Shown: one piece after another, positions 1-64,000 of the stretch
Layout: each line of letters begins with the position of its first letter
Position numbering within the stretch: the first letter of the stretch is position 1
Source: Rheinheimera sp. 1928-s
GTDB lineage: Bacteria > Pseudomonadota > Gammaproteobacteria > Enterobacterales > Alteromonadaceae
Direction of reading: 5' to 3'
DNA length: 64,000 nucleotides
Assembly: GCF_029269265.1 (NCBI RefSeq)
Contig: NZ_JARIXP010000004.1
Span: 1 to 64,000, forward strand
Program-made: the position numbers and the translations under genes
Notes under the pieces: generated by a model
What the model was told of the DNA's origin: nothing
What the model saw: only the letters and a program-made list of their open reading frames with translations
Databases searched by the model: none

Positions 1-178
1 CGATCTGGACATTCAGTTCCACTACTTCACAACCCAACTGAGCACTGTAAACCTGAATACAACGCCAGACTTCCTTGCCTACATTGTCTTTCAGTATTCT
101 AAACCGGTACTTCGGCGTCCAAACAATATGGTATTGACACCGCCAGAACACATGCGATGCTTGTTGATATCTACTCAT
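1..178 (-). CDS. tnpA: IS200/IS605-family transposase TnpA, N-terminal part (cut by window edge)
   Basis: The minus strand from an ATG at 178 reads MSRYQQASHVFWRCQYHIVW and continues TPKYRFRIL for 59 codons to the window edge without a stop. The HIVWTPKYRFRIL block is the first conserved strand of Y1-type HUH transposases of the IS200 family (usually written YHLVWxPKYR). The family is normally 140-155 residues, so the catalytic HUH motif and tyrosine lie outside the window. The gene points away from sucD and a perfect hairpin at 263-286 lies upstream, as expected for the left end of such an element. Whether the element is intact cannot be seen here. Confidence 0.85.
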   Translation of the reverse strand, partial: MSRYQQASHVFWRCQYHIVWTPKYRFRILKDNVGKEVWRCIQVYSAQLGCEVVELNVQI

Positions 179-262
179 GTTAATTACCTCTTTTGACTCT
201 GCGAAAAATCAAAACGGCAATTAGCATGGGTAGGTCTTTACAGGCAAAGCCTTTTGGATGAT

Positions 263-286
263 AACCACCTACTGAAGTAGGTGGTT
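263..286. mobile_element. Subterminal hairpin of an IS200/IS605-like left end
   Basis: A perfect 10-bp inverted repeat (AACCACCTAC / GTAGGTGGTT) encloses a TGAA loop, 85 bp upstream of the tnpA start. IS200/IS605 elements carry such imperfect or perfect hairpins close to each end as TnpA recognition sites. The element end should lie slightly outside the hairpin, around 287-300, that is, next to the sucD terminator. The exact cleavage site cannot be fixed from one end. Confidence 0.65.
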
Positions 287-299
287 TAGGGCCGAAAAT

Positions 300-326
300 A
301 AAAAACCCGCCACAAGGACGGGTTTC
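300..326 (-). terminator. Intrinsic terminator of the sdh-suc operon
   Basis: On the minus strand a GC-rich hairpin (AAACCCG... / ...CGGGTTT) is followed by a run of T, 26 bases after the sucD stop. It closes the long minus-strand TCA-cycle transcript just before the insertion element. Confidence 0.85.
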
Positions 327-351
327 TTAGCAGAAATTACTAACGGTTGGA

Positions 352-1224
352 TTACCAGCCAGTCAGTTCTTTCAGTGCTTTACCGATATCGGCTAAGCTT
401 TTCACGGTTTTCACGCCTGCGTCTTCCAGTGCAGCGAACTTCTCGTCAGCTGTACCTTTACCACCAGAGATGATGGCACCTGCGTGGCCCATGCGCTTAC
501 CAGCTGGTGCAGTTACACCGGCGATGTAAGACACAACTGGCTTAGTCACGTGTTGCTTGATATAAGCAGCAGCTTCTTCTTCAGCTGAACCACCGATTTC
601 ACCGATCATTACGATGGCTTCAGTTTGTGGATCGTCCTGGAATAATTTCAGGATATCGATGAAGTTAGAACCTGGGATTGGGTCACCACCAATACCTACA
701 CAAGTAGACTGGCCGAAACCGTAGTCAGTCGTTTGTTTTACTGCTTCATAGGTCAGAGTACCTGAACGTGAAACAATACCTACTTTACCTGGTAAGTGAA
801 TGTGGCCTGGCATGATACCAATTTTACATTCGCCTGGAGTGATCACGCCTGGGCAGTTAGGGCCAATTAAGCGCACGCCTAATTCGTCACAACGTACTTT
901 AGCGTCCAGCATATCCAAAGTAGGAATGCCTTCAGTGATACAAACGATCAGCTTAATGCCACCGTTTGCAGCTTCCAGGATAGAATCTTTACAGAAAGCA
1001 GCTGGTACGTAGATCACTGATGCTTCTGCACCAGTCGCTTCTACTGCTTCTTTAACTGTATTGAATACTGGTAAACCTAAGTGAGTTTGACCGCCTTTAC
1101 CAGGAGTCACACCACCAACCATTTTAGTGCCGTAAGCAATGGCTTGTTCAGAGTGGAAAGTACCCTGAGCACCAGTGAAGCCCTGACAAATTACTTTGGT
1201 ATCTTTATTAATTAAAACGCTCAT
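352..1224 (-). CDS. sucD: Succinyl-CoA synthetase, alpha subunit
   Basis: Forms the ADP/GDP-linked succinyl-CoA synthetase with SucC and catalyses succinyl-CoA to succinate with substrate-level phosphorylation in the cytoplasm. The 290-residue protein has the usual length. The N-terminal CoA-binding Rossmann region ([19 protein letters not shown]) is present, and the phosphohistidine loop [17 protein letters not shown] lies near residue 246. It is the last gene of the sdh-suc block, 10 bp downstream of sucC, and is followed by a strong terminator. The ATG at 1224 gives the standard N-terminus ([18 protein letters not shown]). Confidence 0.97.
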
Positions 1225-1234
1225 GGATTACCCC

Positions 1235-2401
1235 TTATGCCTTAGCCGCTGCAGCAACTACTTGCTTGGCAGCACTAGTCAGGTCTGTGTCAGCGATAAT
1301 ATTCAGGCCGCTTTCAGACAGCACTTTAGCACCCAGTTCTGCATTGTTACCTTGCAGACGAACAACAACTGGTACTTTCACGCCGACTTCTTTCACTGCG
1401 CCGATCACACCTTCAGCAATCATATCGCAACGAACGATACCGCCGAAAATGTTGATGAATACCGCTTTAACAGCGTCATCAGACAGGATAATTTTGAAGG
1501 CTTCAACAACACGTTCTTTAGTCGCACCGCCGCCAACGTCCAGGAAGTTAGCTGGTTGGCCACCGTGTAATTTCACGATGTCCATAGTACCCATAGCTAA
1601 ACCTGCACCGTTAACCATACAGCCGATGTCGCCACCTAAAGCTACGTAGTTCAACTCCCATGAAGCAGCATGTGCTTCACGTGGATCTTCCTGTGAAGGA
1701 TCCTGCATAGCTTTTAAATCAGGGTGACGGTACAGAGCGTTGCCGTCGATCACCAGTTTGGCATCTAAGCAGTGCAGATCGCCAGCAGGAGTGATAACCA
1801 GAGGGTTCACTTCCAGCAGAGCTAAATCTTTGTCTTTAAACAGTTGAGCCAGACCCATGAAGATTTTCACGAATTGGTTCACTTGCTTGCCTTCCAGGCC
1901 TAATTTGAATGCTAATTCACGACCCTGGAATGGCTGAGCGCCTACCAGTGGATCGATTGCAGCTTTCAGAATTTTTTCCGGAGTTTCGTGGGCAACAGTT
2001 TCAATTTCCACGCCGCCTTCAGTAGACGCCATAAACACGATACGACGTGAAGAACGGTCTACTACTGCACCTAAATACAGTTCTTTAGCGATGTCAGTAC
2101 AAGGTTCAACCAGGATACGGCTTACAGGCTGACCTTTTTCGTCTGTCTGATAAGTAACCAGTTGCTTACCAAGCCATTTTTCAGCAAAAGCTCTGATGTC
2201 TTCTTTGCTCTTAACCAGTTTAACGCCGCCCGCTTTACCGCGACCACCAGCGTGAACCTGAGCCTTGACAACAAACATGTCGCCGCCGATTTTATCTGCA
2301 GCTTCTACCGCTTCTTCAACAGTTGCTGCGGCGATGCCTTTCGATACAGGCAAACCATATTGGGCAAACAGTTGTTTACCCTGATACTCGTGCAAATTCA
2401 T
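1235..2401 (-). CDS. sucC: Succinyl-CoA synthetase, beta subunit
   Basis: ATP-grasp subunit that binds nucleotide and, with SucD, makes succinate and ATP from succinyl-CoA. The 388-residue protein starts at the ATG at 2401 ([19 protein letters not shown]), the conserved family start; the frame stays open 16 codons further upstream but that extension matches nothing in the family and runs into the leader. Conserved blocks include [19 protein letters not shown] and [20 protein letters not shown], and the C-terminal CoA-ligase region has [16 protein letters not shown] hairpin terminator (2496-2529) and a consensus -10 box (2472-2477) upstream suggest sucCD can be transcribed separately from sucAB. 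Confidence 0.97.
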
Positions 2402-2471
2402 GGCTATTTTCCGTTCATTTTGACATTGAAGGCTACACCGGAGGTGCAACCTGACCTTTAGATCGGCGCGT

Positions 2472-2477
2472 ATTATA
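2472..2477 (-). promoter_or_regulatory. Putative sucCD promoter (-10 box)
   Basis: The minus strand carries a perfect TATAAT 71 bp upstream of the sucC ATG and just downstream of a hairpin terminator. The matching -35 position falls on the terminator T-tract and is poor, so activator help or weak activity is likely. This is inferred from sequence only. Confidence 0.45.
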
Positions 2478-2495
2478 GTGCCAATCAGTCTGATA

Positions 2496-2529
2496 AAAAA
2501 TGCTGTTGCTATAAAACAACAGCATTTTT
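2496..2529 (-). terminator. Hairpin terminator between sucB and sucC
   Basis: A perfect 13-bp inverted repeat (AAAAATGCTGTTG / CAACAGCATTTTT) with an 8-base loop lies 18 bp past the sucB stop. On the minus strand the stem ends in a T-run, giving a canonical intrinsic terminator within the operon. It may be leaky and set the ratio between the 2-oxoglutarate dehydrogenase and succinyl-CoA synthetase genes. Confidence 0.75.
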
Positions 2530-2547
2530 AGTTACTTTTTCCAGATA

Positions 2548-3732
2548 TTAGATATCCAGCAGAATACGGGTTGGATCTTCCAGCAATTCTTTGATAGTGA
2601 CCAGGAAGCCTACTGACTCTTTACCATCGATGATACGGTGGTCGTATGACAGGGCTAAGTACATCATCGGTAGAATTTCCATCTTACCGTCAACAACCAT
2701 CACGCGGTCCTGGATTTTGTGCATACCCAGAATAGCTGATTGTGGCGGGTTGATGATTGGAGTAGACATCAGAGAACCGAACACACCACCGTTAGTGATA
2801 GTGAAGTTACCGCCCGTTAAGTCGTCCATAGACAGCTTACCGTCACGGCCTTTTAAGGCTAAGTCTTTGATAGCTTTTTCGATTTCAGCTAAGTTCATTT
2901 TGTCACAGTCACGCAGAACCGGTGTAACCAGACCACGAGGTGTAGACACAGCGATGCTGACGTCGAAGTAGTTGTGGTACACGATGTCATCGCCATCAAT
3001 AGCTGCGTTCACTTCCGGGAAACGTTTCAGCGCTTCAGTTACGGCTTTCACGTAGAAAGACATAAAACCTAAACGGATACCGTGACGCTTTTCAAACACG
3101 TCCTGGTACTGCTTACGCAGTTCCATAATTGGCTTCATGTTCACTTCGTTGAAGGTCGTTAACATGGCTGTAGAGTTTTTCGCTTCTAACAGACGGTTCG
3201 CAATGGTTTTACGTAAACGTGTCATAGGCACACGTTTTTGTGAACGATCACCTTGTACCGGAGCAGGAGCGGCAACAGCAGCAGCTTTAGCTGGAGCAGC
3301 TGGTGCACCGGCTAAGAACTTTTCTACGTCTTCTTTAGTGACACGGCCATTTTTACCAGAACCCTGGATTTTAGCAGCGTCTAAGCCTTTTTCAGCAATG
3401 AGGCGACGAACAGATGGCGTTAACACGTCATCTGACTCTGTTGCAGCAGCGGCAGGAGCAGCGTCAGCTTTAGCAGCAGGTGCGGCGGCAGGAGCTGCAG
3501 CGCCTGCGTTCATATGACCAATCACTTGCTCAGCCAATACAGTTGCGCCTTCAGCATGAACGATTTCGCCCATAACGCCATCGGCCTGAGCTACCACTTC
3601 AAGTACAACTTTATCGGTTTCAATGTCCACCAGGACTTGATCACGGCTAACGGCTTCACCTGTTTTTACATGCCAGGTGGCGATTGTTGCGTCTGCAACT
3701 GATTCTGGTAGTACCGGGACTTTAATTTCCAC
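2548..3732 (-). CDS. sucB: 2-Oxoglutarate dehydrogenase E2 (dihydrolipoyl succinyltransferase)
   Basis: Core of the 2-oxoglutarate dehydrogenase complex; transfers the succinyl group from lipoamide to CoA. The 394-residue protein shows a single N-terminal lipoyl domain with the lipoylated lysine at about residue 41 (ETDKVVLEV), and an Ala/Pro-rich hinge. A peripheral subunit-binding domain follows ([15 protein letters not shown], about residue 105), then a second Ala-rich linker and the catalytic domain ending with the active-site motif SYDHRIIDG (His about 365, Asp about 369). It follows sucA after 116 bp, a gap that contains a stable hairpin. The E3 subunit is not in the window and would be supplied from elsewhere. 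Confidence 0.97.
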
Positions 3733-3821
3733 TTTGTCACCTTTTTTTAAAATTGGGGTTCTGAATCGTTACTTAAACTAAAGTCAGAGCGCCTTGCGGC
3801 AGCACTGACTGAATACAAAGC

Positions 3822-3841
3822 GGCGCAGCTAATGCTGCGCC
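3822..3841 (-). other. Intra-operon hairpin between sucA and sucB
   Basis: A perfect 8-bp GC-rich stem (GGCGCAGC / GCTGCGCC, loop TAAT) sits 7 bases past the sucA stop. No T-tract follows on the minus strand, so it is unlikely to terminate. It more likely marks an mRNA processing or stability element that could tune sucA versus sucB. Confidence 0.5.
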
Positions 3842-3848
3842 AGATTTA

Positions 3849-6656
3849 TTAAGCAATAGTTAAAGCTGCGTTGACTAAAGCCTGTTGCTGTTTGTTGTGC
3901 ACAGACAAGTAACCTACTGCAGGTGAAGACGAAGCTTCACGGCCAGCGTACGTCAGTTTTCCACCGGCTGGGATTGAAGCCCAGAAATGGTGTTGACTGC
4001 AGTACCAGGCGCCCTGGTTTTGAGGTTCTTCCTGACACCAGACAAAATCTTTTACATGCTGGTAGTCTTTCATGATAGTGGCCATCTCTTCCGCCGGGAA
4101 AGGATACAACTGTTCAATACGGACAATAGCAATGTCAGTCAGATTGCGTTTACGGCGTTCTTCCAACAGATCGTAGTACACCTTACCGCTACACATCACC
4201 ACACGTTTCACATCAGCTGGTTTGATTGGATCAATTTCAGCGATGGCGTTCTGGAATACACCAGAAGCAAGTTCTTCTAAAGTAGAAGTCGCTAATGGGT
4301 GACGTAACAACGATTTAGGTGACATCACAATCAGAGGACGACGCATTGGGCGTACCATCTGACGGCGGATCATCGCATAGACCTGAGCCGGAGTGGTCGG
4401 AACCACAACCTGCATATTGTGATCAGCACAAAGTTGCAGGAAACGCTCTAAACGGGCTGAGGAGTGCTCCGGGCCCTGACCTTCGTAGCCATGAGGCAAT
4501 AATAATGTCAGACCACATAAACGACCCCACTTCTGCTCGCCTGAGCTTAAGAATTGGTCAATCACCACCTGAGCGCCGTTGGCGAAGTCACCAAACTGGC
4601 CTTCCCAAATCACTAAAGCACGAGGTTCAGCTGTGGCATAACCGTATTCAAAGGCCAATACCGCTTCTTCAGACAAAGCAGAGTCAAACACCTGGAATGG
4701 ACCTTGTGAGTCGCTGATATGTTCCAGTGGTGTGTAAGTAGCAGCATCGTTTTGGTTGTGCAGTACGGCATGGCGATGGAAGAAAGTACCACGGCCAGAA
4801 TCCTGACCGACAATACGGATGCGATTTCCTGCACCAACGATAGAAGCGTAGGCCAGAATTTCAGCGAAACCCCAGTCGATCTTTTTCTCGCCTTTGAGCA
4901 TTAAAGCGCGGTCTTCGTATACTTTGCCAACCTGACGTTGCAAGGTATGAGTTTCAGGCACAGCAATAGCTTTTTCACCTAAGGTGACCAAATCAGGCAC
5001 AGTCATGCTGGCATCGTAAGCCGTATTCCAGTCATGGCCAATGTATGGAGTCCAGTCGACTGACACTTCAGTCATAGGACGCCATTCTTCAACCACGCAG
5101 TCGCCTTTATCTAAGGCGTCACGGTAACCATCGACCATCTGCTGCACTTGTTCGGCAGTCACGACGCCTTCAGCAATCAGCTTCTGAGCGTATAACTCAC
5201 GTGGAGTTGGGTGTTTTTTGATTTTCTGGTACATCAGCGGCTGAGTTGCATTTGGCTCGTCCGCTTCGTTGTGACCGTTACGACGGTAACAAACTAAGTC
5301 AATCACCACATCACGTTTGAAGGTGTTGCGGTAGTCTACAGCCAGTTGAGCCACAAAAATCACCGCTTCCGGATCATCACCATTGACGTGGAAAATCGGT
5401 GCCTGAACCATCTTGGCGATGTCAGTACAGTATGGCGTAGAACGGGTGTCTTCAGGGTTAGAGGTAGTGAAACCGACTTGGTTGTTAATGACCAGACGGA
5501 TAGAACCACCCACTTTGAAAGCACGGGTTTGAGAGATGTTGAAGGTTTCAGCAACCACGCCCTGGCCAGCAAAAGCGGAGTCACCGTGAATGGTGATAGG
5601 CAGAGCCAAAGAACCGTCAGTGCAACCGCGACGGTCTAAGCGGGCACGTACTGAACCTATAACCACAGGGTTCACGATTTCTAAGTGCGACGGGTTAAAA
5701 GCTAAAGCTAAGTGAACATTGCCACCTTTAGTTTCAAAATCAGATGAGAAACCCATATGGTATTTCACATCGCCTGCGCCAACCACTTCATATTTACCAG
5801 CAAATTCGTCAAACAACTTGCCTGGGTTTTTACCCAGCACGTTGATTAGCGTATTTAAACGACCACGGTGCGCCATACCGATAATACAATCTTTTGCGCC
5901 CTGCTCGCCTGCACGGTGGATCATGGCTTTAAGCATTGGCACCATGGCATCACCGCCTTCTAAACCAAAGCGCTTGGCGCCAGGGAATTTAGAGGCCAGG
6001 TATTTTTCCAGACCGTCTGCAGCCACTAAGCCTTGTAACAGTTTGGTTTTTTCTTCTTTTCCGAACGCACGTGAAGCCTGTTGGCTTTCTAAACGTTGTT
6101 GGATCCAACGTTTTTCGTCCGTCGAAACAATGTGCATATACTCAGCACCAATGGAACCACAGTAAGTAGCTTCCAGCGCTTTGTACAAGTCGCCTAACTT
6201 CATACTGGTGTCGCCACCAGCAAAAGAGCCGACATTAAATTCGGTGTCAAAATCTGCCTGAGTCAGGTCGTGATAGGATAATTCTAAATCACGAACACGA
6301 GGCTGCTTCCACAGGTTCAGCGGGTCGAGGTTGGCATGCTGATGACCACGGAAACGGAAGGCATTGATTAATTGCAGAACTTTCACCTGGCGCTGATCTG
6401 AACCACCTGCATTCACCGTAATAACTTCACGATGTTTGTTTTTGGCGAGTTCAGCAAATTGCTGGCGAATGTCGCTGTGACGGGATTCGAGTTCTACGCC
6501 GTCAATTTTGGGCAGACTGGCAAAAAACTCACGCCATTCATCACTGACGCTGGTCGATTCAGCTAAGTAGGATTCATAGAGTTCATCTACATAGGCCATG
6601 TTGCCACCGCCTAAATGAGAAGACTCTAACCACGCCTTCATTACACCTTCGTGCAT
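3849..6656 (-). CDS. sucA: 2-Oxoglutarate dehydrogenase E1 (thiamine diphosphate-dependent)
   Basis: Decarboxylates 2-oxoglutarate and passes the succinyl group to the lipoyl arm of SucB. At 935 residues it is the normal E1o length. The start region contains the E1o N-terminal segment with DELYESYLAESTSVSDEWREFF, the element known to dock onto E2. Active-site blocks include GMAHRGRLNTLINVLGK, HGDSAFAGQGVVAETFN and the TPP/Mg region INNQVGFTTSNPEDTRS. The gene lies 111 bp after sdhB. That gap holds a small hairpin (6762-6778), a TATAAA-like box and a second short hairpin in the leader, so some independent transcription is possible. Confidence 0.97.
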   Translation of the reverse strand: MHEGVMKAWLESSHLGGGNMAYVDELYESYLAESTSVSDEWREFFASLPKIDGVELESRHSDIRQQFAELAKNKHREVITVNAGGSDQRQVKVLQLINAFRFRGHQHANLDPLNLWKQPRVRDLELSYHDLTQADFDTEFNVGSFAGGDTSMKLGDLYKALEATYCGSIGAEYMHIVSTDEKRWIQQRLESQQASRAFGKEEKTKLLQGLVAADGLEKYLASKFPGAKRFGLEGGDAMVPMLKAMIHRAGEQGAKDCIIGMAHRGRLNTLINVLGKNPGKLFDEFAGKYEVVGAGDVKYHMGFSSDFETKGGNVHLALAFNPSHLEIVNPVVIGSVRARLDRRGCTDGSLALPITIHGDSAFAGQGVVAETFNISQTRAFKVGGSIRLVINNQVGFTTSNPEDTRSTPYCTDIAKMVQAPIFHVNGDDPEAVIFVAQLAVDYRNTFKRDVVIDLVCYRRNGHNEADEPNATQPLMYQKIKKHPTPRELYAQKLIAEGVVTAEQVQQMVDGYRDALDKGDCVVEEWRPMTEVSVDWTPYIGHDWNTAYDASMTVPDLVTLGEKAIAVPETHTLQRQVGKVYEDRALMLKGEKKIDWGFAEILAYASIVGAGNRIRIVGQDSGRGTFFHRHAVLHNQNDAATYTPLEHISDSQGPFQVFDSALSEEAVLAFEYGYATAEPRALVIWEGQFGDFANGAQVVIDQFLSSGEQKWGRLCGLTLLLPHGYEGQGPEHSSARLERFLQLCADHNMQVVVPTTPAQVYAMIRRQMVRPMRRPLIVMSPKSLLRHPLATSTLEELASGVFQNAIAEIDPIKPADVKRVVMCSGKVYYDLLEERRKRNLTDIAIVRIEQLYPFPAEEMATIMKDYQHVKDFVWCQEEPQNQGAWYCSQHHFWASIPAGGKLTYAGREASSSPAVGYLSVHNKQQQALVNAALTIA

Positions 6657-6761
6657 TTAGTTTCCCTTATTCGAAGCACCTGGAAAAAATTCGCGAAAAG
6701 CGGCCTGAGGTTTCAGGCGCGCTTCATTTTATACCAATCAGCGCCAATTAGCTCTGACAAA

Positions 6762-6778
6762 GGGCGCTTAAAGCGCCC
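6762..6778 (-). other. Hairpin overlapping the sdhB stop codon
   Basis: GGGCGC-TTAAA-GCGCCC forms a 6-bp GC-only stem that includes the sdhB stop codon in its loop region. On the minus strand only three T follow, so it is a weak terminator at best. It could instead act as a 3'-end stabiliser separating the sdh part of the message from sucA. Confidence 0.4.
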
Positions 6779-7487
6779 GGTTTAACAGCATAGATTTGAT
6801 TTGACCAATTGCTTTGGTCGGGTTCAAACCTTTTGGACATACGTTGACACAGTTCATGATGCCATGGCAGCGGAACACGCTGAACGCATCATCTAAATCG
6901 TTTAAACGTTGTTCAGTGGCAGTATCACGGCTGTCAGCTAAGAAGCGGTAAGCGTGTAATAAACCAGCTGGTCCGATAAATTTATCCGGATTCCACCAGA
7001 AAGACGGGCAAGAAGTTGAACAGCAAGCACATAAAATACATTCGTACAGGCCGTCTAACTTTTCACGATCTTCAGGTGATTGCAGGTATTCGCCTGCAGG
7101 TGGTAACTCGTCATTAATCAGGTAAGGTTTCACCTTTTCATACTGAGTGTAGAACTGAGTCATATCCACAACTAAGTCACGCACTACTGGTAAACCTGGT
7201 AATGGACGGATCACCAGTTTGCCGCCTTTCCCCTTGCCTAAAGCAGACAATGGAGTAATACAGGCTAAACCGTTTTTACCGTTCATATTCAGACCGTCTG
7301 AACCACAGACGCCTTCACGGCAGCTGCGACGGAATGATAAGGTTGGGTCTTGTTCTTTTAATTTCAACAGTGCGTCTAACACCATCATGTCACGACCCTC
7401 TGGATTCTCCAGAGTATAGTCCTGCATACGTGGCGCCTTATCGACGTCAGGGTTGTAACGATAGACAGAGAATTCTAACTTCTTCAT
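6768..7487 (-). CDS. sdhB: Succinate dehydrogenase iron-sulfur subunit
   Basis: Electron-transfer subunit of complex II carrying the 2Fe-2S, 4Fe-4S and 3Fe-4S centres between FAD and quinone. The 239-residue protein shows the plant-type ferredoxin ligands [10 protein letters not shown] and NGLAC (C56, C61, D64, C76 in this sequence). The clusters [12 protein letters not shown] and [14 protein letters not shown] come later. The arrangement matches the E. coli enzyme, including Asp at the fourth 2Fe-2S position. It follows sdhA by 12 bp in the same operon. Confidence 0.97.
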
Positions 7488-7499
7488 TCTGCATCCCTC

Positions 7500-9272
7500 T
7501 TAGTACGTACGTGCTTTAGGCGGGAAAGCTTCACGGAACTTAGGTTCCATATTCACTTTACGCTTAAACATTGATTCAGTATCTGGCGTGTAGACGCTGT
7601 GGCATAACCAGTTTTCGTCATCACGGTCCGGGAAGTCAAAACGAGCGTGGGCACCACGGCTTTCTGTTCTGTAGTTGGCAGCAACTGCAGTAGAGAATGC
7701 GGTTTCCATCAGGTTGTCCAGTTCTAAACATTCAATACGCATGGTATTGAAGTCTGAGCTCTTGTCATCCAGACGTGCATATTTCAGACGTTCACGGATT
7801 TCTTTCAGCTCAGCTAAACCTTCAGCCATAGCAGCACCTTCACGGAATACCGAGAAGTTCAGTTGCATACATTGCTGTAAGTCTTTTTTGATTTGAACCG
7901 GATCTTCACCCTGACCTGGCTTGCTGTCTTCCCAACGTTGAGTACGGGCTAAGGCAGCTTGCAGATCGGAATCAGAGGCAGCACGGTATTCAGAGGTTGC
8001 AGCCAAAGCTTCGCCCAGGTGTAAACCTGTAGCACGACCGAATACAACTAAGTCTAACAAGGAGTTACCACCTAAACGGTTGGCACCATGTACAGACACA
8101 CAAGCAATTTCACCACAAGCGAATAAACCTGGAACTACAACTTCAGAACCATCGGCTTTCGGATGAATCACCTGGCCATGCACGTTCGTTGGAATACCGC
8201 CCATCATATAGTGACAAGTTGGGATTACAGGAATTGGCTCTTTCACAGGGTCAACGTGAGCAAATGTCTTCGACAGTTCGCACACACCTGGTAAACGGCT
8301 TTCTAAAACTTCCGCACCTAAGTGGTCCAGTTTCAGTTTGATGTGTGGGCCCCATGGACCATCACAACCACGGCCTTCACGGATTTCAGTCATCATAGAA
8401 CGAGCTACAACGTCACGACCCGCTAAGTCTTTGGCGTTTGGCGCATAACGCTCCATGAAACGCTCGCCGTCTTTATTTAATAAGTAACCACCTTCACCAC
8501 GACAACCTTCAGTCACCAGCGTACCAGCACCTGCAATACCTGTCGGGTGGAATTGCCACATTTCCATATCCTGCAGCGGCACACCGGCACGTAAGGCCAT
8601 ACCTACACCGTCACCGGTATTGATGTGCGCGTTGGTGGTAGAGGCGAAGATACGGCCTGCACCACCAGTAGCCAATACTACGGCACGGGATTTGAAGTAA
8701 ACAATTTCACCGGTTTCGATTTCAATGGCAGTACAACCTACCACCGCGCCGTCCTGGTTTTTCACCAGATCCAGTGCATACCACTCAGAAAATACCTGAG
8801 TTTTGTTTTTTACGTTTTGTTGGTACAGCAGGTGCAATAAAGCATGACCTGTGCGGTCTGCAGCAGCTGCGGTACGGGCGGCCTGTTCGCCACCAAAGTT
8901 TTTCGACTGACCACCAAAAGGACGCTGATAAACACGGCCGTTCTCAAAACGAGAGAAAGGTAAGCCCATGTTTTCCAGTTCAGTAATGGCTTCAGGGCCA
9001 GTTTTACACATGTATTCGATAGCGTCCTGGTCACCGATATAATCGGAACCTTTGACGGTATCAAACATGTGCCATTCCCAGTTGTCCGGGTGAGAGTTAC
9101 CTAACGCAACAGTGATACCACCTTGCGCAGATACAGTGTGAGAACGGGTTGGGAATACTTTGGATAACAAAGCACAGGTTAAACCTGATTCAGTAATTTG
9201 CAGAGCGGCGCGCATACCCGCACCACCTGCGCCTATTACCACGGCATCAAATTCGCGTACTGGAATATTCAC
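7500..9272 (-). CDS. sdhA: Succinate dehydrogenase flavoprotein subunit
   Basis: Oxidises succinate to fumarate at a covalently bound FAD on the cytoplasmic face of the inner membrane. The 590-residue protein has the FAD Rossmann motif [13 protein letters not shown], the FAD-linking histidine in [11 protein letters not shown] (H45), and the substrate/FAD region [18 protein letters not shown]. It also has [19 protein letters not shown]. The start is GTG at 9272, placed directly against the sdhD stop (zero-base gap). The next residues [13 protein letters not shown] are the standard N-terminus, which supports this non-ATG start and suggests translational coupling. Confidence 0.96.
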
Positions 9273-9620
9273 TTAAACACCCCACAGAACAAAGAGACCC
9301 ACAGCCACATAGCCAAAAGCTAAGGTGTACAACAGGAACTGTAAAACGCCACGCAAAGCTGCGTTTTTGACGTAGTCAGTTAATACCTGCCACAGACCAA
9401 TTTTGGTGTGAACTGCGATACAAACTAAGGTTAATAAAGTGAAGGCTTTCATCAGTAAACCGGAAAACAGTGCTTTCCAGATATCGTAGGTCACTTCAGG
9501 AGTAACCAGGAAAAATCCCAGAATAAACAGAGTGTACAGCGTCAGAATAACGGCTGTGGCACGTAACGAAACGTAGTCTTTGACACCGTCGCGCTTTAAA
9601 CTGGCTTGATTCAGAACCAT
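9273..9620 (-). CDS. sdhD: Succinate dehydrogenase membrane anchor subunit
   Basis: One of the two membrane anchors that bind haem b and ubiquinone. From the ATG at 9620 it encodes 115 residues (MVLNQASLKRDGVKDYVSLR), starting 10 bases inside the end of sdhC. The open frame extends 12 codons further upstream but that would lie entirely inside sdhC and match nothing. Three hydrophobic helices are visible. The haem-ligand histidine motif (VHTKIGLWQVLTDY) is at the expected position in the second helix. Confidence 0.93.
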   Translation of the reverse strand: MVLNQASLKRDGVKDYVSLRATAVILTLYTLFILGFFLVTPEVTYDIWKALFSGLLMKAFTLLTLVCIAVHTKIGLWQVLTDYVKNAALRGVLQFLLYTLAFGYVAVGLFVLWGV

Positions 9621-9988
9621 AACCAAACTCCTGTTAAAACAGCTAATACAATCCACAGTACTATAGTAATGACTGCGCTCAGGTTACCGGACTTCAGTTC
9701 TTCCCAGTGGCCCATGTCCATAATTAAGTGACGGATGCCACCAATCATGTGATAAAGCAATACTGTGATAGTACCCCAGGCGATAAACTTGGCGATGAAG
9801 GATTGTAATACCAGTTTCACTTGCTCAAAGCCTTCAGGAGAAGACAAAGAGACTGCCCAAGCCCAGATCACAAACACCAGAGCGAAAAACATGGCTACGC
9901 CAGTTACGCGGTGCAGGATCGACGCTAACGCAGGAGCAGGAAAAGATATTGTTGTAAGGTCGAGATTTACAGGTCTTTGCTTTTTCAC
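9611..9988 (-). CDS. sdhC: Succinate dehydrogenase cytochrome b556 subunit
   Basis: First gene of the TCA operon; a 125-residue inner-membrane anchor with three transmembrane helices. The N-terminus KKQRPVNLDLTTISFPAPALASILHRVTG is the typical SdhC signature containing the quinone-site Ser/Arg. The haem ligand is the His in LLYHMIGGIRHLIMD. The start is GTG at 9988: an ATG 14 bases upstream is out of frame and runs into a stop after four codons. The promoter should lie in the 369-bp divergent region shared with gltA. Confidence 0.94.
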   Translation of the reverse strand: MKKQRPVNLDLTTISFPAPALASILHRVTGVAMFFALVFVIWAWAVSLSSPEGFEQVKLVLQSFIAKFIAWGTITVLLYHMIGGIRHLIMDMGHWEELKSGNLSAVITIVLWIVLAVLTGVWLWF

Positions 9989-10357
9989 AGTTTCTTGCCC
10001 ATCGACGCTCTTTATAGAGCTTTGTTGTCATTATGTGTTGCTGAATAATCAGTCAACGCCCAATGGATATACAGGCTACAGCTCAGTGTGGTTCAGCCTG
10101 TTTTTTTATCTATCAAACGCTGAACAGGTTTAAAACCCGCGACAGTATATAATTCACCACTTCGGATTACAATTTATGTTTGATTTGGTTATCGAATTTC
10201 TGCGTACTCTACCCTACAGCATTCAACTTTGATGGCAATACGACCAGAGTCGAATACTTATTATCCAATCGCGCATTAAAATTGACTTTTAGGCAGCACT
10301 TGAAGTTAGAATAGGTGCGAAAAGGTTTAACCCAATTAAAACAACAGGAGAAATCCA
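9989..10357. promoter_or_regulatory. Divergent control region between sdhC and gltA
   Basis: No gene is seen in these 369 bp. For sdhC, the minus strand has TTGACT (10051-10056) and CATAAT (10030-10035) 15 bases apart. For gltA, the plus strand has TTGACT (10282-10287) and TAGAAT (10307-10312) 19 bases apart, about 45 bp before the start codon. In enterobacteria this region is controlled by ArcA, CRP and Fur/RyhB. I cannot identify their sites with confidence here. Confidence 0.55.
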
Positions 10358-11635
10358 ATGGCAGATAAAAAAGCTGTCGTGCAGATCGAAGGACAGGCAC
10401 CATTTGAACTTCCTATCTATTCTGGCACTGCAGGCACTGATGTTATTGATGTTCGTGCTTTAGGTCAGCAAGGATACTTCACCTTCGATCCGGGCTTTAT
10501 GGCCACGGGTTCATGCGAATCAAAAATCACCTATATCGATGGTGACAATGGCGTGTTGTTACACCGGGGTTACCCAATTGAGCAATTAGCAGAGCATTCA
10601 GATTATCTGGAAACCTGTTACCTGCTATTGGAAGGCGAATTGCCTGCTAAAGCTAAATACGATGAGTTTGTGCATACCATCACGCGCCACACTATGGTGC
10701 ATGAAAAAATTGCCTCATTTTTCCAAGGCTTCCGTGTTGACGCTCACCCTATGGCCATGCTCTGTGGTGTAGTTGGCGCTCTGTCTTCTTTTTATCACTC
10801 AGACCTGGACATTAACGACCCGGAGCAGCGTAAACGCAGTGCTCACCGCTTAATTGCCAAGTTACCTACTATCTCTGCCATGGCGTATAAGTACACTGTA
10901 GGTCAGCCTTTTGTGTACCCACGCAATGACTTAACCTATGCAGAAAACTTCCTGCATATGATGTTCTCTGTACCAGCTGAAGACTACAAAGTCAGTCCTA
11001 TTGTTGCCAAAGCAATGGACCGTATTTTTATGCTGCACGCAGACCATGAGCAAAACGCTTCAACATCCACAGTACGTTTAGCCGGTTCTTCAGGCGCAAA
11101 CCCATACGCTTGTATCGCTGCTGGCGTTGCATCTCTGTGGGGCCCTGCACATGGCGGCGCCAACGAAGCGTGCTTAAAAATGTTACAGGAAATCGGTTCT
11201 GTTGATCGTATTCCTGAGTTTGTAGCTCGTGCTAAAGACAAAAACGACAGTTTCCGTCTGATGGGCTTTGGTCACCGCGTTTACAAAAACTTTGACCCTC
11301 GTGCCAAAGTGATGCGTGAAACCTGCCACGATGTATTAAAAGAGCTGAACATCAAGGATCCTCTGCTGGATGTGGCGATGGAACTGGAGCGTATTGCGCT
11401 GTCAGACCCGTACTTCATCGAGAAGAAATTGTATCCAAACGTCGATTTCTACTCAGGTATCATTTTAAAAGCCATTGGTATTCCAACCAGCATGTTTACT
11501 GTGATTTTCGCTATGTCACGTACTGTAGGCTGGATCTCTCACTGGGACGAAATGTTGTCCGACAAAGGCCACAAAATTGGTCGTCCGCGTCAGCTGTACA
11601 CCGGCTACACCAAGCGCGACTACAAAAAAGCCTAA
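10358..11635 (+). CDS. gltA: Citrate synthase (type II)
   Basis: Condenses oxaloacetate and acetyl-CoA into citrate, the entry step of the TCA cycle. The 425-residue length and the N-terminal segment before the catalytic core are typical of the hexameric, NADH-sensitive type II enzyme of Gram-negative bacteria. Catalytic regions are visible: [28 protein letters not shown] with the first catalytic His, [14 protein letters not shown] with the second, and the Asp in VDFYSGI. A clear Shine-Dalgarno (AGGAGA) precedes the ATG. It is transcribed away from sdhC and ends at a strong terminator. Confidence 0.98.
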
Positions 11636-11644
11636 CCTGCTGAT

Positions 11645-11677
11645 GAGGCCGGATGTTATGATCCGGCCTCGTTTTTT
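11645..11677 (+). terminator. Intrinsic terminator of gltA
   Basis: A perfect 10-bp stem (GAGGCCGGAT / ATCCGGCCTC, loop GTTATG) followed by GTTTTTT, beginning nine bases after the gltA stop codon. Confidence 0.93.
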
Positions 11678-11697
11678 ATAGCTTTAGGTTGCCAATC

Positions 11698-12912
11698 TTG
11701 AATTTCAATCTCCCCGCTTTACGGCAACAATTCCCGTTTTTTACCGCTCATCCGGATTGGATTTATCTGGATAACGCAGCCACTTTGCACAAGCCGCAAG
11801 CCGTGCTTGATGCAATGAATACCTTTTACAGCCATCAAAACAGCAATGTGCACCGTTCAGCTCATGGTTTAAGCCAACAGGCCACAGCGGCCTTTGAAGC
11901 GGCCAGAAGCACAGTTGCACACTTCTTAAATGCGCGTTTTCCCCATGAAATCATCTGGACCAGTGGCACCACTGCAGGTTTTAATCAGTTGGTTTTTGGT
12001 CTGATGGGGCCTGTTTTGCAGTCCGGCGATCGGGTATTAATTTCAACTATGGAACATCACGCCAATATAGTGCCCTGGCATATTCATGCTTTGCCCTTTG
12101 GGGTGGAGTTGGACGTCGTACCTTTGACGGCAGAACATCGTTTTGACCTGACTGCTTTTGCAGAATTATTAAAATGTAAGCCAAAGGTCGTCAGTATTAG
12201 CCATGTCTCTAATGCGCTGGGCCATATTCAGCCTATAGCGGAGATAGTGCGTCTGGCCAAGGCTGCTGGCGCTATAGTCATACTGGACGGTGCTCAGGGT
12301 ATTGTCTGGGAAAAAGTTGATGTACAGGCCTTGGATGTAGATTTTTATCTGTTTTCAGGCCACAAGCTCTATGGCCCAACAGGTAGTGGTGTTTTGTATG
12401 GCAAAACAGAGTATTTAGAGTTGCTGCGCCCACTGCTGGGTGGTGGCGAAATGATTAAAACGGTGAGTTTTTCTGGCAGCAGCTGGAACGATTTACCCTA
12501 CAGATTAGAAGCTGGCACGCCCAATATGGCGGGCGCTATTGGCCTTGCTGCCGCTATTGTATGGCTGCAACAACAGGATTTAGTCGCGATACAGCAGCAC
12601 AAACAAGGCTTGGTACAACGCTTTTATGAGGGTTGTCGTCGGATTCCGGCTTTAGAGCTGCTATCTGGTCCGACAACTAACGCAGGAATAGTGGCGCTCA
12701 ACCTGAAAAATGAGCACCCTGCCGACCTCGCAACCTTGTTAGACCAACAAAAGATCGCTGTTCGGGCCGGAACTCACTGTGCTATGCCGCTATTTCAGGC
12801 TATAAATAGCAAAGGTTCAGTACGTTTCTCTTTTGCTTGTTATAACAGTTTCGACGAAATTGACCACACTTTAGCTGCTTTAACTACTGCAGTGGAGCTA
12901 CTCGCTGAATGA
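11698..12912 (+). CDS. csdA: Cysteine desulfurase CsdA (SufS-like)
   Basis: PLP enzyme that removes sulfur from cysteine and hands a persulfide to CsdE. It has the conserved fold-type I aminotransferase layout: DNAATLHKPQ near the N-terminus, SGTTAGFN, the Schiff-base lysine in SGHKLYGPTG (about residue 223) and the persulfide cysteine in RAGTHCAMPL (about residue 361). There is no ATG. TTG codons at 11689 and 11698 are both in frame; the second has a TAGG Shine-Dalgarno nine bases upstream and gives the family-like start NFNLPALRQQFP, so I prefer it. It overlaps csdE by four bases. Confidence 0.92.
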   Translation: MNFNLPALRQQFPFFTAHPDWIYLDNAATLHKPQAVLDAMNTFYSHQNSNVHRSAHGLSQQATAAFEAARSTVAHFLNARFPHEIIWTSGTTAGFNQLVFGLMGPVLQSGDRVLISTMEHHANIVPWHIHALPFGVELDVVPLTAEHRFDLTAFAELLKCKPKVVSISHVSNALGHIQPIAEIVRLAKAAGAIVILDGAQGIVWEKVDVQALDVDFYLFSGHKLYGPTGSGVLYGKTEYLELLRPLLGGGEMIKTVSFSGSSWNDLPYRLEAGTPNMAGAIGLAAAIVWLQQQDLVAIQQHKQGLVQRFYEGCRRIPALELLSGPTTNAGIVALNLKNEHPADLATLLDQQKIAVRAGTHCAMPLFQAINSKGSVRFSFACYNSFDEIDHTLAALTTAVELLAE

Positions 12913-13361
12913 TCCGACCAGATATCTTTACAAAAACAGCTACAGCGCTAAAAAATATTTACGATAACCAACTGCCACAGTTACGTCAGTTGAAAGATTG
13001 GCAAAGTAAATACAGAATTTTAATGACGCTGGGCAAAGAATTACCGGCTTTTGACAGTGACTGGCACAGAGATGAGTTTTTAGTTCAGGGCTGTGAAAGC
13101 AAAGCCTGGCTGCTGCATTATCAGGACCCTGTTACAACACAGCACTTTTGGGCTTTTGACAGCGATGCCCGTATTGTCAAAGGCTTGATTATTCTGATCT
13201 TAGCGCAAGTGAATGCTTTAACCGCAGAAGAGTTCGCCAAGGCGACACCAGAGTTATTACTAAACGAATTGCAGCTACAACAAAATATCAGCCCCTCACG
13301 CAGCAATGGTTTGCTGGCAGTGTTAACTAAAATTAAAAATGGGGTCAGATCACATTGTTAA
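12909..13361 (+). CDS. csdE: Sulfur acceptor CsdE (SufE family)
   Basis: Accepts sulfane sulfur from CsdA and passes it on, in E. coli towards TcdA. The SufE fold is recognisable, with the acceptor cysteine in FLVQGCESKAWL (C62). The 150-residue protein begins in an ATGA overlap with csdA, so translation is coupled. Its last six codons (GVRSHC) and its stop codon are made by the left arm of a 43-bp perfect palindrome. The native C-terminus therefore appears to have been replaced or shortened by repeat insertion. The functional core ends before this tail. Confidence 0.92.
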   Translation: MIRPDIFTKTATALKNIYDNQLPQLRQLKDWQSKYRILMTLGKELPAFDSDWHRDEFLVQGCESKAWLLHYQDPVTTQHFWAFDSDARIVKGLIILILAQVNALTAEEFAKATPELLLNELQLQQNISPSRSNGLLAVLTKIKNGVRSHC

Positions 13362-13384
13362 CAGTTAACAATGTGATCTGACCC
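13342..13384. repeat. 43-bp perfect palindrome (REP-like) between csdE and tcdA
   Basis: Two 21-base arms, starting GGGTCAGATCACATTG, are perfectly complementary around a single central A. The left arm lies inside csdE and supplies its stop codon; the right arm ends five bases before the tcdA stop. The outer GGGTCAGA/TCTGACCC core is shared with hairpins at 33170 and 47288. No long T-tract follows on either strand, so it is better described as a REP-like repeat than as a classic terminator, though it could block both convergent transcripts. Confidence 0.85.
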
Positions 13385-13389
13385 TAATT

Positions 13390-14175
13390 TCATTTATTCG
13401 CTTTTTCCGCCAGCTTTTTCAGCACTTTTGATACAGCAACAAAAGCAAAAGAGCCTGTCACCACAGTCACAGCACCAAAACCACCACTGCAGTCTAAGCG
13501 CATAGGGCCTTCCAGTTCTGGTTTGGTCTGGCAAACAGTGCCATCGCCTTTTGGATACACCAGTTGCTCAGTTGAATACACAGCATCTATGCCAAAACGC
13601 CGTTTGGGGTTGCGACTGTAGTTGTAGTCACGGCGCAGCGTATTACGGACCTTAGATAACAAAGGGTCGTACACAGTCTGACTTAAGTCGGCCAGCTGAA
13701 TCTGAGTGGGATCCACCTGCCCGCCAGCTCCGCCTACTGTCACTATCGCAATTTTATTACGTTTGCAGTGTGCAATCAGCGCCACTTTGGCTTTAATGGA
13801 GTCGATGCAATCCACCACATAGTCAAAATCGGTGCTCATCAGCTCAAACAAATTGTCAGAGCTAACAAAATCTTCCACCTGATGCACTCTACAGTCCGGG
13901 TTGATTGCTTTGATCCGCTCTGCCATCACCGCCACTTTGTCTTTGCCTATGCTGTCAGACAAAGCATGCAGCTGCCTGTTGGTATTGCTGATGCAAATAT
14001 CATCCAAATCAATCAGAGTTATTTCACCTATGCCCGAGCGCGCCAAAGCTTCAGCGGCCCAGCTGCCAACCCCACCAATGCCAACCACACAGACATGAGC
14101 CTTCTGAAACGCATCCAGCGCTTTGGTACCATACAAACGGCCTATGCCGGCAAAACGTAATAAATAATCGGACAC
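13390..14175 (-). CDS. tcdA: tRNA threonylcarbamoyladenosine dehydratase TcdA
   Basis: Cyclises t6A37 to ct6A in ANN-decoding tRNAs, using an E1-like adenylation reaction. The 261-residue product has the E1/ThiF Rossmann loop GIGGVGSWAAEALARSGIG, the acidic segment LIDLDDICISNTNRQ and DCIDSIKAK. The C-terminal region DCSGGFGAVTVVTGSFAFVAV is also present. The start is GTG at 14175 (SDYLLRFAGIGRLYG). The frame is open far upstream, but that stretch is the neighbouring gene in another frame. In E. coli tcdA sits next to csdE and uses the CSD sulfur-transfer system, and the same pairing is kept here, although convergently. Confidence 0.93.
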   Translation of the reverse strand: MSDYLLRFAGIGRLYGTKALDAFQKAHVCVVGIGGVGSWAAEALARSGIGEITLIDLDDICISNTNRQLHALSDSIGKDKVAVMAERIKAINPDCRVHQVEDFVSSDNLFELMSTDFDYVVDCIDSIKAKVALIAHCKRNKIAIVTVGGAGGQVDPTQIQLADLSQTVYDPLLSKVRNTLRRDYNYSRNPKRRFGIDAVYSTEQLVYPKGDGTVCQTKPELEGPMRLDCSGGFGAVTVVTGSFAFVAVSKVLKKLAEKANK

Positions 14176-14188
14176 GTAAATTACTCTT

Positions 14189-14896
14189 TTACTCAACAAC
14201 TTTAGAGGTTGTTGGTTTTTGATAAGAAGGCCAATCCAGCAATGCAGGCTCTGCCCAGTGCTGATCCAGATGCTGCAACAAGGATGGCGATAAAAACTCT
14301 GTGCCATCAGATGGAGGCAACACCAGCTTAATGTCAGTGCCACGCCAGCTAAAATACAGCGCATAAGCATGCAGATAGAGACGGTCTGCCGCTGTACCCT
14401 GATACAACTCATCCCCTAAAATAGCGGCGCTGACACTTTTTAAAGCAACACGCACCTGATGGGTTTTGCCGGTAAAAGGCTTGACCAAAAAAGCTCTGCG
14501 CCCTTCCACCTGGTAAAAAGCTGAGACAAAATAACTGACCGCAGCATTAGTTAACGTACTGGTCAATTTCCAGGCCGAACGACGCGCCTGCACCATATCG
14601 CCTTTGACCCAGCCTTGTTTTTTCTTTGGTTTTTGATCCGTCAGCGCCAAATAAAACTTTTGGATCTGCTGGTTTTGAAAAAGTTGTGACAAGTCCGCTG
14701 CAGCTTCACTGCTTTTCGCCAGCAGCAATAAACCTGAAGTGCCTTTGTCTAAGCGGTGCACGGCATAGAGCTTTAAGCTAAACTGAGCTTCCGCTAAGGC
14801 AACTACTCCGGCTTCAAACTCGGAATGAAAACTGCTGCCGGAAGGTTTATCCAGCACCAGAAAATCGACGTGATCAAATACCAGTGTCAATGACAT
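14189..14896 (-). CDS. RluA-family RNA pseudouridine synthase
   Basis: A 235-residue member of the RluA group. The catalytic motif HRLDKGTSGLLLLAK has its aspartate at residue 50, and KPFTGKTHQVRVALKSVSAAILGDELY is the second conserved block. There is no S4 domain. Its short length and divergent C-terminus suggest the RluA subgroup often found next to kdsB or tcdA in Alteromonadales rather than RluC or RluD; the RNA target is unknown. The start codon lies directly after the kdsB stop, implying cotranscription with the msbA-lpxK-kdsB genes. Confidence 0.85.
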   Translation of the reverse strand: MSLTLVFDHVDFLVLDKPSGSSFHSEFEAGVVALAEAQFSLKLYAVHRLDKGTSGLLLLAKSSEAAADLSQLFQNQQIQKFYLALTDQKPKKKQGWVKGDMVQARRSAWKLTSTLTNAAVSYFVSAFYQVEGRRAFLVKPFTGKTHQVRVALKSVSAAILGDELYQGTAADRLYLHAYALYFSWRGTDIKLVLPPSDGTEFLSPSLLQHLDQHWAEPALLDWPSYQKPTTSKVVE

Positions 14897-15661
14897 CTAT
14901 AAAGCTGCCGCTACCAGACGGGCACGTTCTAAATCTTCAGGCGTATCTACGCCCACTGCAGGAGTTTCCAGCGCAGTCGCTACATGAATAGCTTCACCTT
15001 GCCACAAGACTCTGAGCTGCTCTAAGCATTCAATTTGTTCCAGCTGTGATGCTGGCCAACTGACATAATCCTTAATAAAACCAGCACGGTAAGCGTAAAT
15101 GCCTATATGACGGCGATAAATATCAGCCAGAGCTACAGTAAAATTTTTATCGCGATCAAAAGGGATCACAGAGCGGCTGAAATACAGTGCATAACCATTT
15201 TTATCGCTTTGTACTTTCACCACATTCGGGTTTTGTACTTCATCCTGATGTTCAATAGGTACAGATAGAGTCGCCATGCGGGCTTTGCTTTGACTGGCTA
15301 AATTCTCTGCCACCTGACGGATAATAGCAGGCGGAATAAAAGGCTCATCGCCCTGCACATTCACGACCACAGTATCATCAGCCAAAGCTAATAAAGACAC
15401 CACTTCGGCCAGTCGCTCGGTGCCAGAGTTGTGCTCTGGACTGGTCATACAGACTTCGGCACCAAAGCTTTCACACACCTGCTGCACACGGGCATCATCA
15501 GTGGCTATAACAACCCGCTCTGCACCACTTTTAATAGCCTGACGGTACACCCGTTCAATCATACTTTGGCCGGCAATATCGGCCAGCGGTTTACCAGGTA
15601 AACGGCTGCTGGCGTAACGGGCCGGAATAACAACCAGAAACCCCGCTGTTACTAACGCCAT
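14897..15661 (-). CDS. kdsB: 3-Deoxy-manno-octulosonate cytidylyltransferase (CMP-Kdo synthetase)
   Basis: Activates Kdo as CMP-Kdo for lipid A-core assembly in the cytoplasm. The 254-residue protein has the nucleotidyltransferase start [20 protein letters not shown]. It also has [13 protein letters not shown] and the substrate region [10 protein letters not shown], all typical of KdsB. The ATG overlaps the end of the upstream Trm112 gene by ten bases. The order lpxK-ycaR-kdsB is the conserved gammaproteobacterial arrangement. Confidence 0.96.
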
Positions 15662-15846
15662 TGGTCCGCCTCATCCAGACTTAAAGTACGGGCTTCAGAA
15701 GTTAATAGCACAGGAATATGTTGTTTTACCGGATAAGCCAGACGGTCTGCAGTGCAAATCAGCTCCTGCTTTTCTTTATCCAGTTTCAGTTTGTTTTTAC
15801 AAATTGGACAAGCAATGATGTCCAGCAAAGCGATATTTAAAGCCAT
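15652..15846 (-). CDS. ycaR: Trm112-family zinc-ribbon protein (YcaR-like)
   Basis: A 64-residue protein with a CPIC pair near the N-terminus ([16 protein letters not shown]) and the segment [20 protein letters not shown] that defines the Trm112/UPF0434 family. Family members act as small activating partners of methyltransferases; the role of the bacterial lpxK-kdsB version is not settled. It starts one base inside the lpxK stop and ends inside kdsB, so it is tightly coupled to lipid A/Kdo genes. Confidence 0.93.
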
Positions 15847-16817
15847 TAGTTATCTCTCCATTGGTTCAGCTGTAGCTGCAACCAAAATTTAAATTCATCC
15901 GGTAATTGAGCCTCGACCGGCAGGTAATACCAATTGGCTTTGGCAAAAGCCCGGCATTTGACCGCATCTTTTTCAGTCATCAAGAGTGGGCCTTCAATGC
16001 CCGCCAAGCTTTGTTCATCAAAAGCATAATGATCGCGGAAAAACTCTGTGGCTTTAATCTCAATACCAAAGCTTTTTACCGTATCGACAAAACGTTGTGG
16101 ATTGCCTATGGCCGCCACTAAAGTCACAGCTTGTGTTTGTTCTGACCACTGGCTTTGACCATCTAAAGCAACAGGAGCAACAGGTTTTAACGCCATTTTA
16201 TACTGTGCAGACTGGAAATCGCCGCTATTTACAATAACCGCATCGACGCTTTGTAAACGTGATACCGGTTCACGTAAAGGCCCTGCTGGCAATAACTGCT
16301 GATTACCCAGTCCGCGCTGACCATCAATTAACACCAACTCCAAATCGCGTTTTAATCTGTAGTGCTGTAAACCATCATCGCTAATGACAATATCGCAGTC
16401 CGTGGTTTCCAACAGATACTGAGCTGCTGCTACTCTGTCTGGGCACACCACCACAGGACAGTGACTTTTGCTGGCCAACAGCAAAGGCTCATCGCCCACA
16501 TCAGCGGCTAAATGCAACGAAGTAACCCGCACTGGTTCAGTGATCCGGGCACCATAACCACGGCTGACAATACCGGGGGTAAAACCCTGCTCTGTTAAAC
16601 ACTGACAGAGCCAAAGCGTAAAAGGGGTTTTTCCTGTGCCTCCAACTGAAATATTACCGACAATAACAACGGGTTTTTCCACAGCAAAAGATTGAAACCA
16701 GCCGCGCTGATAACCAACACGGCGAATTGTAGCCACCAGCCGATACAACAAACTTAAAGGCCAAAACAACAGTGTAAAAGGATGCTGTTTATACCAGCCA
16801 CGCTCCCACCAGTTCAT
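15846..16817 (-). CDS. lpxK: Tetraacyldisaccharide 4'-kinase
   Basis: Phosphorylates the 4' position of the lipid A precursor at the inner membrane. The 323-residue protein has an N-terminal hydrophobic membrane-binding segment ([17 protein letters not shown]), the Walker A motif [13 protein letters not shown] and the characteristic segment SRGYGARI. It also contains [17 protein letters not shown]. It starts one base inside the msbA stop codon (TGATG), which implies coupled translation with the lipid A flippase. Confidence 0.96.
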
Positions 16818-18577
16818 CAGGCCTCGCTAAATTGCATTTTATACAACTGAGCATAGTAGCCATTTTGTGCCAGCAAAGACTGATGAGTGCCCTGCTCTAC
16901 GATCTGGCCCTGATCCATCACTAAAATCTGGTCAGCATTTTCAATAGTAGATAAACGGTGCGCTATGACAATACTGGTACGGCCTTTAAACAACTCTTCT
17001 AAAGCCCCCTGTATTTTACGCTCTGATTCGGTATCCAATGCTGAAGTGGCTTCATCCAGAATAAGCACAGGAGCCTGGCGCAATAAAGCCCTGGCTATGG
17101 CTATACGCTGGCGTTGACCACCGGATAAAGTCACACCATTTTCGCCGATTTCTGTGTCCAGCCCTTGTGGCATCTGGCTGACAAATTCCATCACATGGGC
17201 TTTTTCCGCCACGTTAATTAAATGCTCGCGGCTTAATTCACCACGATAACCATAAGCGATATTATTGGCGATGGTGTCGTTAAACAGTACCACTTGCTGC
17301 GAGACCACAGCCATTTGCCCGCGTAGTGAGTCCAGCGTGCAGTCTTTAGTATTGATGCCATCCAGCAGAATTTCGCCTTGTTCAATTTCATAAAAGCGCG
17401 GCAATAAGTTGGAAATAGTAGTTTTACCACTACCGGAGCGGCCAACTAAAGCCGCAGTCTGGCCAGGTTCTACTTTGATATTGATCTGTTTTAACACCTG
17501 TTTTTCATGACCAGGATAGTTAAAGCTTAAGTTCTTTATTTCAATGGCGCCTTTTACCTGCCCAAGCTCGAGAGTGCCGGTGTCCTGCTCTGGTTTTTCA
17601 TCCAACACTAAAAATACATTGGTTGCTGCAGCCATACCACGCTGGAAATCACTGTTCACTGTCGTCAGCTGTTTAAGCGGTTTCAACAACAGCATCATGG
17701 CGGCCAGAATTTCACTGAAAGTACCAGGGGTTAAGGTATCGAGCATAGCCGGAAAGCTGGCAAGATAAATAACAAAAGCCAAAGCAAAAGAAGCGATCAG
17801 CTGCACCAGCGATACACTGATGGAACGGGTCGCCTCCATTTTCACATCCAACTGGCGGTTGCGATTATTCACTGCCTTAAATCTGGCGTTTTCCAGTTCG
17901 GCAGAACCAAAGGATAAAATCACTTTATGACCATTCAGCATTTGCTCTGAACTGGTGGTGACATCCCCCATGGCATTTTGCATATTGCTACTGATTTTGC
18001 GAAAGCGTTTTGACACTTGAGTCACGATCACGGCGATCACTGGTGCTATCACCAGAAAAATAAGCGACAGCTGCCAGCTGTTATAAAACATCAGGCCCAG
18101 ACAACCTAAAACAAAAACACCTTCGTGAATAAGCACCATCAGCGCTTTACTGGAGGCTTGTTTAATTTGCTCGGCATCGTAGGTAATTTTGGAAATCAGC
18201 TCGCCGGTCGAATGTTTATCATGATAACTGACAGGTAAGGCGATCATCTGACGGAATAATTGCTGGCGTAAGTCTTTGACTATATGAGTGCCAGCCCAGG
18301 TTAGGCAGTAGCTGGAAATAAAATGAAACACACCGCGCAGGAAAAACATCCCCACCACAAAAACCGGCGCCCAGGCCAGGTAAGCCATATCTTTTTGGGT
18401 AATGCCTCTGTCGATAAAACTGGAAAACTGGGAAATAAAATACACGTCCACGCAGGCATAGCCGGCCATACCCAGCATGGCCAGTGCAAAGCCGGCTTTA
18501 TAGGGTTTTAAATACCGCAGCAGGCGCTGAAAAGTGCTGATTGAACCCGTTGTTTGTGAAGACAAATTTAACCCCAA
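16817..18577 (-). CDS. msbA: Lipid A/phospholipid export ABC transporter MsbA
   Basis: Homodimeric half-transporter that flips core-lipid A across the inner membrane. The 586-residue protein has six N-terminal transmembrane helices (about residues 25-300). A full nucleotide-binding domain follows: Walker A GRSGSGKTT, signature LSGGQRQRIAIARALL, Walker B VLILDEATSALD and the switch His in VIAHRLSTIE. It follows comEC by 56 bp and precedes lpxK, the conserved comEC-msbA-lpxK order. Confidence 0.96.
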   Translation of the reverse strand: MGLNLSSQTTGSISTFQRLLRYLKPYKAGFALAMLGMAGYACVDVYFISQFSSFIDRGITQKDMAYLAWAPVFVVGMFFLRGVFHFISSYCLTWAGTHIVKDLRQQLFRQMIALPVSYHDKHSTGELISKITYDAEQIKQASSKALMVLIHEGVFVLGCLGLMFYNSWQLSLIFLVIAPVIAVIVTQVSKRFRKISSNMQNAMGDVTTSSEQMLNGHKVILSFGSAELENARFKAVNNRNRQLDVKMEATRSISVSLVQLIASFALAFVIYLASFPAMLDTLTPGTFSEILAAMMLLLKPLKQLTTVNSDFQRGMAAATNVFLVLDEKPEQDTGTLELGQVKGAIEIKNLSFNYPGHEKQVLKQINIKVEPGQTAALVGRSGSGKTTISNLLPRFYEIEQGEILLDGINTKDCTLDSLRGQMAVVSQQVVLFNDTIANNIAYGYRGELSREHLINVAEKAHVMEFVSQMPQGLDTEIGENGVTLSGGQRQRIAIARALLRQAPVLILDEATSALDTESERKIQGALEELFKGRTSIVIAHRLSTIENADQILVMDQGQIVEQGTHQSLLAQNGYYAQLYKMQFSEA

Positions 18578-18633
18578 AGAATATGAAAACCGCCGCCATT
18601 CTACCTTGTTGTTTCGGCTCTTTCAGCAATTGT

Positions 18634-20844
18634 TCACTGCTTTTGCAGCCAAAATGGCAAAGGCTGTTGCCGGTAAGGCCAGATATGTAGCTGCTGATCC
18701 GTTATTTCAATACGAATAGCGCCTTGGTCTGCAGTGTTCAGCAGCGGAATTTGTAGCAAAGACAAGCGTGCACGCACTTCTTTACTCGGATGGCCATAGG
18801 AATTATTCGACGCAGCACTATTGAGGGCTAACAAAGGTTGAACTTGCGCTAAAAAGCTCAGGTGACTTGAACTCTTGCTGCCATGATGGCCTAACAGCAA
18901 CAGATCTGTCTTCAAATCAGGCTGAACACTGAGCAGCTCAGCTTCCACTTTGCGGCTGATATCCCCTGTTAATAAAAAACGCCATCCGGCAGCTTCTATC
19001 GCAAGCACGCAGGAAGAGTCATTGCCTTCCGGCTTTGCATAGGCACTTTGAAACGACCCTAACCGGGCATCCAGATAAACAGCAGGCAAAGCTGAACAAA
19101 GCTGCTGCGGATAACCTGTCTGAAAATCAGCGATTAACTGCACCTTGGGGTAAGCTTTCAGTACTTCAGAAAAAGCACCGGTATGATCGCTGTCAGCATG
19201 GCTTAAAATTAAATAATCCAGCTGACGTACGCCCTGATAATGCAGATAAGGCAAGACATAAGCTTCGGTTGCATTAAAACTGCCATACACAGGCCCCACA
19301 TCGTACAGCAGCCCTCTGTCGCCTTTTTGCAACAACACTGCAGTGCCTTGCCCGACATCAATCATATGCAATTGCCACTGCGACACTTTGGGCCATAACA
19401 AAAAAACAAAAGGCAACAGCAATAAACTCAGCCGCAATCTGGGGACAGAACCAGGCAGGAAGAACACAGCCACTAACAGCAACGCCACCAAAAGCGCAGA
19501 AAAAACCGTCTGAGCAGGCAACAGCCACCAGTAGTCCATCGCCGCACCGTACAGCAGCCAATGATAAAGCGGCGCTAAAACCAGATCCGCCAGTTGCCAG
19601 TGCCATACCGCATGTGCAGGCAACACCAGCTCCAACAGTAAGGCAATCAGTAAATAAGGAATAACCAGCAAAGAACACCAGGGCACAAAAATCAGGTTGG
19701 ATAATAAAGCTAAAGGCGCTATGCCATGGAAAAATAGTAAAGTAGGCGCACTCATCAACAGCGTCATCAGCGCCTGAAATTGAATAGCGTGGCGAACTCG
19801 GCCACTAAAGCTATGGTCCAGCAATGGATAACGCCAGACAAACAGAAAAATCAGCGCCACCGCATAAACCGTCAGCCAAAAGCTGATACTCATCACCCAT
19901 AAAGGGTTGAGCAGCAACAGCAAGCCGCAGACCAACAACCAGCTTTGACTGTAACTTAAACGCCTGTGGTGTTGCATCAGGTACACAGCTAAAACCAGCG
20001 CTACCAAAGCACGTAGGGTTGGAATAGCAAAACCAGCCAGCAAGCTGTAATACCAGGCCGCTGCTAAAGCAACAAAAGGAGCCAATTGGCGGCAGACTAA
20101 TAGCCTTAGATTGATTTTTGCCAGCAATAGCATCAAGCCATAGACCCAGCCAAACAACAAACCTATATGAAAACCGGATATCGAAATTAAATGCCCAAGC
20201 GCCGTCGCCTGTAAACCTAACCACAACTCATCGCTAAAAGGCCGTTCGCCCAGAGTTAAAGCGGTGATCAATGAAAAAGACGGTAAATCACCAATTTTTA
20301 ATTTTAAACGCTGATACAACTGCTGACGGTGATCCCATTTTGGCTCCTGCAGCACCGCATCCTTTACCACGCAGTTGGCAATAAGGCCGAGTACATAGGC
20401 ATTGGCCTCCACATAAGCAGAACCTGGATTGGCCGGCGAGCGAATGGCTTTGCAACGTAACTTTAACCACCAGTTTTGCCCCTGTCCCAATAGCTCCGGC
20501 GCATTCTGCCAGCGCAGTCGCAACAAGTACCCTTGGTGTGGTCCTTCATTGATTTGCCATAAAAATCTGCTGAAGTCTTCATCTTGTTGTCTGATACTCA
20601 CCACCTGCCCTTTTAGCCAGGGATCGGCCAGGCTAAGTAACTGTTGCGTATGCAGCTGATGCTGCTGCACTTGCCACAACCAGAGACTTAAAGCACAACA
20701 AAATCCAGTAAAAAACAGCAAACGGTAGTACAGACAAATCAGGATCAGAGATAACGAAAAAATAAGCCACAAAAGGGCTGGCACTATTGGTAAAAATAAT
20801 GACAATAGACATCCGCTGATCACACCGATGAAAAAACGGTTCAC
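18634..20844 (-). CDS. comEC: ComEC/Rec2-type DNA uptake channel
   Basis: Predicted inner-membrane channel for single-stranded DNA during natural transformation. The 736-residue protein starts with two to three hydrophobic helices and a DUF4131-like segment. The competence domain follows, with many helices (SISGFHIGLLFGWVYG is the conserved block). It ends with a metallo-beta-lactamase-like domain carrying LSHADSDHTGAF and LLGHHGSKSSS. The length is normal for full ComEC. It is the first gene of the LPS operon on this strand and starts 25 bp from a divergent DUF2062 gene. Confidence 0.95.
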   Translation of the reverse strand: MNRFFIGVISGCLLSLFLPIVPALLWLIFSLSLILICLYYRLLFFTGFCCALSLWLWQVQQHQLHTQQLLSLADPWLKGQVVSIRQQDEDFSRFLWQINEGPHQGYLLRLRWQNAPELLGQGQNWWLKLRCKAIRSPANPGSAYVEANAYVLGLIANCVVKDAVLQEPKWDHRQQLYQRLKLKIGDLPSFSLITALTLGERPFSDELWLGLQATALGHLISISGFHIGLLFGWVYGLMLLLAKINLRLLVCRQLAPFVALAAAWYYSLLAGFAIPTLRALVALVLAVYLMQHHRRLSYSQSWLLVCGLLLLLNPLWVMSISFWLTVYAVALIFLFVWRYPLLDHSFSGRVRHAIQFQALMTLLMSAPTLLFFHGIAPLALLSNLIFVPWCSLLVIPYLLIALLLELVLPAHAVWHWQLADLVLAPLYHWLLYGAAMDYWWLLPAQTVFSALLVALLLVAVFFLPGSVPRLRLSLLLLPFVFLLWPKVSQWQLHMIDVGQGTAVLLQKGDRGLLYDVGPVYGSFNATEAYVLPYLHYQGVRQLDYLILSHADSDHTGAFSEVLKAYPKVQLIADFQTGYPQQLCSALPAVYLDARLGSFQSAYAKPEGNDSSCVLAIEAAGWRFLLTGDISRKVEAELLSVQPDLKTDLLLLGHHGSKSSSHLSFLAQVQPLLALNSAASNNSYGHPSKEVRARLSLLQIPLLNTADQGAIRIEITDQQLHIWPYRQQPLPFWLQKQ

Positions 20845-20869
20845 GTTAATTTTTCATTAATGAGTTGTA

Positions 20870-21409
20870 ATGGCAAAGAATCTAATTAAGAAATATCTAC
20901 CAGATACAGAAAAAATCAAGCAACACCCGTCGCTAAAAATTTTTGGTGCTTTGTTGCATGACAACAATTTGTGGCACTTTAATCGCCGTTCAGCACGCGG
21001 CGCTTTTGCGGTGGGTTTGTTTGTCGCCCTGATCCCTATGCCATTTCAGATGGTATTAGCCGCTGCTTTGGCTATTTTATTCAGAGTAAACTTACCTTTG
21101 TCAGCCGCTTTAGTCTGGTTGACCAATCCACTGACCATGGGACCGATATTTTTTATCTGCTATCAGTTGGGGGCGCTGATTTTAGGCCATCCTGGTCATC
21201 ATGTAGAACCACAGGTGAGTTTAAGTTGGTTGATCGATAGCCTGGATACTATAGGCAAACCTTTCCTGTTGGGCAGTCTGATTATTGGCTGCACCCTGTC
21301 GGCTTTGGGCTATACGCTGGTGGATTATTTCTGGTGTTTGTCGGCAAAAAAATCCTGGCACAACCGCATTAAGAAACGTCAGAGTGAGACTGAAACCGAC
21401 TCGCTCTGA
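20870..21409 (+). CDS. DUF2062 membrane protein
   Basis: A 179-residue protein with a basic N-terminus, the DUF2062 block RRSARGAFAVGLFVALIPMP and FQMVLAAALAILFRVNLPLSA. It contains WLTNPLTMGPIFFICYQLG and two to three transmembrane helices, with a charged C-terminal tail. The function of the family is unknown; it often sits beside comEC in gammaproteobacteria, as here (divergent, 25 bp apart). Its C-terminus faces lolE convergently. Confidence 0.88.
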   Translation: MAKNLIKKYLPDTEKIKQHPSLKIFGALLHDNNLWHFNRRSARGAFAVGLFVALIPMPFQMVLAAALAILFRVNLPLSAALVWLTNPLTMGPIFFICYQLGALILGHPGHHVEPQVSLSWLIDSLDTIGKPFLLGSLIIGCTLSALGYTLVDYFWCLSAKKSWHNRIKKRQSETETDSL

Positions 21410-21445
21410 GGTTTTTTATCTTCGCCTGCCACTTGGCGTCAGAAA

Positions 21446-22684
21446 CTATCTTTGTCCTAACACAAAGGCAGGCTGCACTTTGCTGGCGCTTAATGCAGGA
21501 TAAATAGTCGCCAGTAAGCTCATGATAAGAGCTATGCCTATGGTGATCACCACTTGCATGGGTTCGATATGAGAAGGCACATAATCAACAAAATAAATAC
21601 TGGAATCCAGCAAGCTAAAACCTGTCAGGCTGGTAATTAAACGAAACAAGGGTTCTATTTGCCAGGCCAATAGCAACCCTACCAGGCCACCGACTAAAGT
21701 ACCTGTCAAACCATTCAGCCAGCCGAGCCACATAAAAGCTTTCACTATGCGGCTTCTGGGCATGCCCATGGTCAGTAAAATGGCTATATCCCCTTGTTTT
21801 TCCCGCACTGCCATCACTAGAGTTGCAACAATATTAAAACAGGCCACAGCCAATACCAGTACTAACACCAGATACAAAATACTGCGCACCATCTGAATAT
21901 CGTTATACAAATGCCCCTGAATGCGGAACCAGTCCAGCATGTAGACATAGTCAGTCGCCATACTGCCTAAGGTTCTGGACAACAAAGGCGCAGCAAAAAT
22001 ATCGTCAATTTTAAAGGCAAACCCCTGAACTGCGCCCTGCGGATAGTTCAGCCAGGACCCCAAAGCCGAAATATCCACCCAAGCCTGCTGATAGTCGAGC
22101 TGGCCGCCAATACTGACGATGGCAACTACGGTTAAACTGACATGCTTATGACTGGCCAGTTTGCCATCCGCAGTGACTTGCGGCAGCATCAGTTGCACTT
22201 CATCCCCCACTTTGGCCTGCACTTCGTCAGCTATGCCTTTGCCAAGTACAATCTGATGTTCGCTGATTTGGGCGAGATCCCCAGCCACAACAAAAGAGCC
22301 TAAAGCACTGATGCCTTGCTCCAGCTGCAAATCAATACCCCTTAAGCTGGCGGCTTTGACTTTCGCACCGCTGCGGATCATGGTATTGGTTTTGATATAA
22401 GGCGCACCCGCTACAACACCTGGATGCAGTTGCAATGGCTTAATTTTTTTCTGCCAGTTTTGAATAGGGTCCGACACCGCCTGTAATTCGACATGAGGAA
22501 TAACAGACAAAAGCTTGTCTTTTAATGCCAGCTCAAAGCCGTTCATTACAGATAAGGCCAGAATGAGAATAGCCACGCCAAGGCCAATGCCTATAGTGGA
22601 GGACGCCGCAATAAAACGGATAAAAGCGTTGCTGTTACGGCTTTTGCGATACCGCTGCGCCAATTGCCAGGACAAACTAGCCAT
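21446..22684 (-). CDS. lolE: Lipoprotein-releasing system permease LolE
   Basis: Inner-membrane subunit of the LolCDE transporter that extracts outer-membrane lipoproteins. The 412-residue protein has one N-terminal helix ([24 protein letters not shown]), a large periplasmic domain (residues about 50-270) and three C-terminal helices, the MacB/FtsX-like topology. The segment [17 protein letters not shown] resembles LolE more than LolC, so I assign E to this last gene. It begins eight bases inside the lolD end. Confidence 0.9.
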
Positions 22685-23375
22685 GACTTAAGCCATCCAT
22701 CGTCTTGCCTAAATGACCATCACGCATCCAGTATTGCTGATCGAGCTTTTTCGCCAGCGCCAAATCATGGGTCACCACAATAAAGCTGGTTTTCAACTCA
22801 CGGTTTAATTCACGTAATAACTTATAAATACTTTCTGCAGTTTGATGATCCAGATTACCAGTAGGCTCATCGGCCAAAACTAACGCTGGCTCCCCCACCA
22901 AAGCCCGGGCTATAGCAACACGCTGACGCTCACCGCCACTCAATTCAGCAGGTCTGTGAGCCACCCTGTGTCCTAAGCCCACACGTTGCAGCATAGCGGC
23001 CGCTTTTTGCTCCGCATTTTCGTTGCTTTCGCCACGGATCAGCAGTGGCATAGCCACATTTTCAAGTGCAGTAAAATCCATCAGCAGATGGTGAAACTGG
23101 TAAATAAAACCCAGTTTTTCATTACGGAGTTTTGCTTTGGCATTGGCGGATAACTTAGCTACAGCTTTGCCTAACAAGGTCAGTTCACCACTGTCTGGCT
23201 GATCTAAAGTGCCTAAAATATGCAACAAGGTGCTTTTTCCTGAACCAGAACTGCCGACTATGGCCAGCATTTCTCCGGCTTTGACTTCAAGGCTGACCTG
23301 ATGCAACACCGGAGTGACATTTGCACCATCCGTGTAGCTTTTACTGATTTGACGGGCCGTTAAAATACTGGTCAT
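22677..23375 (-). CDS. lolD: Lipoprotein-releasing system ATPase LolD
   Basis: Cytoplasmic ATPase that powers LolCE. The 232-residue protein has Walker [10 protein letters not shown], signature [16 protein letters not shown], Walker [13 protein letters not shown] and the switch VVTHD. The segment [16 protein letters not shown] is characteristic of the LolD/MacB subfamily. It overlaps lolE but is separated from lolC by 96 bp, an unusually large gap for this operon. Confidence 0.96.
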
Positions 23376-23471
23376 TAAACTCTACCCAAAGTAATTGATG
23401 TTGCGGAGCGAGAGCGCCCGGTAAACAAAACTGCGACCTCTGTTTCCTCTAAGTAATCGACGACGAGGAAA
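23376..23471 (-). other. 96-bp spacer within lolCDE with a weak hairpin
   Basis: No gene is seen. It contains an 8-bp inverted repeat, GTTTCCTC / GAGGAAAC, separated by 15 bases, just past the lolC stop. It has no T-tract and no convincing promoter. lolC and lolD usually touch or overlap, so the spacer is noted as atypical. Confidence 0.4.
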
Positions 23472-24683
23472 CTATTCATCACGGAGAACTTCTGCTGGTT
23501 GTACTTGCACTGCCCGCCAGGCTGGATAAACCACTGCCAAGGCCGTCAGCACCAAAGCTGATACCACTATAAAAAAGATTTGCACGGGCTGAATATCCAC
23601 AGGCAAAGCCACCCCAGCCACCACACTAATACCCAAGAGTGACAAAATACTGTTGAGCTGCCATGCGATCACAATACCGGCTACAGCACCACTTAAAGTG
23701 CCAAGCAAGCCGTTATTCATACCCTGTACGGCAAAAACGGTAAAAAGCTGAGCGTCTGTCATGCCCTGAGTTTTTAAGATGGCTACTTCACGTTGTTTTT
23801 CTGTGACCATCATCACCAAAGCAGACACTATATTAAAAGCCGCTACGGCCACTATCAGCAGCAACATCAGCCACATCATGGCTTTTTCCATGGCCACAGC
23901 AGAAAACAATTTGCCATGACTGTCACGCCAGTCTGTGACTTTGGCGACAGCAGGAAACTCAATAAGCTCGTCGGCTAATGCTGGAGCAACAAAAGGCTCA
24001 GTTAAACTTAAACGCCACTGTGGGGCATCCTGTTGCTTGCTGCCCAGTCGTTTTAAATCAGGTAAATGCAATAATGCCACGCCGTTATCTACTTCAGAGC
24101 CGGTATTAATTAAGCCAGCGACCGTGAACAAACGCTGGCGCGGCAACCAGCCCATGGGCGTAAAACTTCCACCTTCGGCCAACAACAAACGAATTTGTTG
24201 ACCAGGACCGACCTTTAATTCATTAGCAAGACCAGCACCTAAAATCACAGAATAAGGCTGAGCTGTTAAAGCAGACCAGTCACCAGCAACCAAAGATTGT
24301 TGTAAAAAAGACGGGATTTGATCCGGCTCTATGCCTTGTAATAACACAGCAGTGAGTTGACCAGGGCTTTGTGCCAAAGCCTCCAGTTGCAAATAAGGCG
24401 TTGCCTGCTGAATTTGTGGATACTGTTGTTGCAAAGATGCGATATCAAGCTGTGGTTCTGGCGTACTCTGCACTATTAAATGCGGGATCACCCCTAAAAT
24501 ACGTTTTTTTAACTCAGCTTCAAAACCATTCATGACAGAGCTGACAATAGTCAGCGCCATCACACCTAAAAAAATACCTGTGACAGAAAACAGCGTAATA
24601 AAAGATAAAAACCCATGTCCTTTCCGGCTCTGGCTGTAACGCAAACCAATACGGACACTCAGGGGGAATTGCAAGCTTTTCAC
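23472..24683 (-). CDS. lolC: Lipoprotein-releasing system permease LolC
   Basis: First gene of lolCDE, 403 residues, with the LolC/E topology. The N-terminal helix region reads FSVTGIFLGVMALTIVSSVMNG, followed by a periplasmic domain and three C-terminal helices (from about residue 270). LolC recruits the chaperone LolA through a periplasmic hook in E. coli; this hook cannot be judged by eye here. It is divergent from the PilZ gene, with an 86-bp intergenic region. Confidence 0.9.
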   Translation of the reverse strand: MKSLQFPLSVRIGLRYSQSRKGHGFLSFITLFSVTGIFLGVMALTIVSSVMNGFEAELKKRILGVIPHLIVQSTPEPQLDIASLQQQYPQIQQATPYLQLEALAQSPGQLTAVLLQGIEPDQIPSFLQQSLVAGDWSALTAQPYSVILGAGLANELKVGPGQQIRLLLAEGGSFTPMGWLPRQRLFTVAGLINTGSEVDNGVALLHLPDLKRLGSKQQDAPQWRLSLTEPFVAPALADELIEFPAVAKVTDWRDSHGKLFSAVAMEKAMMWLMLLLIVAVAAFNIVSALVMMVTEKQREVAILKTQGMTDAQLFTVFAVQGMNNGLLGTLSGAVAGIVIAWQLNSILSLLGISVVAGVALPVDIQPVQIFFIVVSALVLTALAVVYPAWRAVQVQPAEVLRDE

Positions 24684-24769
24684 AGACTTCCACTTGGGTT
24701 GGTGAAGAAATTGCTGCGATAATAGTGATTATCCGTTAAGGTTACAAGCTTGCTACCCGAGGTATCCTT

Positions 24770-25411
24770 ATGCAACAGCCTGGCAATACAAACACAGCCG
24801 CAGAATTAGTCGCAGAATTTGCCGATTACTTTCAGATTGAGCACCAAACGACGGTCAATTTAGTGCCTTTTCCCGAGCCTTTGCCGGACCAGGATGGCTT
24901 TTTACGCCTTATTCCTGACGCTTTTAAGATGACCAGTGAGCTCAGCCTGCTGAACAATTCATCCATTCGTACCTTTAATGCAGTGAAAGATTTGTCCGTT
25001 GATTTGGCGCATTATTTACAGCAACAAGCCCGTAAACTGGATGCATTAACTCATTATGTGCTGCGCTCCCAGGATGATCCGGCCTGTCGTTTTTTTACTT
25101 TTAGTTACGGTGGATCCGGTGTACAGGTGTGGATGGATAAAGCAGTGGCGTTAGACCAACTCTATGAAGTGAAACTGTTTTTAGATAATAATGATGGCGC
25201 TTTATTTTGTTTAGGTCAGGTGCTGGAAGTGACAGAACAAGCAGCTACAGAACCAGAACAAAAAACCGGTTATCTGGTCAAAATTCTGTTTCGCCGTATT
25301 CGGGATGAAGACAGAGATATGGTGGTCAGAGCCAGTTTGCATGAACAATCCAGACAACTAAAACGTAAAGCGGAACAACGCCAGCAACAAGCACAGCAGA
25401 CTCAACAGTAG
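24770..25411 (+). CDS. PilZ-domain protein
   Basis: A 213-residue cytoplasmic protein without membrane segments. It resembles the PilZ proteins encoded upstream of mfd in related bacteria. The C-terminal half contains FSYGGSGVQVWMDKAVALDQ (a degenerate D/NxSxxG-like strand) and ILFRRIRDEDRDMVVRASLHEQSRQLKRK, typical of the YcgR/PilZ beta-barrel and its basic tail. PilZ domains bind cyclic di-GMP through RxxxR and D/NxSxxG; the second motif is only partly preserved, so c-di-GMP binding is uncertain. The last 15 residues are Gln-rich. Confidence 0.75.
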   Translation: MQQPGNTNTAAELVAEFADYFQIEHQTTVNLVPFPEPLPDQDGFLRLIPDAFKMTSELSLLNNSSIRTFNAVKDLSVDLAHYLQQQARKLDALTHYVLRSQDDPACRFFTFSYGGSGVQVWMDKAVALDQLYEVKLFLDNNDGALFCLGQVLEVTEQAATEPEQKTGYLVKILFRRIRDEDRDMVVRASLHEQSRQLKRKAEQRQQQAQQTQQ

Positions 25412-25496
25412 TAAACAGTGACTTATGTTGAACCTAAATAAACCAACAGACCATATTAAACAACGGTCTTTTTATAACGAGTAAAGAATTTCTCTG

Positions 25497-28400
25497 ATGA
25501 TCCGCATTGAAGCATTACCAGCGCCCACCTCCAGCACCGATCAAAAACAATGGGGCCGTCTGTCCGGCGCTGCCTTGCCATGGGCCATTTATCAGCTGTA
25601 TCAACGCCAGAAAGGCCTTTATGTGGTTGTAGTGCCAGACACCACCACAGCCCTTCGTTTAGAGCAGGAACTGACGGTATTTTTCCATGAAAACGCTGCA
25701 GATGTTTGGACTTTCCCTGACTGGGAAACCTTGCCTTATGATGTATTTTCACCGCATCAGGATATTATTTCCCAGCGCATAAAAACTCTGTACAGCCTGC
25801 CTCGTTTGCAGCACGGCATAGTCATAGTGCCACTGAATACGGCCTTGCTGCGTTTAACCGACGCCAGCTATTTACAGCAATACAGCCTGGTACTCAAAAA
25901 AGGCCAGCAACTGGATTTAACAGCGCTGCGTCAACAACTGGCCGCAGTGGGTTATCGTGCTGTGGATCAAGTGATGGAGCATGGCGAGTTTTCAGTGCGT
26001 GGTTCCTTGCTCGATTTATATCCTATGGGCAGTACTCTGCCTTATCGTATTGACTTTTTAGACGATGAAATTGATGGCATTCGCCTGTTCGACCCAGATA
26101 ATCAGCGCACTGTGCAGCAAGTCAATGAAATTGAACTCTTGCCTGCTCACGAATTCCCACAGGATAAAGCGGCGATAGAACGCTTCCGTATTCGCTATCG
26201 TGAACGTTTCCCGGCGCGCAGCGAAAAAGAATCGCTCTATATGCAGGTCAGCCAGGGCCTTATGCCTGCTGGTATCGAATATTATCTGCCACTCTTTGCT
26301 GAGCAATCTGCACCTTTGTTTTCGATGCTCCCTAAACAAACAGTGATGCTGGCGGTCGGTGATTTGGAGGCTGCAGCAGAACGTTTCTGGCACGACTTGC
26401 AACGTCGTTATCAGGATAGAGCAATCGATTTACTCAAGCCCATTTTAAAACCGCAGGAATTGTACTTAGCAGTCGATGAGTTTTTCGCTCAGCTCAAACA
26501 ATGGCCACGCTTACGTTTAAGCCGGGCTGAATTGCCGGAGCGTGCCGGACAATCCAATGCCGCTGTGGCTGATTTGCCAGAGCTGACGGTTAATCATCAA
26601 CTGAAAAACCCGCTGGAAAAGCTGCAGCAATTTATTGTTGAGATCAAAAAGCAACAAGGCCGTGTGCTGTTTTTCGTAGAATCTGAAGGCCGGCGCGAAA
26701 GTTTATTACAATTGATGCAACGTAACCAAATTCGCTTGCAGCAGTTTGCCTCCGTCGAAGAGTTTTTAACAGACCAGGTTGATTTAGGTATTGTCATAGG
26801 TTCGTTGGAGCAAGGCTGTTTATTGAAGGCCAGCTCTGGCAAAGCCAAAGCAGGCGACGAGCCTTTAGCTTTAGTCAGTGAAAACGAGCTGTTTGGCCAC
26901 AAAGTAACCCAACGCCGTAAACGTAAACACAGCCAGCAAATCTCCGGCGATACCATCATCCGCAATCTGGCGGAGCTCTCTGTTGGCCAGCCTGTAGTGC
27001 ATTTACAGCATGGCATAGGCCGTTATCAGGGCTTGCAGGTGCTGGATGCTGCGGGCATCAGTGCTGAATTTGTCACCATTGAATACGCTGGTGCCAGTAA
27101 GTTGTATGTGCCTGTTTCATCACTGCATTTAATCAGCCGTTACACAGGTTCGGATCAGGATCATGCGCCACTGCATAAGCTTGGCAACGACACCTGGGAA
27201 AAAGCCCGGCGTAAAGCGGCAGAGAAAGTACGGGATGTTGCCGCAGAACTTTTGGATGTTTACGCGCAGCGTGCCGCCCAAACCGGCTATGGATTTAAAC
27301 TGGAAGCCGACCAGTACGAGCTGTTTGCCGATGGTTTCCCTTATAAAGAAACCGTTGATCAGCTCGATGCCATAGCTGCAGTGCTAAACGATATGCAAAC
27401 CGAACGCGCCATGGACCGTCTGGTCTGTGGTGATGTAGGTTTTGGCAAAACAGAAGTGGCGATGCGTGCGGCTTTTGTTGCAGTCAATGACAATAAACAA
27501 GTGGCGGTTTTAGTGCCAACCACGCTTTTGGCACAACAACACTTTGAAAACTTCCGCGACCGTTTTGCCAACTGGCCGGTCAAAGTGGCGGTGTTGTCGC
27601 GTTTTATAAGTAGCAAAGAGCAAAAGCAGATACTGGAAGAAACCGAACAAGGCAAAGTCGATATTCTGATAGGCACCCATAAACTGCTGCAGGACGATAT
27701 TCGCTTTAAAGATTTAGGCCTTTTGATTGTTGATGAAGAACACAGATTCGGTGTGCGGCAAAAAGATAAAATCAAAGCGCTGCGAGCTAATATCGATATT
27801 CTGACGCTTACAGCAACGCCAATTCCACGCACCTTAAATATGTCGATGTCTGGCATGCGTGATTTATCTATTATCGCTACTCCTCCTGCCAAACGTTTGC
27901 CGGTCAAGACTTTTGTGCGTGAACATGAAGAAGGCTTAATTCGCGAGGCTGTGCTTCGGGAAATATCCCGTGGTGGTCAGGTGTATTTTCTGCATAACGA
28001 TGTAGCCAGTATAGAAAAAGCCGCCGCTGATTTAGCCTTACTGCTGCCTGAAGCCTTAATTGGCATAGCTCATGGCCAGATGCGTGAGCGTGACCTGGAA
28101 AACATCATGGCTGATTTTTACCATCAGCGTTTTAACCTGCTGCTGTGCTCGACCATCATCGAAACTGGTATAGATGTGCCCACCGCCAATACCATTATTA
28201 TCAACAGAGCCGATAACTTTGGTCTGGCACAGTTGCACCAATTACGTGGCCGTGTCGGCCGTTCGCATCACCAGGCTTATGCGTATTTATTGACGCCTCC
28301 GCCAAAACGCTTAACCAAAGATGCCGAAAAACGTCTGGAAGCCATTTCAGCTTTAGAAGATCTAGGTGCTGGTTTCGCACTCGCCAGTCAGGATATGGAA

Positions 28401-29000
28401 ATTCGCGGAGCAGGCGAGCTATTGGGAGATGAGCAAAGCGGCCAAATTGAATCTGTTGGCTTTAGTTTGTATATGGAAATGCTGGAGCAAGCTGTAGAAG
28501 CGCTTAAGGCCGGTAAAGAGCCAAGTCTGGATGCACTTTTAACTCAACAAACCGAACTGGATATGAAACTGCCTGCCCTGCTGCCGGATTCTTATATTCC
28601 GGATGTCAGCCTACGTTTATCCTTTTACAAACGTCTAGCCTCCTGTCGCGACGAGCAGGAACTGGATGATGTGCAGGTAGAATTGATTGACCGTTTTGGC
28701 TTATTGCCGGATGCTGCGAAAAACTTAGTCAAAATCACAGAGTTAAAAATGCAGGCGCAGACACTTGGAATTAAACGACTGGAAGCCAACAGCAAAGGTG
28801 GTGTGCTAGAATTCGCCGAACGGACTTCAGTGAACCCGTCTTACATTATTCAGCTGATCCAGACTCAGTCGAAAGTATTTAAATTGGAAGGCGGTAGTAA
28901 ACTGAAATTTATCAAAGATTTACCTGATACTAATAGCAGATTCGCCTTTGTCAGCTTTATGCTGGATGACTTTGCTAAACATCAGACAGGAGCATCATGA
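25497..29000 (+). CDS. mfd: Transcription-repair coupling factor Mfd
   Basis: Removes RNA polymerase stalled at lesions and recruits UvrA. The 1167-residue protein has the UvrB-like N-terminal domains (VVVPDTTTALRLEQEL, DWETLPYDVFSPHQD). It then has an RNA polymerase interaction domain around GQPVVHLQHGIGRYQGL and the RecG-like translocase (VCGDVGFGKTEVAMRAAF, LLIVDEEHRFGVRQK, LTATPIPRTLNMS). The QLRGRVGRS block and the C-terminal TRCF domain follow. Length is normal. It overlaps csiV by four bases. Confidence 0.98.
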   Translation: MIRIEALPAPTSSTDQKQWGRLSGAALPWAIYQLYQRQKGLYVVVVPDTTTALRLEQELTVFFHENAADVWTFPDWETLPYDVFSPHQDIISQRIKTLYSLPRLQHGIVIVPLNTALLRLTDASYLQQYSLVLKKGQQLDLTALRQQLAAVGYRAVDQVMEHGEFSVRGSLLDLYPMGSTLPYRIDFLDDEIDGIRLFDPDNQRTVQQVNEIELLPAHEFPQDKAAIERFRIRYRERFPARSEKESLYMQVSQGLMPAGIEYYLPLFAEQSAPLFSMLPKQTVMLAVGDLEAAAERFWHDLQRRYQDRAIDLLKPILKPQELYLAVDEFFAQLKQWPRLRLSRAELPERAGQSNAAVADLPELTVNHQLKNPLEKLQQFIVEIKKQQGRVLFFVESEGRRESLLQLMQRNQIRLQQFASVEEFLTDQVDLGIVIGSLEQGCLLKASSGKAKAGDEPLALVSENELFGHKVTQRRKRKHSQQISGDTIIRNLAELSVGQPVVHLQHGIGRYQGLQVLDAAGISAEFVTIEYAGASKLYVPVSSLHLISRYTGSDQDHAPLHKLGNDTWEKARRKAAEKVRDVAAELLDVYAQRAAQTGYGFKLEADQYELFADGFPYKETVDQLDAIAAVLNDMQTERAMDRLVCGDVGFGKTEVAMRAAFVAVNDNKQVAVLVPTTLLAQQHFENFRDRFANWPVKVAVLSRFISSKEQKQILEETEQGKVDILIGTHKLLQDDIRFKDLGLLIVDEEHRFGVRQKDKIKALRANIDILTLTATPIPRTLNMSMSGMRDLSIIATPPAKRLPVKTFVREHEEGLIREAVLREISRGGQVYFLHNDVASIEKAAADLALLLPEALIGIAHGQMRERDLENIMADFYHQRFNLLLCSTIIETGIDVPTANTIIINRADNFGLAQLHQLRGRVGRSHHQAYAYLLTPPPKRLTKDAEKRLEAISALEDLGAGFALASQDMEIRGAGELLGDEQSGQIESVGFSLYMEMLEQAVEALKAGKEPSLDALLTQQTELDMKLPALLPDSYIPDVSLRLSFYKRLASCRDEQELDDVQVELIDRFGLLPDAAKNLVKITELKMQAQTLGIKRLEANSKGGVLEFAERTSVNPSYIIQLIQTQSKVFKLEGGSKLKFIKDLPDTNSRFAFVSFMLDDFAKHQTGAS

Positions 29001-30079
29001 AACATCTGCGTTTAACATCGCTGGGACTGGCTTTGGTAGGTTTATTCGCCACAACCACAGTCTTTGCCAACAGCTGGTATGAAATTGAACTGATCGCTTT
29101 TAGCCGAAGCTCCAATAACAGTTTAAAAGAGCAGTTTGAAGCTCCTACAGCGGCGCTTAAAACCAGCAATGCGATGGATTTGATGCGTCCTTTAGTGCAA
29201 CCTACACTAGCTGATTTAATTAAAGCTATACCAGCCTGCACACCAGCACAGGCTGATCCAACCTTGTCAGCCCCGGCTCCTGCACAGCCAGTGTCTGCCA
29301 CTGTACAGCAGCAAATTCAGCAACTATTAACCGAACATCAGCAGAATAAACAGGAGCAGCCAAGCCTGGTTGCAGAAGATTCTCTCGATGTGCAGTTAGC
29401 ACCAGAGCCGGTAACAGCGTCTTTATTTCAGTTGAATATGCAGAATTGCCAGATGGAACAATGGGATATGGATGGTCAGTTAATAAGCCGGCCATTAAGT
29501 ACTGAAGAGTTGGCCTTGCAGTTGCCAGCGCCAGCGCAAATTCCTGCTACCTTTACTGGGGACGGAGTTGCCAAAGATACGGCTTACTTAGTAGGGCCAA
29601 ATGATTTACAGCTGAAAAATCTGGCGTATCAATTACAGCGTGAAGCGGGCAAACAACTGCTGGTGCATACAGCCTGGCGTCAGCCTCTGGTCTCAGGCCG
29701 TAACAGCCGCAGCCACTGGTATGCAGGCTCTTACCATGCGGATGAAAATACAGACGCAGGACAAACTGTTGATTTAATGCAGCAAGTGCAGCAACAACTG
29801 GCCGCAGTGCAACAAGGTCAGAGCAGCTTGCAACTTTGGTTTAGTCCGTGGCAATTTGATTCTTTAGTTCAGTTACGTTTAGGTCGCTTTATTCAGTTTG
29901 ATGGCACTTTTTACTTGCGCCAGAATGAGGATAACAACCAGCCGGCGCAACTTGCGATTAAACAAAGTGCCCGCTTAACCTTAGGTCAGATCCATTATCT
30001 GGATCATCCGCGATTAGGCGTGATTATTCAGGTAAAACGTTTTACTCCGCCAGAGTCAGCTGTGGCGGCAACACTTTAG
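28997..30079 (+). CDS. csiV: CsiV-family peptidoglycan-associated periplasmic protein
   Basis: A 360-residue exported protein with a signal peptide (about residues 1-24, ending TTVFA-NS) followed by WYEIELIAFSR, the start shared by CsiV-family proteins encoded next to mfd. In Vibrio cholerae CsiV helps survival during D-amino acid or antibiotic cell-wall stress by acting with the LpoA/PBP1a machinery. The middle is Ala/Gln/Pro-rich; the C-terminal half has the conserved block LVHTAWRQPLVSGRNSRSHW. The start overlaps the mfd stop (ATGA). The specific function here is inferred from family and context. Confidence 0.8.
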   Translation: MKHLRLTSLGLALVGLFATTTVFANSWYEIELIAFSRSSNNSLKEQFEAPTAALKTSNAMDLMRPLVQPTLADLIKAIPACTPAQADPTLSAPAPAQPVSATVQQQIQQLLTEHQQNKQEQPSLVAEDSLDVQLAPEPVTASLFQLNMQNCQMEQWDMDGQLISRPLSTEELALQLPAPAQIPATFTGDGVAKDTAYLVGPNDLQLKNLAYQLQREAGKQLLVHTAWRQPLVSGRNSRSHWYAGSYHADENTDAGQTVDLMQQVQQQLAAVQQGQSSLQLWFSPWQFDSLVQLRLGRFIQFDGTFYLRQNEDNNQPAQLAIKQSARLTLGQIHYLDHPRLGVIIQVKRFTPPESAVAATL

Positions 30080-30106
30080 ACATTAAAATAACACAAGGAA
30101 TCTGTT

Positions 30107-30358
30107 ATGAAAAAAATCGTGGTTTTGTTAGCGGCTCTGCTGTTCGTCGGAGCTTGTAGCAAACTGACTCAAGACAATTATGATCAGGTAAAAGCCGGTA
30201 TGACGTACCAGGAAGTGACGGATATTTTAGGTACTGCCACTCATTGTGACGAAGCAGTGGGCACCAAAAGTTGCCGCTGGGGTGATGATGAAAAAAATAT
30301 CAAAATCACCTTTTTAGCTGACCGTGCCACTGTTTTTTCTAATCAGGGCATTCAGTAA
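30107..30358 (+). CDS. Small DUF3862-like lipoprotein
   Basis: An 83-residue lipoprotein with signal peptide MKKIVVLLAALLFVG and lipobox VGAC (Cys17), followed by the SmpA/BLIP-like segment NYDQVKAGMTYQEVTDILGT and a CDEAVGTKSCRW disulfide-like pair. This is the DUF3862 pattern; the function is unknown. It sits 27 bp after csiV, has a good Shine-Dalgarno (AAGGA), and ends at a terminator, so it probably belongs to the mfd-csiV transcript. Confidence 0.8.
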   Translation: MKKIVVLLAALLFVGACSKLTQDNYDQVKAGMTYQEVTDILGTATHCDEAVGTKSCRWGDDEKNIKITFLADRATVFSNQGIQ

Positions 30359-30381
30359 TCATTGGTCGTCATCTTTCTCAA

Positions 30382-30408
30382 GGGGCGCTTTTATCGCCCC
30401 TTCTTCTT
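30382..30408 (+). terminator. Terminator after the DUF3862 lipoprotein
   Basis: GGGGCG / CGCCCC stem with a T-rich loop, followed by TTCTTCTT on the plus strand. Confidence 0.75.
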
Positions 30409-30423
30409 GCGTAAAACGCTCTG

Positions 30424-32166
30424 ATGTTTCAACTTCGGTCTTACCAACAACAAGCTGTGCAGTCTGTTCTTGTACATTTTCGCCAAAAGCAGGATGCAGC
30501 AGTGCTGGTATTACCCACTGGCGCAGGAAAGAGCTTAGTCATAGCAGAACTGGCGCGCTTGGCCCGTGGCCGGGTGCTGGTACTGGCTCATGTCAAAGAG
30601 CTGGTGGAGCAAAATCATGCCAAATACCAAAGTTATAGCTTAGAGGCCGCTATTTTTTCGGCCAGTTTAGGCCGTAAAGAAACCGCGGCTAAAGTGGTGT
30701 TTGCCTCTGTGCAGTCGGTAGCTCGCAATCTGGATGAATTTACTGAGCAGTACAGCTTATTGGTCATTGACGAATGCCATCGTGTCGGCGATGACGAAGA
30801 CAGCAGCTACTTAAAAGTCATTCGCGCTTTACAGGCCCAAAACCCAGACTTAAAAGTACTGGGCTTAACGGCCACCCCCTACCGCTTAGGTTCTGGCTGG
30901 ATTTATCAGTATCACAGTCGAGGTCTTATCCGCACTACTGAACCGCGTTTTTTTAAATACTGTATTTTCGATTTACCTATCCGCTTTTTATTGGGTGAAG
31001 GTTATTTAACGCCTGCCGTGCTGATGGATGCTCCAGTGTTGAGCTATGACTTCGCGGGTTTAAAACCCACAGCCAGTGGCTACTTTAAAGAAGCGGATCT
31101 GGATTTACGCATCAACCAGCAACAACGTGCCACGCCCCAAATTATTCAGCAAGTGATACAACAAGCCCAAAGTCGGCAGGGCGTGATGATTTTTGCCGCG
31201 ACCACAGCCCATGCCCGCGAAATTTTGGGTTATTTACCAGCCGGCCACACTGCACTGATTTTAGGCGATACTCCCCAAAAAGAACGGGATGCGCTGATCC
31301 ATAGTTTTAAACAAAAGCAGCTGAAGTATCTGGTCAATGTGGCGGTATTAACCACAGGTTTTGATGCCCCTCATATCGATTTAATTGCTATTTTGCGTCC
31401 CACAGAATCTGTCACCTTGTATCAGCAAATTGTTGGCCGTGGCCTGCGCTTAAGCCCGGGTAAAACCGATTGTCTGGTGCTGGATTATGCAGGCAACAGA
31501 TTTAATCTGGAGCAACCTGATATAGGTGAATTGCGGCCTGAACCTGGCACTGAACTGGTTACTATCCCCTGCCCACTCTGTGGTTTTTTTAATAATTTCT
31601 GGGGCAAAACTGACGACAGAGGCTTAGTACTGGAGCATTACGGCCGCCGCTGTCAGGGCTATAAAGAGGACGAACAAGGAAAGCCTCATGCCTGCGGTTA
31701 TCGTTTCAAAGCCAAGTTTTGCCCGGACTGTGGTGCAGAAAATGATATAGCAGCCCGCCACTGTGGTGACTGTGGTTTGGTATTGGTTGATCCGGATAAG
31801 AAGCTAAAAGAAGCCTTAAGTTTAAAAGATGCGCTGGTGCTTTATGTCACCAGGATGCAACTGCAAAGTCATCAGAGTAAAGAAGGGAAAAGCTCACTTA
31901 AGGTCAGCTATTTTTCAGCTGATGGCGCAGAAATAGCTGAATACTGGAGCTTGCAAACCAAAGCTCAAAAACAAAAGTTTTTAAATTTATTTGTGCCCCC
32001 TCATCTGGTAGACAGGCACAGGCCATTTGTTGACGCGACAGTGCACAAAGTGCTGCAACAGGCACACAGATTTCAGCCGCCAGGGGCCATCATAGCCCGC
32101 AAAGACGGTCGTTTTTGGCAAATCCGTGACAAGTTGTTTCAAATTCAGGATAAAGACGCAGAATAA
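30424..32166 (+). CDS. radD: RadD-like superfamily 2 helicase
   Basis: A 580-residue protein closely matching E. coli RadD (YejH), an ATPase that helps RecA-dependent double-strand-break repair. Motifs: Q-motif region LRSYQQQAV, Walker A LPTGAGKSLVIAELARLARG, DEAH-box variant VIDECHRVGDDE, LGLTATPYRLGSGW and motif VI QIVGRGLRLSPGKTD. A C-terminal zinc-finger region follows, with CPLCGF, CGYRFKAKFCPDCGAEND and HCGDCG. The gene stands alone, 15 bp beyond the upstream terminator. Confidence 0.95.
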   Translation: MFQLRSYQQQAVQSVLVHFRQKQDAAVLVLPTGAGKSLVIAELARLARGRVLVLAHVKELVEQNHAKYQSYSLEAAIFSASLGRKETAAKVVFASVQSVARNLDEFTEQYSLLVIDECHRVGDDEDSSYLKVIRALQAQNPDLKVLGLTATPYRLGSGWIYQYHSRGLIRTTEPRFFKYCIFDLPIRFLLGEGYLTPAVLMDAPVLSYDFAGLKPTASGYFKEADLDLRINQQQRATPQIIQQVIQQAQSRQGVMIFAATTAHAREILGYLPAGHTALILGDTPQKERDALIHSFKQKQLKYLVNVAVLTTGFDAPHIDLIAILRPTESVTLYQQIVGRGLRLSPGKTDCLVLDYAGNRFNLEQPDIGELRPEPGTELVTIPCPLCGFFNNFWGKTDDRGLVLEHYGRRCQGYKEDEQGKPHACGYRFKAKFCPDCGAENDIAARHCGDCGLVLVDPDKKLKEALSLKDALVLYVTRMQLQSHQSKEGKSSLKVSYFSADGAEIAEYWSLQTKAQKQKFLNLFVPPHLVDRHRPFVDATVHKVLQQAHRFQPPGAIIARKDGRFWQIRDKLFQIQDKDAE

Positions 32167-32318
32167 TTCCCAGCATCTGGACAAAATGAAAAATTCTTTT
32201 GTTTTGCTACTGGGCAAAGGCAATGGAATTCGCTAATAATCAGAGCGTCCGTCTATGAATTAAATAACAAGACAGCACAAACAGATAGTTCTTTTTTATT
32301 GTCACAAGGTTGCAGTTT

Positions 32319-33161
32319 ATGTCAAACGAAAACGCGTTATTAAGCTTGCTGGTCGAAAAAATTCAAAGTGATACCTTGGTGCTGCCAAGTCTTCCTGAAA
32401 TTGCTTTACGTATCCGCAAAATGGCAGAAGACCCAAATGTAAATTTAAATCAGATGGCGGATATTATTTCTCACGATCCGGCCATGTCCGCTCGTATGAT
32501 GAAAATTGCCAACAGCGCCTTTTTAGGCCGTTCAGTGCATGTCAGTTCTTTACACCAGGCCGTTACCCGCATTGGCCTGCGTTATATCAAAAACATTGCA
32601 ACAGCTATGGCGGTGGAACAGTTATTTGTCTCTCACTCCAGCCTGATTAAAGACATGATGGGCAAAGTATGGCAAGACACGCTGGAAGTGGCCTCAGTGG
32701 CTCTGGCGGCGATGCAGTTGTATAACCGTAATTTAAAATCCAGCCCTGTTAATTTTGACACCATGACTTTGGCTGGTTTAATTCATAATATTGGTGCTTT
32801 GCCTATTCTGACTGAAGCAGAAAAACATCTGGAACAGTTTGGTGACAAAGACTTTATCGCTGGCTGTATCACGGATTTGGCTGGTGGCATAGGTGGCAGT
32901 ATTTTACGTAAATGGGAATTTCCGGATGAACTAGTCGAAGTGGCTGAGCTGTGGAATACCAAATTGCCTCACACAGATAAAGCCAATTACCTGGATTTTA
33001 TTCGTATCGCCACTATTCAAAAAGGTTTTGCCAAAGATAAAACCGAAGCTCGTATTGCGTTAAAACCTTTTGCTGACAGAGGGTTAATTACAGGTGTAGA
33101 TTTCTTCCGCTCTCCTGAGTTTGTGGTTATTTATCAGGATATGAAACAGCTGTTTGTCTGA
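32319..33161 (+). CDS. HDOD-domain signalling protein
   Basis: A 280-residue protein made of one HDOD domain (LPSLPEIALRIRKMAEDPN, ISHDPAMSARMMKIANSAF, VTRIGLRYIKNIATAMAVEQLF). The catalytic HD residues are not preserved, so it is probably a protein-interaction or signalling module rather than a phosphohydrolase; HDOD proteins regulate motility, stress or c-di-GMP signalling in related bacteria. I start at the ATG at 32319, with AAGG nine bases upstream; an in-frame TTG three codons earlier is less likely. Ends at a strong terminator convergent with lysC. Confidence 0.88.
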   Translation: MSNENALLSLLVEKIQSDTLVLPSLPEIALRIRKMAEDPNVNLNQMADIISHDPAMSARMMKIANSAFLGRSVHVSSLHQAVTRIGLRYIKNIATAMAVEQLFVSHSSLIKDMMGKVWQDTLEVASVALAAMQLYNRNLKSSPVNFDTMTLAGLIHNIGALPILTEAEKHLEQFGDKDFIAGCITDLAGGIGGSILRKWEFPDELVEVAELWNTKLPHTDKANYLDFIRIATIQKGFAKDKTEARIALKPFADRGLITGVDFFRSPEFVVIYQDMKQLFV

Positions 33162-33169
33162 TTGAAACT

Positions 33170-33204
33170 GGTGTCAGAGCCTTAAGCTCTGACACCTTTT
33201 TTTT
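33170..33204 (+). terminator. Terminator of the HDOD gene, REP-like core
   Basis: Perfect 11-bp stem GGTGTCAGAGC / GCTCTGACACC, loop CTTAA, followed by eight T. The GTCAGAGC core is shared with the palindromes at 13342 and 47288. It lies between convergent genes and its T-tract touches the lysC stop codon. Confidence 0.9.
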
Positions 33205-34549
33205 AATTAAATAACTTCTGGTGTAACTCTTTCACCACAGCAGCAGCTGACGCATCCTGAACTAAAAAGCACAGGTTGTGGCGCGAAGCCCCGTGACAAA
33301 TCAGTCGCATATTAATTTGCTCCAGAGCGCTAAACAGCTCACCCGTCACCCCTTTGGTGCTGTGCAGATGATTGCCTATCACAGCAACCAGACTTAAGCC
33401 CTGCTCGACTGACACTTCACAGAAACTTTTCAGCTCGTCAATCGCTGGTTCTATCGCCGAATTAAAAGCGCTGCCTGCAGATTCGTCCAAGGTTAAAGCC
33501 ACAGAAATTTCTGAGGTAGTGACTAAATCCACTGATATTTGATGACGACTTAGAATGTCAAAAACCCGGGCTAAAAAACCTGCTGCATGTAACATCGCCG
33601 GGCTTTTTACCGTGATCAGAGTCTGGGATTTACGCAAAGCAATGGCACGATAAGCAGGTTTGTGCTCGACCGTTTTAGCAATCCAGGTACCGCCCGCTTC
33701 TGGTTCGCGGCTTGAACCGACAAAAACTTTGATATTGCGGCGCATAGCCGGAATTAAGGTGGCAGGGTGCAATACTTTAGCGCCAAAAGTAGCCATTTCA
33801 GCCGCTTCATCGAAACTGATTTCATTAATACAACGGGCATCAGAGGTCAAACGTGGGTCTGTGGTGAAGATACCCACTACATCTGTCCAAATTTGCACAG
33901 TAGCAGCATTTAAAGCTTCACCCAATAAAGCTGCACTATAGTCTGAACCGCCCCGGCCTAAGGTCGTGGTTTGTCCGGCTTCATCTGCACCAATAAAACC
34001 TTGAGTGACAACAATATTTTCACGCAGTAAAGGCAATAAATGAGTGTGTGCCAAATCAGCAACAACATCGATTTGTGGTTCACCTTTACCAAAGCGGCTG
34101 TCGGTGCGAAGCACGCGACGCACATCAAAACACTGGGCAGCAGCGCCACGTTCCACTAACACCTGAGTAAATAACACTGAACTTAAACGTTCACCAAAAG
34201 ACTGGATCAGATCTTTGTGCGCGCCGGAATAAACAGCCCCCCCAGTTTCAATCAGGTTACGTAAATCAGCAAGCAAGGTGTTGATTTGAGCGGCCACAGC
34301 TTCAGGCTGTTGCAGAACATTCAGCACAGCCAAAGTAATACGCTCTATGCCTTCAAAGGATGCATAGCGGGCCTGTACTTCAGTTTGTTTAGTGATATCG
34401 ACCAATAAATTGGTCACGCCTGAACTGGCACTGACAGCGACCAGACGGATACTAGGATCGGCTAACACAATATCAGCACAACGGGACATAGCCTGAAAAT
34501 CGGCCACTGAGGTTCCGCCAAATTTGGCGACAATAAGTTGATTAGACAT
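33203..34549 (-). CDS. lysC: Lysine-sensitive aspartate kinase III
   Basis: Phosphorylates aspartate, the first step to lysine, threonine, methionine and diaminopimelate. The 448-residue monofunctional enzyme resembles E. coli LysC: KFGGTSVADFQAMSRCADIVL at the N-terminus, GRGGSDYSAALLGEALNA, and WTDVVGIFTTDPR in the kinase domain. Two ACT domains lie after residue about 300 (SPAMLHAAGFLARVFDILSRH). The start ATG has a GGAGAG Shine-Dalgarno six bases upstream that is buried in a hairpin. A lysine riboswitch lies upstream, so expression should fall when lysine is plentiful. Confidence 0.97.
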   Translation of the reverse strand: MSNQLIVAKFGGTSVADFQAMSRCADIVLADPSIRLVAVSASSGVTNLLVDITKQTEVQARYASFEGIERITLAVLNVLQQPEAVAAQINTLLADLRNLIETGGAVYSGAHKDLIQSFGERLSSVLFTQVLVERGAAAQCFDVRRVLRTDSRFGKGEPQIDVVADLAHTHLLPLLRENIVVTQGFIGADEAGQTTTLGRGGSDYSAALLGEALNAATVQIWTDVVGIFTTDPRLTSDARCINEISFDEAAEMATFGAKVLHPATLIPAMRRNIKVFVGSSREPEAGGTWIAKTVEHKPAYRAIALRKSQTLITVKSPAMLHAAGFLARVFDILSRHQISVDLVTTSEISVALTLDESAGSAFNSAIEPAIDELKSFCEVSVEQGLSLVAVIGNHLHSTKGVTGELFSALEQINMRLICHGASRHNLCFLVQDASAAAVVKELHQKLFN

Positions 34550-34555
34550 TCGAGT

Positions 34556-34585
34556 CTCTCCTTATCAATAAGTCATAAGGCAGAG
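34556..34585 (-). promoter_or_regulatory. Hairpin sequestering the lysC Shine-Dalgarno
   Basis: On the minus strand CTCT-G-CCTTAT pairs with ATAAGGAGAG (10 bp, one bulged G, nine-base loop), and the 3' arm is exactly the lysC Shine-Dalgarno. It is a natural OFF structure for translational control by the upstream riboswitch. Confidence 0.7.
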
Positions 34586-34684
34586 CATGGCATTTGCAGG
34601 CAGTAAATAAAGTTGTGGTGCAGGCACTATGCTGCAGACAACTGATCACAGACACACAAAGGCCAGAAGCTCTCCACCACAAAA

Positions 34685-34830
34685 AACAGGTGACAGTCGT
34701 AAGGATTCAGCCTTAACAACCGGACTATCTGCCGCTACAGCATCTGGTCCTCGGCGTTAATCCCCCTCAAACATCCTGCGGCTTGTAGCAGCCTGAGATG
34801 TTCTACCTGGTTAACGCTCCTCTTCTGGTC
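34685..34830 (-). promoter_or_regulatory. Lysine riboswitch (L box) aptamer of lysC
   Basis: The minus strand has the conserved L-box series in order: CCAGAAGAGGAGCGTTAACC with the AGGTA internal loop, TGAGGGGG, ACGCCGAGG, AAGGCTGAATCCTTA and TGTCACC. These match the E. coli lysC leader closely, including the downstream GTGGTGGAG and CTTCTGG segments (34663-34680) of the expression platform. The aptamer binds L-lysine and represses lysC. The 5' end of the conserved region touches a 127-bp repeat, so the promoter must lie in or beyond the repeat. Confidence 0.92.
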
Positions 34831-35119
34831 TATACCCGTCGTTCTTGAAACTGCAGCTTTGTTGACTGCGTGCACTCGCCCCAGTCACATAGGACTACTA
34901 TGCTCCTGGGGTCTCACGCACTTGTCGTCGCGCTGCAACTCCAATTACTTAGGGTATACTCCCCGTCGTTCTTGAAGCTGCAGCTTTGTTGACTGCGTGC
35001 CCTCGCCCCAGTCACATAGGACTACTATGCTCCTGGCGTCTCACGCACTTGTCGTCGCGCTGCAACTCCAATTACTTAGGGTATACTCCCCGTCGTTCTT
35101 GAATACGGGCGGGGGTATA
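34831..35119. repeat. Two 127-bp tandem repeats plus partial third copy
   Basis: Copies at 34838-34964 and 34965-35091 differ at only three positions. A third copy starts at 35092 and holds 12 bases (GTCGTTCTTGAA) before diverging; a fragment TCACATAGGA at 35125 may be its remnant. Each unit folds as a long imperfect hairpin: GCAGC...GCTGC outer arms and a CATAG-GACTA-CTATG tip (34888-34902 and 35015-35029). The block is bounded by TATACCC (34831) and GGGTATA (to 35119). No ORF of note is present. It looks like a dispersed, structured intergenic repeat. Confidence 0.85.
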
Positions 35120-35200
35120 TCACAATCACATAGGATTGACGGCGCAGAGCTTAAGTGACTTTTTTACAAAAGGCAACAGCCGTTTAGCCGTCTTTTTAGA

Positions 35201-35226
35201 AAAACTGTAATTTAGTTACAGTTTTT
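35201..35226 (-). terminator. Terminator of nhaD
   Basis: Perfect stem AAAACTGTAA / TTACAGTTTT five bases beyond the nhaD stop; on the minus strand it runs into a T-rich tract. The symmetric A/T flanks could allow bidirectional action. Confidence 0.8.
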
Positions 35227-35231
35227 CATCC

Positions 35232-36479
35232 TTAAGCCAAAGCAAACTGGCCAATAAAATACACCCCTACATAACCCAGACTGTAGCAGCCCAGCAGGTA
35301 ACCTGCCATTTTGAAGTAAGTGCCAAAGGTCAGTTCTTTGACTTTACTCATGGCAATAATACCGGCCGCAGAACCTATGATCAGAATAGAACCACCTACC
35401 CCAGTGGCGTACGTTAAAGTCAGCCATTCTGCTGTCGTCATGGTTAAATCTGCTTTTAACAAAGCCGCAGTTAAAGGCACGTTGTCGATCATCGCAGACA
35501 AAATACCCATCAGGTAGTTGGCTTGCACTGGCTCTAAATACTGATACAAATGCGTAATATTGGTCAGCACACCAATTTCTTTCAGAATACCAACCAGCAG
35601 CAAAACCCCTAAGAAAAACAACAAGGTGTCAAACTCCACCTCACGGATGTAATGCAGAATATTTACACCTGTCTTTTTACGCAGCAGGTACTGAGCCGCT
35701 AAGAACATCACGCCTAAACCAAACAGGAATGTCAGTACAGGCGGGATCTGGAACAGAATGTTAAACAACAGTGTAGAGCCTATAGTCGCTGCAAAAATAC
35801 CTGCAATAATCACATCGGCTTTTTCTATTGGCTTAGGGGATTTCTCCAGCACAATACGACCTGTCATTTTGCGTGACAACAGAATTGCCAATACAGCGAC
35901 GGCAAATAACGAAGGAAGAATTAACAATAACAAATTCGTGATGGTCACTTTGCCCGCTAAAAATAACATCAGGGTGGTCACATCACCTGTGATCAACGAC
36001 ACGCCACCGCTATTGACAGCAAAAATAATCAAGGTGGCGTATTGAATACGTTTTTTCACTTCCAGTTTAATACTGCTGATGACGGCGATAGACACTAGCG
36101 TCGCAGTCACGTTGTCGGCAAATGACGAGAAAATAAAAGCAAAGACTGCAATGATAAACATCAAACGACGTTCAGACAGCTCGGCAGGCAATAAACGCTG
36201 CACAATTTGAGAGATAAAGCCTTTGCTATTGAGATAAGCGACAAAAGTCATAGTTGACATCAAAAACAACCACAAAGTAGCTATTTCTAATAAGTTATGA
36301 TTCAACTGCTCACTGATTTCGCTACTTGTAGCGCCGTGCATTGGAAAAATAAAAGCGAGGATCCAGCAAAGAGTACCGAAAAAAAGTGTCGTTTTTGCCT
36401 TGTTTACGTGGATAATATCCTCTATAACGATCATCACAAAGGCGATTGCCACCAGAGCCAAAATTACTGCGCTTACCAT
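35232..36479 (-). CDS. nhaD: Na+/H+ antiporter NhaD
   Basis: An IT-superfamily antiporter of 415 residues with about 11-13 transmembrane helices, exporting Na+ (and Li+) at alkaline pH. Recognised by VSIAVISSIKLEVKKRIQYA, FSSFADNVTATLVS and INSGGVS-like IFAVNSGGVSLITGDVTTLM. The C-terminal block MIDNVPLTAALLKADL repeats the DN motif of the first half, as expected for inverted structural repeats. The family is typical of marine and halotolerant gammaproteobacteria. It is a single gene with its own terminator. Confidence 0.93.
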   Translation of the reverse strand: MVSAVILALVAIAFVMIVIEDIIHVNKAKTTLFFGTLCWILAFIFPMHGATSSEISEQLNHNLLEIATLWLFLMSTMTFVAYLNSKGFISQIVQRLLPAELSERRLMFIIAVFAFIFSSFADNVTATLVSIAVISSIKLEVKKRIQYATLIIFAVNSGGVSLITGDVTTLMLFLAGKVTITNLLLLILPSLFAVAVLAILLSRKMTGRIVLEKSPKPIEKADVIIAGIFAATIGSTLLFNILFQIPPVLTFLFGLGVMFLAAQYLLRKKTGVNILHYIREVEFDTLLFFLGVLLLVGILKEIGVLTNITHLYQYLEPVQANYLMGILSAMIDNVPLTAALLKADLTMTTAEWLTLTYATGVGGSILIIGSAAGIIAMSKVKELTFGTYFKMAGYLLGCYSLGYVGVYFIGQFALA

Positions 36480-36616
36480 GATGTAGTACCAGCTTAATTG
36501 TTGTGGAAAAGGAAGGAATTTGCGGGGCGGTATTCTACCAGCCCAGACAAGATGCCACTACCCTACCAAAGTCACATTTGTGAAATATTTATGATACGTA
36601 TGAAAAGAAAGGACAA

Positions 36617-37861
36617 ATGATAGCGCCACGTAAAATTATCCGCTGCTTAGATGAGCATTGGACTGTCATTGAGCAGTTGGTCGAACGAAGTGCCAGCGGC
36701 AACTTCAGTTTTCAGGATGTACAACATCTGATCCTGCGCCATAACAATGGCCTGAGCAGTGAACAGGTGTTCCGTGAAGCCCAGCGTTTTTTGCAACTTG
36801 AAATTCTGATCCCTTTGGCTAAATCCAGCCAACTGGAGCTGAATCGTTCTGTGCTGGAATTTGCCCAGCAGTTAATGCAGGAACAGCAGCTTGGGTTAGC
36901 GACTGATATTGAAAGTCGTATCATGGAGCTAAAACGTTTATCAGAACGTATGCAGGAGGCGGCTCAAAGCCGTGACAGCAGCGAACTGCGTCGCTTCTCA
37001 CGGGTGATGGACGAACGTATTCGTGAAGTACTGAAGCACTTTGGTCACAATGAAAGCGCCATTTTATCGCTTGTCGAACGCGCTAAAGCAGACGAAGGCA
37101 AGCTCAGCCTGGCCAGGCGTTATGCCGCTGTGATGGATGCTTTTGATGACTATATAGACCCAGTATTAGCGTTGGTCGACATCAACGGCCCTTTCCAGAA
37201 AACCGTTTCTGATGTGGAAGCTATGCTCAGTGAGTTACTGCAGATCATCGAAGTGACTGGCACGCTGAATACCGAAAAAGAGACGCTTATTCAGCTGCGC
37301 ACCCGCTTGATTGAAATGAACCAGGTAGGCCGTGAGAGTTTAAGCCGTTGTGCTGATTTACTGATGCCACTGAGGGATGAGCTGCGCCGTAATACTTTGC
37401 TGTCCCGTAACGCCAGCTTCTTATTGGGTCAGATGCGTAAAAAAGGCATAGATCTGACGCTGGAACCTTTAGTGCCAACCATCAGCTCCGACAGTCAGCG
37501 TTTCTCTTTAGGTTCAGCCAATCAAATCACCAGCTATATGGCTGAGCTTTGTCAGTACGAACACGATGCCTATCAGTTACCAGAAGAGATTTTGAGCAAC
37601 CACAGTATGCTGATGCAGGTGCCAGAGCTAAAAGACGTGGTCCACAAAGCCAAAGCGCTGAAAAAACTGCCGGATTTAAGTCGCTGGCTGGCCGACAGTT
37701 ACCCTGAATTACCAGTAGATGAGCTGCTTTTCCTCTATCAGGAGCTATCACGCTCGGATGAGCTGACACTGCAGCACAGCGAACACAATACAGAATTGAC
37801 ACTCAATGGTTATAAGCTGACCTTACACCCTTTTCAAAGCAGCGAAGCCGGGACTTTATAA
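36617..37861 (+). CDS. Putative kleisin-like subunit of an SMC complex (MukF/MksF/JetA-like)
   Basis: A 414-residue, largely alpha-helical, charged cytoplasmic protein, first of three contiguous genes. The N-terminal ~100 residues look like a winged-helix domain (DEHWTVIEQLVERSASGNFSFQDVQHL). Then come long helices with coiled-coil character (residues about 100-170 and 200-290) and a C-terminal alpha/beta segment ending LTLNGYKLTLHP, where a kleisin contacts an ATPase head. I recognise no signature motif; the kleisin call rests on size, architecture and order before an MksE-like gene and an SMC-like ATPase. The stop codon abuts the next start (TAAATG). Confidence 0.6.
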   Translation: MIAPRKIIRCLDEHWTVIEQLVERSASGNFSFQDVQHLILRHNNGLSSEQVFREAQRFLQLEILIPLAKSSQLELNRSVLEFAQQLMQEQQLGLATDIESRIMELKRLSERMQEAAQSRDSSELRRFSRVMDERIREVLKHFGHNESAILSLVERAKADEGKLSLARRYAAVMDAFDDYIDPVLALVDINGPFQKTVSDVEAMLSELLQIIEVTGTLNTEKETLIQLRTRLIEMNQVGRESLSRCADLLMPLRDELRRNTLLSRNASFLLGQMRKKGIDLTLEPLVPTISSDSQRFSLGSANQITSYMAELCQYEHDAYQLPEEILSNHSMLMQVPELKDVVHKAKALKKLPDLSRWLADSYPELPVDELLFLYQELSRSDELTLQHSEHNTELTLNGYKLTLHPFQSSEAGTL

Positions 37862-38410
37862 ATGCAATTAAACTTAGATGAACTGACCCAACTGGCTGAA
37901 ATCAGCAAAAAGCTGTCGAACGGTTACCATATCAGCGAACAGGATTTTGCCTTGTGGCAGGAACTGGATTTGCAGGAAGATTCCTACACAGCTCTGTTTG
38001 GTGCTTTAGGCAATACATTAAAACGCGACAGCCGTGGTTTCTTTTATTTTGAAGTGGATGATGCCACCGCCAGCATGGGTAAAATTTCCCGTCTGTTTGC
38101 TTTGACTTTATTTGCTTTGGTGGAGTTTTATGCCGATAAAGGCCAGGACCCACTGCGGGCTTTGTTTGAACATGAAATTACCACAGAAATTTGGGGCCAG
38201 CTGTTACAACAGCAATACCACTTATTTGAGCAACTGGAAATTTTCTCAGTGACCGATATGAAACGTGAAATCGCCAACCGCTTGTTACGTTATGGCCTGG
38301 CGCGGCCAAGCGGCGATCAGATCAAATTATTATCCCCTGTGTATCGTTATTTAGACGCGCTGATGGATGTGGATCACAGCGCTGTAACAGAGGAGAATGC
38401 AGATGTCTGA
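37862..38410 (+). CDS. Putative MukE/MksE/JetB-like subunit
   Basis: A 182-residue protein with helix-rich N-terminus and the segment GFFYFEVDDATASMGKISRLFALTLFALVEFYADKG. This resembles the winged-helix pattern of MksE/JetB accessory subunits, which bind the kleisin and modulate the SMC ATPase. A second winged-helix-like stretch (IFSVTDMKREIANRLLRYGLARPSGDQIKLLSPVYRYLDAL) follows, giving the tandem-wing layout expected. It starts directly after the first gene and overlaps the third by eight bases. No catalytic motif is seen. Confidence 0.62.
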   Translation: MQLNLDELTQLAEISKKLSNGYHISEQDFALWQELDLQEDSYTALFGALGNTLKRDSRGFFYFEVDDATASMGKISRLFALTLFALVEFYADKGQDPLRALFEHEITTEIWGQLLQQQYHLFEQLEIFSVTDMKREIANRLLRYGLARPSGDQIKLLSPVYRYLDALMDVDHSAVTEENADV

Positions 38411-41267
38411 GCAGCTTAATTCAACAAAATCAGAGCTGTATGGCTTAACCAAACTTGCATTGCTCAATACTGCTGGCTACGCCAAATGTGTGATCCCGCT
38501 GGATGACTCGTCCTCTATTTGCGCACCCAACAATACGGGTAAAAGTTCGGTGATCAACGCCCTGCAGTTCCCACTGATTAACGATTTGCGTTTAACAGAG
38601 TGGGACGGCCACGACTTAGACGAAACCCGTAAGTTTTACTTCGGCACAGACCAAAGCTATATCCTACTGGAAGCTAATTTGCCAGACGGCCCTGTCGTCA
38701 TTGGGGTAGCTGGTCGGGGTAAAATTGCAGGTTACGCTTTCCAGTATTTTTGCTACAAAGGCAAACTGGATTTAAACCATTATTTAGATGGCAAAAGTTA
38801 TGTGCGTTACAACAAGCTGGACCATCATTTACGCAGTTTAGGTTTTGATCCTATTGAATTAAAACAGTCTGAACTGAATGCCATGCTGACAGGTGGTGCC
38901 ACACCTTTTGACAGCCGCATCAATCTTCGGATGATCCCGTTAGCAAACGTTTCTGATGCACCCGTCTACAAAGACATTTTCCGTCGTATTCTGAACCTGC
39001 ACCGCCTGACCGCTCAGGATGTAAAACGTCTGTTATTGCCTGTATTTGCCCGGCATTTAGGCGACCCTAAGGTCGATTTTTATCAGGTTTGGCACAACGC
39101 CTTTGAAAAGGTCAATAAAGACAGACGTGAGCTAAAAGCTTTGGAAAACCAACAGGAAGCTGTCACAGCCCTTGAAAGCCTGCTGGAAAACCGCTCTGTA
39201 CTCAAAGGCCGTTTAGCGACTTATGCTCCTAAGCTGGATGTGGCTTTAACTGAATTCCATAGCTACTTTGACGATCAGCAAGAGCTATTAAACGAGCAGC
39301 TGACCGGCTTATTGGCTGAGAAAAGCCAGCTGGAAGAACGTCAACGTTTGTATGTTGGCCAAATTAAAGAATTGTCTGGCCGTCAGCAGCAGTTACAGCA
39401 ATGGTTTGGCGAATTTGATGGTCTGTCACAAAAATTCAGCTTAAGTAATGAAGCCACCTTGCAGACCAACTTAAGCAATATCCGCGCAGCCTACGAGCAG
39501 TTAAGCCACAGCTTACAAGGTGCCAGTCAGGTTAATGCCACAACTCTGGCGCATCAAAAAAGCCAGAGTGCCAAGCAGTTGCAAAGCTTAAAGCTGCAGC
39601 TGAAAAACCTCGAATTTAACCTGTATTCCCGTCTGCGCGAAGATTTAAGCCTGCCGGAAGTACAGCAAATTACCCGCATTCTGAATCCGGATTTGTTGTC
39701 GCTTTCGACCACTGGTGGCGGTGATATTGAAATTCTGGACGATGCACTGTTTTCAGAGCAGCTGGAGAAAATTGCCGATTGCTTTAAACAAGGCAAATTG
39801 CATTTACCTGGTGTGGTGATTGACCTGCATCATTTGCAGCCGGTAGAGCAAAATAGCTTAGAGAACAAAATCCAGCTGAAAGAACAAATTGATGCGCTGC
39901 AGCAAACTTTACATACGCTGGAGCAGCAGTTAGCTGTTGCTGGTGATTTGGCCGGTAAAACCCGCGAGAAAGACCGTTTGTATCAGGATCTGTTACAAGC
40001 CGAAGAAGACATTAAGAAATTTGGCCGCTACCAGCAAATGCTGGAATTCAGTGACGAGCAACAGGCATTGCAGTCCGAGCTTGAAATTGAAGAAGACAAG
40101 CTGCAGGAACAGTTGGCTGAAGTGCAGCACAAGGCCTCTACCCTGTCTGATCGTCGCAACTTAGTCGGCAATAAGCAGGAACAAATTAAACGTCAGGCCG
40201 AACGTATTGAGCAAGAGAAAAAAGAGCGGATCGACTTCCAGCTCGATTTCTACTCAGGCAAAGTCACACCTTATCCTATTGAAGTGACCTTGGATTTTGA
40301 CAACTTAGCCGACGTATTACGCGACTTTAATAAGCAGTGTAATGAGCTGAAGCTTATCGACGTTAATATCAAAAACACCTACCTGTTTATTTTTAACGCC
40401 GGTATTACTAAGTTTGAAGTCGAATCCGATGAAGAGCTGAAGTTCCAGAAACTAATCAGCGCTTTCCATCATTTAGACAAAGAGCGTGAAGCTATTGAAC
40501 GTCGTGCCCGCGTCGCTTTGACTGAAGTGGCGTCTACGCTCAAAGGCTTACGTGATGATTTAAACCGTCTACACAGGGAGCTAAATAGCTTTAACCGCGG
40601 TATCTGGCGTCATCAGATTTCCAACTTGCAGGATTTTAAAATTGAAATTGTCGACCGCGCTTTATTGGTTGGCCATATCGATACTATTCTGACCACCTCA
40701 GAAGCTTATCAGCAAGGGGATACGCTGGATTTATTGGCCCCTAACGCCAGCAGCAATGAGCGTGAAGTACAGGCAGCCAAAGACTATTTAATTCAGGCCG
40801 CCAGTGAAAAAGGTGGTTTAACTTTATCCGACTTGTTTGATATCCGCTTTAAAGTAGTGAATCGAGCCGGTGAAATAGAGTTCTTTGACAAAATTGACTC
40901 AGCAGGCTCTAACGGGACCCGTATTACCATTAAGTTATTGTGCGGTATGTTATTTATCCGCCAGTTATTGTCTGAGCGTGAACGCGGTAAATACCGTATT
41001 CCAATTTATATCGACGAAGCAGCCGATATTGACCCGCATAACCAACAGGCGCTGATCGAAACCGCGCTGAACTTTGGCTTTGTGCCCATCTTTGCTTCGG
41101 TTAAACCTCAGACCTCGTGCCGTTATATAGTGCCAATCCGCACTGTAGCCGGTGGTGCGCAAAACTGGGTGGATGAAAAAGACTGGATTTTATGTGAAAA
41201 AATTCCGGTGGCTGGTGAAGAAACTGGCGAATTGACAGCAGTGGAGTTGGCTGAAACTGAAGCTTGA
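38403..41267 (+). CDS. SMC-like ATPase (MukB/MksB/JetC-like) of a three-gene condensin-type operon
   Basis: A 954-residue protein with ATPase halves at both ends and long coiled coils between (about residues 230-330, 355-400, 490-640). The P-loop is APNNTGKSS (residues 41-49), with Ala where the first Gly of GxxxxGKS is usual. Walker B is IPIYIDEAAD (about 866-875), preceded by SAGSNGTRITIK (about 833-844) where other SMC-like proteins have LSGGQ. The start at 38403 is chosen because GAGGAG lies seven bases upstream; an ATG at 38397 is only one base from it. No TOPRIM (JetD/MksG) gene is adjacent. Confidence 0.72.
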   Translation: MSEQLNSTKSELYGLTKLALLNTAGYAKCVIPLDDSSSICAPNNTGKSSVINALQFPLINDLRLTEWDGHDLDETRKFYFGTDQSYILLEANLPDGPVVIGVAGRGKIAGYAFQYFCYKGKLDLNHYLDGKSYVRYNKLDHHLRSLGFDPIELKQSELNAMLTGGATPFDSRINLRMIPLANVSDAPVYKDIFRRILNLHRLTAQDVKRLLLPVFARHLGDPKVDFYQVWHNAFEKVNKDRRELKALENQQEAVTALESLLENRSVLKGRLATYAPKLDVALTEFHSYFDDQQELLNEQLTGLLAEKSQLEERQRLYVGQIKELSGRQQQLQQWFGEFDGLSQKFSLSNEATLQTNLSNIRAAYEQLSHSLQGASQVNATTLAHQKSQSAKQLQSLKLQLKNLEFNLYSRLREDLSLPEVQQITRILNPDLLSLSTTGGGDIEILDDALFSEQLEKIADCFKQGKLHLPGVVIDLHHLQPVEQNSLENKIQLKEQIDALQQTLHTLEQQLAVAGDLAGKTREKDRLYQDLLQAEEDIKKFGRYQQMLEFSDEQQALQSELEIEEDKLQEQLAEVQHKASTLSDRRNLVGNKQEQIKRQAERIEQEKKERIDFQLDFYSGKVTPYPIEVTLDFDNLADVLRDFNKQCNELKLIDVNIKNTYLFIFNAGITKFEVESDEELKFQKLISAFHHLDKEREAIERRARVALTEVASTLKGLRDDLNRLHRELNSFNRGIWRHQISNLQDFKIEIVDRALLVGHIDTILTTSEAYQQGDTLDLLAPNASSNEREVQAAKDYLIQAASEKGGLTLSDLFDIRFKVVNRAGEIEFFDKIDSAGSNGTRITIKLLCGMLFIRQLLSERERGKYRIPIYIDEAADIDPHNQQALIETALNFGFVPIFASVKPQTSCRYIVPIRTVAGGAQNWVDEKDWILCEKIPVAGEETGELTAVELAETEA

Positions 41268-41292
41268 TCTCACTATCAAAAAAGACGCGGTA

Positions 41293-42036
41293 TCAACTCC
41301 ACAGCTTGCCAACTGGAGTTGATGCCGAAAAATGTTGCGCCACCTGAGCCTGAAATAATTCAGCACAGGCAATGGCGTCTGTCACCGCATGATGAGGTTG
41401 ATAAGCCGGTAGCTGGTACCGCTGCCGGCAATCGGCAAGGCGTAACGAAGGCTTGGATTGCCCTCTGATACTTCGCCACCATCCCTGTAGACCTGATTGA
41501 GTAAAACCCCGCTCTAACGCCAAAGTATCAATCATGGGAAAAACGATACCTTCACCTAAACGACTCATCAAACCATGATACAAAAAGGCGCGCTCGATAG
41601 GCAGATGATGCACCAGCACGACTTTTCCTGCCAAAGCCTGCAACAAAGGCTCAATATAGAGTTCTAAATCAGCAGCCTGCGCTATGGCGCTGTCGGTAAT
41701 ACCATGCACTATCACTGAACTTTCGTTGAGCTGTACTCTGGGTTTGACCAGATAACTTTGTGCCTTGCTGCTGTGAATTCGCTCCAACGTTAGCGGCACC
41801 AGCCCTATGCTGACGATGCCATCGCGTACAGGATCTAAGCCTGTGGTTTCAAAATCTAAAGCGACAAAAGAGATCTCTTGCAAAGCAGTCTCAGCAGCTG
41901 CAGCGCCTGCCTGATAAAAAACCTTTAACCTGGGGTCTTTGGCCTTTAACTCCAACTGCTGCATGGTGTTTTGCCAGTTTTTGCTCAGCATCTGCAGTGG
42001 ATCTGTTTTTAATTCCTGCTTTTTCAGATAAAACAT
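41293..42036 (-). CDS. DnaQ-like DEDDh 3'-5' exonuclease
   Basis: A 247-residue protein with the three exonuclease motifs: ExoI VALDFETTGLDPVRDGIVSIG, ExoII in VLVHHLPIERAFLYHGL, and ExoIII HHAVTDAIACAELFQAQ with the catalytic His and Asp. The first ~55 residues form a charged helical extension. It is not the polymerase III epsilon subunit, which lies elsewhere; this version travels with the cNMP/CBS/nucleotidyltransferase gene upstream (10-bp gap) in many Alteromonadales and pseudomonads. Convergent with the SMC-like operon, with only 25 bp between. Confidence 0.88.
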   Translation of the reverse strand: MFYLKKQELKTDPLQMLSKNWQNTMQQLELKAKDPRLKVFYQAGAAAAETALQEISFVALDFETTGLDPVRDGIVSIGLVPLTLERIHSSKAQSYLVKPRVQLNESSVIVHGITDSAIAQAADLELYIEPLLQALAGKVVLVHHLPIERAFLYHGLMSRLGEGIVFPMIDTLALERGFTQSGLQGWWRSIRGQSKPSLRLADCRQRYQLPAYQPHHAVTDAIACAELFQAQVAQHFSASTPVGKLWS

Positions 42037-42046
42037 AACACCTCTG

Positions 42047-43912
42047 TTACTGTCGCCCGCCTGGGTAACGAAACTTCAGAAATTTTTGCGCGAAGCTTAG
42101 AATTTGAAAGGCTTCTTTTAAGGTTTTACGTTCAAACGCTGAGAGTTCTTCAGGTTTGACTTTGTTATCCGCCGCTCTGCCCGCTTGGATCGACTTGGCT
42201 TGCTGACGAATTCGTACCATAGCTATCACTTCCAGAGCATCAATCAAATCATCAGCCCTGCCCTTAGGTAAAATTCCGGCCGCTTTGACTGCCAATAAAC
42301 GCTCATAGGTATTGGTTGCAGCGCAGCCAATAGATAAAGCATGCACTCTGACCAGGTCGGCCAATGGCGCGGTACCTCTGCGTTTAATATCCAGTGAGTT
42401 ATTTTGCTGACCATCATTTTCCAGCACAAAATCTTTAAAGAAACCTAATGGTGGCGTCCGGCTGATAGCATTTCTGGCCATACAGGCTAAAAAGTCCGGA
42501 TTGGCTTTTACCTGACGCCTGATTTGTTGATTCAGTTGATCGGCCCATTGCACTTGGCCCCAAACCCCTTCTAAATCAAAAAATATACCGCTGTTGAGCA
42601 ATCGCTGAGCATCAGGTTTTTCAATCCAGTCCGTGAAATACTGCTGCCAGACTCGTAGCGGCTGTCGCCACTGACTGTTGGTGGCCATAATATCGCCACT
42701 GCAATAGCTGTAACCACAAAGGGCCAAACCATCGCAAACAAACTGAGCCAGCGCAGCAAAATAGTCCTGATGCAAAACCGGGTCATAGTCATTATGCAGC
42801 ACCAACGCATTGTCCTGATCCGTCACGATCAGCTGTTCATCCCGCGCCATAGAGCCCAAGGCCAGAAAACAATAAGGCACAGGTGGTGGCCCCAATTGTT
42901 GCTCTGCCAGCTCGAGTAAACGTTGCTTAAAACTGCGGCCTGTCACCGCCATAGCAGCGCCAATCATTCTGGAGTTAGCATCTTCATTGACCATACGGAC
43001 AAAACAGGAGGCTAATTCAGTGCTCAGGCTTTGTAGTTCAGCCACCGTTTGCTGGCGGAAAATGCTGCTGACAATGTACAGGCTGTTTTGCGACTCATAA
43101 CGGATCACGTCGGCGATAGAAATAATACCCAGCACCTTGCCCTCTTCAAGCACGGGTAAGTGATGCACATTGTGACGCAGCATCAATAACATGGCTTCAA
43201 ACACAAACTGGTGTTGCTCTATACACACCAGTTCGGTGGTCATCACCACTGCTACTTTTTGCTGATAATCCAAACCTGCAGCTATTAGTCTGTTACGTAG
43301 ATCCCTGTCTGTCACTATGCCAACCAAAGCCGCGTCTTTTGACTGGTCCGCTACAATCAACAAGCACGACACCGACTCTTGTTGCATCAATTGCGCCGCC
43401 TGCTGCACTGTGGCATCTGCGGCTAAAGTTACAGCAGCTCTGCCAATCAACTGGCGAACTTCTGAACTCATTAAATCATTGCTACTTTTGTCGGCAAGAA
43501 CCCCGCTCTTTTTGCGTTGGGTATCGCCTATCTCAACATAATCAGCAAAGACTTCATCGGATTGATACAGCAATTCAAAACAGTCCACAGGAATAAAATA
43601 GATCAGGCTGTCTTCTATCGCTGTAGCAGGAAAAATAACAGTTTTATCGCGCAATAAGCCTTGCTCAGCAAAAATTCCTCCTTCGCTGAGTCTGTTATAC
43701 AACACGCCATTACGTCTGTAGGTTTCGACGGCACCGCTGCGAACCAGATGCAAAGCCTGTAGCGGCTCACCAAAACGCAATATCGGCGTACCAGCTTTAA
43801 AATAACCAATGTCTACCTGCATCGCAGTCTGGTGCAATAAGTCATCCGGCAGCTCTTTAAAAGGGCTGTAGCGCTTTAAAAAATTCAAAATTTCTATTTG
43901 TTCTATCTGCAT
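42047..43912 (-). CDS. cNMP-binding / CBS-pair / DUF294 putative nucleotidyltransferase
   Basis: A 621-residue cytoplasmic protein with an N-terminal cyclic-nucleotide-binding fold (residues ~20-130, GTPILRFGEPLQALHLVRSGAVETYRR). A pair of CBS domains follows (~155-280, VTDRDLRNRLIAAG and ISIADVIRYES). Next is a GlnD-like nucleotidyltransferase domain with GSMARDEQLIVTDQDNALV (~350-370), then the DUF294 C-terminal domain. Substrate unknown. I start at the ATG at 43912, preceded by GAAGG eight bases upstream; the frame is open 18 codons further but without homology. It is likely cotranscribed with the exonuclease gene and possibly the BCCT transporter. Confidence 0.88.
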   Translation of the reverse strand: MQIEQIEILNFLKRYSPFKELPDDLLHQTAMQVDIGYFKAGTPILRFGEPLQALHLVRSGAVETYRRNGVLYNRLSEGGIFAEQGLLRDKTVIFPATAIEDSLIYFIPVDCFELLYQSDEVFADYVEIGDTQRKKSGVLADKSSNDLMSSEVRQLIGRAAVTLAADATVQQAAQLMQQESVSCLLIVADQSKDAALVGIVTDRDLRNRLIAAGLDYQQKVAVVMTTELVCIEQHQFVFEAMLLMLRHNVHHLPVLEEGKVLGIISIADVIRYESQNSLYIVSSIFRQQTVAELQSLSTELASCFVRMVNEDANSRMIGAAMAVTGRSFKQRLLELAEQQLGPPPVPYCFLALGSMARDEQLIVTDQDNALVLHNDYDPVLHQDYFAALAQFVCDGLALCGYSYCSGDIMATNSQWRQPLRVWQQYFTDWIEKPDAQRLLNSGIFFDLEGVWGQVQWADQLNQQIRRQVKANPDFLACMARNAISRTPPLGFFKDFVLENDGQQNNSLDIKRRGTAPLADLVRVHALSIGCAATNTYERLLAVKAAGILPKGRADDLIDALEVIAMVRIRQQAKSIQAGRAADNKVKPEELSAFERKTLKEAFQILSFAQKFLKFRYPGGRQ

Positions 43913-43973
43913 TCGATTGCCTTCTCCATGAAAGCAGGAGGAGTGATCTCCTCCTGCCTTGATCATCCAGCGG

Positions 43974-45602
43974 TTAACTACGAGGCTCTGATCTCAGCCC
44001 TATCACAACAGACACACAAGAGGCTAATAACACCAAAGCAAAAGGAAAGCCGGTCGAAACTGCCATGGCCTGCAATGCCACTAAGCCACCGCCCAGCACC
44101 AGCGCTATAGCAACCAAGCCTTCGAAGGTGCACCAAAACACCCGCTGCGCCACAGGCACATTCACTTTACCTCCAGCCGCTATGGTATCGATCACCAATG
44201 AGCCTGAATCAGAGGAGGTAACAAAAAACACCACCACCAGCACTATGGCAATAAAGGAGGTGATATTGGCCAATGGTAAGGCCTGCAGCATTTGAAACAA
44301 TTGCAGTGGCAATGCTGCCGAGACTGCCGCCTGATAACTATCCTGCACCAGTTGATGAATAGCAGTAGAGCCAAAGACGGTCATCCACAATACACAAGCG
44401 AAAGAAGGTACCAGCAGTACTGAAATTAAAAACTCACGTACAGTTCGGCCTCTGGATACACGAGCGATAAACATGCCGACAAAAGGCGACCAACTGATCC
44501 ACCAGGCCCAGTAAAAGGCCGTCCAGCCTTGCAGGAAATTACTGTCTTCGCGCCCAACCGGATTGGCAAGAGCAGGTAAATACTGCAGATAAGCCCCAAG
44601 GTTATCCAACACGCCAGTTAATATCACTAGTGTTGGCCCAAGCACAATCACGGACAACAGCAGCAGTGCCGCCAGTGCCATATTGATTTCAGATAAACGT
44701 TTTACGCCCGCATCCAAGCCCGCCACGACCGAAACCAAAGCAATCAGCGTAATCACCACCACTAATACTATTTGGGTCGTCTGACCTTCAGGCACACCAA
44801 ACAGCAGGTGCAAACCGGCAGCGGCCTGAGCAGACCCCAGCCCAAGCGATGTTGCCAAACCAAATAAAGTGGCAAATACCGCAAGAATATCAATGCAATG
44901 CCCTGGCCAGCCCCAAACCCGCTCTCCTAACAAGGGATAAAACACCGACCGGATCGTCAGTGGCAAACCTTTGTTAAAGGAAAACAACGCCAACCCCAGC
45001 GCTAAAATGGCGTAAATAGCCCATGGATGCAGCGCCCAGTGGTAAATAGTAGCCGCCATACCCAAACGTGCAGCTTCGACAGGATCGCCGACAGCACCAG
45101 CAAGTGGCGCCCAATCAGTACGACTGCCATTTTCCAGTACTGGGCCAGTTAAGGCACTGCTGAAATGAGATAAAGGTTCGGACACACCATAAAACATCAG
45201 GCCTATGCCCATACCGGCGGCAAATAACATCGAAAACCAGCCCAAATAGCTGTAATCGGGTGTGGCCTCTGTGCCGCCCAGCCGCACTTTACCCAGAGGC
45301 GATACAATAAGTGCCAGGCAAAGCAGCACAAAAATATTGGCGACACTGATAAAAAACCAGTCCAGATTACTGGTCAGCCAACCACGCATAGCAGAAAACA
45401 CCGGCGCGGTTTGGCTCTGGAATACCAATGTAAGTATGACAAAAGCCACAATACTCAAGCCTGAGATCAAAAATACTCTGTTATGAATATCCAGACCAAA
45501 AGGGCCAAGTTTCACCAGAATATTGTCTTGCCCGACCTGATAGTCGGTGTCGATAGCATTGACCCTGCCATCAGGGATCATCGGATCTTTTTGTTCGTTC
45601 AT
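43974..45602 (-). CDS. BCCT-family betaine/carnitine/choline transporter
   Basis: A 542-residue inner-membrane carrier with about 12 transmembrane helices. Family blocks: GWFSMLFAAGMGIGLMFYGVSEPL, with the glycine-rich substrate/Na+ stretch, and the aromatic box segment FYWAWWISWSPFVGMFIARVSRGRTVREF. FFVTSSDSGSLVIDTI is also present. BCCT carriers take up trimethylammonium compounds driven by Na+ or H+; osmoprotection or catabolic supply are both possible. Substrate cannot be decided. The C-terminal tail is short, so the osmosensing tail of BetP is missing. Confidence 0.92.
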   Translation of the reverse strand: MNEQKDPMIPDGRVNAIDTDYQVGQDNILVKLGPFGLDIHNRVFLISGLSIVAFVILTLVFQSQTAPVFSAMRGWLTSNLDWFFISVANIFVLLCLALIVSPLGKVRLGGTEATPDYSYLGWFSMLFAAGMGIGLMFYGVSEPLSHFSSALTGPVLENGSRTDWAPLAGAVGDPVEAARLGMAATIYHWALHPWAIYAILALGLALFSFNKGLPLTIRSVFYPLLGERVWGWPGHCIDILAVFATLFGLATSLGLGSAQAAAGLHLLFGVPEGQTTQIVLVVVITLIALVSVVAGLDAGVKRLSEINMALAALLLLSVIVLGPTLVILTGVLDNLGAYLQYLPALANPVGREDSNFLQGWTAFYWAWWISWSPFVGMFIARVSRGRTVREFLISVLLVPSFACVLWMTVFGSTAIHQLVQDSYQAAVSAALPLQLFQMLQALPLANITSFIAIVLVVVFFVTSSDSGSLVIDTIAAGGKVNVPVAQRVFWCTFEGLVAIALVLGGGLVALQAMAVSTGFPFALVLLASCVSVVIGLRSEPRS

Positions 45603-45703
45603 TCTGTACCTGCTGTAGTTTTAATGTGCGCCTACACTGGTCACCAGCCTGAGTGACCAGTTATTTCGGATCACGCGGTTAAAAATGTCGGGAAAAAGAC
45701 CGG

Positions 45704-47005
45704 CTAAAAGTAATAGCCAATATTGATATTAAAACGTTGCTCTTCTTCCGCACTGTTTCCGGCCATACTGCCACCGACAAAAGGCTGGTTACGGGCGTGC
45801 ACATAATCCACATAGGTAAAGAGTGAACCTGCAGCAATAGAAAAGCCTGTGACATTCATCAAAGTACTGCGGCTTTGATCGGATTTGTCATACACCAGAC
45901 TGTAGTTGTTATAAAACTGCAAATCAGTGACAGGGCCCCACTGAACTGGTACATCATAGGCCAGGTTGACTGTGGCTGATTTTGCTTCTGCTGCTATAGA
46001 GTCATAAAAACCGTAAGCTCCTACAGCGATACGCTCTATACCATCCAGATCATAGTGATACTGGCTATGTTGCAGCTGTAACTGCCAATGCTGATAGCGG
46101 CTGTTCAGATGCAAAGCAAAAGCCTGATAATCACCAGCATTATGCGCACCATCGTGCAACTTGCCGGACAGCGCAGAAAAACCAAGTTCGGTGTGCAACT
46201 GGCCCTCTGTCAGGTGATAACCAAAACGGCTGACAAAGGTATTGGTTTCTGCCAATGCTTGAATGGGTTCGCCATAAATATCTTCGGTCGCACCGCGAGC
46301 GCCGACTATATCGTAGGAATAGCGGTCGGTTTTATCTCCAACATAACCATCTATGCCACCGAGTTCATCGTTTTTGAAAAAGCCTATATCCAACTGCCAC
46401 TGATCAGAAATCTGCCGTTTAAACAGCAAGCCCAAATCGTGGTCATCTTCTAAACCCAGGTAATAATTACTGCTAAAGAAGTAGTTATTTGAGTTGTAAG
46501 GCCAATTGCCAAAAGGCACCTGAGTGATACCCAACTGGGCTTGCCACAGCTCATCCAATTGATAAGCCACATAGGCTTTTTTAACCGCCGTCATGTAATC
46601 AAAAAAACGAATCTCGGCATTTAAGCTGACATCCCCAACTGTGCCGCGAAAATCCAGTCGCAGCAGGTCGAAGTCAAAATCACCACCGCGATTTTTATTG
46701 CCTTCATCATAAGAGGTATGACTGAAGTTTGTCCGCACGGCACCGCCGACTTCGATGCCATCAGCAGGTTTTTCAGCGGCCGGTTTTTCAACTTCGGTTG
46801 TTGCAGTGTTTTGCTGATTTTCCGCTTCAGATTCTTGCTTAGTCTGCTCTGCTAAACGGCTTTCCAAAGCCTCAACCTGAAGTTTAAGTTGCTGTAGCTG
46901 TGTCGCTAAATCCTGCTGCTCTGCAGTATTTAAACTATCCGTTGCATAGACAATAGAAGGACAGGCCGCTGCGATAGACAGAGCCAGAATTGTGGGCTTG
47001 ACCAT
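45704..47005 (-). CDS. Outer-membrane porin, phosphate-selective OprO/P-like
   Basis: A 433-residue precursor. The signal peptide covers about residues 1-21 (MVKPTILALSIAAACPSIVYA) and a coiled-coil follows (QQDLATQLQQLKLQVEALESRLAEQ), then a beta-barrel ending in a C-terminal Phe (NINIGYYF). The N-terminal coiled coil and alternating aromatic strands suit the OprO/OprP or DcaP-like trimeric porins; a phosphate preference is not established. The start at 47005 was chosen because the frame continues 29 codons further without a signal peptide or Shine-Dalgarno. Confidence 0.8.
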   Translation of the reverse strand: MVKPTILALSIAAACPSIVYATDSLNTAEQQDLATQLQQLKLQVEALESRLAEQTKQESEAENQQNTATTEVEKPAAEKPADGIEVGGAVRTNFSHTSYDEGNKNRGGDFDFDLLRLDFRGTVGDVSLNAEIRFFDYMTAVKKAYVAYQLDELWQAQLGITQVPFGNWPYNSNNYFFSSNYYLGLEDDHDLGLLFKRQISDQWQLDIGFFKNDELGGIDGYVGDKTDRYSYDIVGARGATEDIYGEPIQALAETNTFVSRFGYHLTEGQLHTELGFSALSGKLHDGAHNAGDYQAFALHLNSRYQHWQLQLQHSQYHYDLDGIERIAVGAYGFYDSIAAEAKSATVNLAYDVPVQWGPVTDLQFYNNYSLVYDKSDQSRSTLMNVTGFSIAAGSLFTYVDYVHARNQPFVGGSMAGNSAEEEQRFNINIGYYF

Positions 47006-47401
47006 TGAATAACCTTTGGTAAGTAGTGAGAAGAAATACCCAAGTACAGAAACAGCCGAGTTGACCAAGCTGTTGTTGCCTGTCTGCGACAAACATTACT
47101 TTGGGCATATAACGCTTTTATAGGGTAACGCAACACCAGGCTCAGGCCAAATTTCAAGCGGGAAAACGGGATAAATGGGGAACTCAGCAGGATAGATGGC
47201 TAATTAGAGGATTATTGTTTATGTAAATTCCCGGCTAAATTTCATAAAATTTAGCATTTTTGATGCTGTTCGTTGCAAAAAACACTGAGGGTCAGAGCAC
47301 AAGCTCTGACCCTGTTTATGTGCAGGATGTACAGTCTATTGCAACTGTCGGGGTGGTAGCGGTCTTTGCCTCTGGCAAAGGCTGGGCTCTTGTTGCGACA
47401 A
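47006..47401. other. 396-bp intergenic region between porin and M49-like gene
   Basis: No gene is seen. The part near the porin is presumably its promoter region. Further along is the GGGTCAGAGC hairpin (47288-47313) and a 7-bp hairpin CTTTGCC-TCT-GGCAAAG (47364-47380), which on the minus strand lies just past the peptidase stop. Confidence 0.6.
47288..47313. repeat. REP-like hairpin, third member of the GTCAGAGC family
   Basis: Perfect 11-bp stem AGGGTCAGAGC / GCTCTGACCCT with loop ACAA. On the minus strand six T follow after five bases, so it may also work as a weak terminator for the peptidase gene. Confidence 0.75.
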
Positions 47402-49102
47402 TTACAAACCTAAAACACCTTTACCCTGATTAAAGATAATATCCACAGGGATATTAGCACTGGTTAAACGGGCCAAATCATCAGCCAGCTGAGTTTTGAT
47501 CACGCCTTTATCTGCCATCAAAGACGCCACACCTTCGTAGTTACCGTCCCCCTGCAACGTCAGGATCAGTTGCGACAACGAGGTCATAGCTTGTTTCATT
47601 TTGACGTAATCCACCTGATAGGTGCCGTCGTCATTACGGACAAAAGCGCCCTGCTCGGCAAAGTAGTTAAAACACACCATATTGGCTTTGCCGTGTGCGC
47701 TGGATGCGCCAAAACGTACTGAGCGGAAAATACCAGCCATAAAAGTGGTGTAAAAATCTTCCATTTTGGCATCAGGTAATAAACCCTGCTCCGACAACTG
47801 GGAAATCATATACAAACCTAAAATATCGGCTTTGCCTTCTTCCAGACCACCCGATAGCTCTTTTAAGCTCTGGCGCACTGTGCCTTTGTTATTGATGGTG
47901 TTTTTAATACCTAAACCATGCGCTACTTCATGGAACATCACGTTGTTAAAAAAGGCATCAAAAGTCACATGCTGGCGCTGCGAAGGTGCGATCAATACAT
48001 CAGCAATAGGCGACATAATATGTTCAAACTTAGCCTGCATCGCATTTTTTAACTGCAAACGGCGCGTGCCTTTTTCCAGCTGCACCTGCTCATCATTGGG
48101 CAAGTTAATGGCGATAGTTTTGCCACCTGAATTGGAATGACCGGCGTAATAAATCACGTCATAGGCATTTAAGTCCGCATCGGAGCCTGGGCTTTCAGTT
48201 TTGTATTGTTCTGGCACCGGCAGACCTTTTTGCAAAGCTGGTAACGTAGCAGCGTATTTAGCTAAACGTTCACTCCAGGCTAAATCTTTCACCAGTACAT
48301 AAGATTCAAAAGCTGCGCGGTAACCAAATAACTGATCTTCATAGGTTTCAATAGGACCAATCACCACATCTATAGGGTTGGTTTTCATCGCCATCCAGGC
48401 AAAATCGGACGGCTGATAATTGTCAGTTAAAAAGGCTTCAGCGCGCATCGTCAGGTAATTGGCAAAGTCTTTATCTTCCGATAAAGCCGCAGCTTCTTTT
48501 AATAAAACGGCTGCTGCTGTCAGTTCTGTTTTGTACAGCTGCGAATAAGGTACAGCCACTAAGTTGCCGTCTTTGTCGCGTTGTACTGCCGAATAAAGCC
48601 CGTTTTTATCGGCGAAATCGGCCTTTTCAAACTCTTCTTTGGTCATATCAGATGGATAAAACTGAGCGCCCAGAGGCTTAGCTGTATAGCCTGTTAAAAA
48701 CACCTCATCACCTTGTAATCTGTCCCAGGGGCCGTAGTTTACATCGGCAAACGCTTTGGTTTTGGCATCCGTTATTTTGCCTAAAAAGCTTTGTTTATCT
48801 TCTGAAAAAGCCTGCTTCCAGAACAACTGATCCATAATTTCCGACGCTTCAATCAGCTTGGCCAGCATCTGTTTATGTTGTGCTGATATACCAGATAAAT
48901 CTGCCGTTAAATCCACAGTGCGGTAGATATCCAGGCGTTTTTCAAAGCCTGCGACCAGCGAGCTGGCTAAGGTATCGCTTGTTGGTGCAGCAGCTGCAGC
49001 TGTATTTTGTTGTTCTGTTTTTTGCTCTTCAGCAGGTGTACAAGCCGTTAAAGCTAAAGCGCCGCCAAGGCTTAATGCCAGCATAATTTTGTTGAGGTGC
49101 AT
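47402..49102 (-). CDS. M49-like (dipeptidyl-peptidase III family) zinc peptidase, lipoprotein
   Basis: A 566-residue lipoprotein precursor: signal sequence with lipobox ALTAC (about residue 21), then an Ala/Gln/Thr-rich linker and a large helical catalytic domain. The zinc site is HEVAHGLG with a second acidic motif LEEGKADILGLYM downstream, the arrangement of peptidase family M49. Classic DPP III has the hexapeptide HExxGH; here the pentapeptide HExxH is used, as in a minority of bacterial members. Substrate unknown; probably degrades short peptides at the envelope. It is a single gene. Confidence 0.83.
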   Translation of the reverse strand: MHLNKIMLALSLGGALALTACTPAEEQKTEQQNTAAAAAPTSDTLASSLVAGFEKRLDIYRTVDLTADLSGISAQHKQMLAKLIEASEIMDQLFWKQAFSEDKQSFLGKITDAKTKAFADVNYGPWDRLQGDEVFLTGYTAKPLGAQFYPSDMTKEEFEKADFADKNGLYSAVQRDKDGNLVAVPYSQLYKTELTAAAVLLKEAAALSEDKDFANYLTMRAEAFLTDNYQPSDFAWMAMKTNPIDVVIGPIETYEDQLFGYRAAFESYVLVKDLAWSERLAKYAATLPALQKGLPVPEQYKTESPGSDADLNAYDVIYYAGHSNSGGKTIAINLPNDEQVQLEKGTRRLQLKNAMQAKFEHIMSPIADVLIAPSQRQHVTFDAFFNNVMFHEVAHGLGIKNTINNKGTVRQSLKELSGGLEEGKADILGLYMISQLSEQGLLPDAKMEDFYTTFMAGIFRSVRFGASSAHGKANMVCFNYFAEQGAFVRNDDGTYQVDYVKMKQAMTSLSQLILTLQGDGNYEGVASLMADKGVIKTQLADDLARLTSANIPVDIIFNQGKGVLGL

Positions 49103-49319
49103 CCTATGGTTCCTTCTGTTTTTTTAGTTTTGTCTTGGTTCTGTTTTGGACCTGTTTGGCCTGAGGTTTGAATCTTTTTAATCCGCAATATCATACTCCA
49201 GAGTGAGCCAACTTGCCGTCTCAGCGTCTCAGTTTTACGCAAAAACTATACTTTTTGGTAAAACATCCATAGTTACAATTTCCTATAAAAAAACCAAAAA
49301 GATAAAACCCGCAAAACAA

Positions 49320-49337
49320 ATGTCTATCGCTGTCATT
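49320..49337. promoter_or_regulatory. Second, degenerate NagR-like half site
   Basis: ATGTCTATCGCTGTCATT keeps the right half (CGCTGTCATT) of the palindrome at 49440 but not the left. It lies 120 bp upstream; a dimer could bind weakly here and loop to the main site. Confidence 0.4.
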
Positions 49338-49439
49338 TTAATCCGTCATAAACTTTTGTTTTTTGTCTCTTAATTTCAAACAGATAACAAAATATAATCA
49401 AATTATCATAAATTTATAATCAAACTGAAATGATCAATA

Positions 49440-49457
49440 ATTGACAGCGATGTCATT
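49440..49457. promoter_or_regulatory. NagR-like operator (chitin/GlcNAc regulon)
   Basis: ATTGACAGCGATGTCATT is an 18-bp near-palindrome with arms TGACA / TGTCA. As I recall it, the LacI-family regulator NagR of Shewanella and relatives binds AATGACA-N-CG-N-TGTCATT; this site differs at one conserved position. It overlaps a TTGACA -35-like hexamer, so binding would repress the chitinase promoter until GlcNAc derivatives release it. Confidence 0.65.
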
Positions 49458-49569
49458 TAAGCTAATTTTTAATGCGCTGGTAACACACTGGGAGAAGGAT
49501 GGTCCGTGGTCAGTGTCCTCATCGGCATACAGAAGCACATTATTGCTATAAACACAGACCGGAGATTTC

Positions 49570-51372
49570 ATGTTAACAACATCTTTCACTCAGGCGGATC
49601 AGAGATCGCGCCGTACAATTTTGCAGACCCGCTTACCCCATCCTGTTTTTTTATTAGTATTATCCAGCCTGTTATGCTGCACGCAGTTGAGTGCAGCACC
49701 AGCAGCGCCGGGTAAACCTCAATTGGCCTGGCAGGAAACTAATGTCAGCCTGGTGAATGGCCAGTTTAATATTCCGCTGCAATGGGATATGTGGTGGGGT
49801 ACCAATGGTAATGAATGGAATTTAACCCGCAATGGCACTGTGGTTTACACTTCAACCATAACGCCTAATGGTCAGAATGCACAAAGTGGCAACACCAATT
49901 CGCTGGTCACCACTGCAGGCAGTTATGAGTTTGTTGTGCAACTGTGCAATCAGCAAGGGGCCGAAAAAACCTGTACCGCCAGCGATAAACGAGTGATCAC
50001 AGTGACAGGCTCCGGAGGTGGTGACACAGGCGGTGGTGATACCGGAGGCGGTGACGGTGGTTTTGATCCATGGACTGATATCAATGCCAGTAATTACCCT
50101 CAACCGCTGAAACAAAACAACGTCGCGCACAGCAACAGCACAGGAAAAATGGTGGGTGGTTATTTTGTTGAATGGGGCATTTATGGCCGCAATTACCATG
50201 TTGCAGATATTCCAGCCAAAAACCTGACCCACCTGTTTTATGGTTTTATTCCGGTTTGTGGCCCCAATAGTTCACTGAATGATGCCAATCCACAAGGGTA
50301 CAGCGCGTTAATGGCGCAATGTGCCGGCAAACCGGATTACACAGTGGTGGTGCATGACAAATTTGCAGCTTTAGAAAAATCCTATCCGGGTGACACCTGG
50401 GATCAACCAGTACGGGGTATTTTCGCCGAGCTGTACCGGCTGAAAAAAACACATCCAAATCTGAAAATCTTACCTTCAGTGGGTGGCTGGACCTTGTCTG
50501 ATCCGCTGTACACCATAGGGGTCAATGCGCAAGCCCGCGCTACTTTTGTTGAGTCCATTGTCGATATGATCCAAACCTACGACTTCTTTGACGGTGTGGA
50601 TATCGACTGGGAATTCCCTGGCGGTGGTGGTGCTCACCCTACGCTTGGTTCAGCTCAGGATGGCGCTGGTTTTGCCCTGTTGATGCGTGATTTACGTTTG
50701 GCGCTGGATGCCTTAAGTGTGGAAACAGGCCGCACTTATGAGTTAACCGCAGCCATGAGTGGTGGTGTACAAAAACTGCAACTGGTCGACTGGGAAGCAG
50801 CTCATCCGTACATGGACTACATCAACCTGATGACCTACGACTATTACGGTGCCTGGAACGGAGTGTTAGGCCATCAGGCTACTTTATACCCCAATCCAAA
50901 CTCTCCATTGCCAGGTTTTAGTGCTGACGAAGCCGTACAGCATTTGCTGTCACGTCAGGTGCCTGCAGGCAAAATCACCTTAGGTGCCGCTATGTATGGC
51001 CGTGGCTGGAAAAATGTCAGTAACGTCAGTGGTAATAATCCGTTTACCGGCACTGGCGGCGCAGGCATCAGCGGTAGCTGGGAAGCGGGTATTGAAGACT
51101 ATAAAAAAATCGAAGCCGACTATATGGGTGGCGTGAATGGCACCGGAGCCAATGGCTTCAGCCTGTTGTGGGACGACACGGCCAAAGCCAGCTATGTCTG
51201 GAATTCCGCTGTCGGCACTTTAATCAGCTTCGACACCAAACGTTCTGTACAAGCCAAAGGTAACTATGTATTGCAGCACCAACTGGGCGGCATTTTTGCC
51301 TGGGAACTGGATGCAGACAACGGCCATATCCTCAACGCTATGCACGAAGGTTTAGGCCATCCGGCGCAATAA
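49570..51372 (+). CDS. Secreted GH18 chitinase (ChiA-type)
   Basis: A 600-residue exported endochitinase. It has a long signal sequence with basic n-region (cleavage around residue 43, LSA-APAAPGKP). An N-terminal ChiA-like FnIII/chitin-guiding domain (~44-147) and a Gly/Asp-rich linker (GSGGGDTGGGDTGGGDGG, ~147-164) follow. The GH18 TIM barrel (~190-595) has the catalytic motif DGVDIDWEFPG with Glu348 as acid and SVGGWTLSD upstream. The layout resembles Serratia ChiA. It has no CBM5/12. A NagR-like operator lies upstream and a strong terminator follows. Confidence 0.93.
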   Translation: MLTTSFTQADQRSRRTILQTRLPHPVFLLVLSSLLCCTQLSAAPAAPGKPQLAWQETNVSLVNGQFNIPLQWDMWWGTNGNEWNLTRNGTVVYTSTITPNGQNAQSGNTNSLVTTAGSYEFVVQLCNQQGAEKTCTASDKRVITVTGSGGGDTGGGDTGGGDGGFDPWTDINASNYPQPLKQNNVAHSNSTGKMVGGYFVEWGIYGRNYHVADIPAKNLTHLFYGFIPVCGPNSSLNDANPQGYSALMAQCAGKPDYTVVVHDKFAALEKSYPGDTWDQPVRGIFAELYRLKKTHPNLKILPSVGGWTLSDPLYTIGVNAQARATFVESIVDMIQTYDFFDGVDIDWEFPGGGGAHPTLGSAQDGAGFALLMRDLRLALDALSVETGRTYELTAAMSGGVQKLQLVDWEAAHPYMDYINLMTYDYYGAWNGVLGHQATLYPNPNSPLPGFSADEAVQHLLSRQVPAGKITLGAAMYGRGWKNVSNVSGNNPFTGTGGAGISGSWEAGIEDYKKIEADYMGGVNGTGANGFSLLWDDTAKASYVWNSAVGTLISFDTKRSVQAKGNYVLQHQLGGIFAWELDADNGHILNAMHEGLGHPAQ

Positions 51373-51381
51373 CCATCTCAA

Positions 51382-51416
51382 AACAACGGGCCTGCGTCAA
51401 AAATGGCCCGTTGTTT
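51382..51416 (+). terminator. Terminator between the two chitinase genes
   Basis: Perfect 11-bp stem AACAACGGGCC / GGCCCGTTGTT with a 12-base loop, followed by TTTATC. The next gene starts only 34 bases later. Confidence 0.85.
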
Positions 51417-51449
51417 TATCTGCCACACAACAAATAAGAGAATAGCTTT

Positions 51450-54400
51450 ATGCAACAGGTACAAAAACTTTATCTGTGTGGGCTACTGAGCCTGAGCAGT
51501 TTCAGCAGTCTTGCACTCGACTGCGCCCCTTTGGCGTCATGGGATGCAGGCGGCACTTATGTCACCAATAATCAGGTGAAACATCAAAACAACGCTTACC
51601 AAGCCAACTGGTGGAACCAAAACCGTGATCCAGCCTTGTATTCCAATCCTTATCAGGAATGGACTTTACTTGGAAGCTGCGATGGTGCAGTCGAAAATCA
51701 ATTGCCCAGTGCAAGTATCACCAGCCCTGCTGCTAATACCAGCTTTAGCGCTGGTACTGTGATTAGCTTCAGTGCCAATGCCACAGATCCGGATGGCAGC
51801 ATCAGCAAAGTCGATTTTTACCTGAATAATCAGCTGTTAAGCTCGGATACCAGCAGCCCGTATCAGGCACCATGGACAGCGGTAGCCGGTAATCATCAGC
51901 TGTATGCTGTGGCTTTTGATAATGAAAATGCCAGCAGTCAAAGCAGTACTATTGCCTTTAGCGTGACCAGCGCACCAGGCAATCAACCGCCACAAGTCAG
52001 CCTCTCCTCTCCTGCCAATAACAGCCAGTACAGAACAGGTGAAACGATCTTAATCAGTGCCTCTGCCAGTGATAGCGACGGTACAGTGGCCAAAGTGCAG
52101 TTTTATCTCGGCACCAGCTTATTGGCCGAACAAACCGCAGCTCCTTATACCACCAGTTGGACAGCAGTTGCGGGTCAGCAGCAACTCAGAGTGGTGGCAA
52201 CAGACAATCTGGGTGCAAGCAGCGAAGTCTCGGTTTTGGTTAATGTCACAGATGAGCAAAGTGGTCATGCCGCTTGTCGTCCTGATGGTTTATATGCCAC
52301 GCCTGATCTGGATATACCTTATTGCACAGTGTACGACAGCAATGGTCGTGAGCTGATGGGCGCCGATCATAAACGCCGTATCATTGGTTACTTCACCAGT
52401 TGGCGTAATGGCGCTAATGGTCAGCCCACTTATTTAGTGCCCAATATTCCGTGGAGTAAAATCAGTCACATCAACTATGCCTTCGCCCATGTCAATGCCA
52501 GCAATCAGGTAGGCATAGGCAACATCCAAAGTGCAGCCAATGCGGCCACTGGTATGGAATGGCCTGGTGTTGCAGGGGCAGAAATGGACCCGGAGTTTAA
52601 CTACAAAGGCCATTTTAACCTGCTGAATAAATACAAAAAACAGTACCCGCATGTCAAAACCCTGATCTCCATCGGTGGCTGGGCTGAAACAGGTGGTTTC
52701 TTTAATGATGCTGGTGAACGTATTGCCAGTGGTGGCTTCTACAGCATGACCACCAATGCGGACAACAGCATCAACTACAACGGCATCAATACCTTTGCCG
52801 ATTCAGTCGTCAGTTTCCTGCGCACTTATGGTTTTGATGGTGCCGATATTGACTACGAGTATCCTTCTACCATGAAAGACTCTGGAAACCCGGATGATTT
52901 CACCATAGCCAATGCCCGCCGTGGCGGCTTGATGGCTTCTTATGTGGTATTGATGAAAACCTTAAGAGAAAAACTGGATGCGGCCTCAGTAGCGGATGGC
53001 AAACACTATCTGCTGACCATAGCCTCGCCTTCGTCCGGTTATCTGCTGCGTGGCATGGAAGCTTTTCCTGTCACCCAGTATCTGGATTACGTCAACATTA
53101 TGACCTACGACTTGCACGGCGCATGGAATCAGTATGTTGGGCCTAATGCAGCCTTGTTTGATGATGGACAAGACAACGAGCTGGCGACCTGGAACTACTA
53201 CAATTCGGCGCAGTACCAAAACATCGGCTACTTAAATACCGACTGGGCTTACCACTATTTCCGTGGCGCTATGCAAGCGGGCCGCATCAATATTGGTGTG
53301 CCTTATTACAGTCGCGGCTGGAACAATGTCACAGGCGGAACCCATGGTTTATGGGGCAAAGCACCTTTGCCTAACCAGAATCAGTGTCCGGCCGGTACGG
53401 GCGGTTCAGCACAAAACCAATGTGGCAGCGGTGCTGTCGGCATAGACAACCTCTGGCATGATTTGGGCAAAGATGGCAATGAAATGCCAGCTGGCTCTAA
53501 CCCACTCTGGCATACCAAAAACCTGCAGGCTGGTATCTTAGGTAGCTATGCCAGTATTTATGGCCTGGACCCTGTCAATCAGCCAGAAGATCAACTGATT
53601 GGCACTTATCAGCACCATTACGACAGCACGCTGGTTGCGCCATGGCTTTGGAACACGACCAAAAAAGTCTTTTTGTCGATTGAAGATGAAACCAGTATTG
53701 CCGCCAAAGCCGATTACATTATCGAACGAGGCATAGGCGGTGTAATGTTTTGGGAGCTGGCGGGTGATTACAGCTACAACAGCAGCACAGGCGAATATGG
53801 TTTTGGTGATGACTTAACCAGTATCTTCTATAACAAATTTAAAACCGCTTCTTTGTATGGCAATCAGCGTGACCCAAGGCCTTTACCTGCCAGCAGTCTG
53901 GATCTGAACGTCAGTCTGGGTGGTTTTAAATTAGGTGATTCAAACTACCCACTGAATCCTAAACTGACGTTGGTGAATAACAGCGGTCAAACCTTACCTG
54001 GAGGCACAAAAATCAGCTTTGATGTGCCCACAGCAACAGGCAATAACGTGACGGATCAAAGCGGTTTAGGTACTACGGTTATTGAAAATGGTTCCAATAG
54101 CTCAGGCAATAATATTGGCGGTCTGGACAATGATTTCCACCGAGCGGAATTCACCCTGCCGGGCCACAGCCCTTTAGCTTCAGGTGCCACTTTGGAGATG
54201 ACACTGAACTACTACCTGCCTATCCCTATGCCGTCGAACTGGCGTATCACTGTAGGTACAAAGTCTTTTGCACTAAAACAGGACTACCCACAATTACCAG
54301 CAGGCACCATCAGTGGTGGCTCTGGCGGTGATGGTGGTAATAACGGCGGCAGTTGCGTTGGAGTGCCTGCCACAGTAGTGACCTACCCGACATGGCCTCA

Positions 54401-54524
54401 GGGCGATCACGCGGCTGGTGGAAACTACATTCGTTATCAGAACCTGATTTACAAAGCCAATTGGTGGACCAACTCAGTACCAGGCTCAGACAGCAGTTGG
54501 ACTTTGATCTGCACCGCTTCTTAA
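51450..54524 (+). CDS. Multidomain secreted GH18 chitinase with two CBM5/12 modules
   Basis: A 1024-residue exported enzyme. Domains: signal peptide (~1-23); CBM5/12 (~24-78, YQANWWNQNRDP); two Ig-like domains (~84-173 and ~178-268); GH18 catalytic domain (~305-795) with DGADIDYEYPS, Glu470 as acid. A C-terminal ChiC-like beta domain (~815-950) and a Gly-rich linker precede a second CBM5/12 (~965-1024, ANWWTNSVPGSDSSWTLIC). The terminal module is nearly identical to that of the following LPMO. The tandem Ig spacer suggests an extended enzyme on the chitin surface. Confidence 0.93.
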   Translation: MQQVQKLYLCGLLSLSSFSSLALDCAPLASWDAGGTYVTNNQVKHQNNAYQANWWNQNRDPALYSNPYQEWTLLGSCDGAVENQLPSASITSPAANTSFSAGTVISFSANATDPDGSISKVDFYLNNQLLSSDTSSPYQAPWTAVAGNHQLYAVAFDNENASSQSSTIAFSVTSAPGNQPPQVSLSSPANNSQYRTGETILISASASDSDGTVAKVQFYLGTSLLAEQTAAPYTTSWTAVAGQQQLRVVATDNLGASSEVSVLVNVTDEQSGHAACRPDGLYATPDLDIPYCTVYDSNGRELMGADHKRRIIGYFTSWRNGANGQPTYLVPNIPWSKISHINYAFAHVNASNQVGIGNIQSAANAATGMEWPGVAGAEMDPEFNYKGHFNLLNKYKKQYPHVKTLISIGGWAETGGFFNDAGERIASGGFYSMTTNADNSINYNGINTFADSVVSFLRTYGFDGADIDYEYPSTMKDSGNPDDFTIANARRGGLMASYVVLMKTLREKLDAASVADGKHYLLTIASPSSGYLLRGMEAFPVTQYLDYVNIMTYDLHGAWNQYVGPNAALFDDGQDNELATWNYYNSAQYQNIGYLNTDWAYHYFRGAMQAGRINIGVPYYSRGWNNVTGGTHGLWGKAPLPNQNQCPAGTGGSAQNQCGSGAVGIDNLWHDLGKDGNEMPAGSNPLWHTKNLQAGILGSYASIYGLDPVNQPEDQLIGTYQHHYDSTLVAPWLWNTTKKVFLSIEDETSIAAKADYIIERGIGGVMFWELAGDYSYNSSTGEYGFGDDLTSIFYNKFKTASLYGNQRDPRPLPASSLDLNVSLGGFKLGDSNYPLNPKLTLVNNSGQTLPGGTKISFDVPTATGNNVTDQSGLGTTVIENGSNSSGNNIGGLDNDFHRAEFTLPGHSPLASGATLEMTLNYYLPIPMPSNWRITVGTKSFALKQDYPQLPAGTISGGSGGDGGNNGGSCVGVPATVVTYPTWPQGDHAAGGNYIRYQNLIYKANWWTNSVPGSDSSWTLICTAS

Positions 54525-54558
54525 TCTTGTGCCACTGATAATTTCTTTACCCTTTACA

Positions 54559-54586
54559 GCGCCGGATTGAGTCCGGCGCCTTTTTT
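54559..54586 (+). terminator. Terminator between chitinase and LPMO genes
   Basis: GCGCCGGA / TCCGGCGC stem, five-base loop, then seven T. The LPMO Shine-Dalgarno AAGG follows the T-tract immediately. Confidence 0.88.
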
Positions 54587-54599
54587 AAGGAAATCTGTT

Positions 54600-55805
54600 A
54601 TGAACACATCACAACTTTTCACCGGAACTTTGAGCTTGCTTGCCCTGCTCTGTTCTTTTCACAGTCAGGCCCATGGTTATGTGGAATACCCCAAAGCCCG
54701 ACAGCAAATTTGTAAAGAAGATGGCGGCTACTGGTGGCCTGCTGACGGCTCTGGCATACCCAACCTCGCCTGTCGTGCCGCTTTTGTGCAATCCGGCGAA
54801 TACCCTTTGAGTCAGCACCACGAATTCTCCAGCAATGTCGCCAACTATCAGGATATCAGTGCAGTAAAAGCCAAACTGACCACAGGCTTGCTGTGTGCTG
54901 GTGGCGATGCCCGCAAAGCCGGTATGGATGCACCTTCAGCGCATTGGCACTACAGCACTATTGATCTAAGCCAGCAAAACAGCCTGCAACTGAAATTTAA
55001 AGCCACAACGCCACATAACCCCAGCTACTGGCAAGTGTATTTATCCAGCGCCGATTATGATCCGGCCACAGAGCTTTTAAGCTGGGATAAATTACAGTTA
55101 ATTCACCAGCAAGCGGATATCACAGCACAAGCGGGTTATTATCTGTTGAACATCAGCTTGCCTGCGGATCGTCAGGGCAAAGCCGTACTTTATACCCGCT
55201 GGCAAAGAGAAGACGCAGCTGGAGAAGGCTTTTATAACTGCTCAGATGTGTTGCTGGTCAATAGCAACACAAACCCGGCTCCAGACCCCGTCTGGTTTGA
55301 TAAAGGCGCCTATTTAACTTCAGGGCAGACAGGCTCTGCAGGTGAAACTGCGGTAGTGCGCGTATTTGACAACTCAGGTCAGGAACTGATGGAGCAAAGT
55401 CTGTTGATCACCCAAACAACGGCCATCAATCAGCAATGGGCGTTGGATTTAGCTCAGCTGGTCAATACTCAGCACAGCACTTTGCTGCAGATTGGTTTAC
55501 AACAAAATGGCCTGATCACAGTGCAGCCACCCCCTGCACAAAACCGCTTTTATCTGAGTCATAACACTCACTTTGTCAATCTGGATTTAAAACCGGCAGA
55601 AACCACAACACCGGGTTGTGCAGGTCTGGATCCAGCTCAGATTTTTGCCTACCCTAACTGGCCGCAAAAAGACTGGAGTGGTCAACCCAGCCATGCCAGT
55701 GAAGGCGATTATCTGTCCTATCAGAACAAAGTCTATCGCGCCAACTGGTGGACTCAGTCTGTTCCGGGCTCAGACAGCAGCTGGACTTTGATTTGTTCAG
55801 TGTGA
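54600..55805 (+). CDS. Chitin-active lytic polysaccharide monooxygenase (AA10) with CBM5/12
   Basis: Copper enzyme that oxidatively cuts crystalline chitin and opens it for the chitinases. The 401-residue precursor has a signal peptide of 24 residues cut before HGYVEYPKARQ, leaving His25 as the N-terminal ligand of the histidine brace. The second ligand is probably His139 in ATTPHNPSYWQVYL. A middle module of about 100 residues (VWFDKGAYLTSGQTGSAGETAVV) and a C-terminal CBM5/12 (ANWWTQSVPGSDSSWTLIC) follow. I start at 54600, nine bases after AAGG; an upstream in-frame start would run through the terminator. Confidence 0.93.
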   Translation: MNTSQLFTGTLSLLALLCSFHSQAHGYVEYPKARQQICKEDGGYWWPADGSGIPNLACRAAFVQSGEYPLSQHHEFSSNVANYQDISAVKAKLTTGLLCAGGDARKAGMDAPSAHWHYSTIDLSQQNSLQLKFKATTPHNPSYWQVYLSSADYDPATELLSWDKLQLIHQQADITAQAGYYLLNISLPADRQGKAVLYTRWQREDAAGEGFYNCSDVLLVNSNTNPAPDPVWFDKGAYLTSGQTGSAGETAVVRVFDNSGQELMEQSLLITQTTAINQQWALDLAQLVNTQHSTLLQIGLQQNGLITVQPPPAQNRFYLSHNTHFVNLDLKPAETTTPGCAGLDPAQIFAYPNWPQKDWSGQPSHASEGDYLSYQNKVYRANWWTQSVPGSDSSWTLICSV

Positions 55806-55813
55806 GCGCTCAG

Positions 55814-55840
55814 GCCCTGAGGTGAACTCAGGGCTTTTTT
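55814..55840 (+). terminator. Terminator of the LPMO gene
   Basis: GCCCTGAG / CTCAGGGC stem, loop GTGAA, then six T; nine bases after the LPMO stop, closing the chitin cluster and facing a convergent gene. Confidence 0.92.
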
Positions 55841-55851
55841 CAGTATTTACC

Positions 55852-57129
55852 TTACACCAGCAAACCCCAATCTTCATAAGCGGCTTTAGCCAGTTGTTCC
55901 CGAAATTGTGGTGCTGCTATATCAATTAAGGCTCTGGCTCTTTCGGTCAAACTGCGCGCCCGCAAGTTTGCCACTCCAAATTCTGTCACCACATAATGCA
56001 CATGAGCCCGGGTCGTGACCACACCAGCGCCAGGCGCCAATAAAGAACTGATACGGGACACTGTGCCGCCCGCAGCTGTGGCAGGTAAAGCAATGACAGA
56101 ACGCCCGCCTTCAGACAAAGCTGCACCACGCACAAAATCCATCTGCCCGCCCACTCCTGAATAAATACGGGTTCCCAATGAATCGGCACAAACCTGACCG
56201 GATAAATCCACCTGCAAAGCACTGTTGATTGCCATCACCTGCGGGTTCTGCCGGATCACAGCCGTGTCATTGGTGTAAGCCACATCTAAAAACACCACTT
56301 CAGGGTTATCATCCACAAAGTTGTACAAAGCCTGGCTGCCCATCGCAAAAGTAGTGACTATTTTGCCCGGATGTTTTTTCTTATTACGGTTGGTAAACAC
56401 GCCTTTTTCCAGTAAAGGCAATACGCCATCGGAAAACATTTCGGTATGAATACCTAAATGCTGCCTGTCACCAAGACAAGCCAGAGTGGCGTCAGGAATA
56501 GCCCCTATGCCCATTTGCAGGCAATCACCATCACGCACTAAACTCGCCACATGACGGCCTATTTGTGCTGTCACCGGATCAACCACAGCAGGTAAATGCA
56601 AAGGAATAGGACTCTCGAGTTCCACATAAGCGGCAAAATCTTTCAGATGCACAAAAGAATCGCCATGAGTGCGGGGCATATTCGGATTGACTTGTGCAAT
56701 GATTTTTTTCGCCGATTGCAAAGCCGCTCTGGTTGCCTCAACTGAAATACCCAGACTACACAAGCCATGTTTATCCGGTGGCGATACCTGAATAATAGCG
56801 GTATCGAGCTTTTGCTCCCCACTGCGGAATAACTTAGGAATTTCCGATAAAAAGGCAGGCACATAATCAGCCAGCCCCGCATTCACTGCTGGGCGACTGG
56901 GTCTGCCAACAAAAAACACCCGCTGGCGTAAATGGCCTTTGAGCTCATGAGCACACAAAGCTTCGCTGTGTTCTGTGTGCAGGCTAAGTAAGGTCAGGTT
57001 TTGTTTATCCAACGCAACACGGGCAAGGCCATTGAGCATGGCATAGGGAGTTGCCGCCATCGAATGACACCAAATGGTTTCGTCATTCTGGATCAATGAA
57101 AGCGCCTGTTCGGCCGAGTAACAACGCAT
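55852..57129 (-). CDS. Acetyl-CoA hydrolase/acyl-CoA transferase family protein
   Basis: A 425-residue member of the Cat1/4-hydroxybutyrate CoA-transferase family. The likely catalytic Glu is in GIHTEMFSDGVLPLL, and GVGGQMDFVRGAALSEGG is present. The C-terminal CoA-binding block VVTEFGVANLRARSLTERARALI completes the pattern. It would transfer CoA between acetate or a short acid and acyl-CoA, or hydrolyse acetyl-CoA; the substrate is not clear. A thiolase gene lies 1.5 kb away on the same strand, which suggests short-chain acyl-CoA metabolism, although two plus-strand genes separate them. Confidence 0.85.
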   Translation of the reverse strand: MRCYSAEQALSLIQNDETIWCHSMAATPYAMLNGLARVALDKQNLTLLSLHTEHSEALCAHELKGHLRQRVFFVGRPSRPAVNAGLADYVPAFLSEIPKLFRSGEQKLDTAIIQVSPPDKHGLCSLGISVEATRAALQSAKKIIAQVNPNMPRTHGDSFVHLKDFAAYVELESPIPLHLPAVVDPVTAQIGRHVASLVRDGDCLQMGIGAIPDATLACLGDRQHLGIHTEMFSDGVLPLLEKGVFTNRNKKKHPGKIVTTFAMGSQALYNFVDDNPEVVFLDVAYTNDTAVIRQNPQVMAINSALQVDLSGQVCADSLGTRIYSGVGGQMDFVRGAALSEGGRSVIALPATAAGGTVSRISSLLAPGAGVVTTRAHVHYVVTEFGVANLRARSLTERARALIDIAAPQFREQLAKAAYEDWGLLV

Positions 57130-57340
57130 ATAAGTCCTCTGCTTCAGATAAATAGTCTGTGTAGTTTAGTTGGTTTTGATCAGGCGAATACTGATAAGGA
57201 TCAACAGAAACCATTGATAAAAGTAAATTTTTTGTTGTGTTAGCTGGGCTAATTCAAGCTGAAACAAGTAACAAAGCCACACTAAATTTTACAGAGCGTT
57301 CAGCGATGAAAGTCTGTTGTTCAACACAAGGATGAATGAA

Positions 57341-57880
57341 ATGAAAGTTGTTCTGTTATATCCCCTGCTGATGGTTGCTTTAACGGGTTGCGCAGTGCAA
57401 CAAGAACCTGCACCAGTCAAACCGGGCTTGACGGCTTGGGATGCCATAGTAATGTCTGAGCAGTCAGCGCCCGCGGTCGTACCAGGTCTATTTTCGCTGG
57501 AGATAAAAAATGCAGCAAAGGTAGGTAAGGTGGTTTACCTGAATACAGAATACGATTACCGCGACAGACGTAATGTCACTGTGGCACTGACTGCAGAAAT
57601 GTTGGAGGAATTTGCCACACTGTATCCGGATCAAAAACCAGAGCAGTACTTTATAGGGAAAACCATAGTGGTGAATGGCGCAGCTTCACGTCAAACCATT
57701 TGGTTTATCAGCGAAGGTAAAGCATCGGAAAAGTATTATTTCCAAACCCATATTCCGGTATGGCAAACAGGCCAGATCCTGTCACCTTTAACGGCAAAGG
57801 CCTATTGGAGACAAAACAAAAAAGCGTCAGAACAATCTTTAACTGCAGAAACACCAGAGCCACAACAAACGACCAACTAA
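57341..57880 (+). CDS. Lipoprotein of unknown function
   Basis: A 179-residue lipoprotein with signal MKVVLLYPLLMVALTG and lipobox TGC (Cys17). The mature part has a conserved-looking beta-rich core (AKVGKVVYLNTEYDYRDRRNVTVALT, GKTIVVNGAASRQTIWFISEG) and a Thr/Gln-rich tail. I do not recognise the family. The ATG at 57341 is preferred over the ATG nine bases earlier because AAGGA lies nine bases upstream. It is transcribed away from the CoA-transferase gene, 211 bp apart. Confidence 0.7.
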   Translation: MKVVLLYPLLMVALTGCAVQQEPAPVKPGLTAWDAIVMSEQSAPAVVPGLFSLEIKNAAKVGKVVYLNTEYDYRDRRNVTVALTAEMLEEFATLYPDQKPEQYFIGKTIVVNGAASRQTIWFISEGKASEKYYFQTHIPVWQTGQILSPLTAKAYWRQNKKASEQSLTAETPEPQQTTN

Positions 57881-57994
57881 GGTGGACAAAAAGCTTCAGG
57901 CTGCGCTCTGCCTGCCTGTTGCGATATTCATTCGTTTAGAAATACATAATTCAAAGTTCTGTGTAAGTCATTTATCAACAAAATAAGGATATTC

Positions 57995-58600
57995 ATGAAA
58001 AGTCTTAGTGCTTTACTGATTGCATTACCATGTATCACGTTATCTCCCTTGGTCGCTGCCCATGCTGATGCATTAAATCTGACTGTCGATGTGGGCTCTG
58101 CGAAACAACAAGGCGACAGCTTCTCAGATCACGATACCTCTGTTGGCTTAACTCTGGGTTACGAGTTAACGTCTAACTGGTCACTGAATTTAAGCTATAC
58201 AGATTTTGGCAAGGTATTTACAGGCCCTGGTACATTGGTCACTGAATCGGGCAACTATGATACTCAGCATTTTATCGATACCAAAGCTTTGGGCTTAACA
58301 GCTCAGTATCTGACAGATCCTTTGATGGCTGGTTGGGCTTTTGGTGCTCGTTTTGGCCTGATGCATGTAGACACAAAATTATCCTATGTTGCACCTGAAC
58401 TCATGGGTGGTTTCAGTCACAGCAGATTAGATTCAGGCACTGCGCCACTAGTAGGAGCTTTGGCAACTTATAATCTTGCAGAAAAGCTGACTCTGATCGT
58501 CAGTGCTGATTATATGGCGGCTGACGTAGAAACTTCAGGACTTGGTGATGAAAAGATTAAAACCACACGCTTTGCTGTTGGTCTGAACTATCACTTCTGA
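57995..58600 (+). CDS. Outer-membrane beta-barrel protein (OmpA-like barrel domain)
   Basis: A 201-residue precursor with signal peptide (~1-24, cleaved near VAAHA-DALN) followed by alternating beta strands typical of an eight-stranded OmpA/OmpX-like barrel. Examples are VGLTLGYELTSNWSLNLSYTDFG and GWAFGARFGLMHVDTKLSYV; the chain ends FAVGLNYHF with terminal Phe. No peptidoglycan-binding domain. Its role is unknown. A strong terminator follows. Confidence 0.82.
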   Translation: MKSLSALLIALPCITLSPLVAAHADALNLTVDVGSAKQQGDSFSDHDTSVGLTLGYELTSNWSLNLSYTDFGKVFTGPGTLVTESGNYDTQHFIDTKALGLTAQYLTDPLMAGWAFGARFGLMHVDTKLSYVAPELMGGFSHSRLDSGTAPLVGALATYNLAEKLTLIVSADYMAADVETSGLGDEKIKTTRFAVGLNYHF

Positions 58601-58611
58601 TGAGCCCCTGG

Positions 58612-58670
58612 AACCCCGGTTCAGAGCTTTTAGTCCCTTTGCGGACAAAAACTAAACCGGGGTTTCTTTT
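58612..58670 (+). terminator. Compound terminator after the beta-barrel gene
   Basis: An outer stem AACCCCGGTT / AACCGGGGTT encloses an inner AGTCC / GGAC hairpin, followed by TCTTTT. The stem also faces the end of the convergent thiolase gene. Confidence 0.75.
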
Positions 58671-58671
58671 A

Positions 58672-59856
58672 TCAGAGTCGTTCAATCAATAAAGCAATGC
58701 CCTGCCCGCCCCCTATACACATGGTGATCAGGCCATAACGCCCTGCCGTTCTTTGTAATTCAGCCAAAGCTTTTACCACTAAAATAGCCCCCGTAGCTCC
58801 AACCGGATGCCCAAGTGCTATAGCGCCCCCGTTTGGATTTACTTTAGTGCTGTCAAACCCCAAAGTCTGACAGACCGCCATCGCCTGTGAGGCAAAAGCT
58901 TCGTTGGATTCAATCACGTCCATCTGTTGCAGTGAAAGCCCGGTCTGACTCAATAACTTTTGCACTGCGGGTATAGGCCCAAGCCCCATCAGCGCAGGTT
59001 CCACGCCGGCAAAACTATAACCAATTAATCGGGCTGCGGCTTTTACACCAAGACGATTCGCTTCACTGGCACTGGTTAACACCAAAGCGGCCGCACCATC
59101 ATTTAAACCTGAGGCATTACCCGCTGTGACCAGACCGTCCTTTTTAAATGCAGCTTTAAGGCGGCTTAAACTCTCCACTGTGGTATCAGGCCTGATATGT
59201 TCATCCTGTTTTACCCAGAGTTCGTTCTGACGGGACTGAACCACTACAGGCGCAATTTGTTCATCGAAGTAGCCTTGCTGCTGCGCATAAGCCGCACGGC
59301 GCTGACTTTCGCAGGCATAAGCATCCAGTTCACTGCGGCTAAAGCCGTATTGAGTCGCTATAGTTTCAGCAGTCAGGCCCATATGACCAGTGCCAAAAGG
59401 GTCGGACAAAATCCCTAAGGTTAAATCTGTCACTGCTGCATGACCAAGGCGTAAACCTCTGCGCACCGCAGGCAATAGATAAGCGCCATTGCTCATACTT
59501 TCAGCGCCACCGGCCAGAGCAATCTGGCTTTGGCCTAGTTGGATCAACTGAGCTGCAGAAATCACAGCTTGCAAGGCTGAGCCACATAACCTGTTGACAT
59601 TAAATGCAGCACTGGTCACAGACAACCCAGAGTTCAGCGCTATATGACGGGCTAAATAAGCATCTGCTGTTGCTGTGGTAATAATATGGCCAAAAACCGC
59701 ATGGTCAATTTGCTCTGCCACCACACCACTGCGATTGATGGTGGCTTTAGCTGCCACAGTCCCCAACTCTGCAGGACTTAACGAAGACAAAGCGCCGGCA
59801 AAACTGCCAATAGCAGTGCGTGCACCGCTAAGAATAACCACATCAGAAAGCTGCAT
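58672..59856 (-). CDS. Acetyl-CoA C-acyltransferase (thiolase)
   Basis: A 394-residue thiolase with the acylated cysteine in NRLCGSALQAVISAAQ (about residue 90). Other blocks are GNASGLNDGAAALVLTS, NPNGGAIALGHPVGATGA with the His, and the C-terminal CIGGGQGIALLIERL with the second Cys. The closest pattern is the acetoacetyl-CoA (AtoB/PhaA) group. It could degrade acetoacetyl-CoA or condense acetyl-CoA. No partner dehydrogenase is adjacent. Confidence 0.92.
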   Translation of the reverse strand: MQLSDVVILSGARTAIGSFAGALSSLSPAELGTVAAKATINRSGVVAEQIDHAVFGHIITTATADAYLARHIALNSGLSVTSAAFNVNRLCGSALQAVISAAQLIQLGQSQIALAGGAESMSNGAYLLPAVRRGLRLGHAAVTDLTLGILSDPFGTGHMGLTAETIATQYGFSRSELDAYACESQRRAAYAQQQGYFDEQIAPVVVQSRQNELWVKQDEHIRPDTTVESLSRLKAAFKKDGLVTAGNASGLNDGAAALVLTSASEANRLGVKAAARLIGYSFAGVEPALMGLGPIPAVQKLLSQTGLSLQQMDVIESNEAFASQAMAVCQTLGFDSTKVNPNGGAIALGHPVGATGAILVVKALAELQRTAGRYGLITMCIGGGQGIALLIERL

Positions 59857-60019
59857 ACGGATCCCATACTAAACAGATAATTCACTAGCATTCATAGCAG
59901 CTTATCTTAGTTCTGTGTATTTCTGCCAGTTGCGACTGCCCTTTGCCTTGTGAGAACACTAAGGCTGTACCATAGTTATCTGCCTTACTGCACATCTGAA
60001 GACGGATCAGGAACAGAGC

Positions 60020-60439
60020 ATGAGCTATCACGGACACTTTAAACTTTGGCAGGAAAATCAGCTGGTACTGGCCGAAATTTACGGCGCCTGGAGTATGGAT
60101 ACAGCACTGGATTACACAGCTCAGCTCAAACAGCTGGTTCAGTCAATGAATGGCCAGCCCTGGGCCAGAATAGTTTATTTAGATCAGTGGCAGTTAGGCA
60201 CGCCGGATTTTGAGAACGTCATGAAAGAACTGGTGAGATGGTGTGTTTTGCATCAACTGCGCTATACAGCTTATGTGTTTCATTCAAACCTGCTGAAAGA
60301 GCATCAACTGGATAAATTTATCAACTCAGCTGACTACACTAACCAGAAAAAAATATTCACCCGGCCAAATGACGCCTTCGACTGGCTGGACAGTGTCGGC
60401 TTTCCCGCTGTTAGCCGCTCTTTTCAAAAGTGTTCCTGA
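60020..60439 (+). CDS. Hypothetical protein, possibly SpoIIAA/STAS-like
   Basis: A 139-residue soluble protein with alternating beta/alpha pattern (FKLWQENQLVLAEIYGAWSMDTALDYTAQLKQLVQ, ARIVYLDQWQLGTPDFENVMKELVRWC, LRYTAYVFHS). This suggests a STAS-like or SpoIIAA-like fold, but I do not recognise a family with confidence. The start ATG follows a GGAACAGAGC Shine-Dalgarno-like stretch. It stands alone between the thiolase and a lipoprotein on the other strand. Confidence 0.65.
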   Translation: MSYHGHFKLWQENQLVLAEIYGAWSMDTALDYTAQLKQLVQSMNGQPWARIVYLDQWQLGTPDFENVMKELVRWCVLHQLRYTAYVFHSNLLKEHQLDKFINSADYTNQKKIFTRPNDAFDWLDSVGFPAVSRSFQKCS

Positions 60440-60452
60440 GGCACGGCCTCTG

Positions 60453-60902
60453 CTATAACCTGTCCGCAGGGCCACATAGAGCCAGCGTTTTCATTTCCTG
60501 ATCAGTGGCGCTGTCATTACATTCACCAATAATTCGCTCGTAACCATGTTCAAAATGACTGTCGAGTTCAAAGTAACCTTCTTTACAAAACTGTTTTGTT
60601 TCCATTAACTCAGCCAGTTCATCATACAAAGGACCTTCCCCCAGTTCTTTATCATAACGGTTGGCATTAGAAGGACGGCCTGGGCGTCTTTGCCTTTGTT
60701 GCTCTTCCGCTATGCGCTGCATCATCACTTTCTGCTCCATTTGCATAGGACGCCCTTTGCGATAGCTGAATTGCTTACTCTGATCCGGATGCACACAAGC
60801 TGTAAAAATCGCAGGAGCTGTTGAACGTCTGTGATCGGTTGACGAACATCCCACCAGCAAGCCCGCTGTGCTGATAAACACTATCCAATACTTTGCTTTC
60901 AC
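60453..60902 (-). CDS. Small lipoprotein of unknown function
   Basis: A 149-residue lipoprotein starting at GTG 60902 (KAKYWIVFISTAGLLVGCSS, lipobox LVGC) with AAGGAAG nine bases upstream. The mature protein is rich in Gln/Arg and has several cysteines (ACVHPD, QFCKEGYFELD, IGECND, ALCGP) that could form disulfides. The open frame continues 23 codons upstream but would add a non-signal segment. No recognised domain. Confidence 0.68.
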   Translation of the reverse strand: MKAKYWIVFISTAGLLVGCSSTDHRRSTAPAIFTACVHPDQSKQFSYRKGRPMQMEQKVMMQRIAEEQQRQRRPGRPSNANRYDKELGEGPLYDELAELMETKQFCKEGYFELDSHFEHGYERIIGECNDSATDQEMKTLALCGPADRL

Positions 60903-61032
60903 CTGACTATCTTCCTTATATAAAGCCTGCTCACTCAGACAGAGGGTAAATGATGAGGTTCTTTGTAGCATAAAACTTTACTGACAGGCAGCACCATCAG
61001 CCGAATAGCCAAAAACCGCTTTTGAGTAGCAC

Positions 61033-61210
61033 AAAATGTAAAACAATGGTCGGGAACCATTGTTAACAGCGGAGCGCAGCAACGCTGGCCTGAACAGGCA
61101 TTTTGCAGGACAGCAAAATGTAAAACAATGGTCGGGAACCATTGTTAACAGCGGAGCGCAGCGACGCTGGCCTGAACAGGCATTTTGCAGGACAGCAAAA
61201 TGTAAAACAG
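61033..61210. repeat. 82-bp tandem hairpin repeat, two copies plus a partial third
   Basis: Copies at 61033-61114 and 61115-61196 differ at one base; a third starts at 61197 and keeps AAAATGTAAAACA before changing. Each unit is almost all stem: AACAATGGT / ACCATTGTT, CAGCG / CGCTG, GCCTG-AA-CAGGC, and CATTTTGC / GCAAAATG across the unit junction. On the minus strand the first stem is followed by TTTTA, so the units look like serial terminators. Confidence 0.88.
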
Positions 61211-61229
61211 CCACCTGGTGGTGGCTGTT
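61202..61229 (-). terminator. Terminator of the nuclease gene
   Basis: Perfect 10-bp stem AACAGCCACC / GGTGGCTGTT with loop TGGT, followed on the minus strand by TTTTA, 30 bases past the stop. It occupies the position of the hairpin in the adjacent 82-bp repeats. Confidence 0.82.
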
Positions 61230-61258
61230 ACTTTAGTTTAGTTCAGGGCTAAAATTCA

Positions 61259-64000
61259 TTAACCAAATAACCAACCTAACACTTTGTTGATCACCGAAAT
61301 CACCCATTGCAGCACAGTATTACTTTTGCCATCTTTCACTTCAATGACATAACTGACACTGGTGCTGACACCCAAAGAGTCTGTTGCTTTAATGCTGAAA
61401 CGCAACTCCGGCTGATGTTTGGCATTCAGCTTCTTTTTCAGCGTTAACTGGCCATTTTTCAGCACCAGATACTTATCACCTTCAACCAGCTGGATTTTTT
61501 CAATCACAGCATTATTGCCTGTCGCTTGTGCCGTGACTGTCGCAAGCACAGTACCAGGCTTACTCTGATCAGAGATCACTGTAGCTAAGCCCTCAAGCGT
61601 AACCACTGGCAACTCAGGTAAATCATTCAGCTGTACTTCAATAGTGGCGGGTTCAGACACTAAACCAGATTCAGTTTGCACTGTTAAATCAAACCGCAGC
61701 ACCTGACGGCTTTCAAAGTCTAAATCAGCACCAGCAGCCACCATCAACTGACCTGTAGAGCTGATGTTAAACCATGCAGCTTGTTCACCCGACAACTGAT
61801 AATGGGCAATAGCCACTGCAGAACTGGTGACAATTTGCCCTACGACAGTGCCGGCTGCAGCCTGCTCGTCCAGCATAAACAACTGGTCCTGCACCACAGG
61901 TTTTGCAAAATGAACCGACATCACCATAGGGTCATGATCAGAGGAGCGGAACGGACCTGGCGCATAGAAGTTGGCTTTCGCTATGTCCGATTTATACTCT
62001 TCGTTGTAATCCAGAATGGCAGGTTCGTCGGCATTGATTGCCCATTCTGTCACTTCGGCCACCCGGCTTCTGATATCACCAGCGGCAAACACATGATCCA
62101 GACTGCCCGACTCACCATTAAACTGGTAAGAGCTGACTTTGTTGCCATGAGCCTGCTGGCTTAACTGCACATAACCGGCATCATTCATTGCCCGGATAGG
62201 GTCTTCCAGCATATAGGCATTAAAATCACCTACGATCACACTGTTGTCGGTTTCGACACCTGTAGGGTGACCTGCTAACCAGTTGTGCATGGCTTGTACA
62301 GCCTGCAGACGCACCGCATTCCAGCAGCCTTGTCCATCGCCTGAGTCCAGATTGGCCAGGTCGGATTTATTACTTGGACAACTGCCTTTGGAGCGTAAAT
62401 GCACCACAGTGAAATTCAACAATTCAGCAGATTGCTCTACTTTAAAGCTTTGACTGATCAGCGCCCTGTTGCCGTAATCAAAAGGCACAGCAGTAGTTAC
62501 AGCAGCCAGACCAGCCTGAGTCACTTTGTCTTTGCGATAGATAATTGCCGAGGTAATAGCGTCGGTTCCTACCTGTGGCATGGCAAAATCAACAAAAGCC
62601 CAGACATCAGCCCCCGCTTCTTCATTTAAACCACGGACTAAATCTGCAAGGGCGCTTTGTTCGGAAAAACCGTCGTTTTCCATTTCCAGCAAACCGATTA
62701 AATCGGCGTTCATGGCCGCAATAGCGGCGATAATTTTGCTGCGCTGTTTGGCAAATTCAACAGCAGTGGAAGCACCACGGGATGTAGGGAAACCGATACC
62801 TGTGCCGTCACCGTTAAAATAGTTCAGTACATTAATACTGGCGATACGGTAATCACCTTTGCTGATGGCAGGTTGTTCTGTGCGGGGATTACTGCTGATA
62901 AATACAGGTTCAGTCAGAGGATGCACCCGGTATTTACTGAAGCCATAACCAAGCACTGCATCAAAAGGCAGCACTTCATCACCCACCCTCAAGGTATTGC
63001 TGGCCGATAAACCTGGCGCAGGGTAAACCTGATCTTTATTCTGCAGATTAGAACCATCATCCAGCACCAGCTTGTTCAGGCTATTGGCTGCCATCACAGC
63101 TTTTGCTGCATCGCCTGGTAATGCAATTTGTGTTGGCTGATACAAACGTTCAGAAGATAAGGTCAGCTCGTTGTAACGACCTAAACCGTAGTTATCAGTG
63201 ACCGTCAGACGTTCGGTTAAACGAACTTTCATGCCTTCCAGTGCTTCGAGCTGGCTTAAACTGCTGACCGGCAACGTCACAGCAACAGCTGCTATGTCCT
63301 CGCCTTCGCCACAGTCGGTTAAGTCCAGCAGTTTTGCCAATTGAGTCTGACCAAAAGACTCCTCCACCACGGCGCTGACACGAACTTTGTCACCCACTGA
63401 TGCTGCTTTACCAAACAGATTGTCGTAAACAAACACCCCTTCAGAGGTCAGAGGGTTTTGATCCTGATCGGCCATTTCTTCCTGAATAAAAAAGCCTTTT
63501 AAACCACTGTTGTCCTGATAGCTGGCAGTGACGACGGCTTCAACAGAAAGGGTCTGCCCTTTCAGTGGCGATTCATCTGTCTCGCCCTGAATAGCGGAAA
63601 TAAAGGTGGCTACATCACCACACTGGCCATGCACATAAACTGGTTCTTCCGGCTCAGGCTCTTCCGGATCAGTAGGGCCTGAGCCGTTATAAAAACCTAT
63701 ATCGCTGAAATCATCCTGAGCAAACTGCTCGTATTCCAAAGAAGGATCAAACAGGTCCGCAGGGTTGCTATCTCCCTGAGTAATTGACGCTTTACGTCTT
63801 AAGGTTTTATCTAGGGTAGAGACGCCACCTGAATTCCAGGCACTGCCCGGGTCAAAGCCAACCTGACCAAAAGAATCAATGACCAGTTCGCCTTTAGAAA
63901 GTACCAACGCATCATCACCGTTGTACCAGGATGAACTATTCAGCAACTGAGCTTTGTCTTTTAACGCCGCTACAGCATTGTTATTGGCAATCACATAGAC
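61259..64000 (-). CDS. ExeM/NucH-like extracellular endonuclease (5' end beyond the window)
   Basis: At least 911 residues, open at the right edge, so the true start and signal peptide are missing. In order: end of a lamin-tail-like domain (NGDDALVLSKGELVIDSFGQVG), and an acidic linker PEEPEPEEP. Next is an OB-fold segment, then an endonuclease/exonuclease/phosphatase domain (IASINVLNYFN, LIGLLEMENDG, VGDFNAYMLEDPIRAM, RSSDHDPMVMSVHF). Cadherin-like domains follow, and a hydrophobic C-terminal tail. This matches secreted, membrane-anchored DNases of Shewanella and relatives that digest extracellular DNA for phosphate or biofilm remodelling. The tail is not a classical GlyGly-CTERM. Confidence 0.88.
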   Translation of the reverse strand, partial: VYVIANNNAVAALKDKAQLLNSSSWYNGDDALVLSKGELVIDSFGQVGFDPGSAWNSGGVSTLDKTLRRKASITQGDSNPADLFDPSLEYEQFAQDDFSDIGFYNGSGPTDPEEPEPEEPVYVHGQCGDVATFISAIQGETDESPLKGQTLSVEAVVTASYQDNSGLKGFFIQEEMADQDQNPLTSEGVFVYDNLFGKAASVGDKVRVSAVVEESFGQTQLAKLLDLTDCGEGEDIAAVAVTLPVSSLSQLEALEGMKVRLTERLTVTDNYGLGRYNELTLSSERLYQPTQIALPGDAAKAVMAANSLNKLVLDDGSNLQNKDQVYPAPGLSASNTLRVGDEVLPFDAVLGYGFSKYRVHPLTEPVFISSNPRTEQPAISKGDYRIASINVLNYFNGDGTGIGFPTSRGASTAVEFAKQRSKIIAAIAAMNADLIGLLEMENDGFSEQSALADLVRGLNEEAGADVWAFVDFAMPQVGTDAITSAIIYRKDKVTQAGLAAVTTAVPFDYGNRALISQSFKVEQSAELLNFTVVHLRSKGSCPSNKSDLANLDSGDGQGCWNAVRLQAVQAMHNWLAGHPTGVETDNSVIVGDFNAYMLEDPIRAMNDAGYVQLSQQAHGNKVSSYQFNGESGSLDHVFAAGDIRSRVAEVTEWAINADEPAILDYNEEYKSDIAKANFYAPGPFRSSDHDPMVMSVHFAKPVVQDQLFMLDEQAAAGTVVGQIVTSSAVAIAHYQLSGEQAAWFNISSTGQLMVAAGADLDFESRQVLRFDLTVQTESGLVSEPATIEVQLNDLPELPVVTLEGLATVISDQSKPGTVLATVTAQATGNNAVIEKIQLVEGDKYLVLKNGQLTLKKKLNAKHQPELRFSIKATDSLGVSTSVSYVIEVKDGKSNTVLQWVISVINKVLGWLFG

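Follow-up and report, generated by a model that had tools for sequence, protein, structure and literature searches.

A three-gene locus for a probable MksBEF-type condensin without a detected TOPRIM nuclease gene in Rheinheimera sp. 1928-s

Three tandem open frames were found on the plus strand of the window, the whole 64,000-nucleotide stretch of Rheinheimera sp. 1928-s DNA analysed here: mksF (36617..37861; kleisin subunit, 414 aa), mksE (37862..38410; KITE subunit, 182 aa) and mksB (38397..41267; SMC-type ATPase, 956 aa from its first ATG at 38397), each assigned from its ORF and a family match. According to the ORF coordinates, mksF and mksE are separated by 0 bp and mksE overlaps mksB by 14 bp, or by 8 bp if mksB starts at the alternative ATG 38403 and encodes 954 aa. 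Three contiguous genes of 414, 182 and 954 residues with a 0-bp junction and an 8-bp overlap, as the earlier note described them, are therefore present for the ATG at 38403. On one side lies a divergent nhaD-like antiporter gene (35232..36479, minus strand; Pfam CitMHS, E = 1.4e-28; name taken from the earlier note), which we place outside the complex, and on the other, 25 bp from the mksB stop, a convergent dnaQ-like exonuclease gene (41293..42036, minus strand; RNase_T, E = 4.3e-12); the same two neighbours had been named before. A lysC-like aspartokinase gene (33203..34549, minus strand; name read from the translation alone) is of use for synteny only.

All three proteins match Mks families over almost all of their length. 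MksF was recognised by NCBIfam NF040857 (E = 9.5e-72; residues 1-392 of 414), MksE by Pfam PF21980 (MksE; E = 1.1e-34) and NF040858 (E = 1.3e-33), and MksB by NF040859 (E = 5.4e-169; residues 13-932 of 956). The model NF040857 itself carries the label MksB. Furthermore, among 76 mksB loci, an mksF-like frame lies beside mksB in 70 and an mksE-like frame likewise in 70, the loci without such a pick-up being one truncated Rheinheimera locus and Pseudomonas loci. Judged from the translated frames, the order mksF-mksE-mksB is that of a predicted kleisin-KITE-SMC ATPase operon, and a set with such near full-length matches and such constant neighbours is far beyond chance. The scores are far under the NCBIfam equivalog cut-offs (242/750 bits for MksF, 116.5/400 for MksE and 564/1900 for MksB), and hence these models do not certify the set as equivalent to MksBEF of Pseudomonas. 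The ATPase cut-off was exceeded by 16 of 398 genomes, all of one family that we take as Pseudomonadaceae from the scores; we read it as tuned to that lineage and do not count the shortfall as defining.

Predicted structures point in the same direction. The AlphaFold2 model of MksE (pLDDT 82.9) has MukE, MukE-MukF, MukBEF or Wadjet JetABC entries at all of Foldseek PDB ranks 1-19 (E <= 0.001 for 14 of them; TM-scores normalised by query length, 0.36-0.50), and the MksF model (pLDDT 76.7) has MukBEF, MukE-MukF, MukF and JetABC entries at ranks 1-11 (two with E <= 0.001; TM-score 0.17-0.33). A KITE subunit of the MksE type is thus indicated by Pfam, NCBIfam and the model, and an MksF kleisin by the NF040857 match together with the top-ranking, low-TM MukF and JetABC entries. 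The MukF-MukE-MukB-type fold proposed earlier for the first two proteins is consistent with these best matches, at modest TM-scores and with winged helices not assigned singly. PDB searches with the three single sequences and with the MksF profile gave nothing relevant; the MksB profile retrieved a pair of designed coiled coils plus a phage tail needle, and the MksE profile a weak MukE match (5.2e-4).

The earlier note had proposed an HMM-HMM search that included MukBEF and Wadjet. By hhalign, MksB matches the head of E. coli MukB (96.8%) and MksE matches MukE (94%), while no similarity was seen between MksF and MukF (0.1%) or JetA (0.2%). The window's MksB head and MksE are detectably homologous to their E. 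coli counterparts, but MukF is undetectable from MksF by this method, MukB is larger (1486 aa), and the MukB N-terminal family PF04310, which was recovered in the E. coli control, matches nothing in the Rheinheimera genome. Against a type I Wadjet from the same genus (JetABCD; genome G012), hhalign gave 12.9% for MksB with JetC and 1.5% for MksE with JetB; this contrast overstates the distance to Wadjet, because it uses single target sequences and PF21980 also matches that JetB (3.7e-17). The two systems share the kleisin-KITE-SMC architecture, but the Wadjet has a JetC of 1130 aa, a 508-aa DUF3375 JetA and a JetD of 417 aa. PADLOC assigned no Jet-type SMC, kleisin or KITE family at the locus: MksB drew weak matches to JetC1 (2.9e-5; best stretch 17-65) and LmuB (5.1e-5), and MksF and MksE drew none (no JetA, no JetB), with the in-genus Wadjet as positive control. 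The IFDR motif of the KITE N-terminus, which contacts JetD, is absent from MksE residues 1-40 and also from residues 1-60 of the Wadjet JetB.

The ATPase carries a Walker A motif APNNTGKS (residues 43-50; 38523..38546), an ABC signature equivalent SAGSNGT (residues 835-841; 40899..40919) and a Walker B motif IPIYIDE (residues 868-874; 40998..41018), all on the plus strand, as expected of an MksB-family SMC-type ATPase. SAGSNGT is taken as the probable signature because of its position ahead of Walker B. In an alignment of 12 MksB sequences, including the window's and others down to 24% identity, N45, N46, G48 and K49, S838, G840 and T841, and Y871, D873, E874 and A875 are invariant. The sequences APNNTGKSS and SAGSNGT are present as previously noted, but they are no departure within the MksB family, where SNGT occurs in 11 of the 12 and STGT in the remaining one.

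The TOPRIM subunit (JetD/MksG) reported as missing on both sides is indeed absent from the operon, and neither JetD_C (PF09983) nor the DUF7281 TOPRIM has a match anywhere in the 4.64 Mb genome (24 contigs). The same genome possesses an SMC frame of 1147 aa (at C1:1051593) and adjacent ScpA and ScpB (C19:225-226 kb). An anti-plasmid defence system of the MksBEFG/Wadjet kind, with its nuclease encoded elsewhere or too diverged to detect, would be the strongest rival: the available parts of the literature describe MksBEFG and JetABCD as restricting plasmids (PMC10123090, PMC10586767) and the four-gene order mksFEBG as occurring in Pseudomonas species too (PMC10123090), and remoter MksB-family members carry a short TOPRIM-like gene right after mksB. 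However, among the 39 genus and family genomes with a strong MksB, JetD_C or DUF7281 was never on the mksB contig; JetD_C occurs in four (G005, G018, G108 and G255) and DUF7281 in one (G108), always on another contig. Moreover, MksB is near genus-wide (20/22 genomes) while JetD_C is found in 3/22 (G005, G012 and weakly G018), and we regard defence as unlikely. With an HMM built from five proteins of the DUF7281 type, neither the window nor any of the 76 loci gave a match, which speaks for that subtype only, since of 15 control loci with other TOPRIM types 13 went undetected and the two found were among its training loci; a DUF2399 search gave zero matches in any genome or control and says nothing. 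Our literature search on DUF7281 found no paper.

The chromosomal site is conserved. Of the Rheinheimera loci that could be assessed, 8 of 11 show the arrangement lysC-nhaD-mksFEB, as do 41 of 43 in Pseudoalteromonas; the nhaD-like gene adjoins mksF in these same proportions, and a lysC-like gene lies within 5 kb of mksF in 8/11 and 43/43, respectively. No paper was found by a literature search on mksB and Pseudoalteromonas. Nothing points to the plasmid- or phage-related system that had been considered for this locus, which is syntenic and chromosomal in the genus and in Pseudoalteromonas, while the alternative of a divergent condensin is supported, though of an already known kind (MksBEF). 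Since the gene downstream of mksB varies among loci, FEB looks like the whole unit. It is very improbable that the dnaQ-like gene serves as a replacement effector, despite belonging to a nuclease family and lying so close to mksB: it is on the opposite strand and is not a conserved partner, relatives having TamA/TamB-like, DUF4136-like or other genes there (names given by eye), and in two loci (L046 and L049) mksB and the dnaQ-like gene are separated by other genes.

That the locus is what remains of a decaying defence system, to which the lack of a JetD_C or DUF7281 partner could be attributed, seems equally improbable, as the window translation gives three open frames and the invariant ATPase residues are retained. 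The dN/dS ratios of the window are 0.022 (mksF), 0.038 (mksE), 0.013 (mksB) and 0.034 (lysC) against locus L044, and 0.032, 0.024, 0.034 and 0.031 against L048 (nhaD without a value), the usable pairs, with remoter ones giving invalid dS (-1) or saturation; values of ~0.01-0.04 show that mksFEB is under purifying selection. An unrelated ATPase of the RecN/SbcC/AAA15 type with chance neighbours, suggested by weak P-loop matches with Pfam alone (AAA_29, 0.2; AAA_23, 1.0), is contradicted by the NF040859 match over 920 residues at 5.4e-169 and by the neighbours conserved in 70/76 loci, and is the least probable of all.

We therefore consider the locus an MksBEF condensin that most likely helps, alongside SMC-ScpAB, to pack and segregate the chromosome in the way reported for Pseudomonas aeruginosa (probability of about 0.82). 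In that species SMC and MksBEF each play a different part in organising and segregating the chromosome, according to the available part of PMC7485682, and the subunit families, F-E-B order, protein sizes and co-existing SMC-ScpAB are alike as far as the accessible parts of PMC7485682 and PMC10586767 extend. Pseudomonas mks loci differ in their chromosomal site (nhaD/lysC in 0/9 assessable loci) and in sequence, with identities to the window of ~33% for MksB (two rows; 33-34% to Pseudomonas/Stutzerimonas loci over the best segment), 30-32% for MksF and 35-36% for MksE. The low MksB identity, the separation of the nuclease-free groups in the trees and the 2/22 genus genomes without MksB count against this reading.

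Gammaproteobacterial operons with a DUF7281-type TOPRIM-like gene (G473, G474, G602, G808 and G333) belong to the same NCBIfam MksB family, keep the F-E-B order, and have MksF and MksE detected by profiles of the window's group. They differ in an extra gene after mksB that is missing here (277 aa in G333, 287 aa in G602 and 293 aa in G808, the last assigned by alignment only, without Pfam; in G473 and G474 the open frames are longer). In three trees Rheinheimera is nearer to most of these TOPRIM-bearing relatives than to Pseudomonas, which is not its sister in the best trees, suggesting two separate nuclease losses. AU tests, chosen after the first tree was seen, speak against one nuclease-free clade for MksB heads (p = 0.006) and full MksB (p = 0.0014), but one clade is not rejected for MksF+MksE (p = 0.08). 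The outgroup in the full-MksB and MksF+MksE trees is one long branch (G333), and TOPRIM-bearing rows have an odd letter make-up in both alignments. The first tree, whose change count is unused, has TOPRIM-first operon rows labelled TOPRIM-bearing mostly from gene position; the MksF+MksE tree holds 28 of 31 rows (L036, L106 and L118 dropped, with no F or E frame) and includes the G808 locus, which is not in the MksB trees. We tentatively propose, at somewhat under even odds, that nuclease-free MksBEF arose at least twice, with Rheinheimera/Pseudoalteromonas losing a short DUF7281-type TOPRIM independently of Pseudomonas and a plasmid cutter turning into a chromosomal condensin in parallel.

In the predicted complex the MksF kleisin would connect two MksB ATPases and MksE would supply the KITE subunits, giving a clamp powered by ATP. 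Its most likely activity would be the bridging or extrusion of chromosomal DNA loops, and by analogy with P. aeruginosa it may aid chromosome packing and segregation alongside SMC-ScpAB. The claim of an MksFEB-type set without a detected TOPRIM subunit holds; the motif departure and the plasmid or phage relation do not. In the best reading, Rheinheimera MksBEF is a second, chromosomally inherited and nuclease-free condensin, largely ordinary and of known type; with it, Rheinheimera and Pseudoalteromonas, in which it occupies a single conserved chromosomal site, join the lineages with nuclease-free MksBEF. Should the tree with two losses hold, a comparison of TOPRIM-carrying and TOPRIM-free forms of one family would make the proposed change from plasmid defence to chromosome organisation directly testable.

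Three contiguous open reading frames lie where the earlier note had placed a three-gene SMC/kleisin-like complex: mksF (36617-37861, 414 aa), mksE (37862-38410, 182 aa) and mksB (38397-41267, 956 aa), the last of which, if started from the ATG at 38403 (954 aa), reproduces the 8-bp overlap described there. The 5' neighbour of mksF is a divergent nhaD-like gene, and a convergent dnaQ-like gene lies 3' of mksB. MksF, MksE and MksB match the three NCBIfam Mks condensin models near full-length (9.5e-72, 1.3e-33 and 5.4e-169, respectively; all under the curated equivalog cut-offs), and MksE also matches Pfam MksE (1.1e-34). These family matches bear out the reading as a divergent condensin, a complex of known kind. 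The NCBIfam ATPase cut-off was exceeded in 16 of the 398 phylum-sample genomes, every one from a family that, judged by score, we take to be Pseudomonadaceae. The names of two NCBIfam models look swapped: the kleisin-sized NF040857 (412 positions) is labelled MksB and the ATPase-sized NF040859 (926 positions) MksF, although the literature uses MksB for the SMC ATPase.

The AlphaFold2 model of MksE (pLDDT 82.9) retrieved MukE, MukE-MukF, MukBEF and Wadjet JetABC entries at PDB ranks 1-19 (E <= 0.001 in 14; TM-score by query length 0.36-0.50), and for that of MksF (pLDDT 76.7) ranks 1-11 were taken by entries of MukBEF, MukE-MukF, MukF and JetABC (E <= 0.001 in two; TM-score 0.17-0.33). In HMM-HMM comparison, hhalign found E. 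coli MukB (96.8%, head only) and MukE (94%), but neither MukF (0.1%) nor JetA (0.2%), JetB (1.5%) and JetC (12.9%) from the type I Wadjet of a congener (L132), all single-sequence targets. PADLOC, which recognised this Wadjet in all four subunits as a control, gave no match to MksF or MksE and only weak ones to MksB (JetC1 2.9e-5, LmuB 5.1e-5). The contrast with Wadjet is still a matter of degree, because the hhalign targets were single sequences and the JetB of L132 also matches Pfam MksE (3.7e-17).

The ATPase motifs had been regarded as a departure from canon. In an alignment of 12 MksB sequences, the other rows being 80% to 24% identical to the window, N45, N46, G48, K49, S838, G840, T841, D873 and E874 (window numbering) are invariant, and the signature reads SNGT in 11 and STGT in the remaining one. 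Hence neither the NN-containing P-loop nor the signature is peculiar to this gene; both are the form of the family.

MksB is found in 20 of the 22 genus genomes, and matches occur in 48 of 295 family-sample genomes (34 counted strong, 14 weak), 10 of 369 in the class sample and 25 of 398 in the phylum sample. The 34 strong genomes comprise 15 of the same genus (two with MksB split over contigs), 15 of a genus taken to be Pseudoalteromonas and one from each of four others; the nearest named MksB records are from Rheinheimera, with R. faecalis 99% in MksB. Over 76 named mksB loci, the gene set is preceded by both nhaD and lysC in 41 of 43 Pseudoalteromonas loci (lysC alone in the other two), in 8 of 11 assessable Rheinheimera loci (neither in three; three further not assessable), in one of three assessable other or MAG loci (two further not assessable) and in none of nine assessable Pseudomonas/Stutzerimonas loci (five further without a picked mksF). 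The mksFEB genes of R. pleomorphica, R. aquimaris and R. nanhaiensis, lacking upstream lysC-nhaD, look to be at another site. Since the gene 3' of mksB varies from group to group, the conserved unit is F-E-B. Against one relative's locus (L044), dN/dS is 0.022 for F, 0.038 for E and 0.013 for B (nhaD 0.032, lysC 0.034), and against another (L048) 0.032, 0.024 and 0.034 (lysC 0.031). The gene set thus looks vertically inherited and chromosomal rather than a mobile element, and the suggested plasmid or phage system is unsupported. The observation of a three-gene complex was sound, its interpretation half right.

The earlier note saw no TOPRIM subunit on either side of the three genes, and none was detected elsewhere: neither JetD_C nor DUF7281 gave a match in the window's genome. 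Among 39 strong-MksB genomes (20 from the genus search and 19 further from the family search), JetD_C matched in four (G005, G018, G108, G255), always off the mksB contig, and DUF7281 in one (G108), overlapping its JetD_C match. One of two congeners without MksB (G012), which carries the type I Wadjet, has a second operon (L167; 1226, 206, 414 and 288 aa) ending in a protein that overlaps matches to both JetD_C and DUF7281.

Some more distant members of the MksB family do carry a further, TOPRIM-like gene. A DUF7281 match lies directly 3' of mksB in genomes G473, G474, G602 and the outgroup G333 (score under the Pfam cut-off), and in G808 (424, 197, 923 and 293 aa) the last protein is of the same kind, as assigned by alignment. 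MksFEB with a short DUF7281-type TOPRIM-like gene is seen at loci L135, L138, L139, L166 and L193. JetD_C missed these genes in all four of these genomes searched, its match in G333 being on another contig; the G473 protein matches DUF2399 weakly (0.003). Aligned, the five fourth proteins share a VEN...DYD-x-VG pattern typical of TopVI/Spo11-like TOPRIM domains. In trees of MksB heads, full MksB and MksF+MksE, the Rheinheimera/Pseudoalteromonas group falls with the TOPRIM-bearing forms except G333 (three in each MksB tree, four in the MksF+MksE tree), leaving Pseudomonas outside (support 93/99, 100/99 and 95/94, respectively). A single clade of all nuclease-free forms is rejected by heads (p 0.006) and full MksB (p 0.0014), and not by MksF+MksE (p 0.08). 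The identity of the window's MksB points in the opposite direction to the trees, at 33% to Pseudomonas-type rows and 29-31% to TOPRIM-bearing rows. Two independent losses of the nuclease are therefore only suggested, because the close outgroup is a single long branch and the topology tests were made after the first tree was known. Four-gene mksFEBG operons occur in Pseudomonas too, according to PMC10123090. The open-access literature searched yielded no paper that names DUF7281 and none that mentions MksB together with Pseudoalteromonas.

We also found compact four-gene operons in another order: 237-273 aa, a 956-1013 aa SMC-like protein, 456-486 aa and 181-203 aa (L156-L163 and L165 in G297, G191, G556, G541, G181, G068, G222, G274 and G072; L194 in G808). 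Their first protein gives weak JetD_C, Toprim, DUF7281 or PADLOC JetD matches (tested in L161, L159 and L156), and the SMC-like protein is barely recognised in the members tested. In L161 the last protein matches MksE (PF21980, 1.7e-12) and the third is without any match. They are possibly a TOPRIM-first Wadjet/Mks variant absent from the libraries searched.

The genome that contains the window (on contig 19) has 4.64 Mb in 24 contigs; it also encodes SMC and adjacent ScpA and ScpB, and MukB (PF04310) has no match in it. The same combination of SMC-ScpAB and MksBEF is described in PMC7485682 for P. aeruginosa, where the two play different parts in organising and segregating the chromosome. By homology with that MksBEF and with MukBEF, from which assembly, DNA activity and phenotype are extrapolated, MksF would link the MksB heads with MksE sitting on the kleisin, ATP would drive head engagement, and the two MksB arms would close over DNA. 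The outcome would be chromosome loops and help with segregation, beside SMC.
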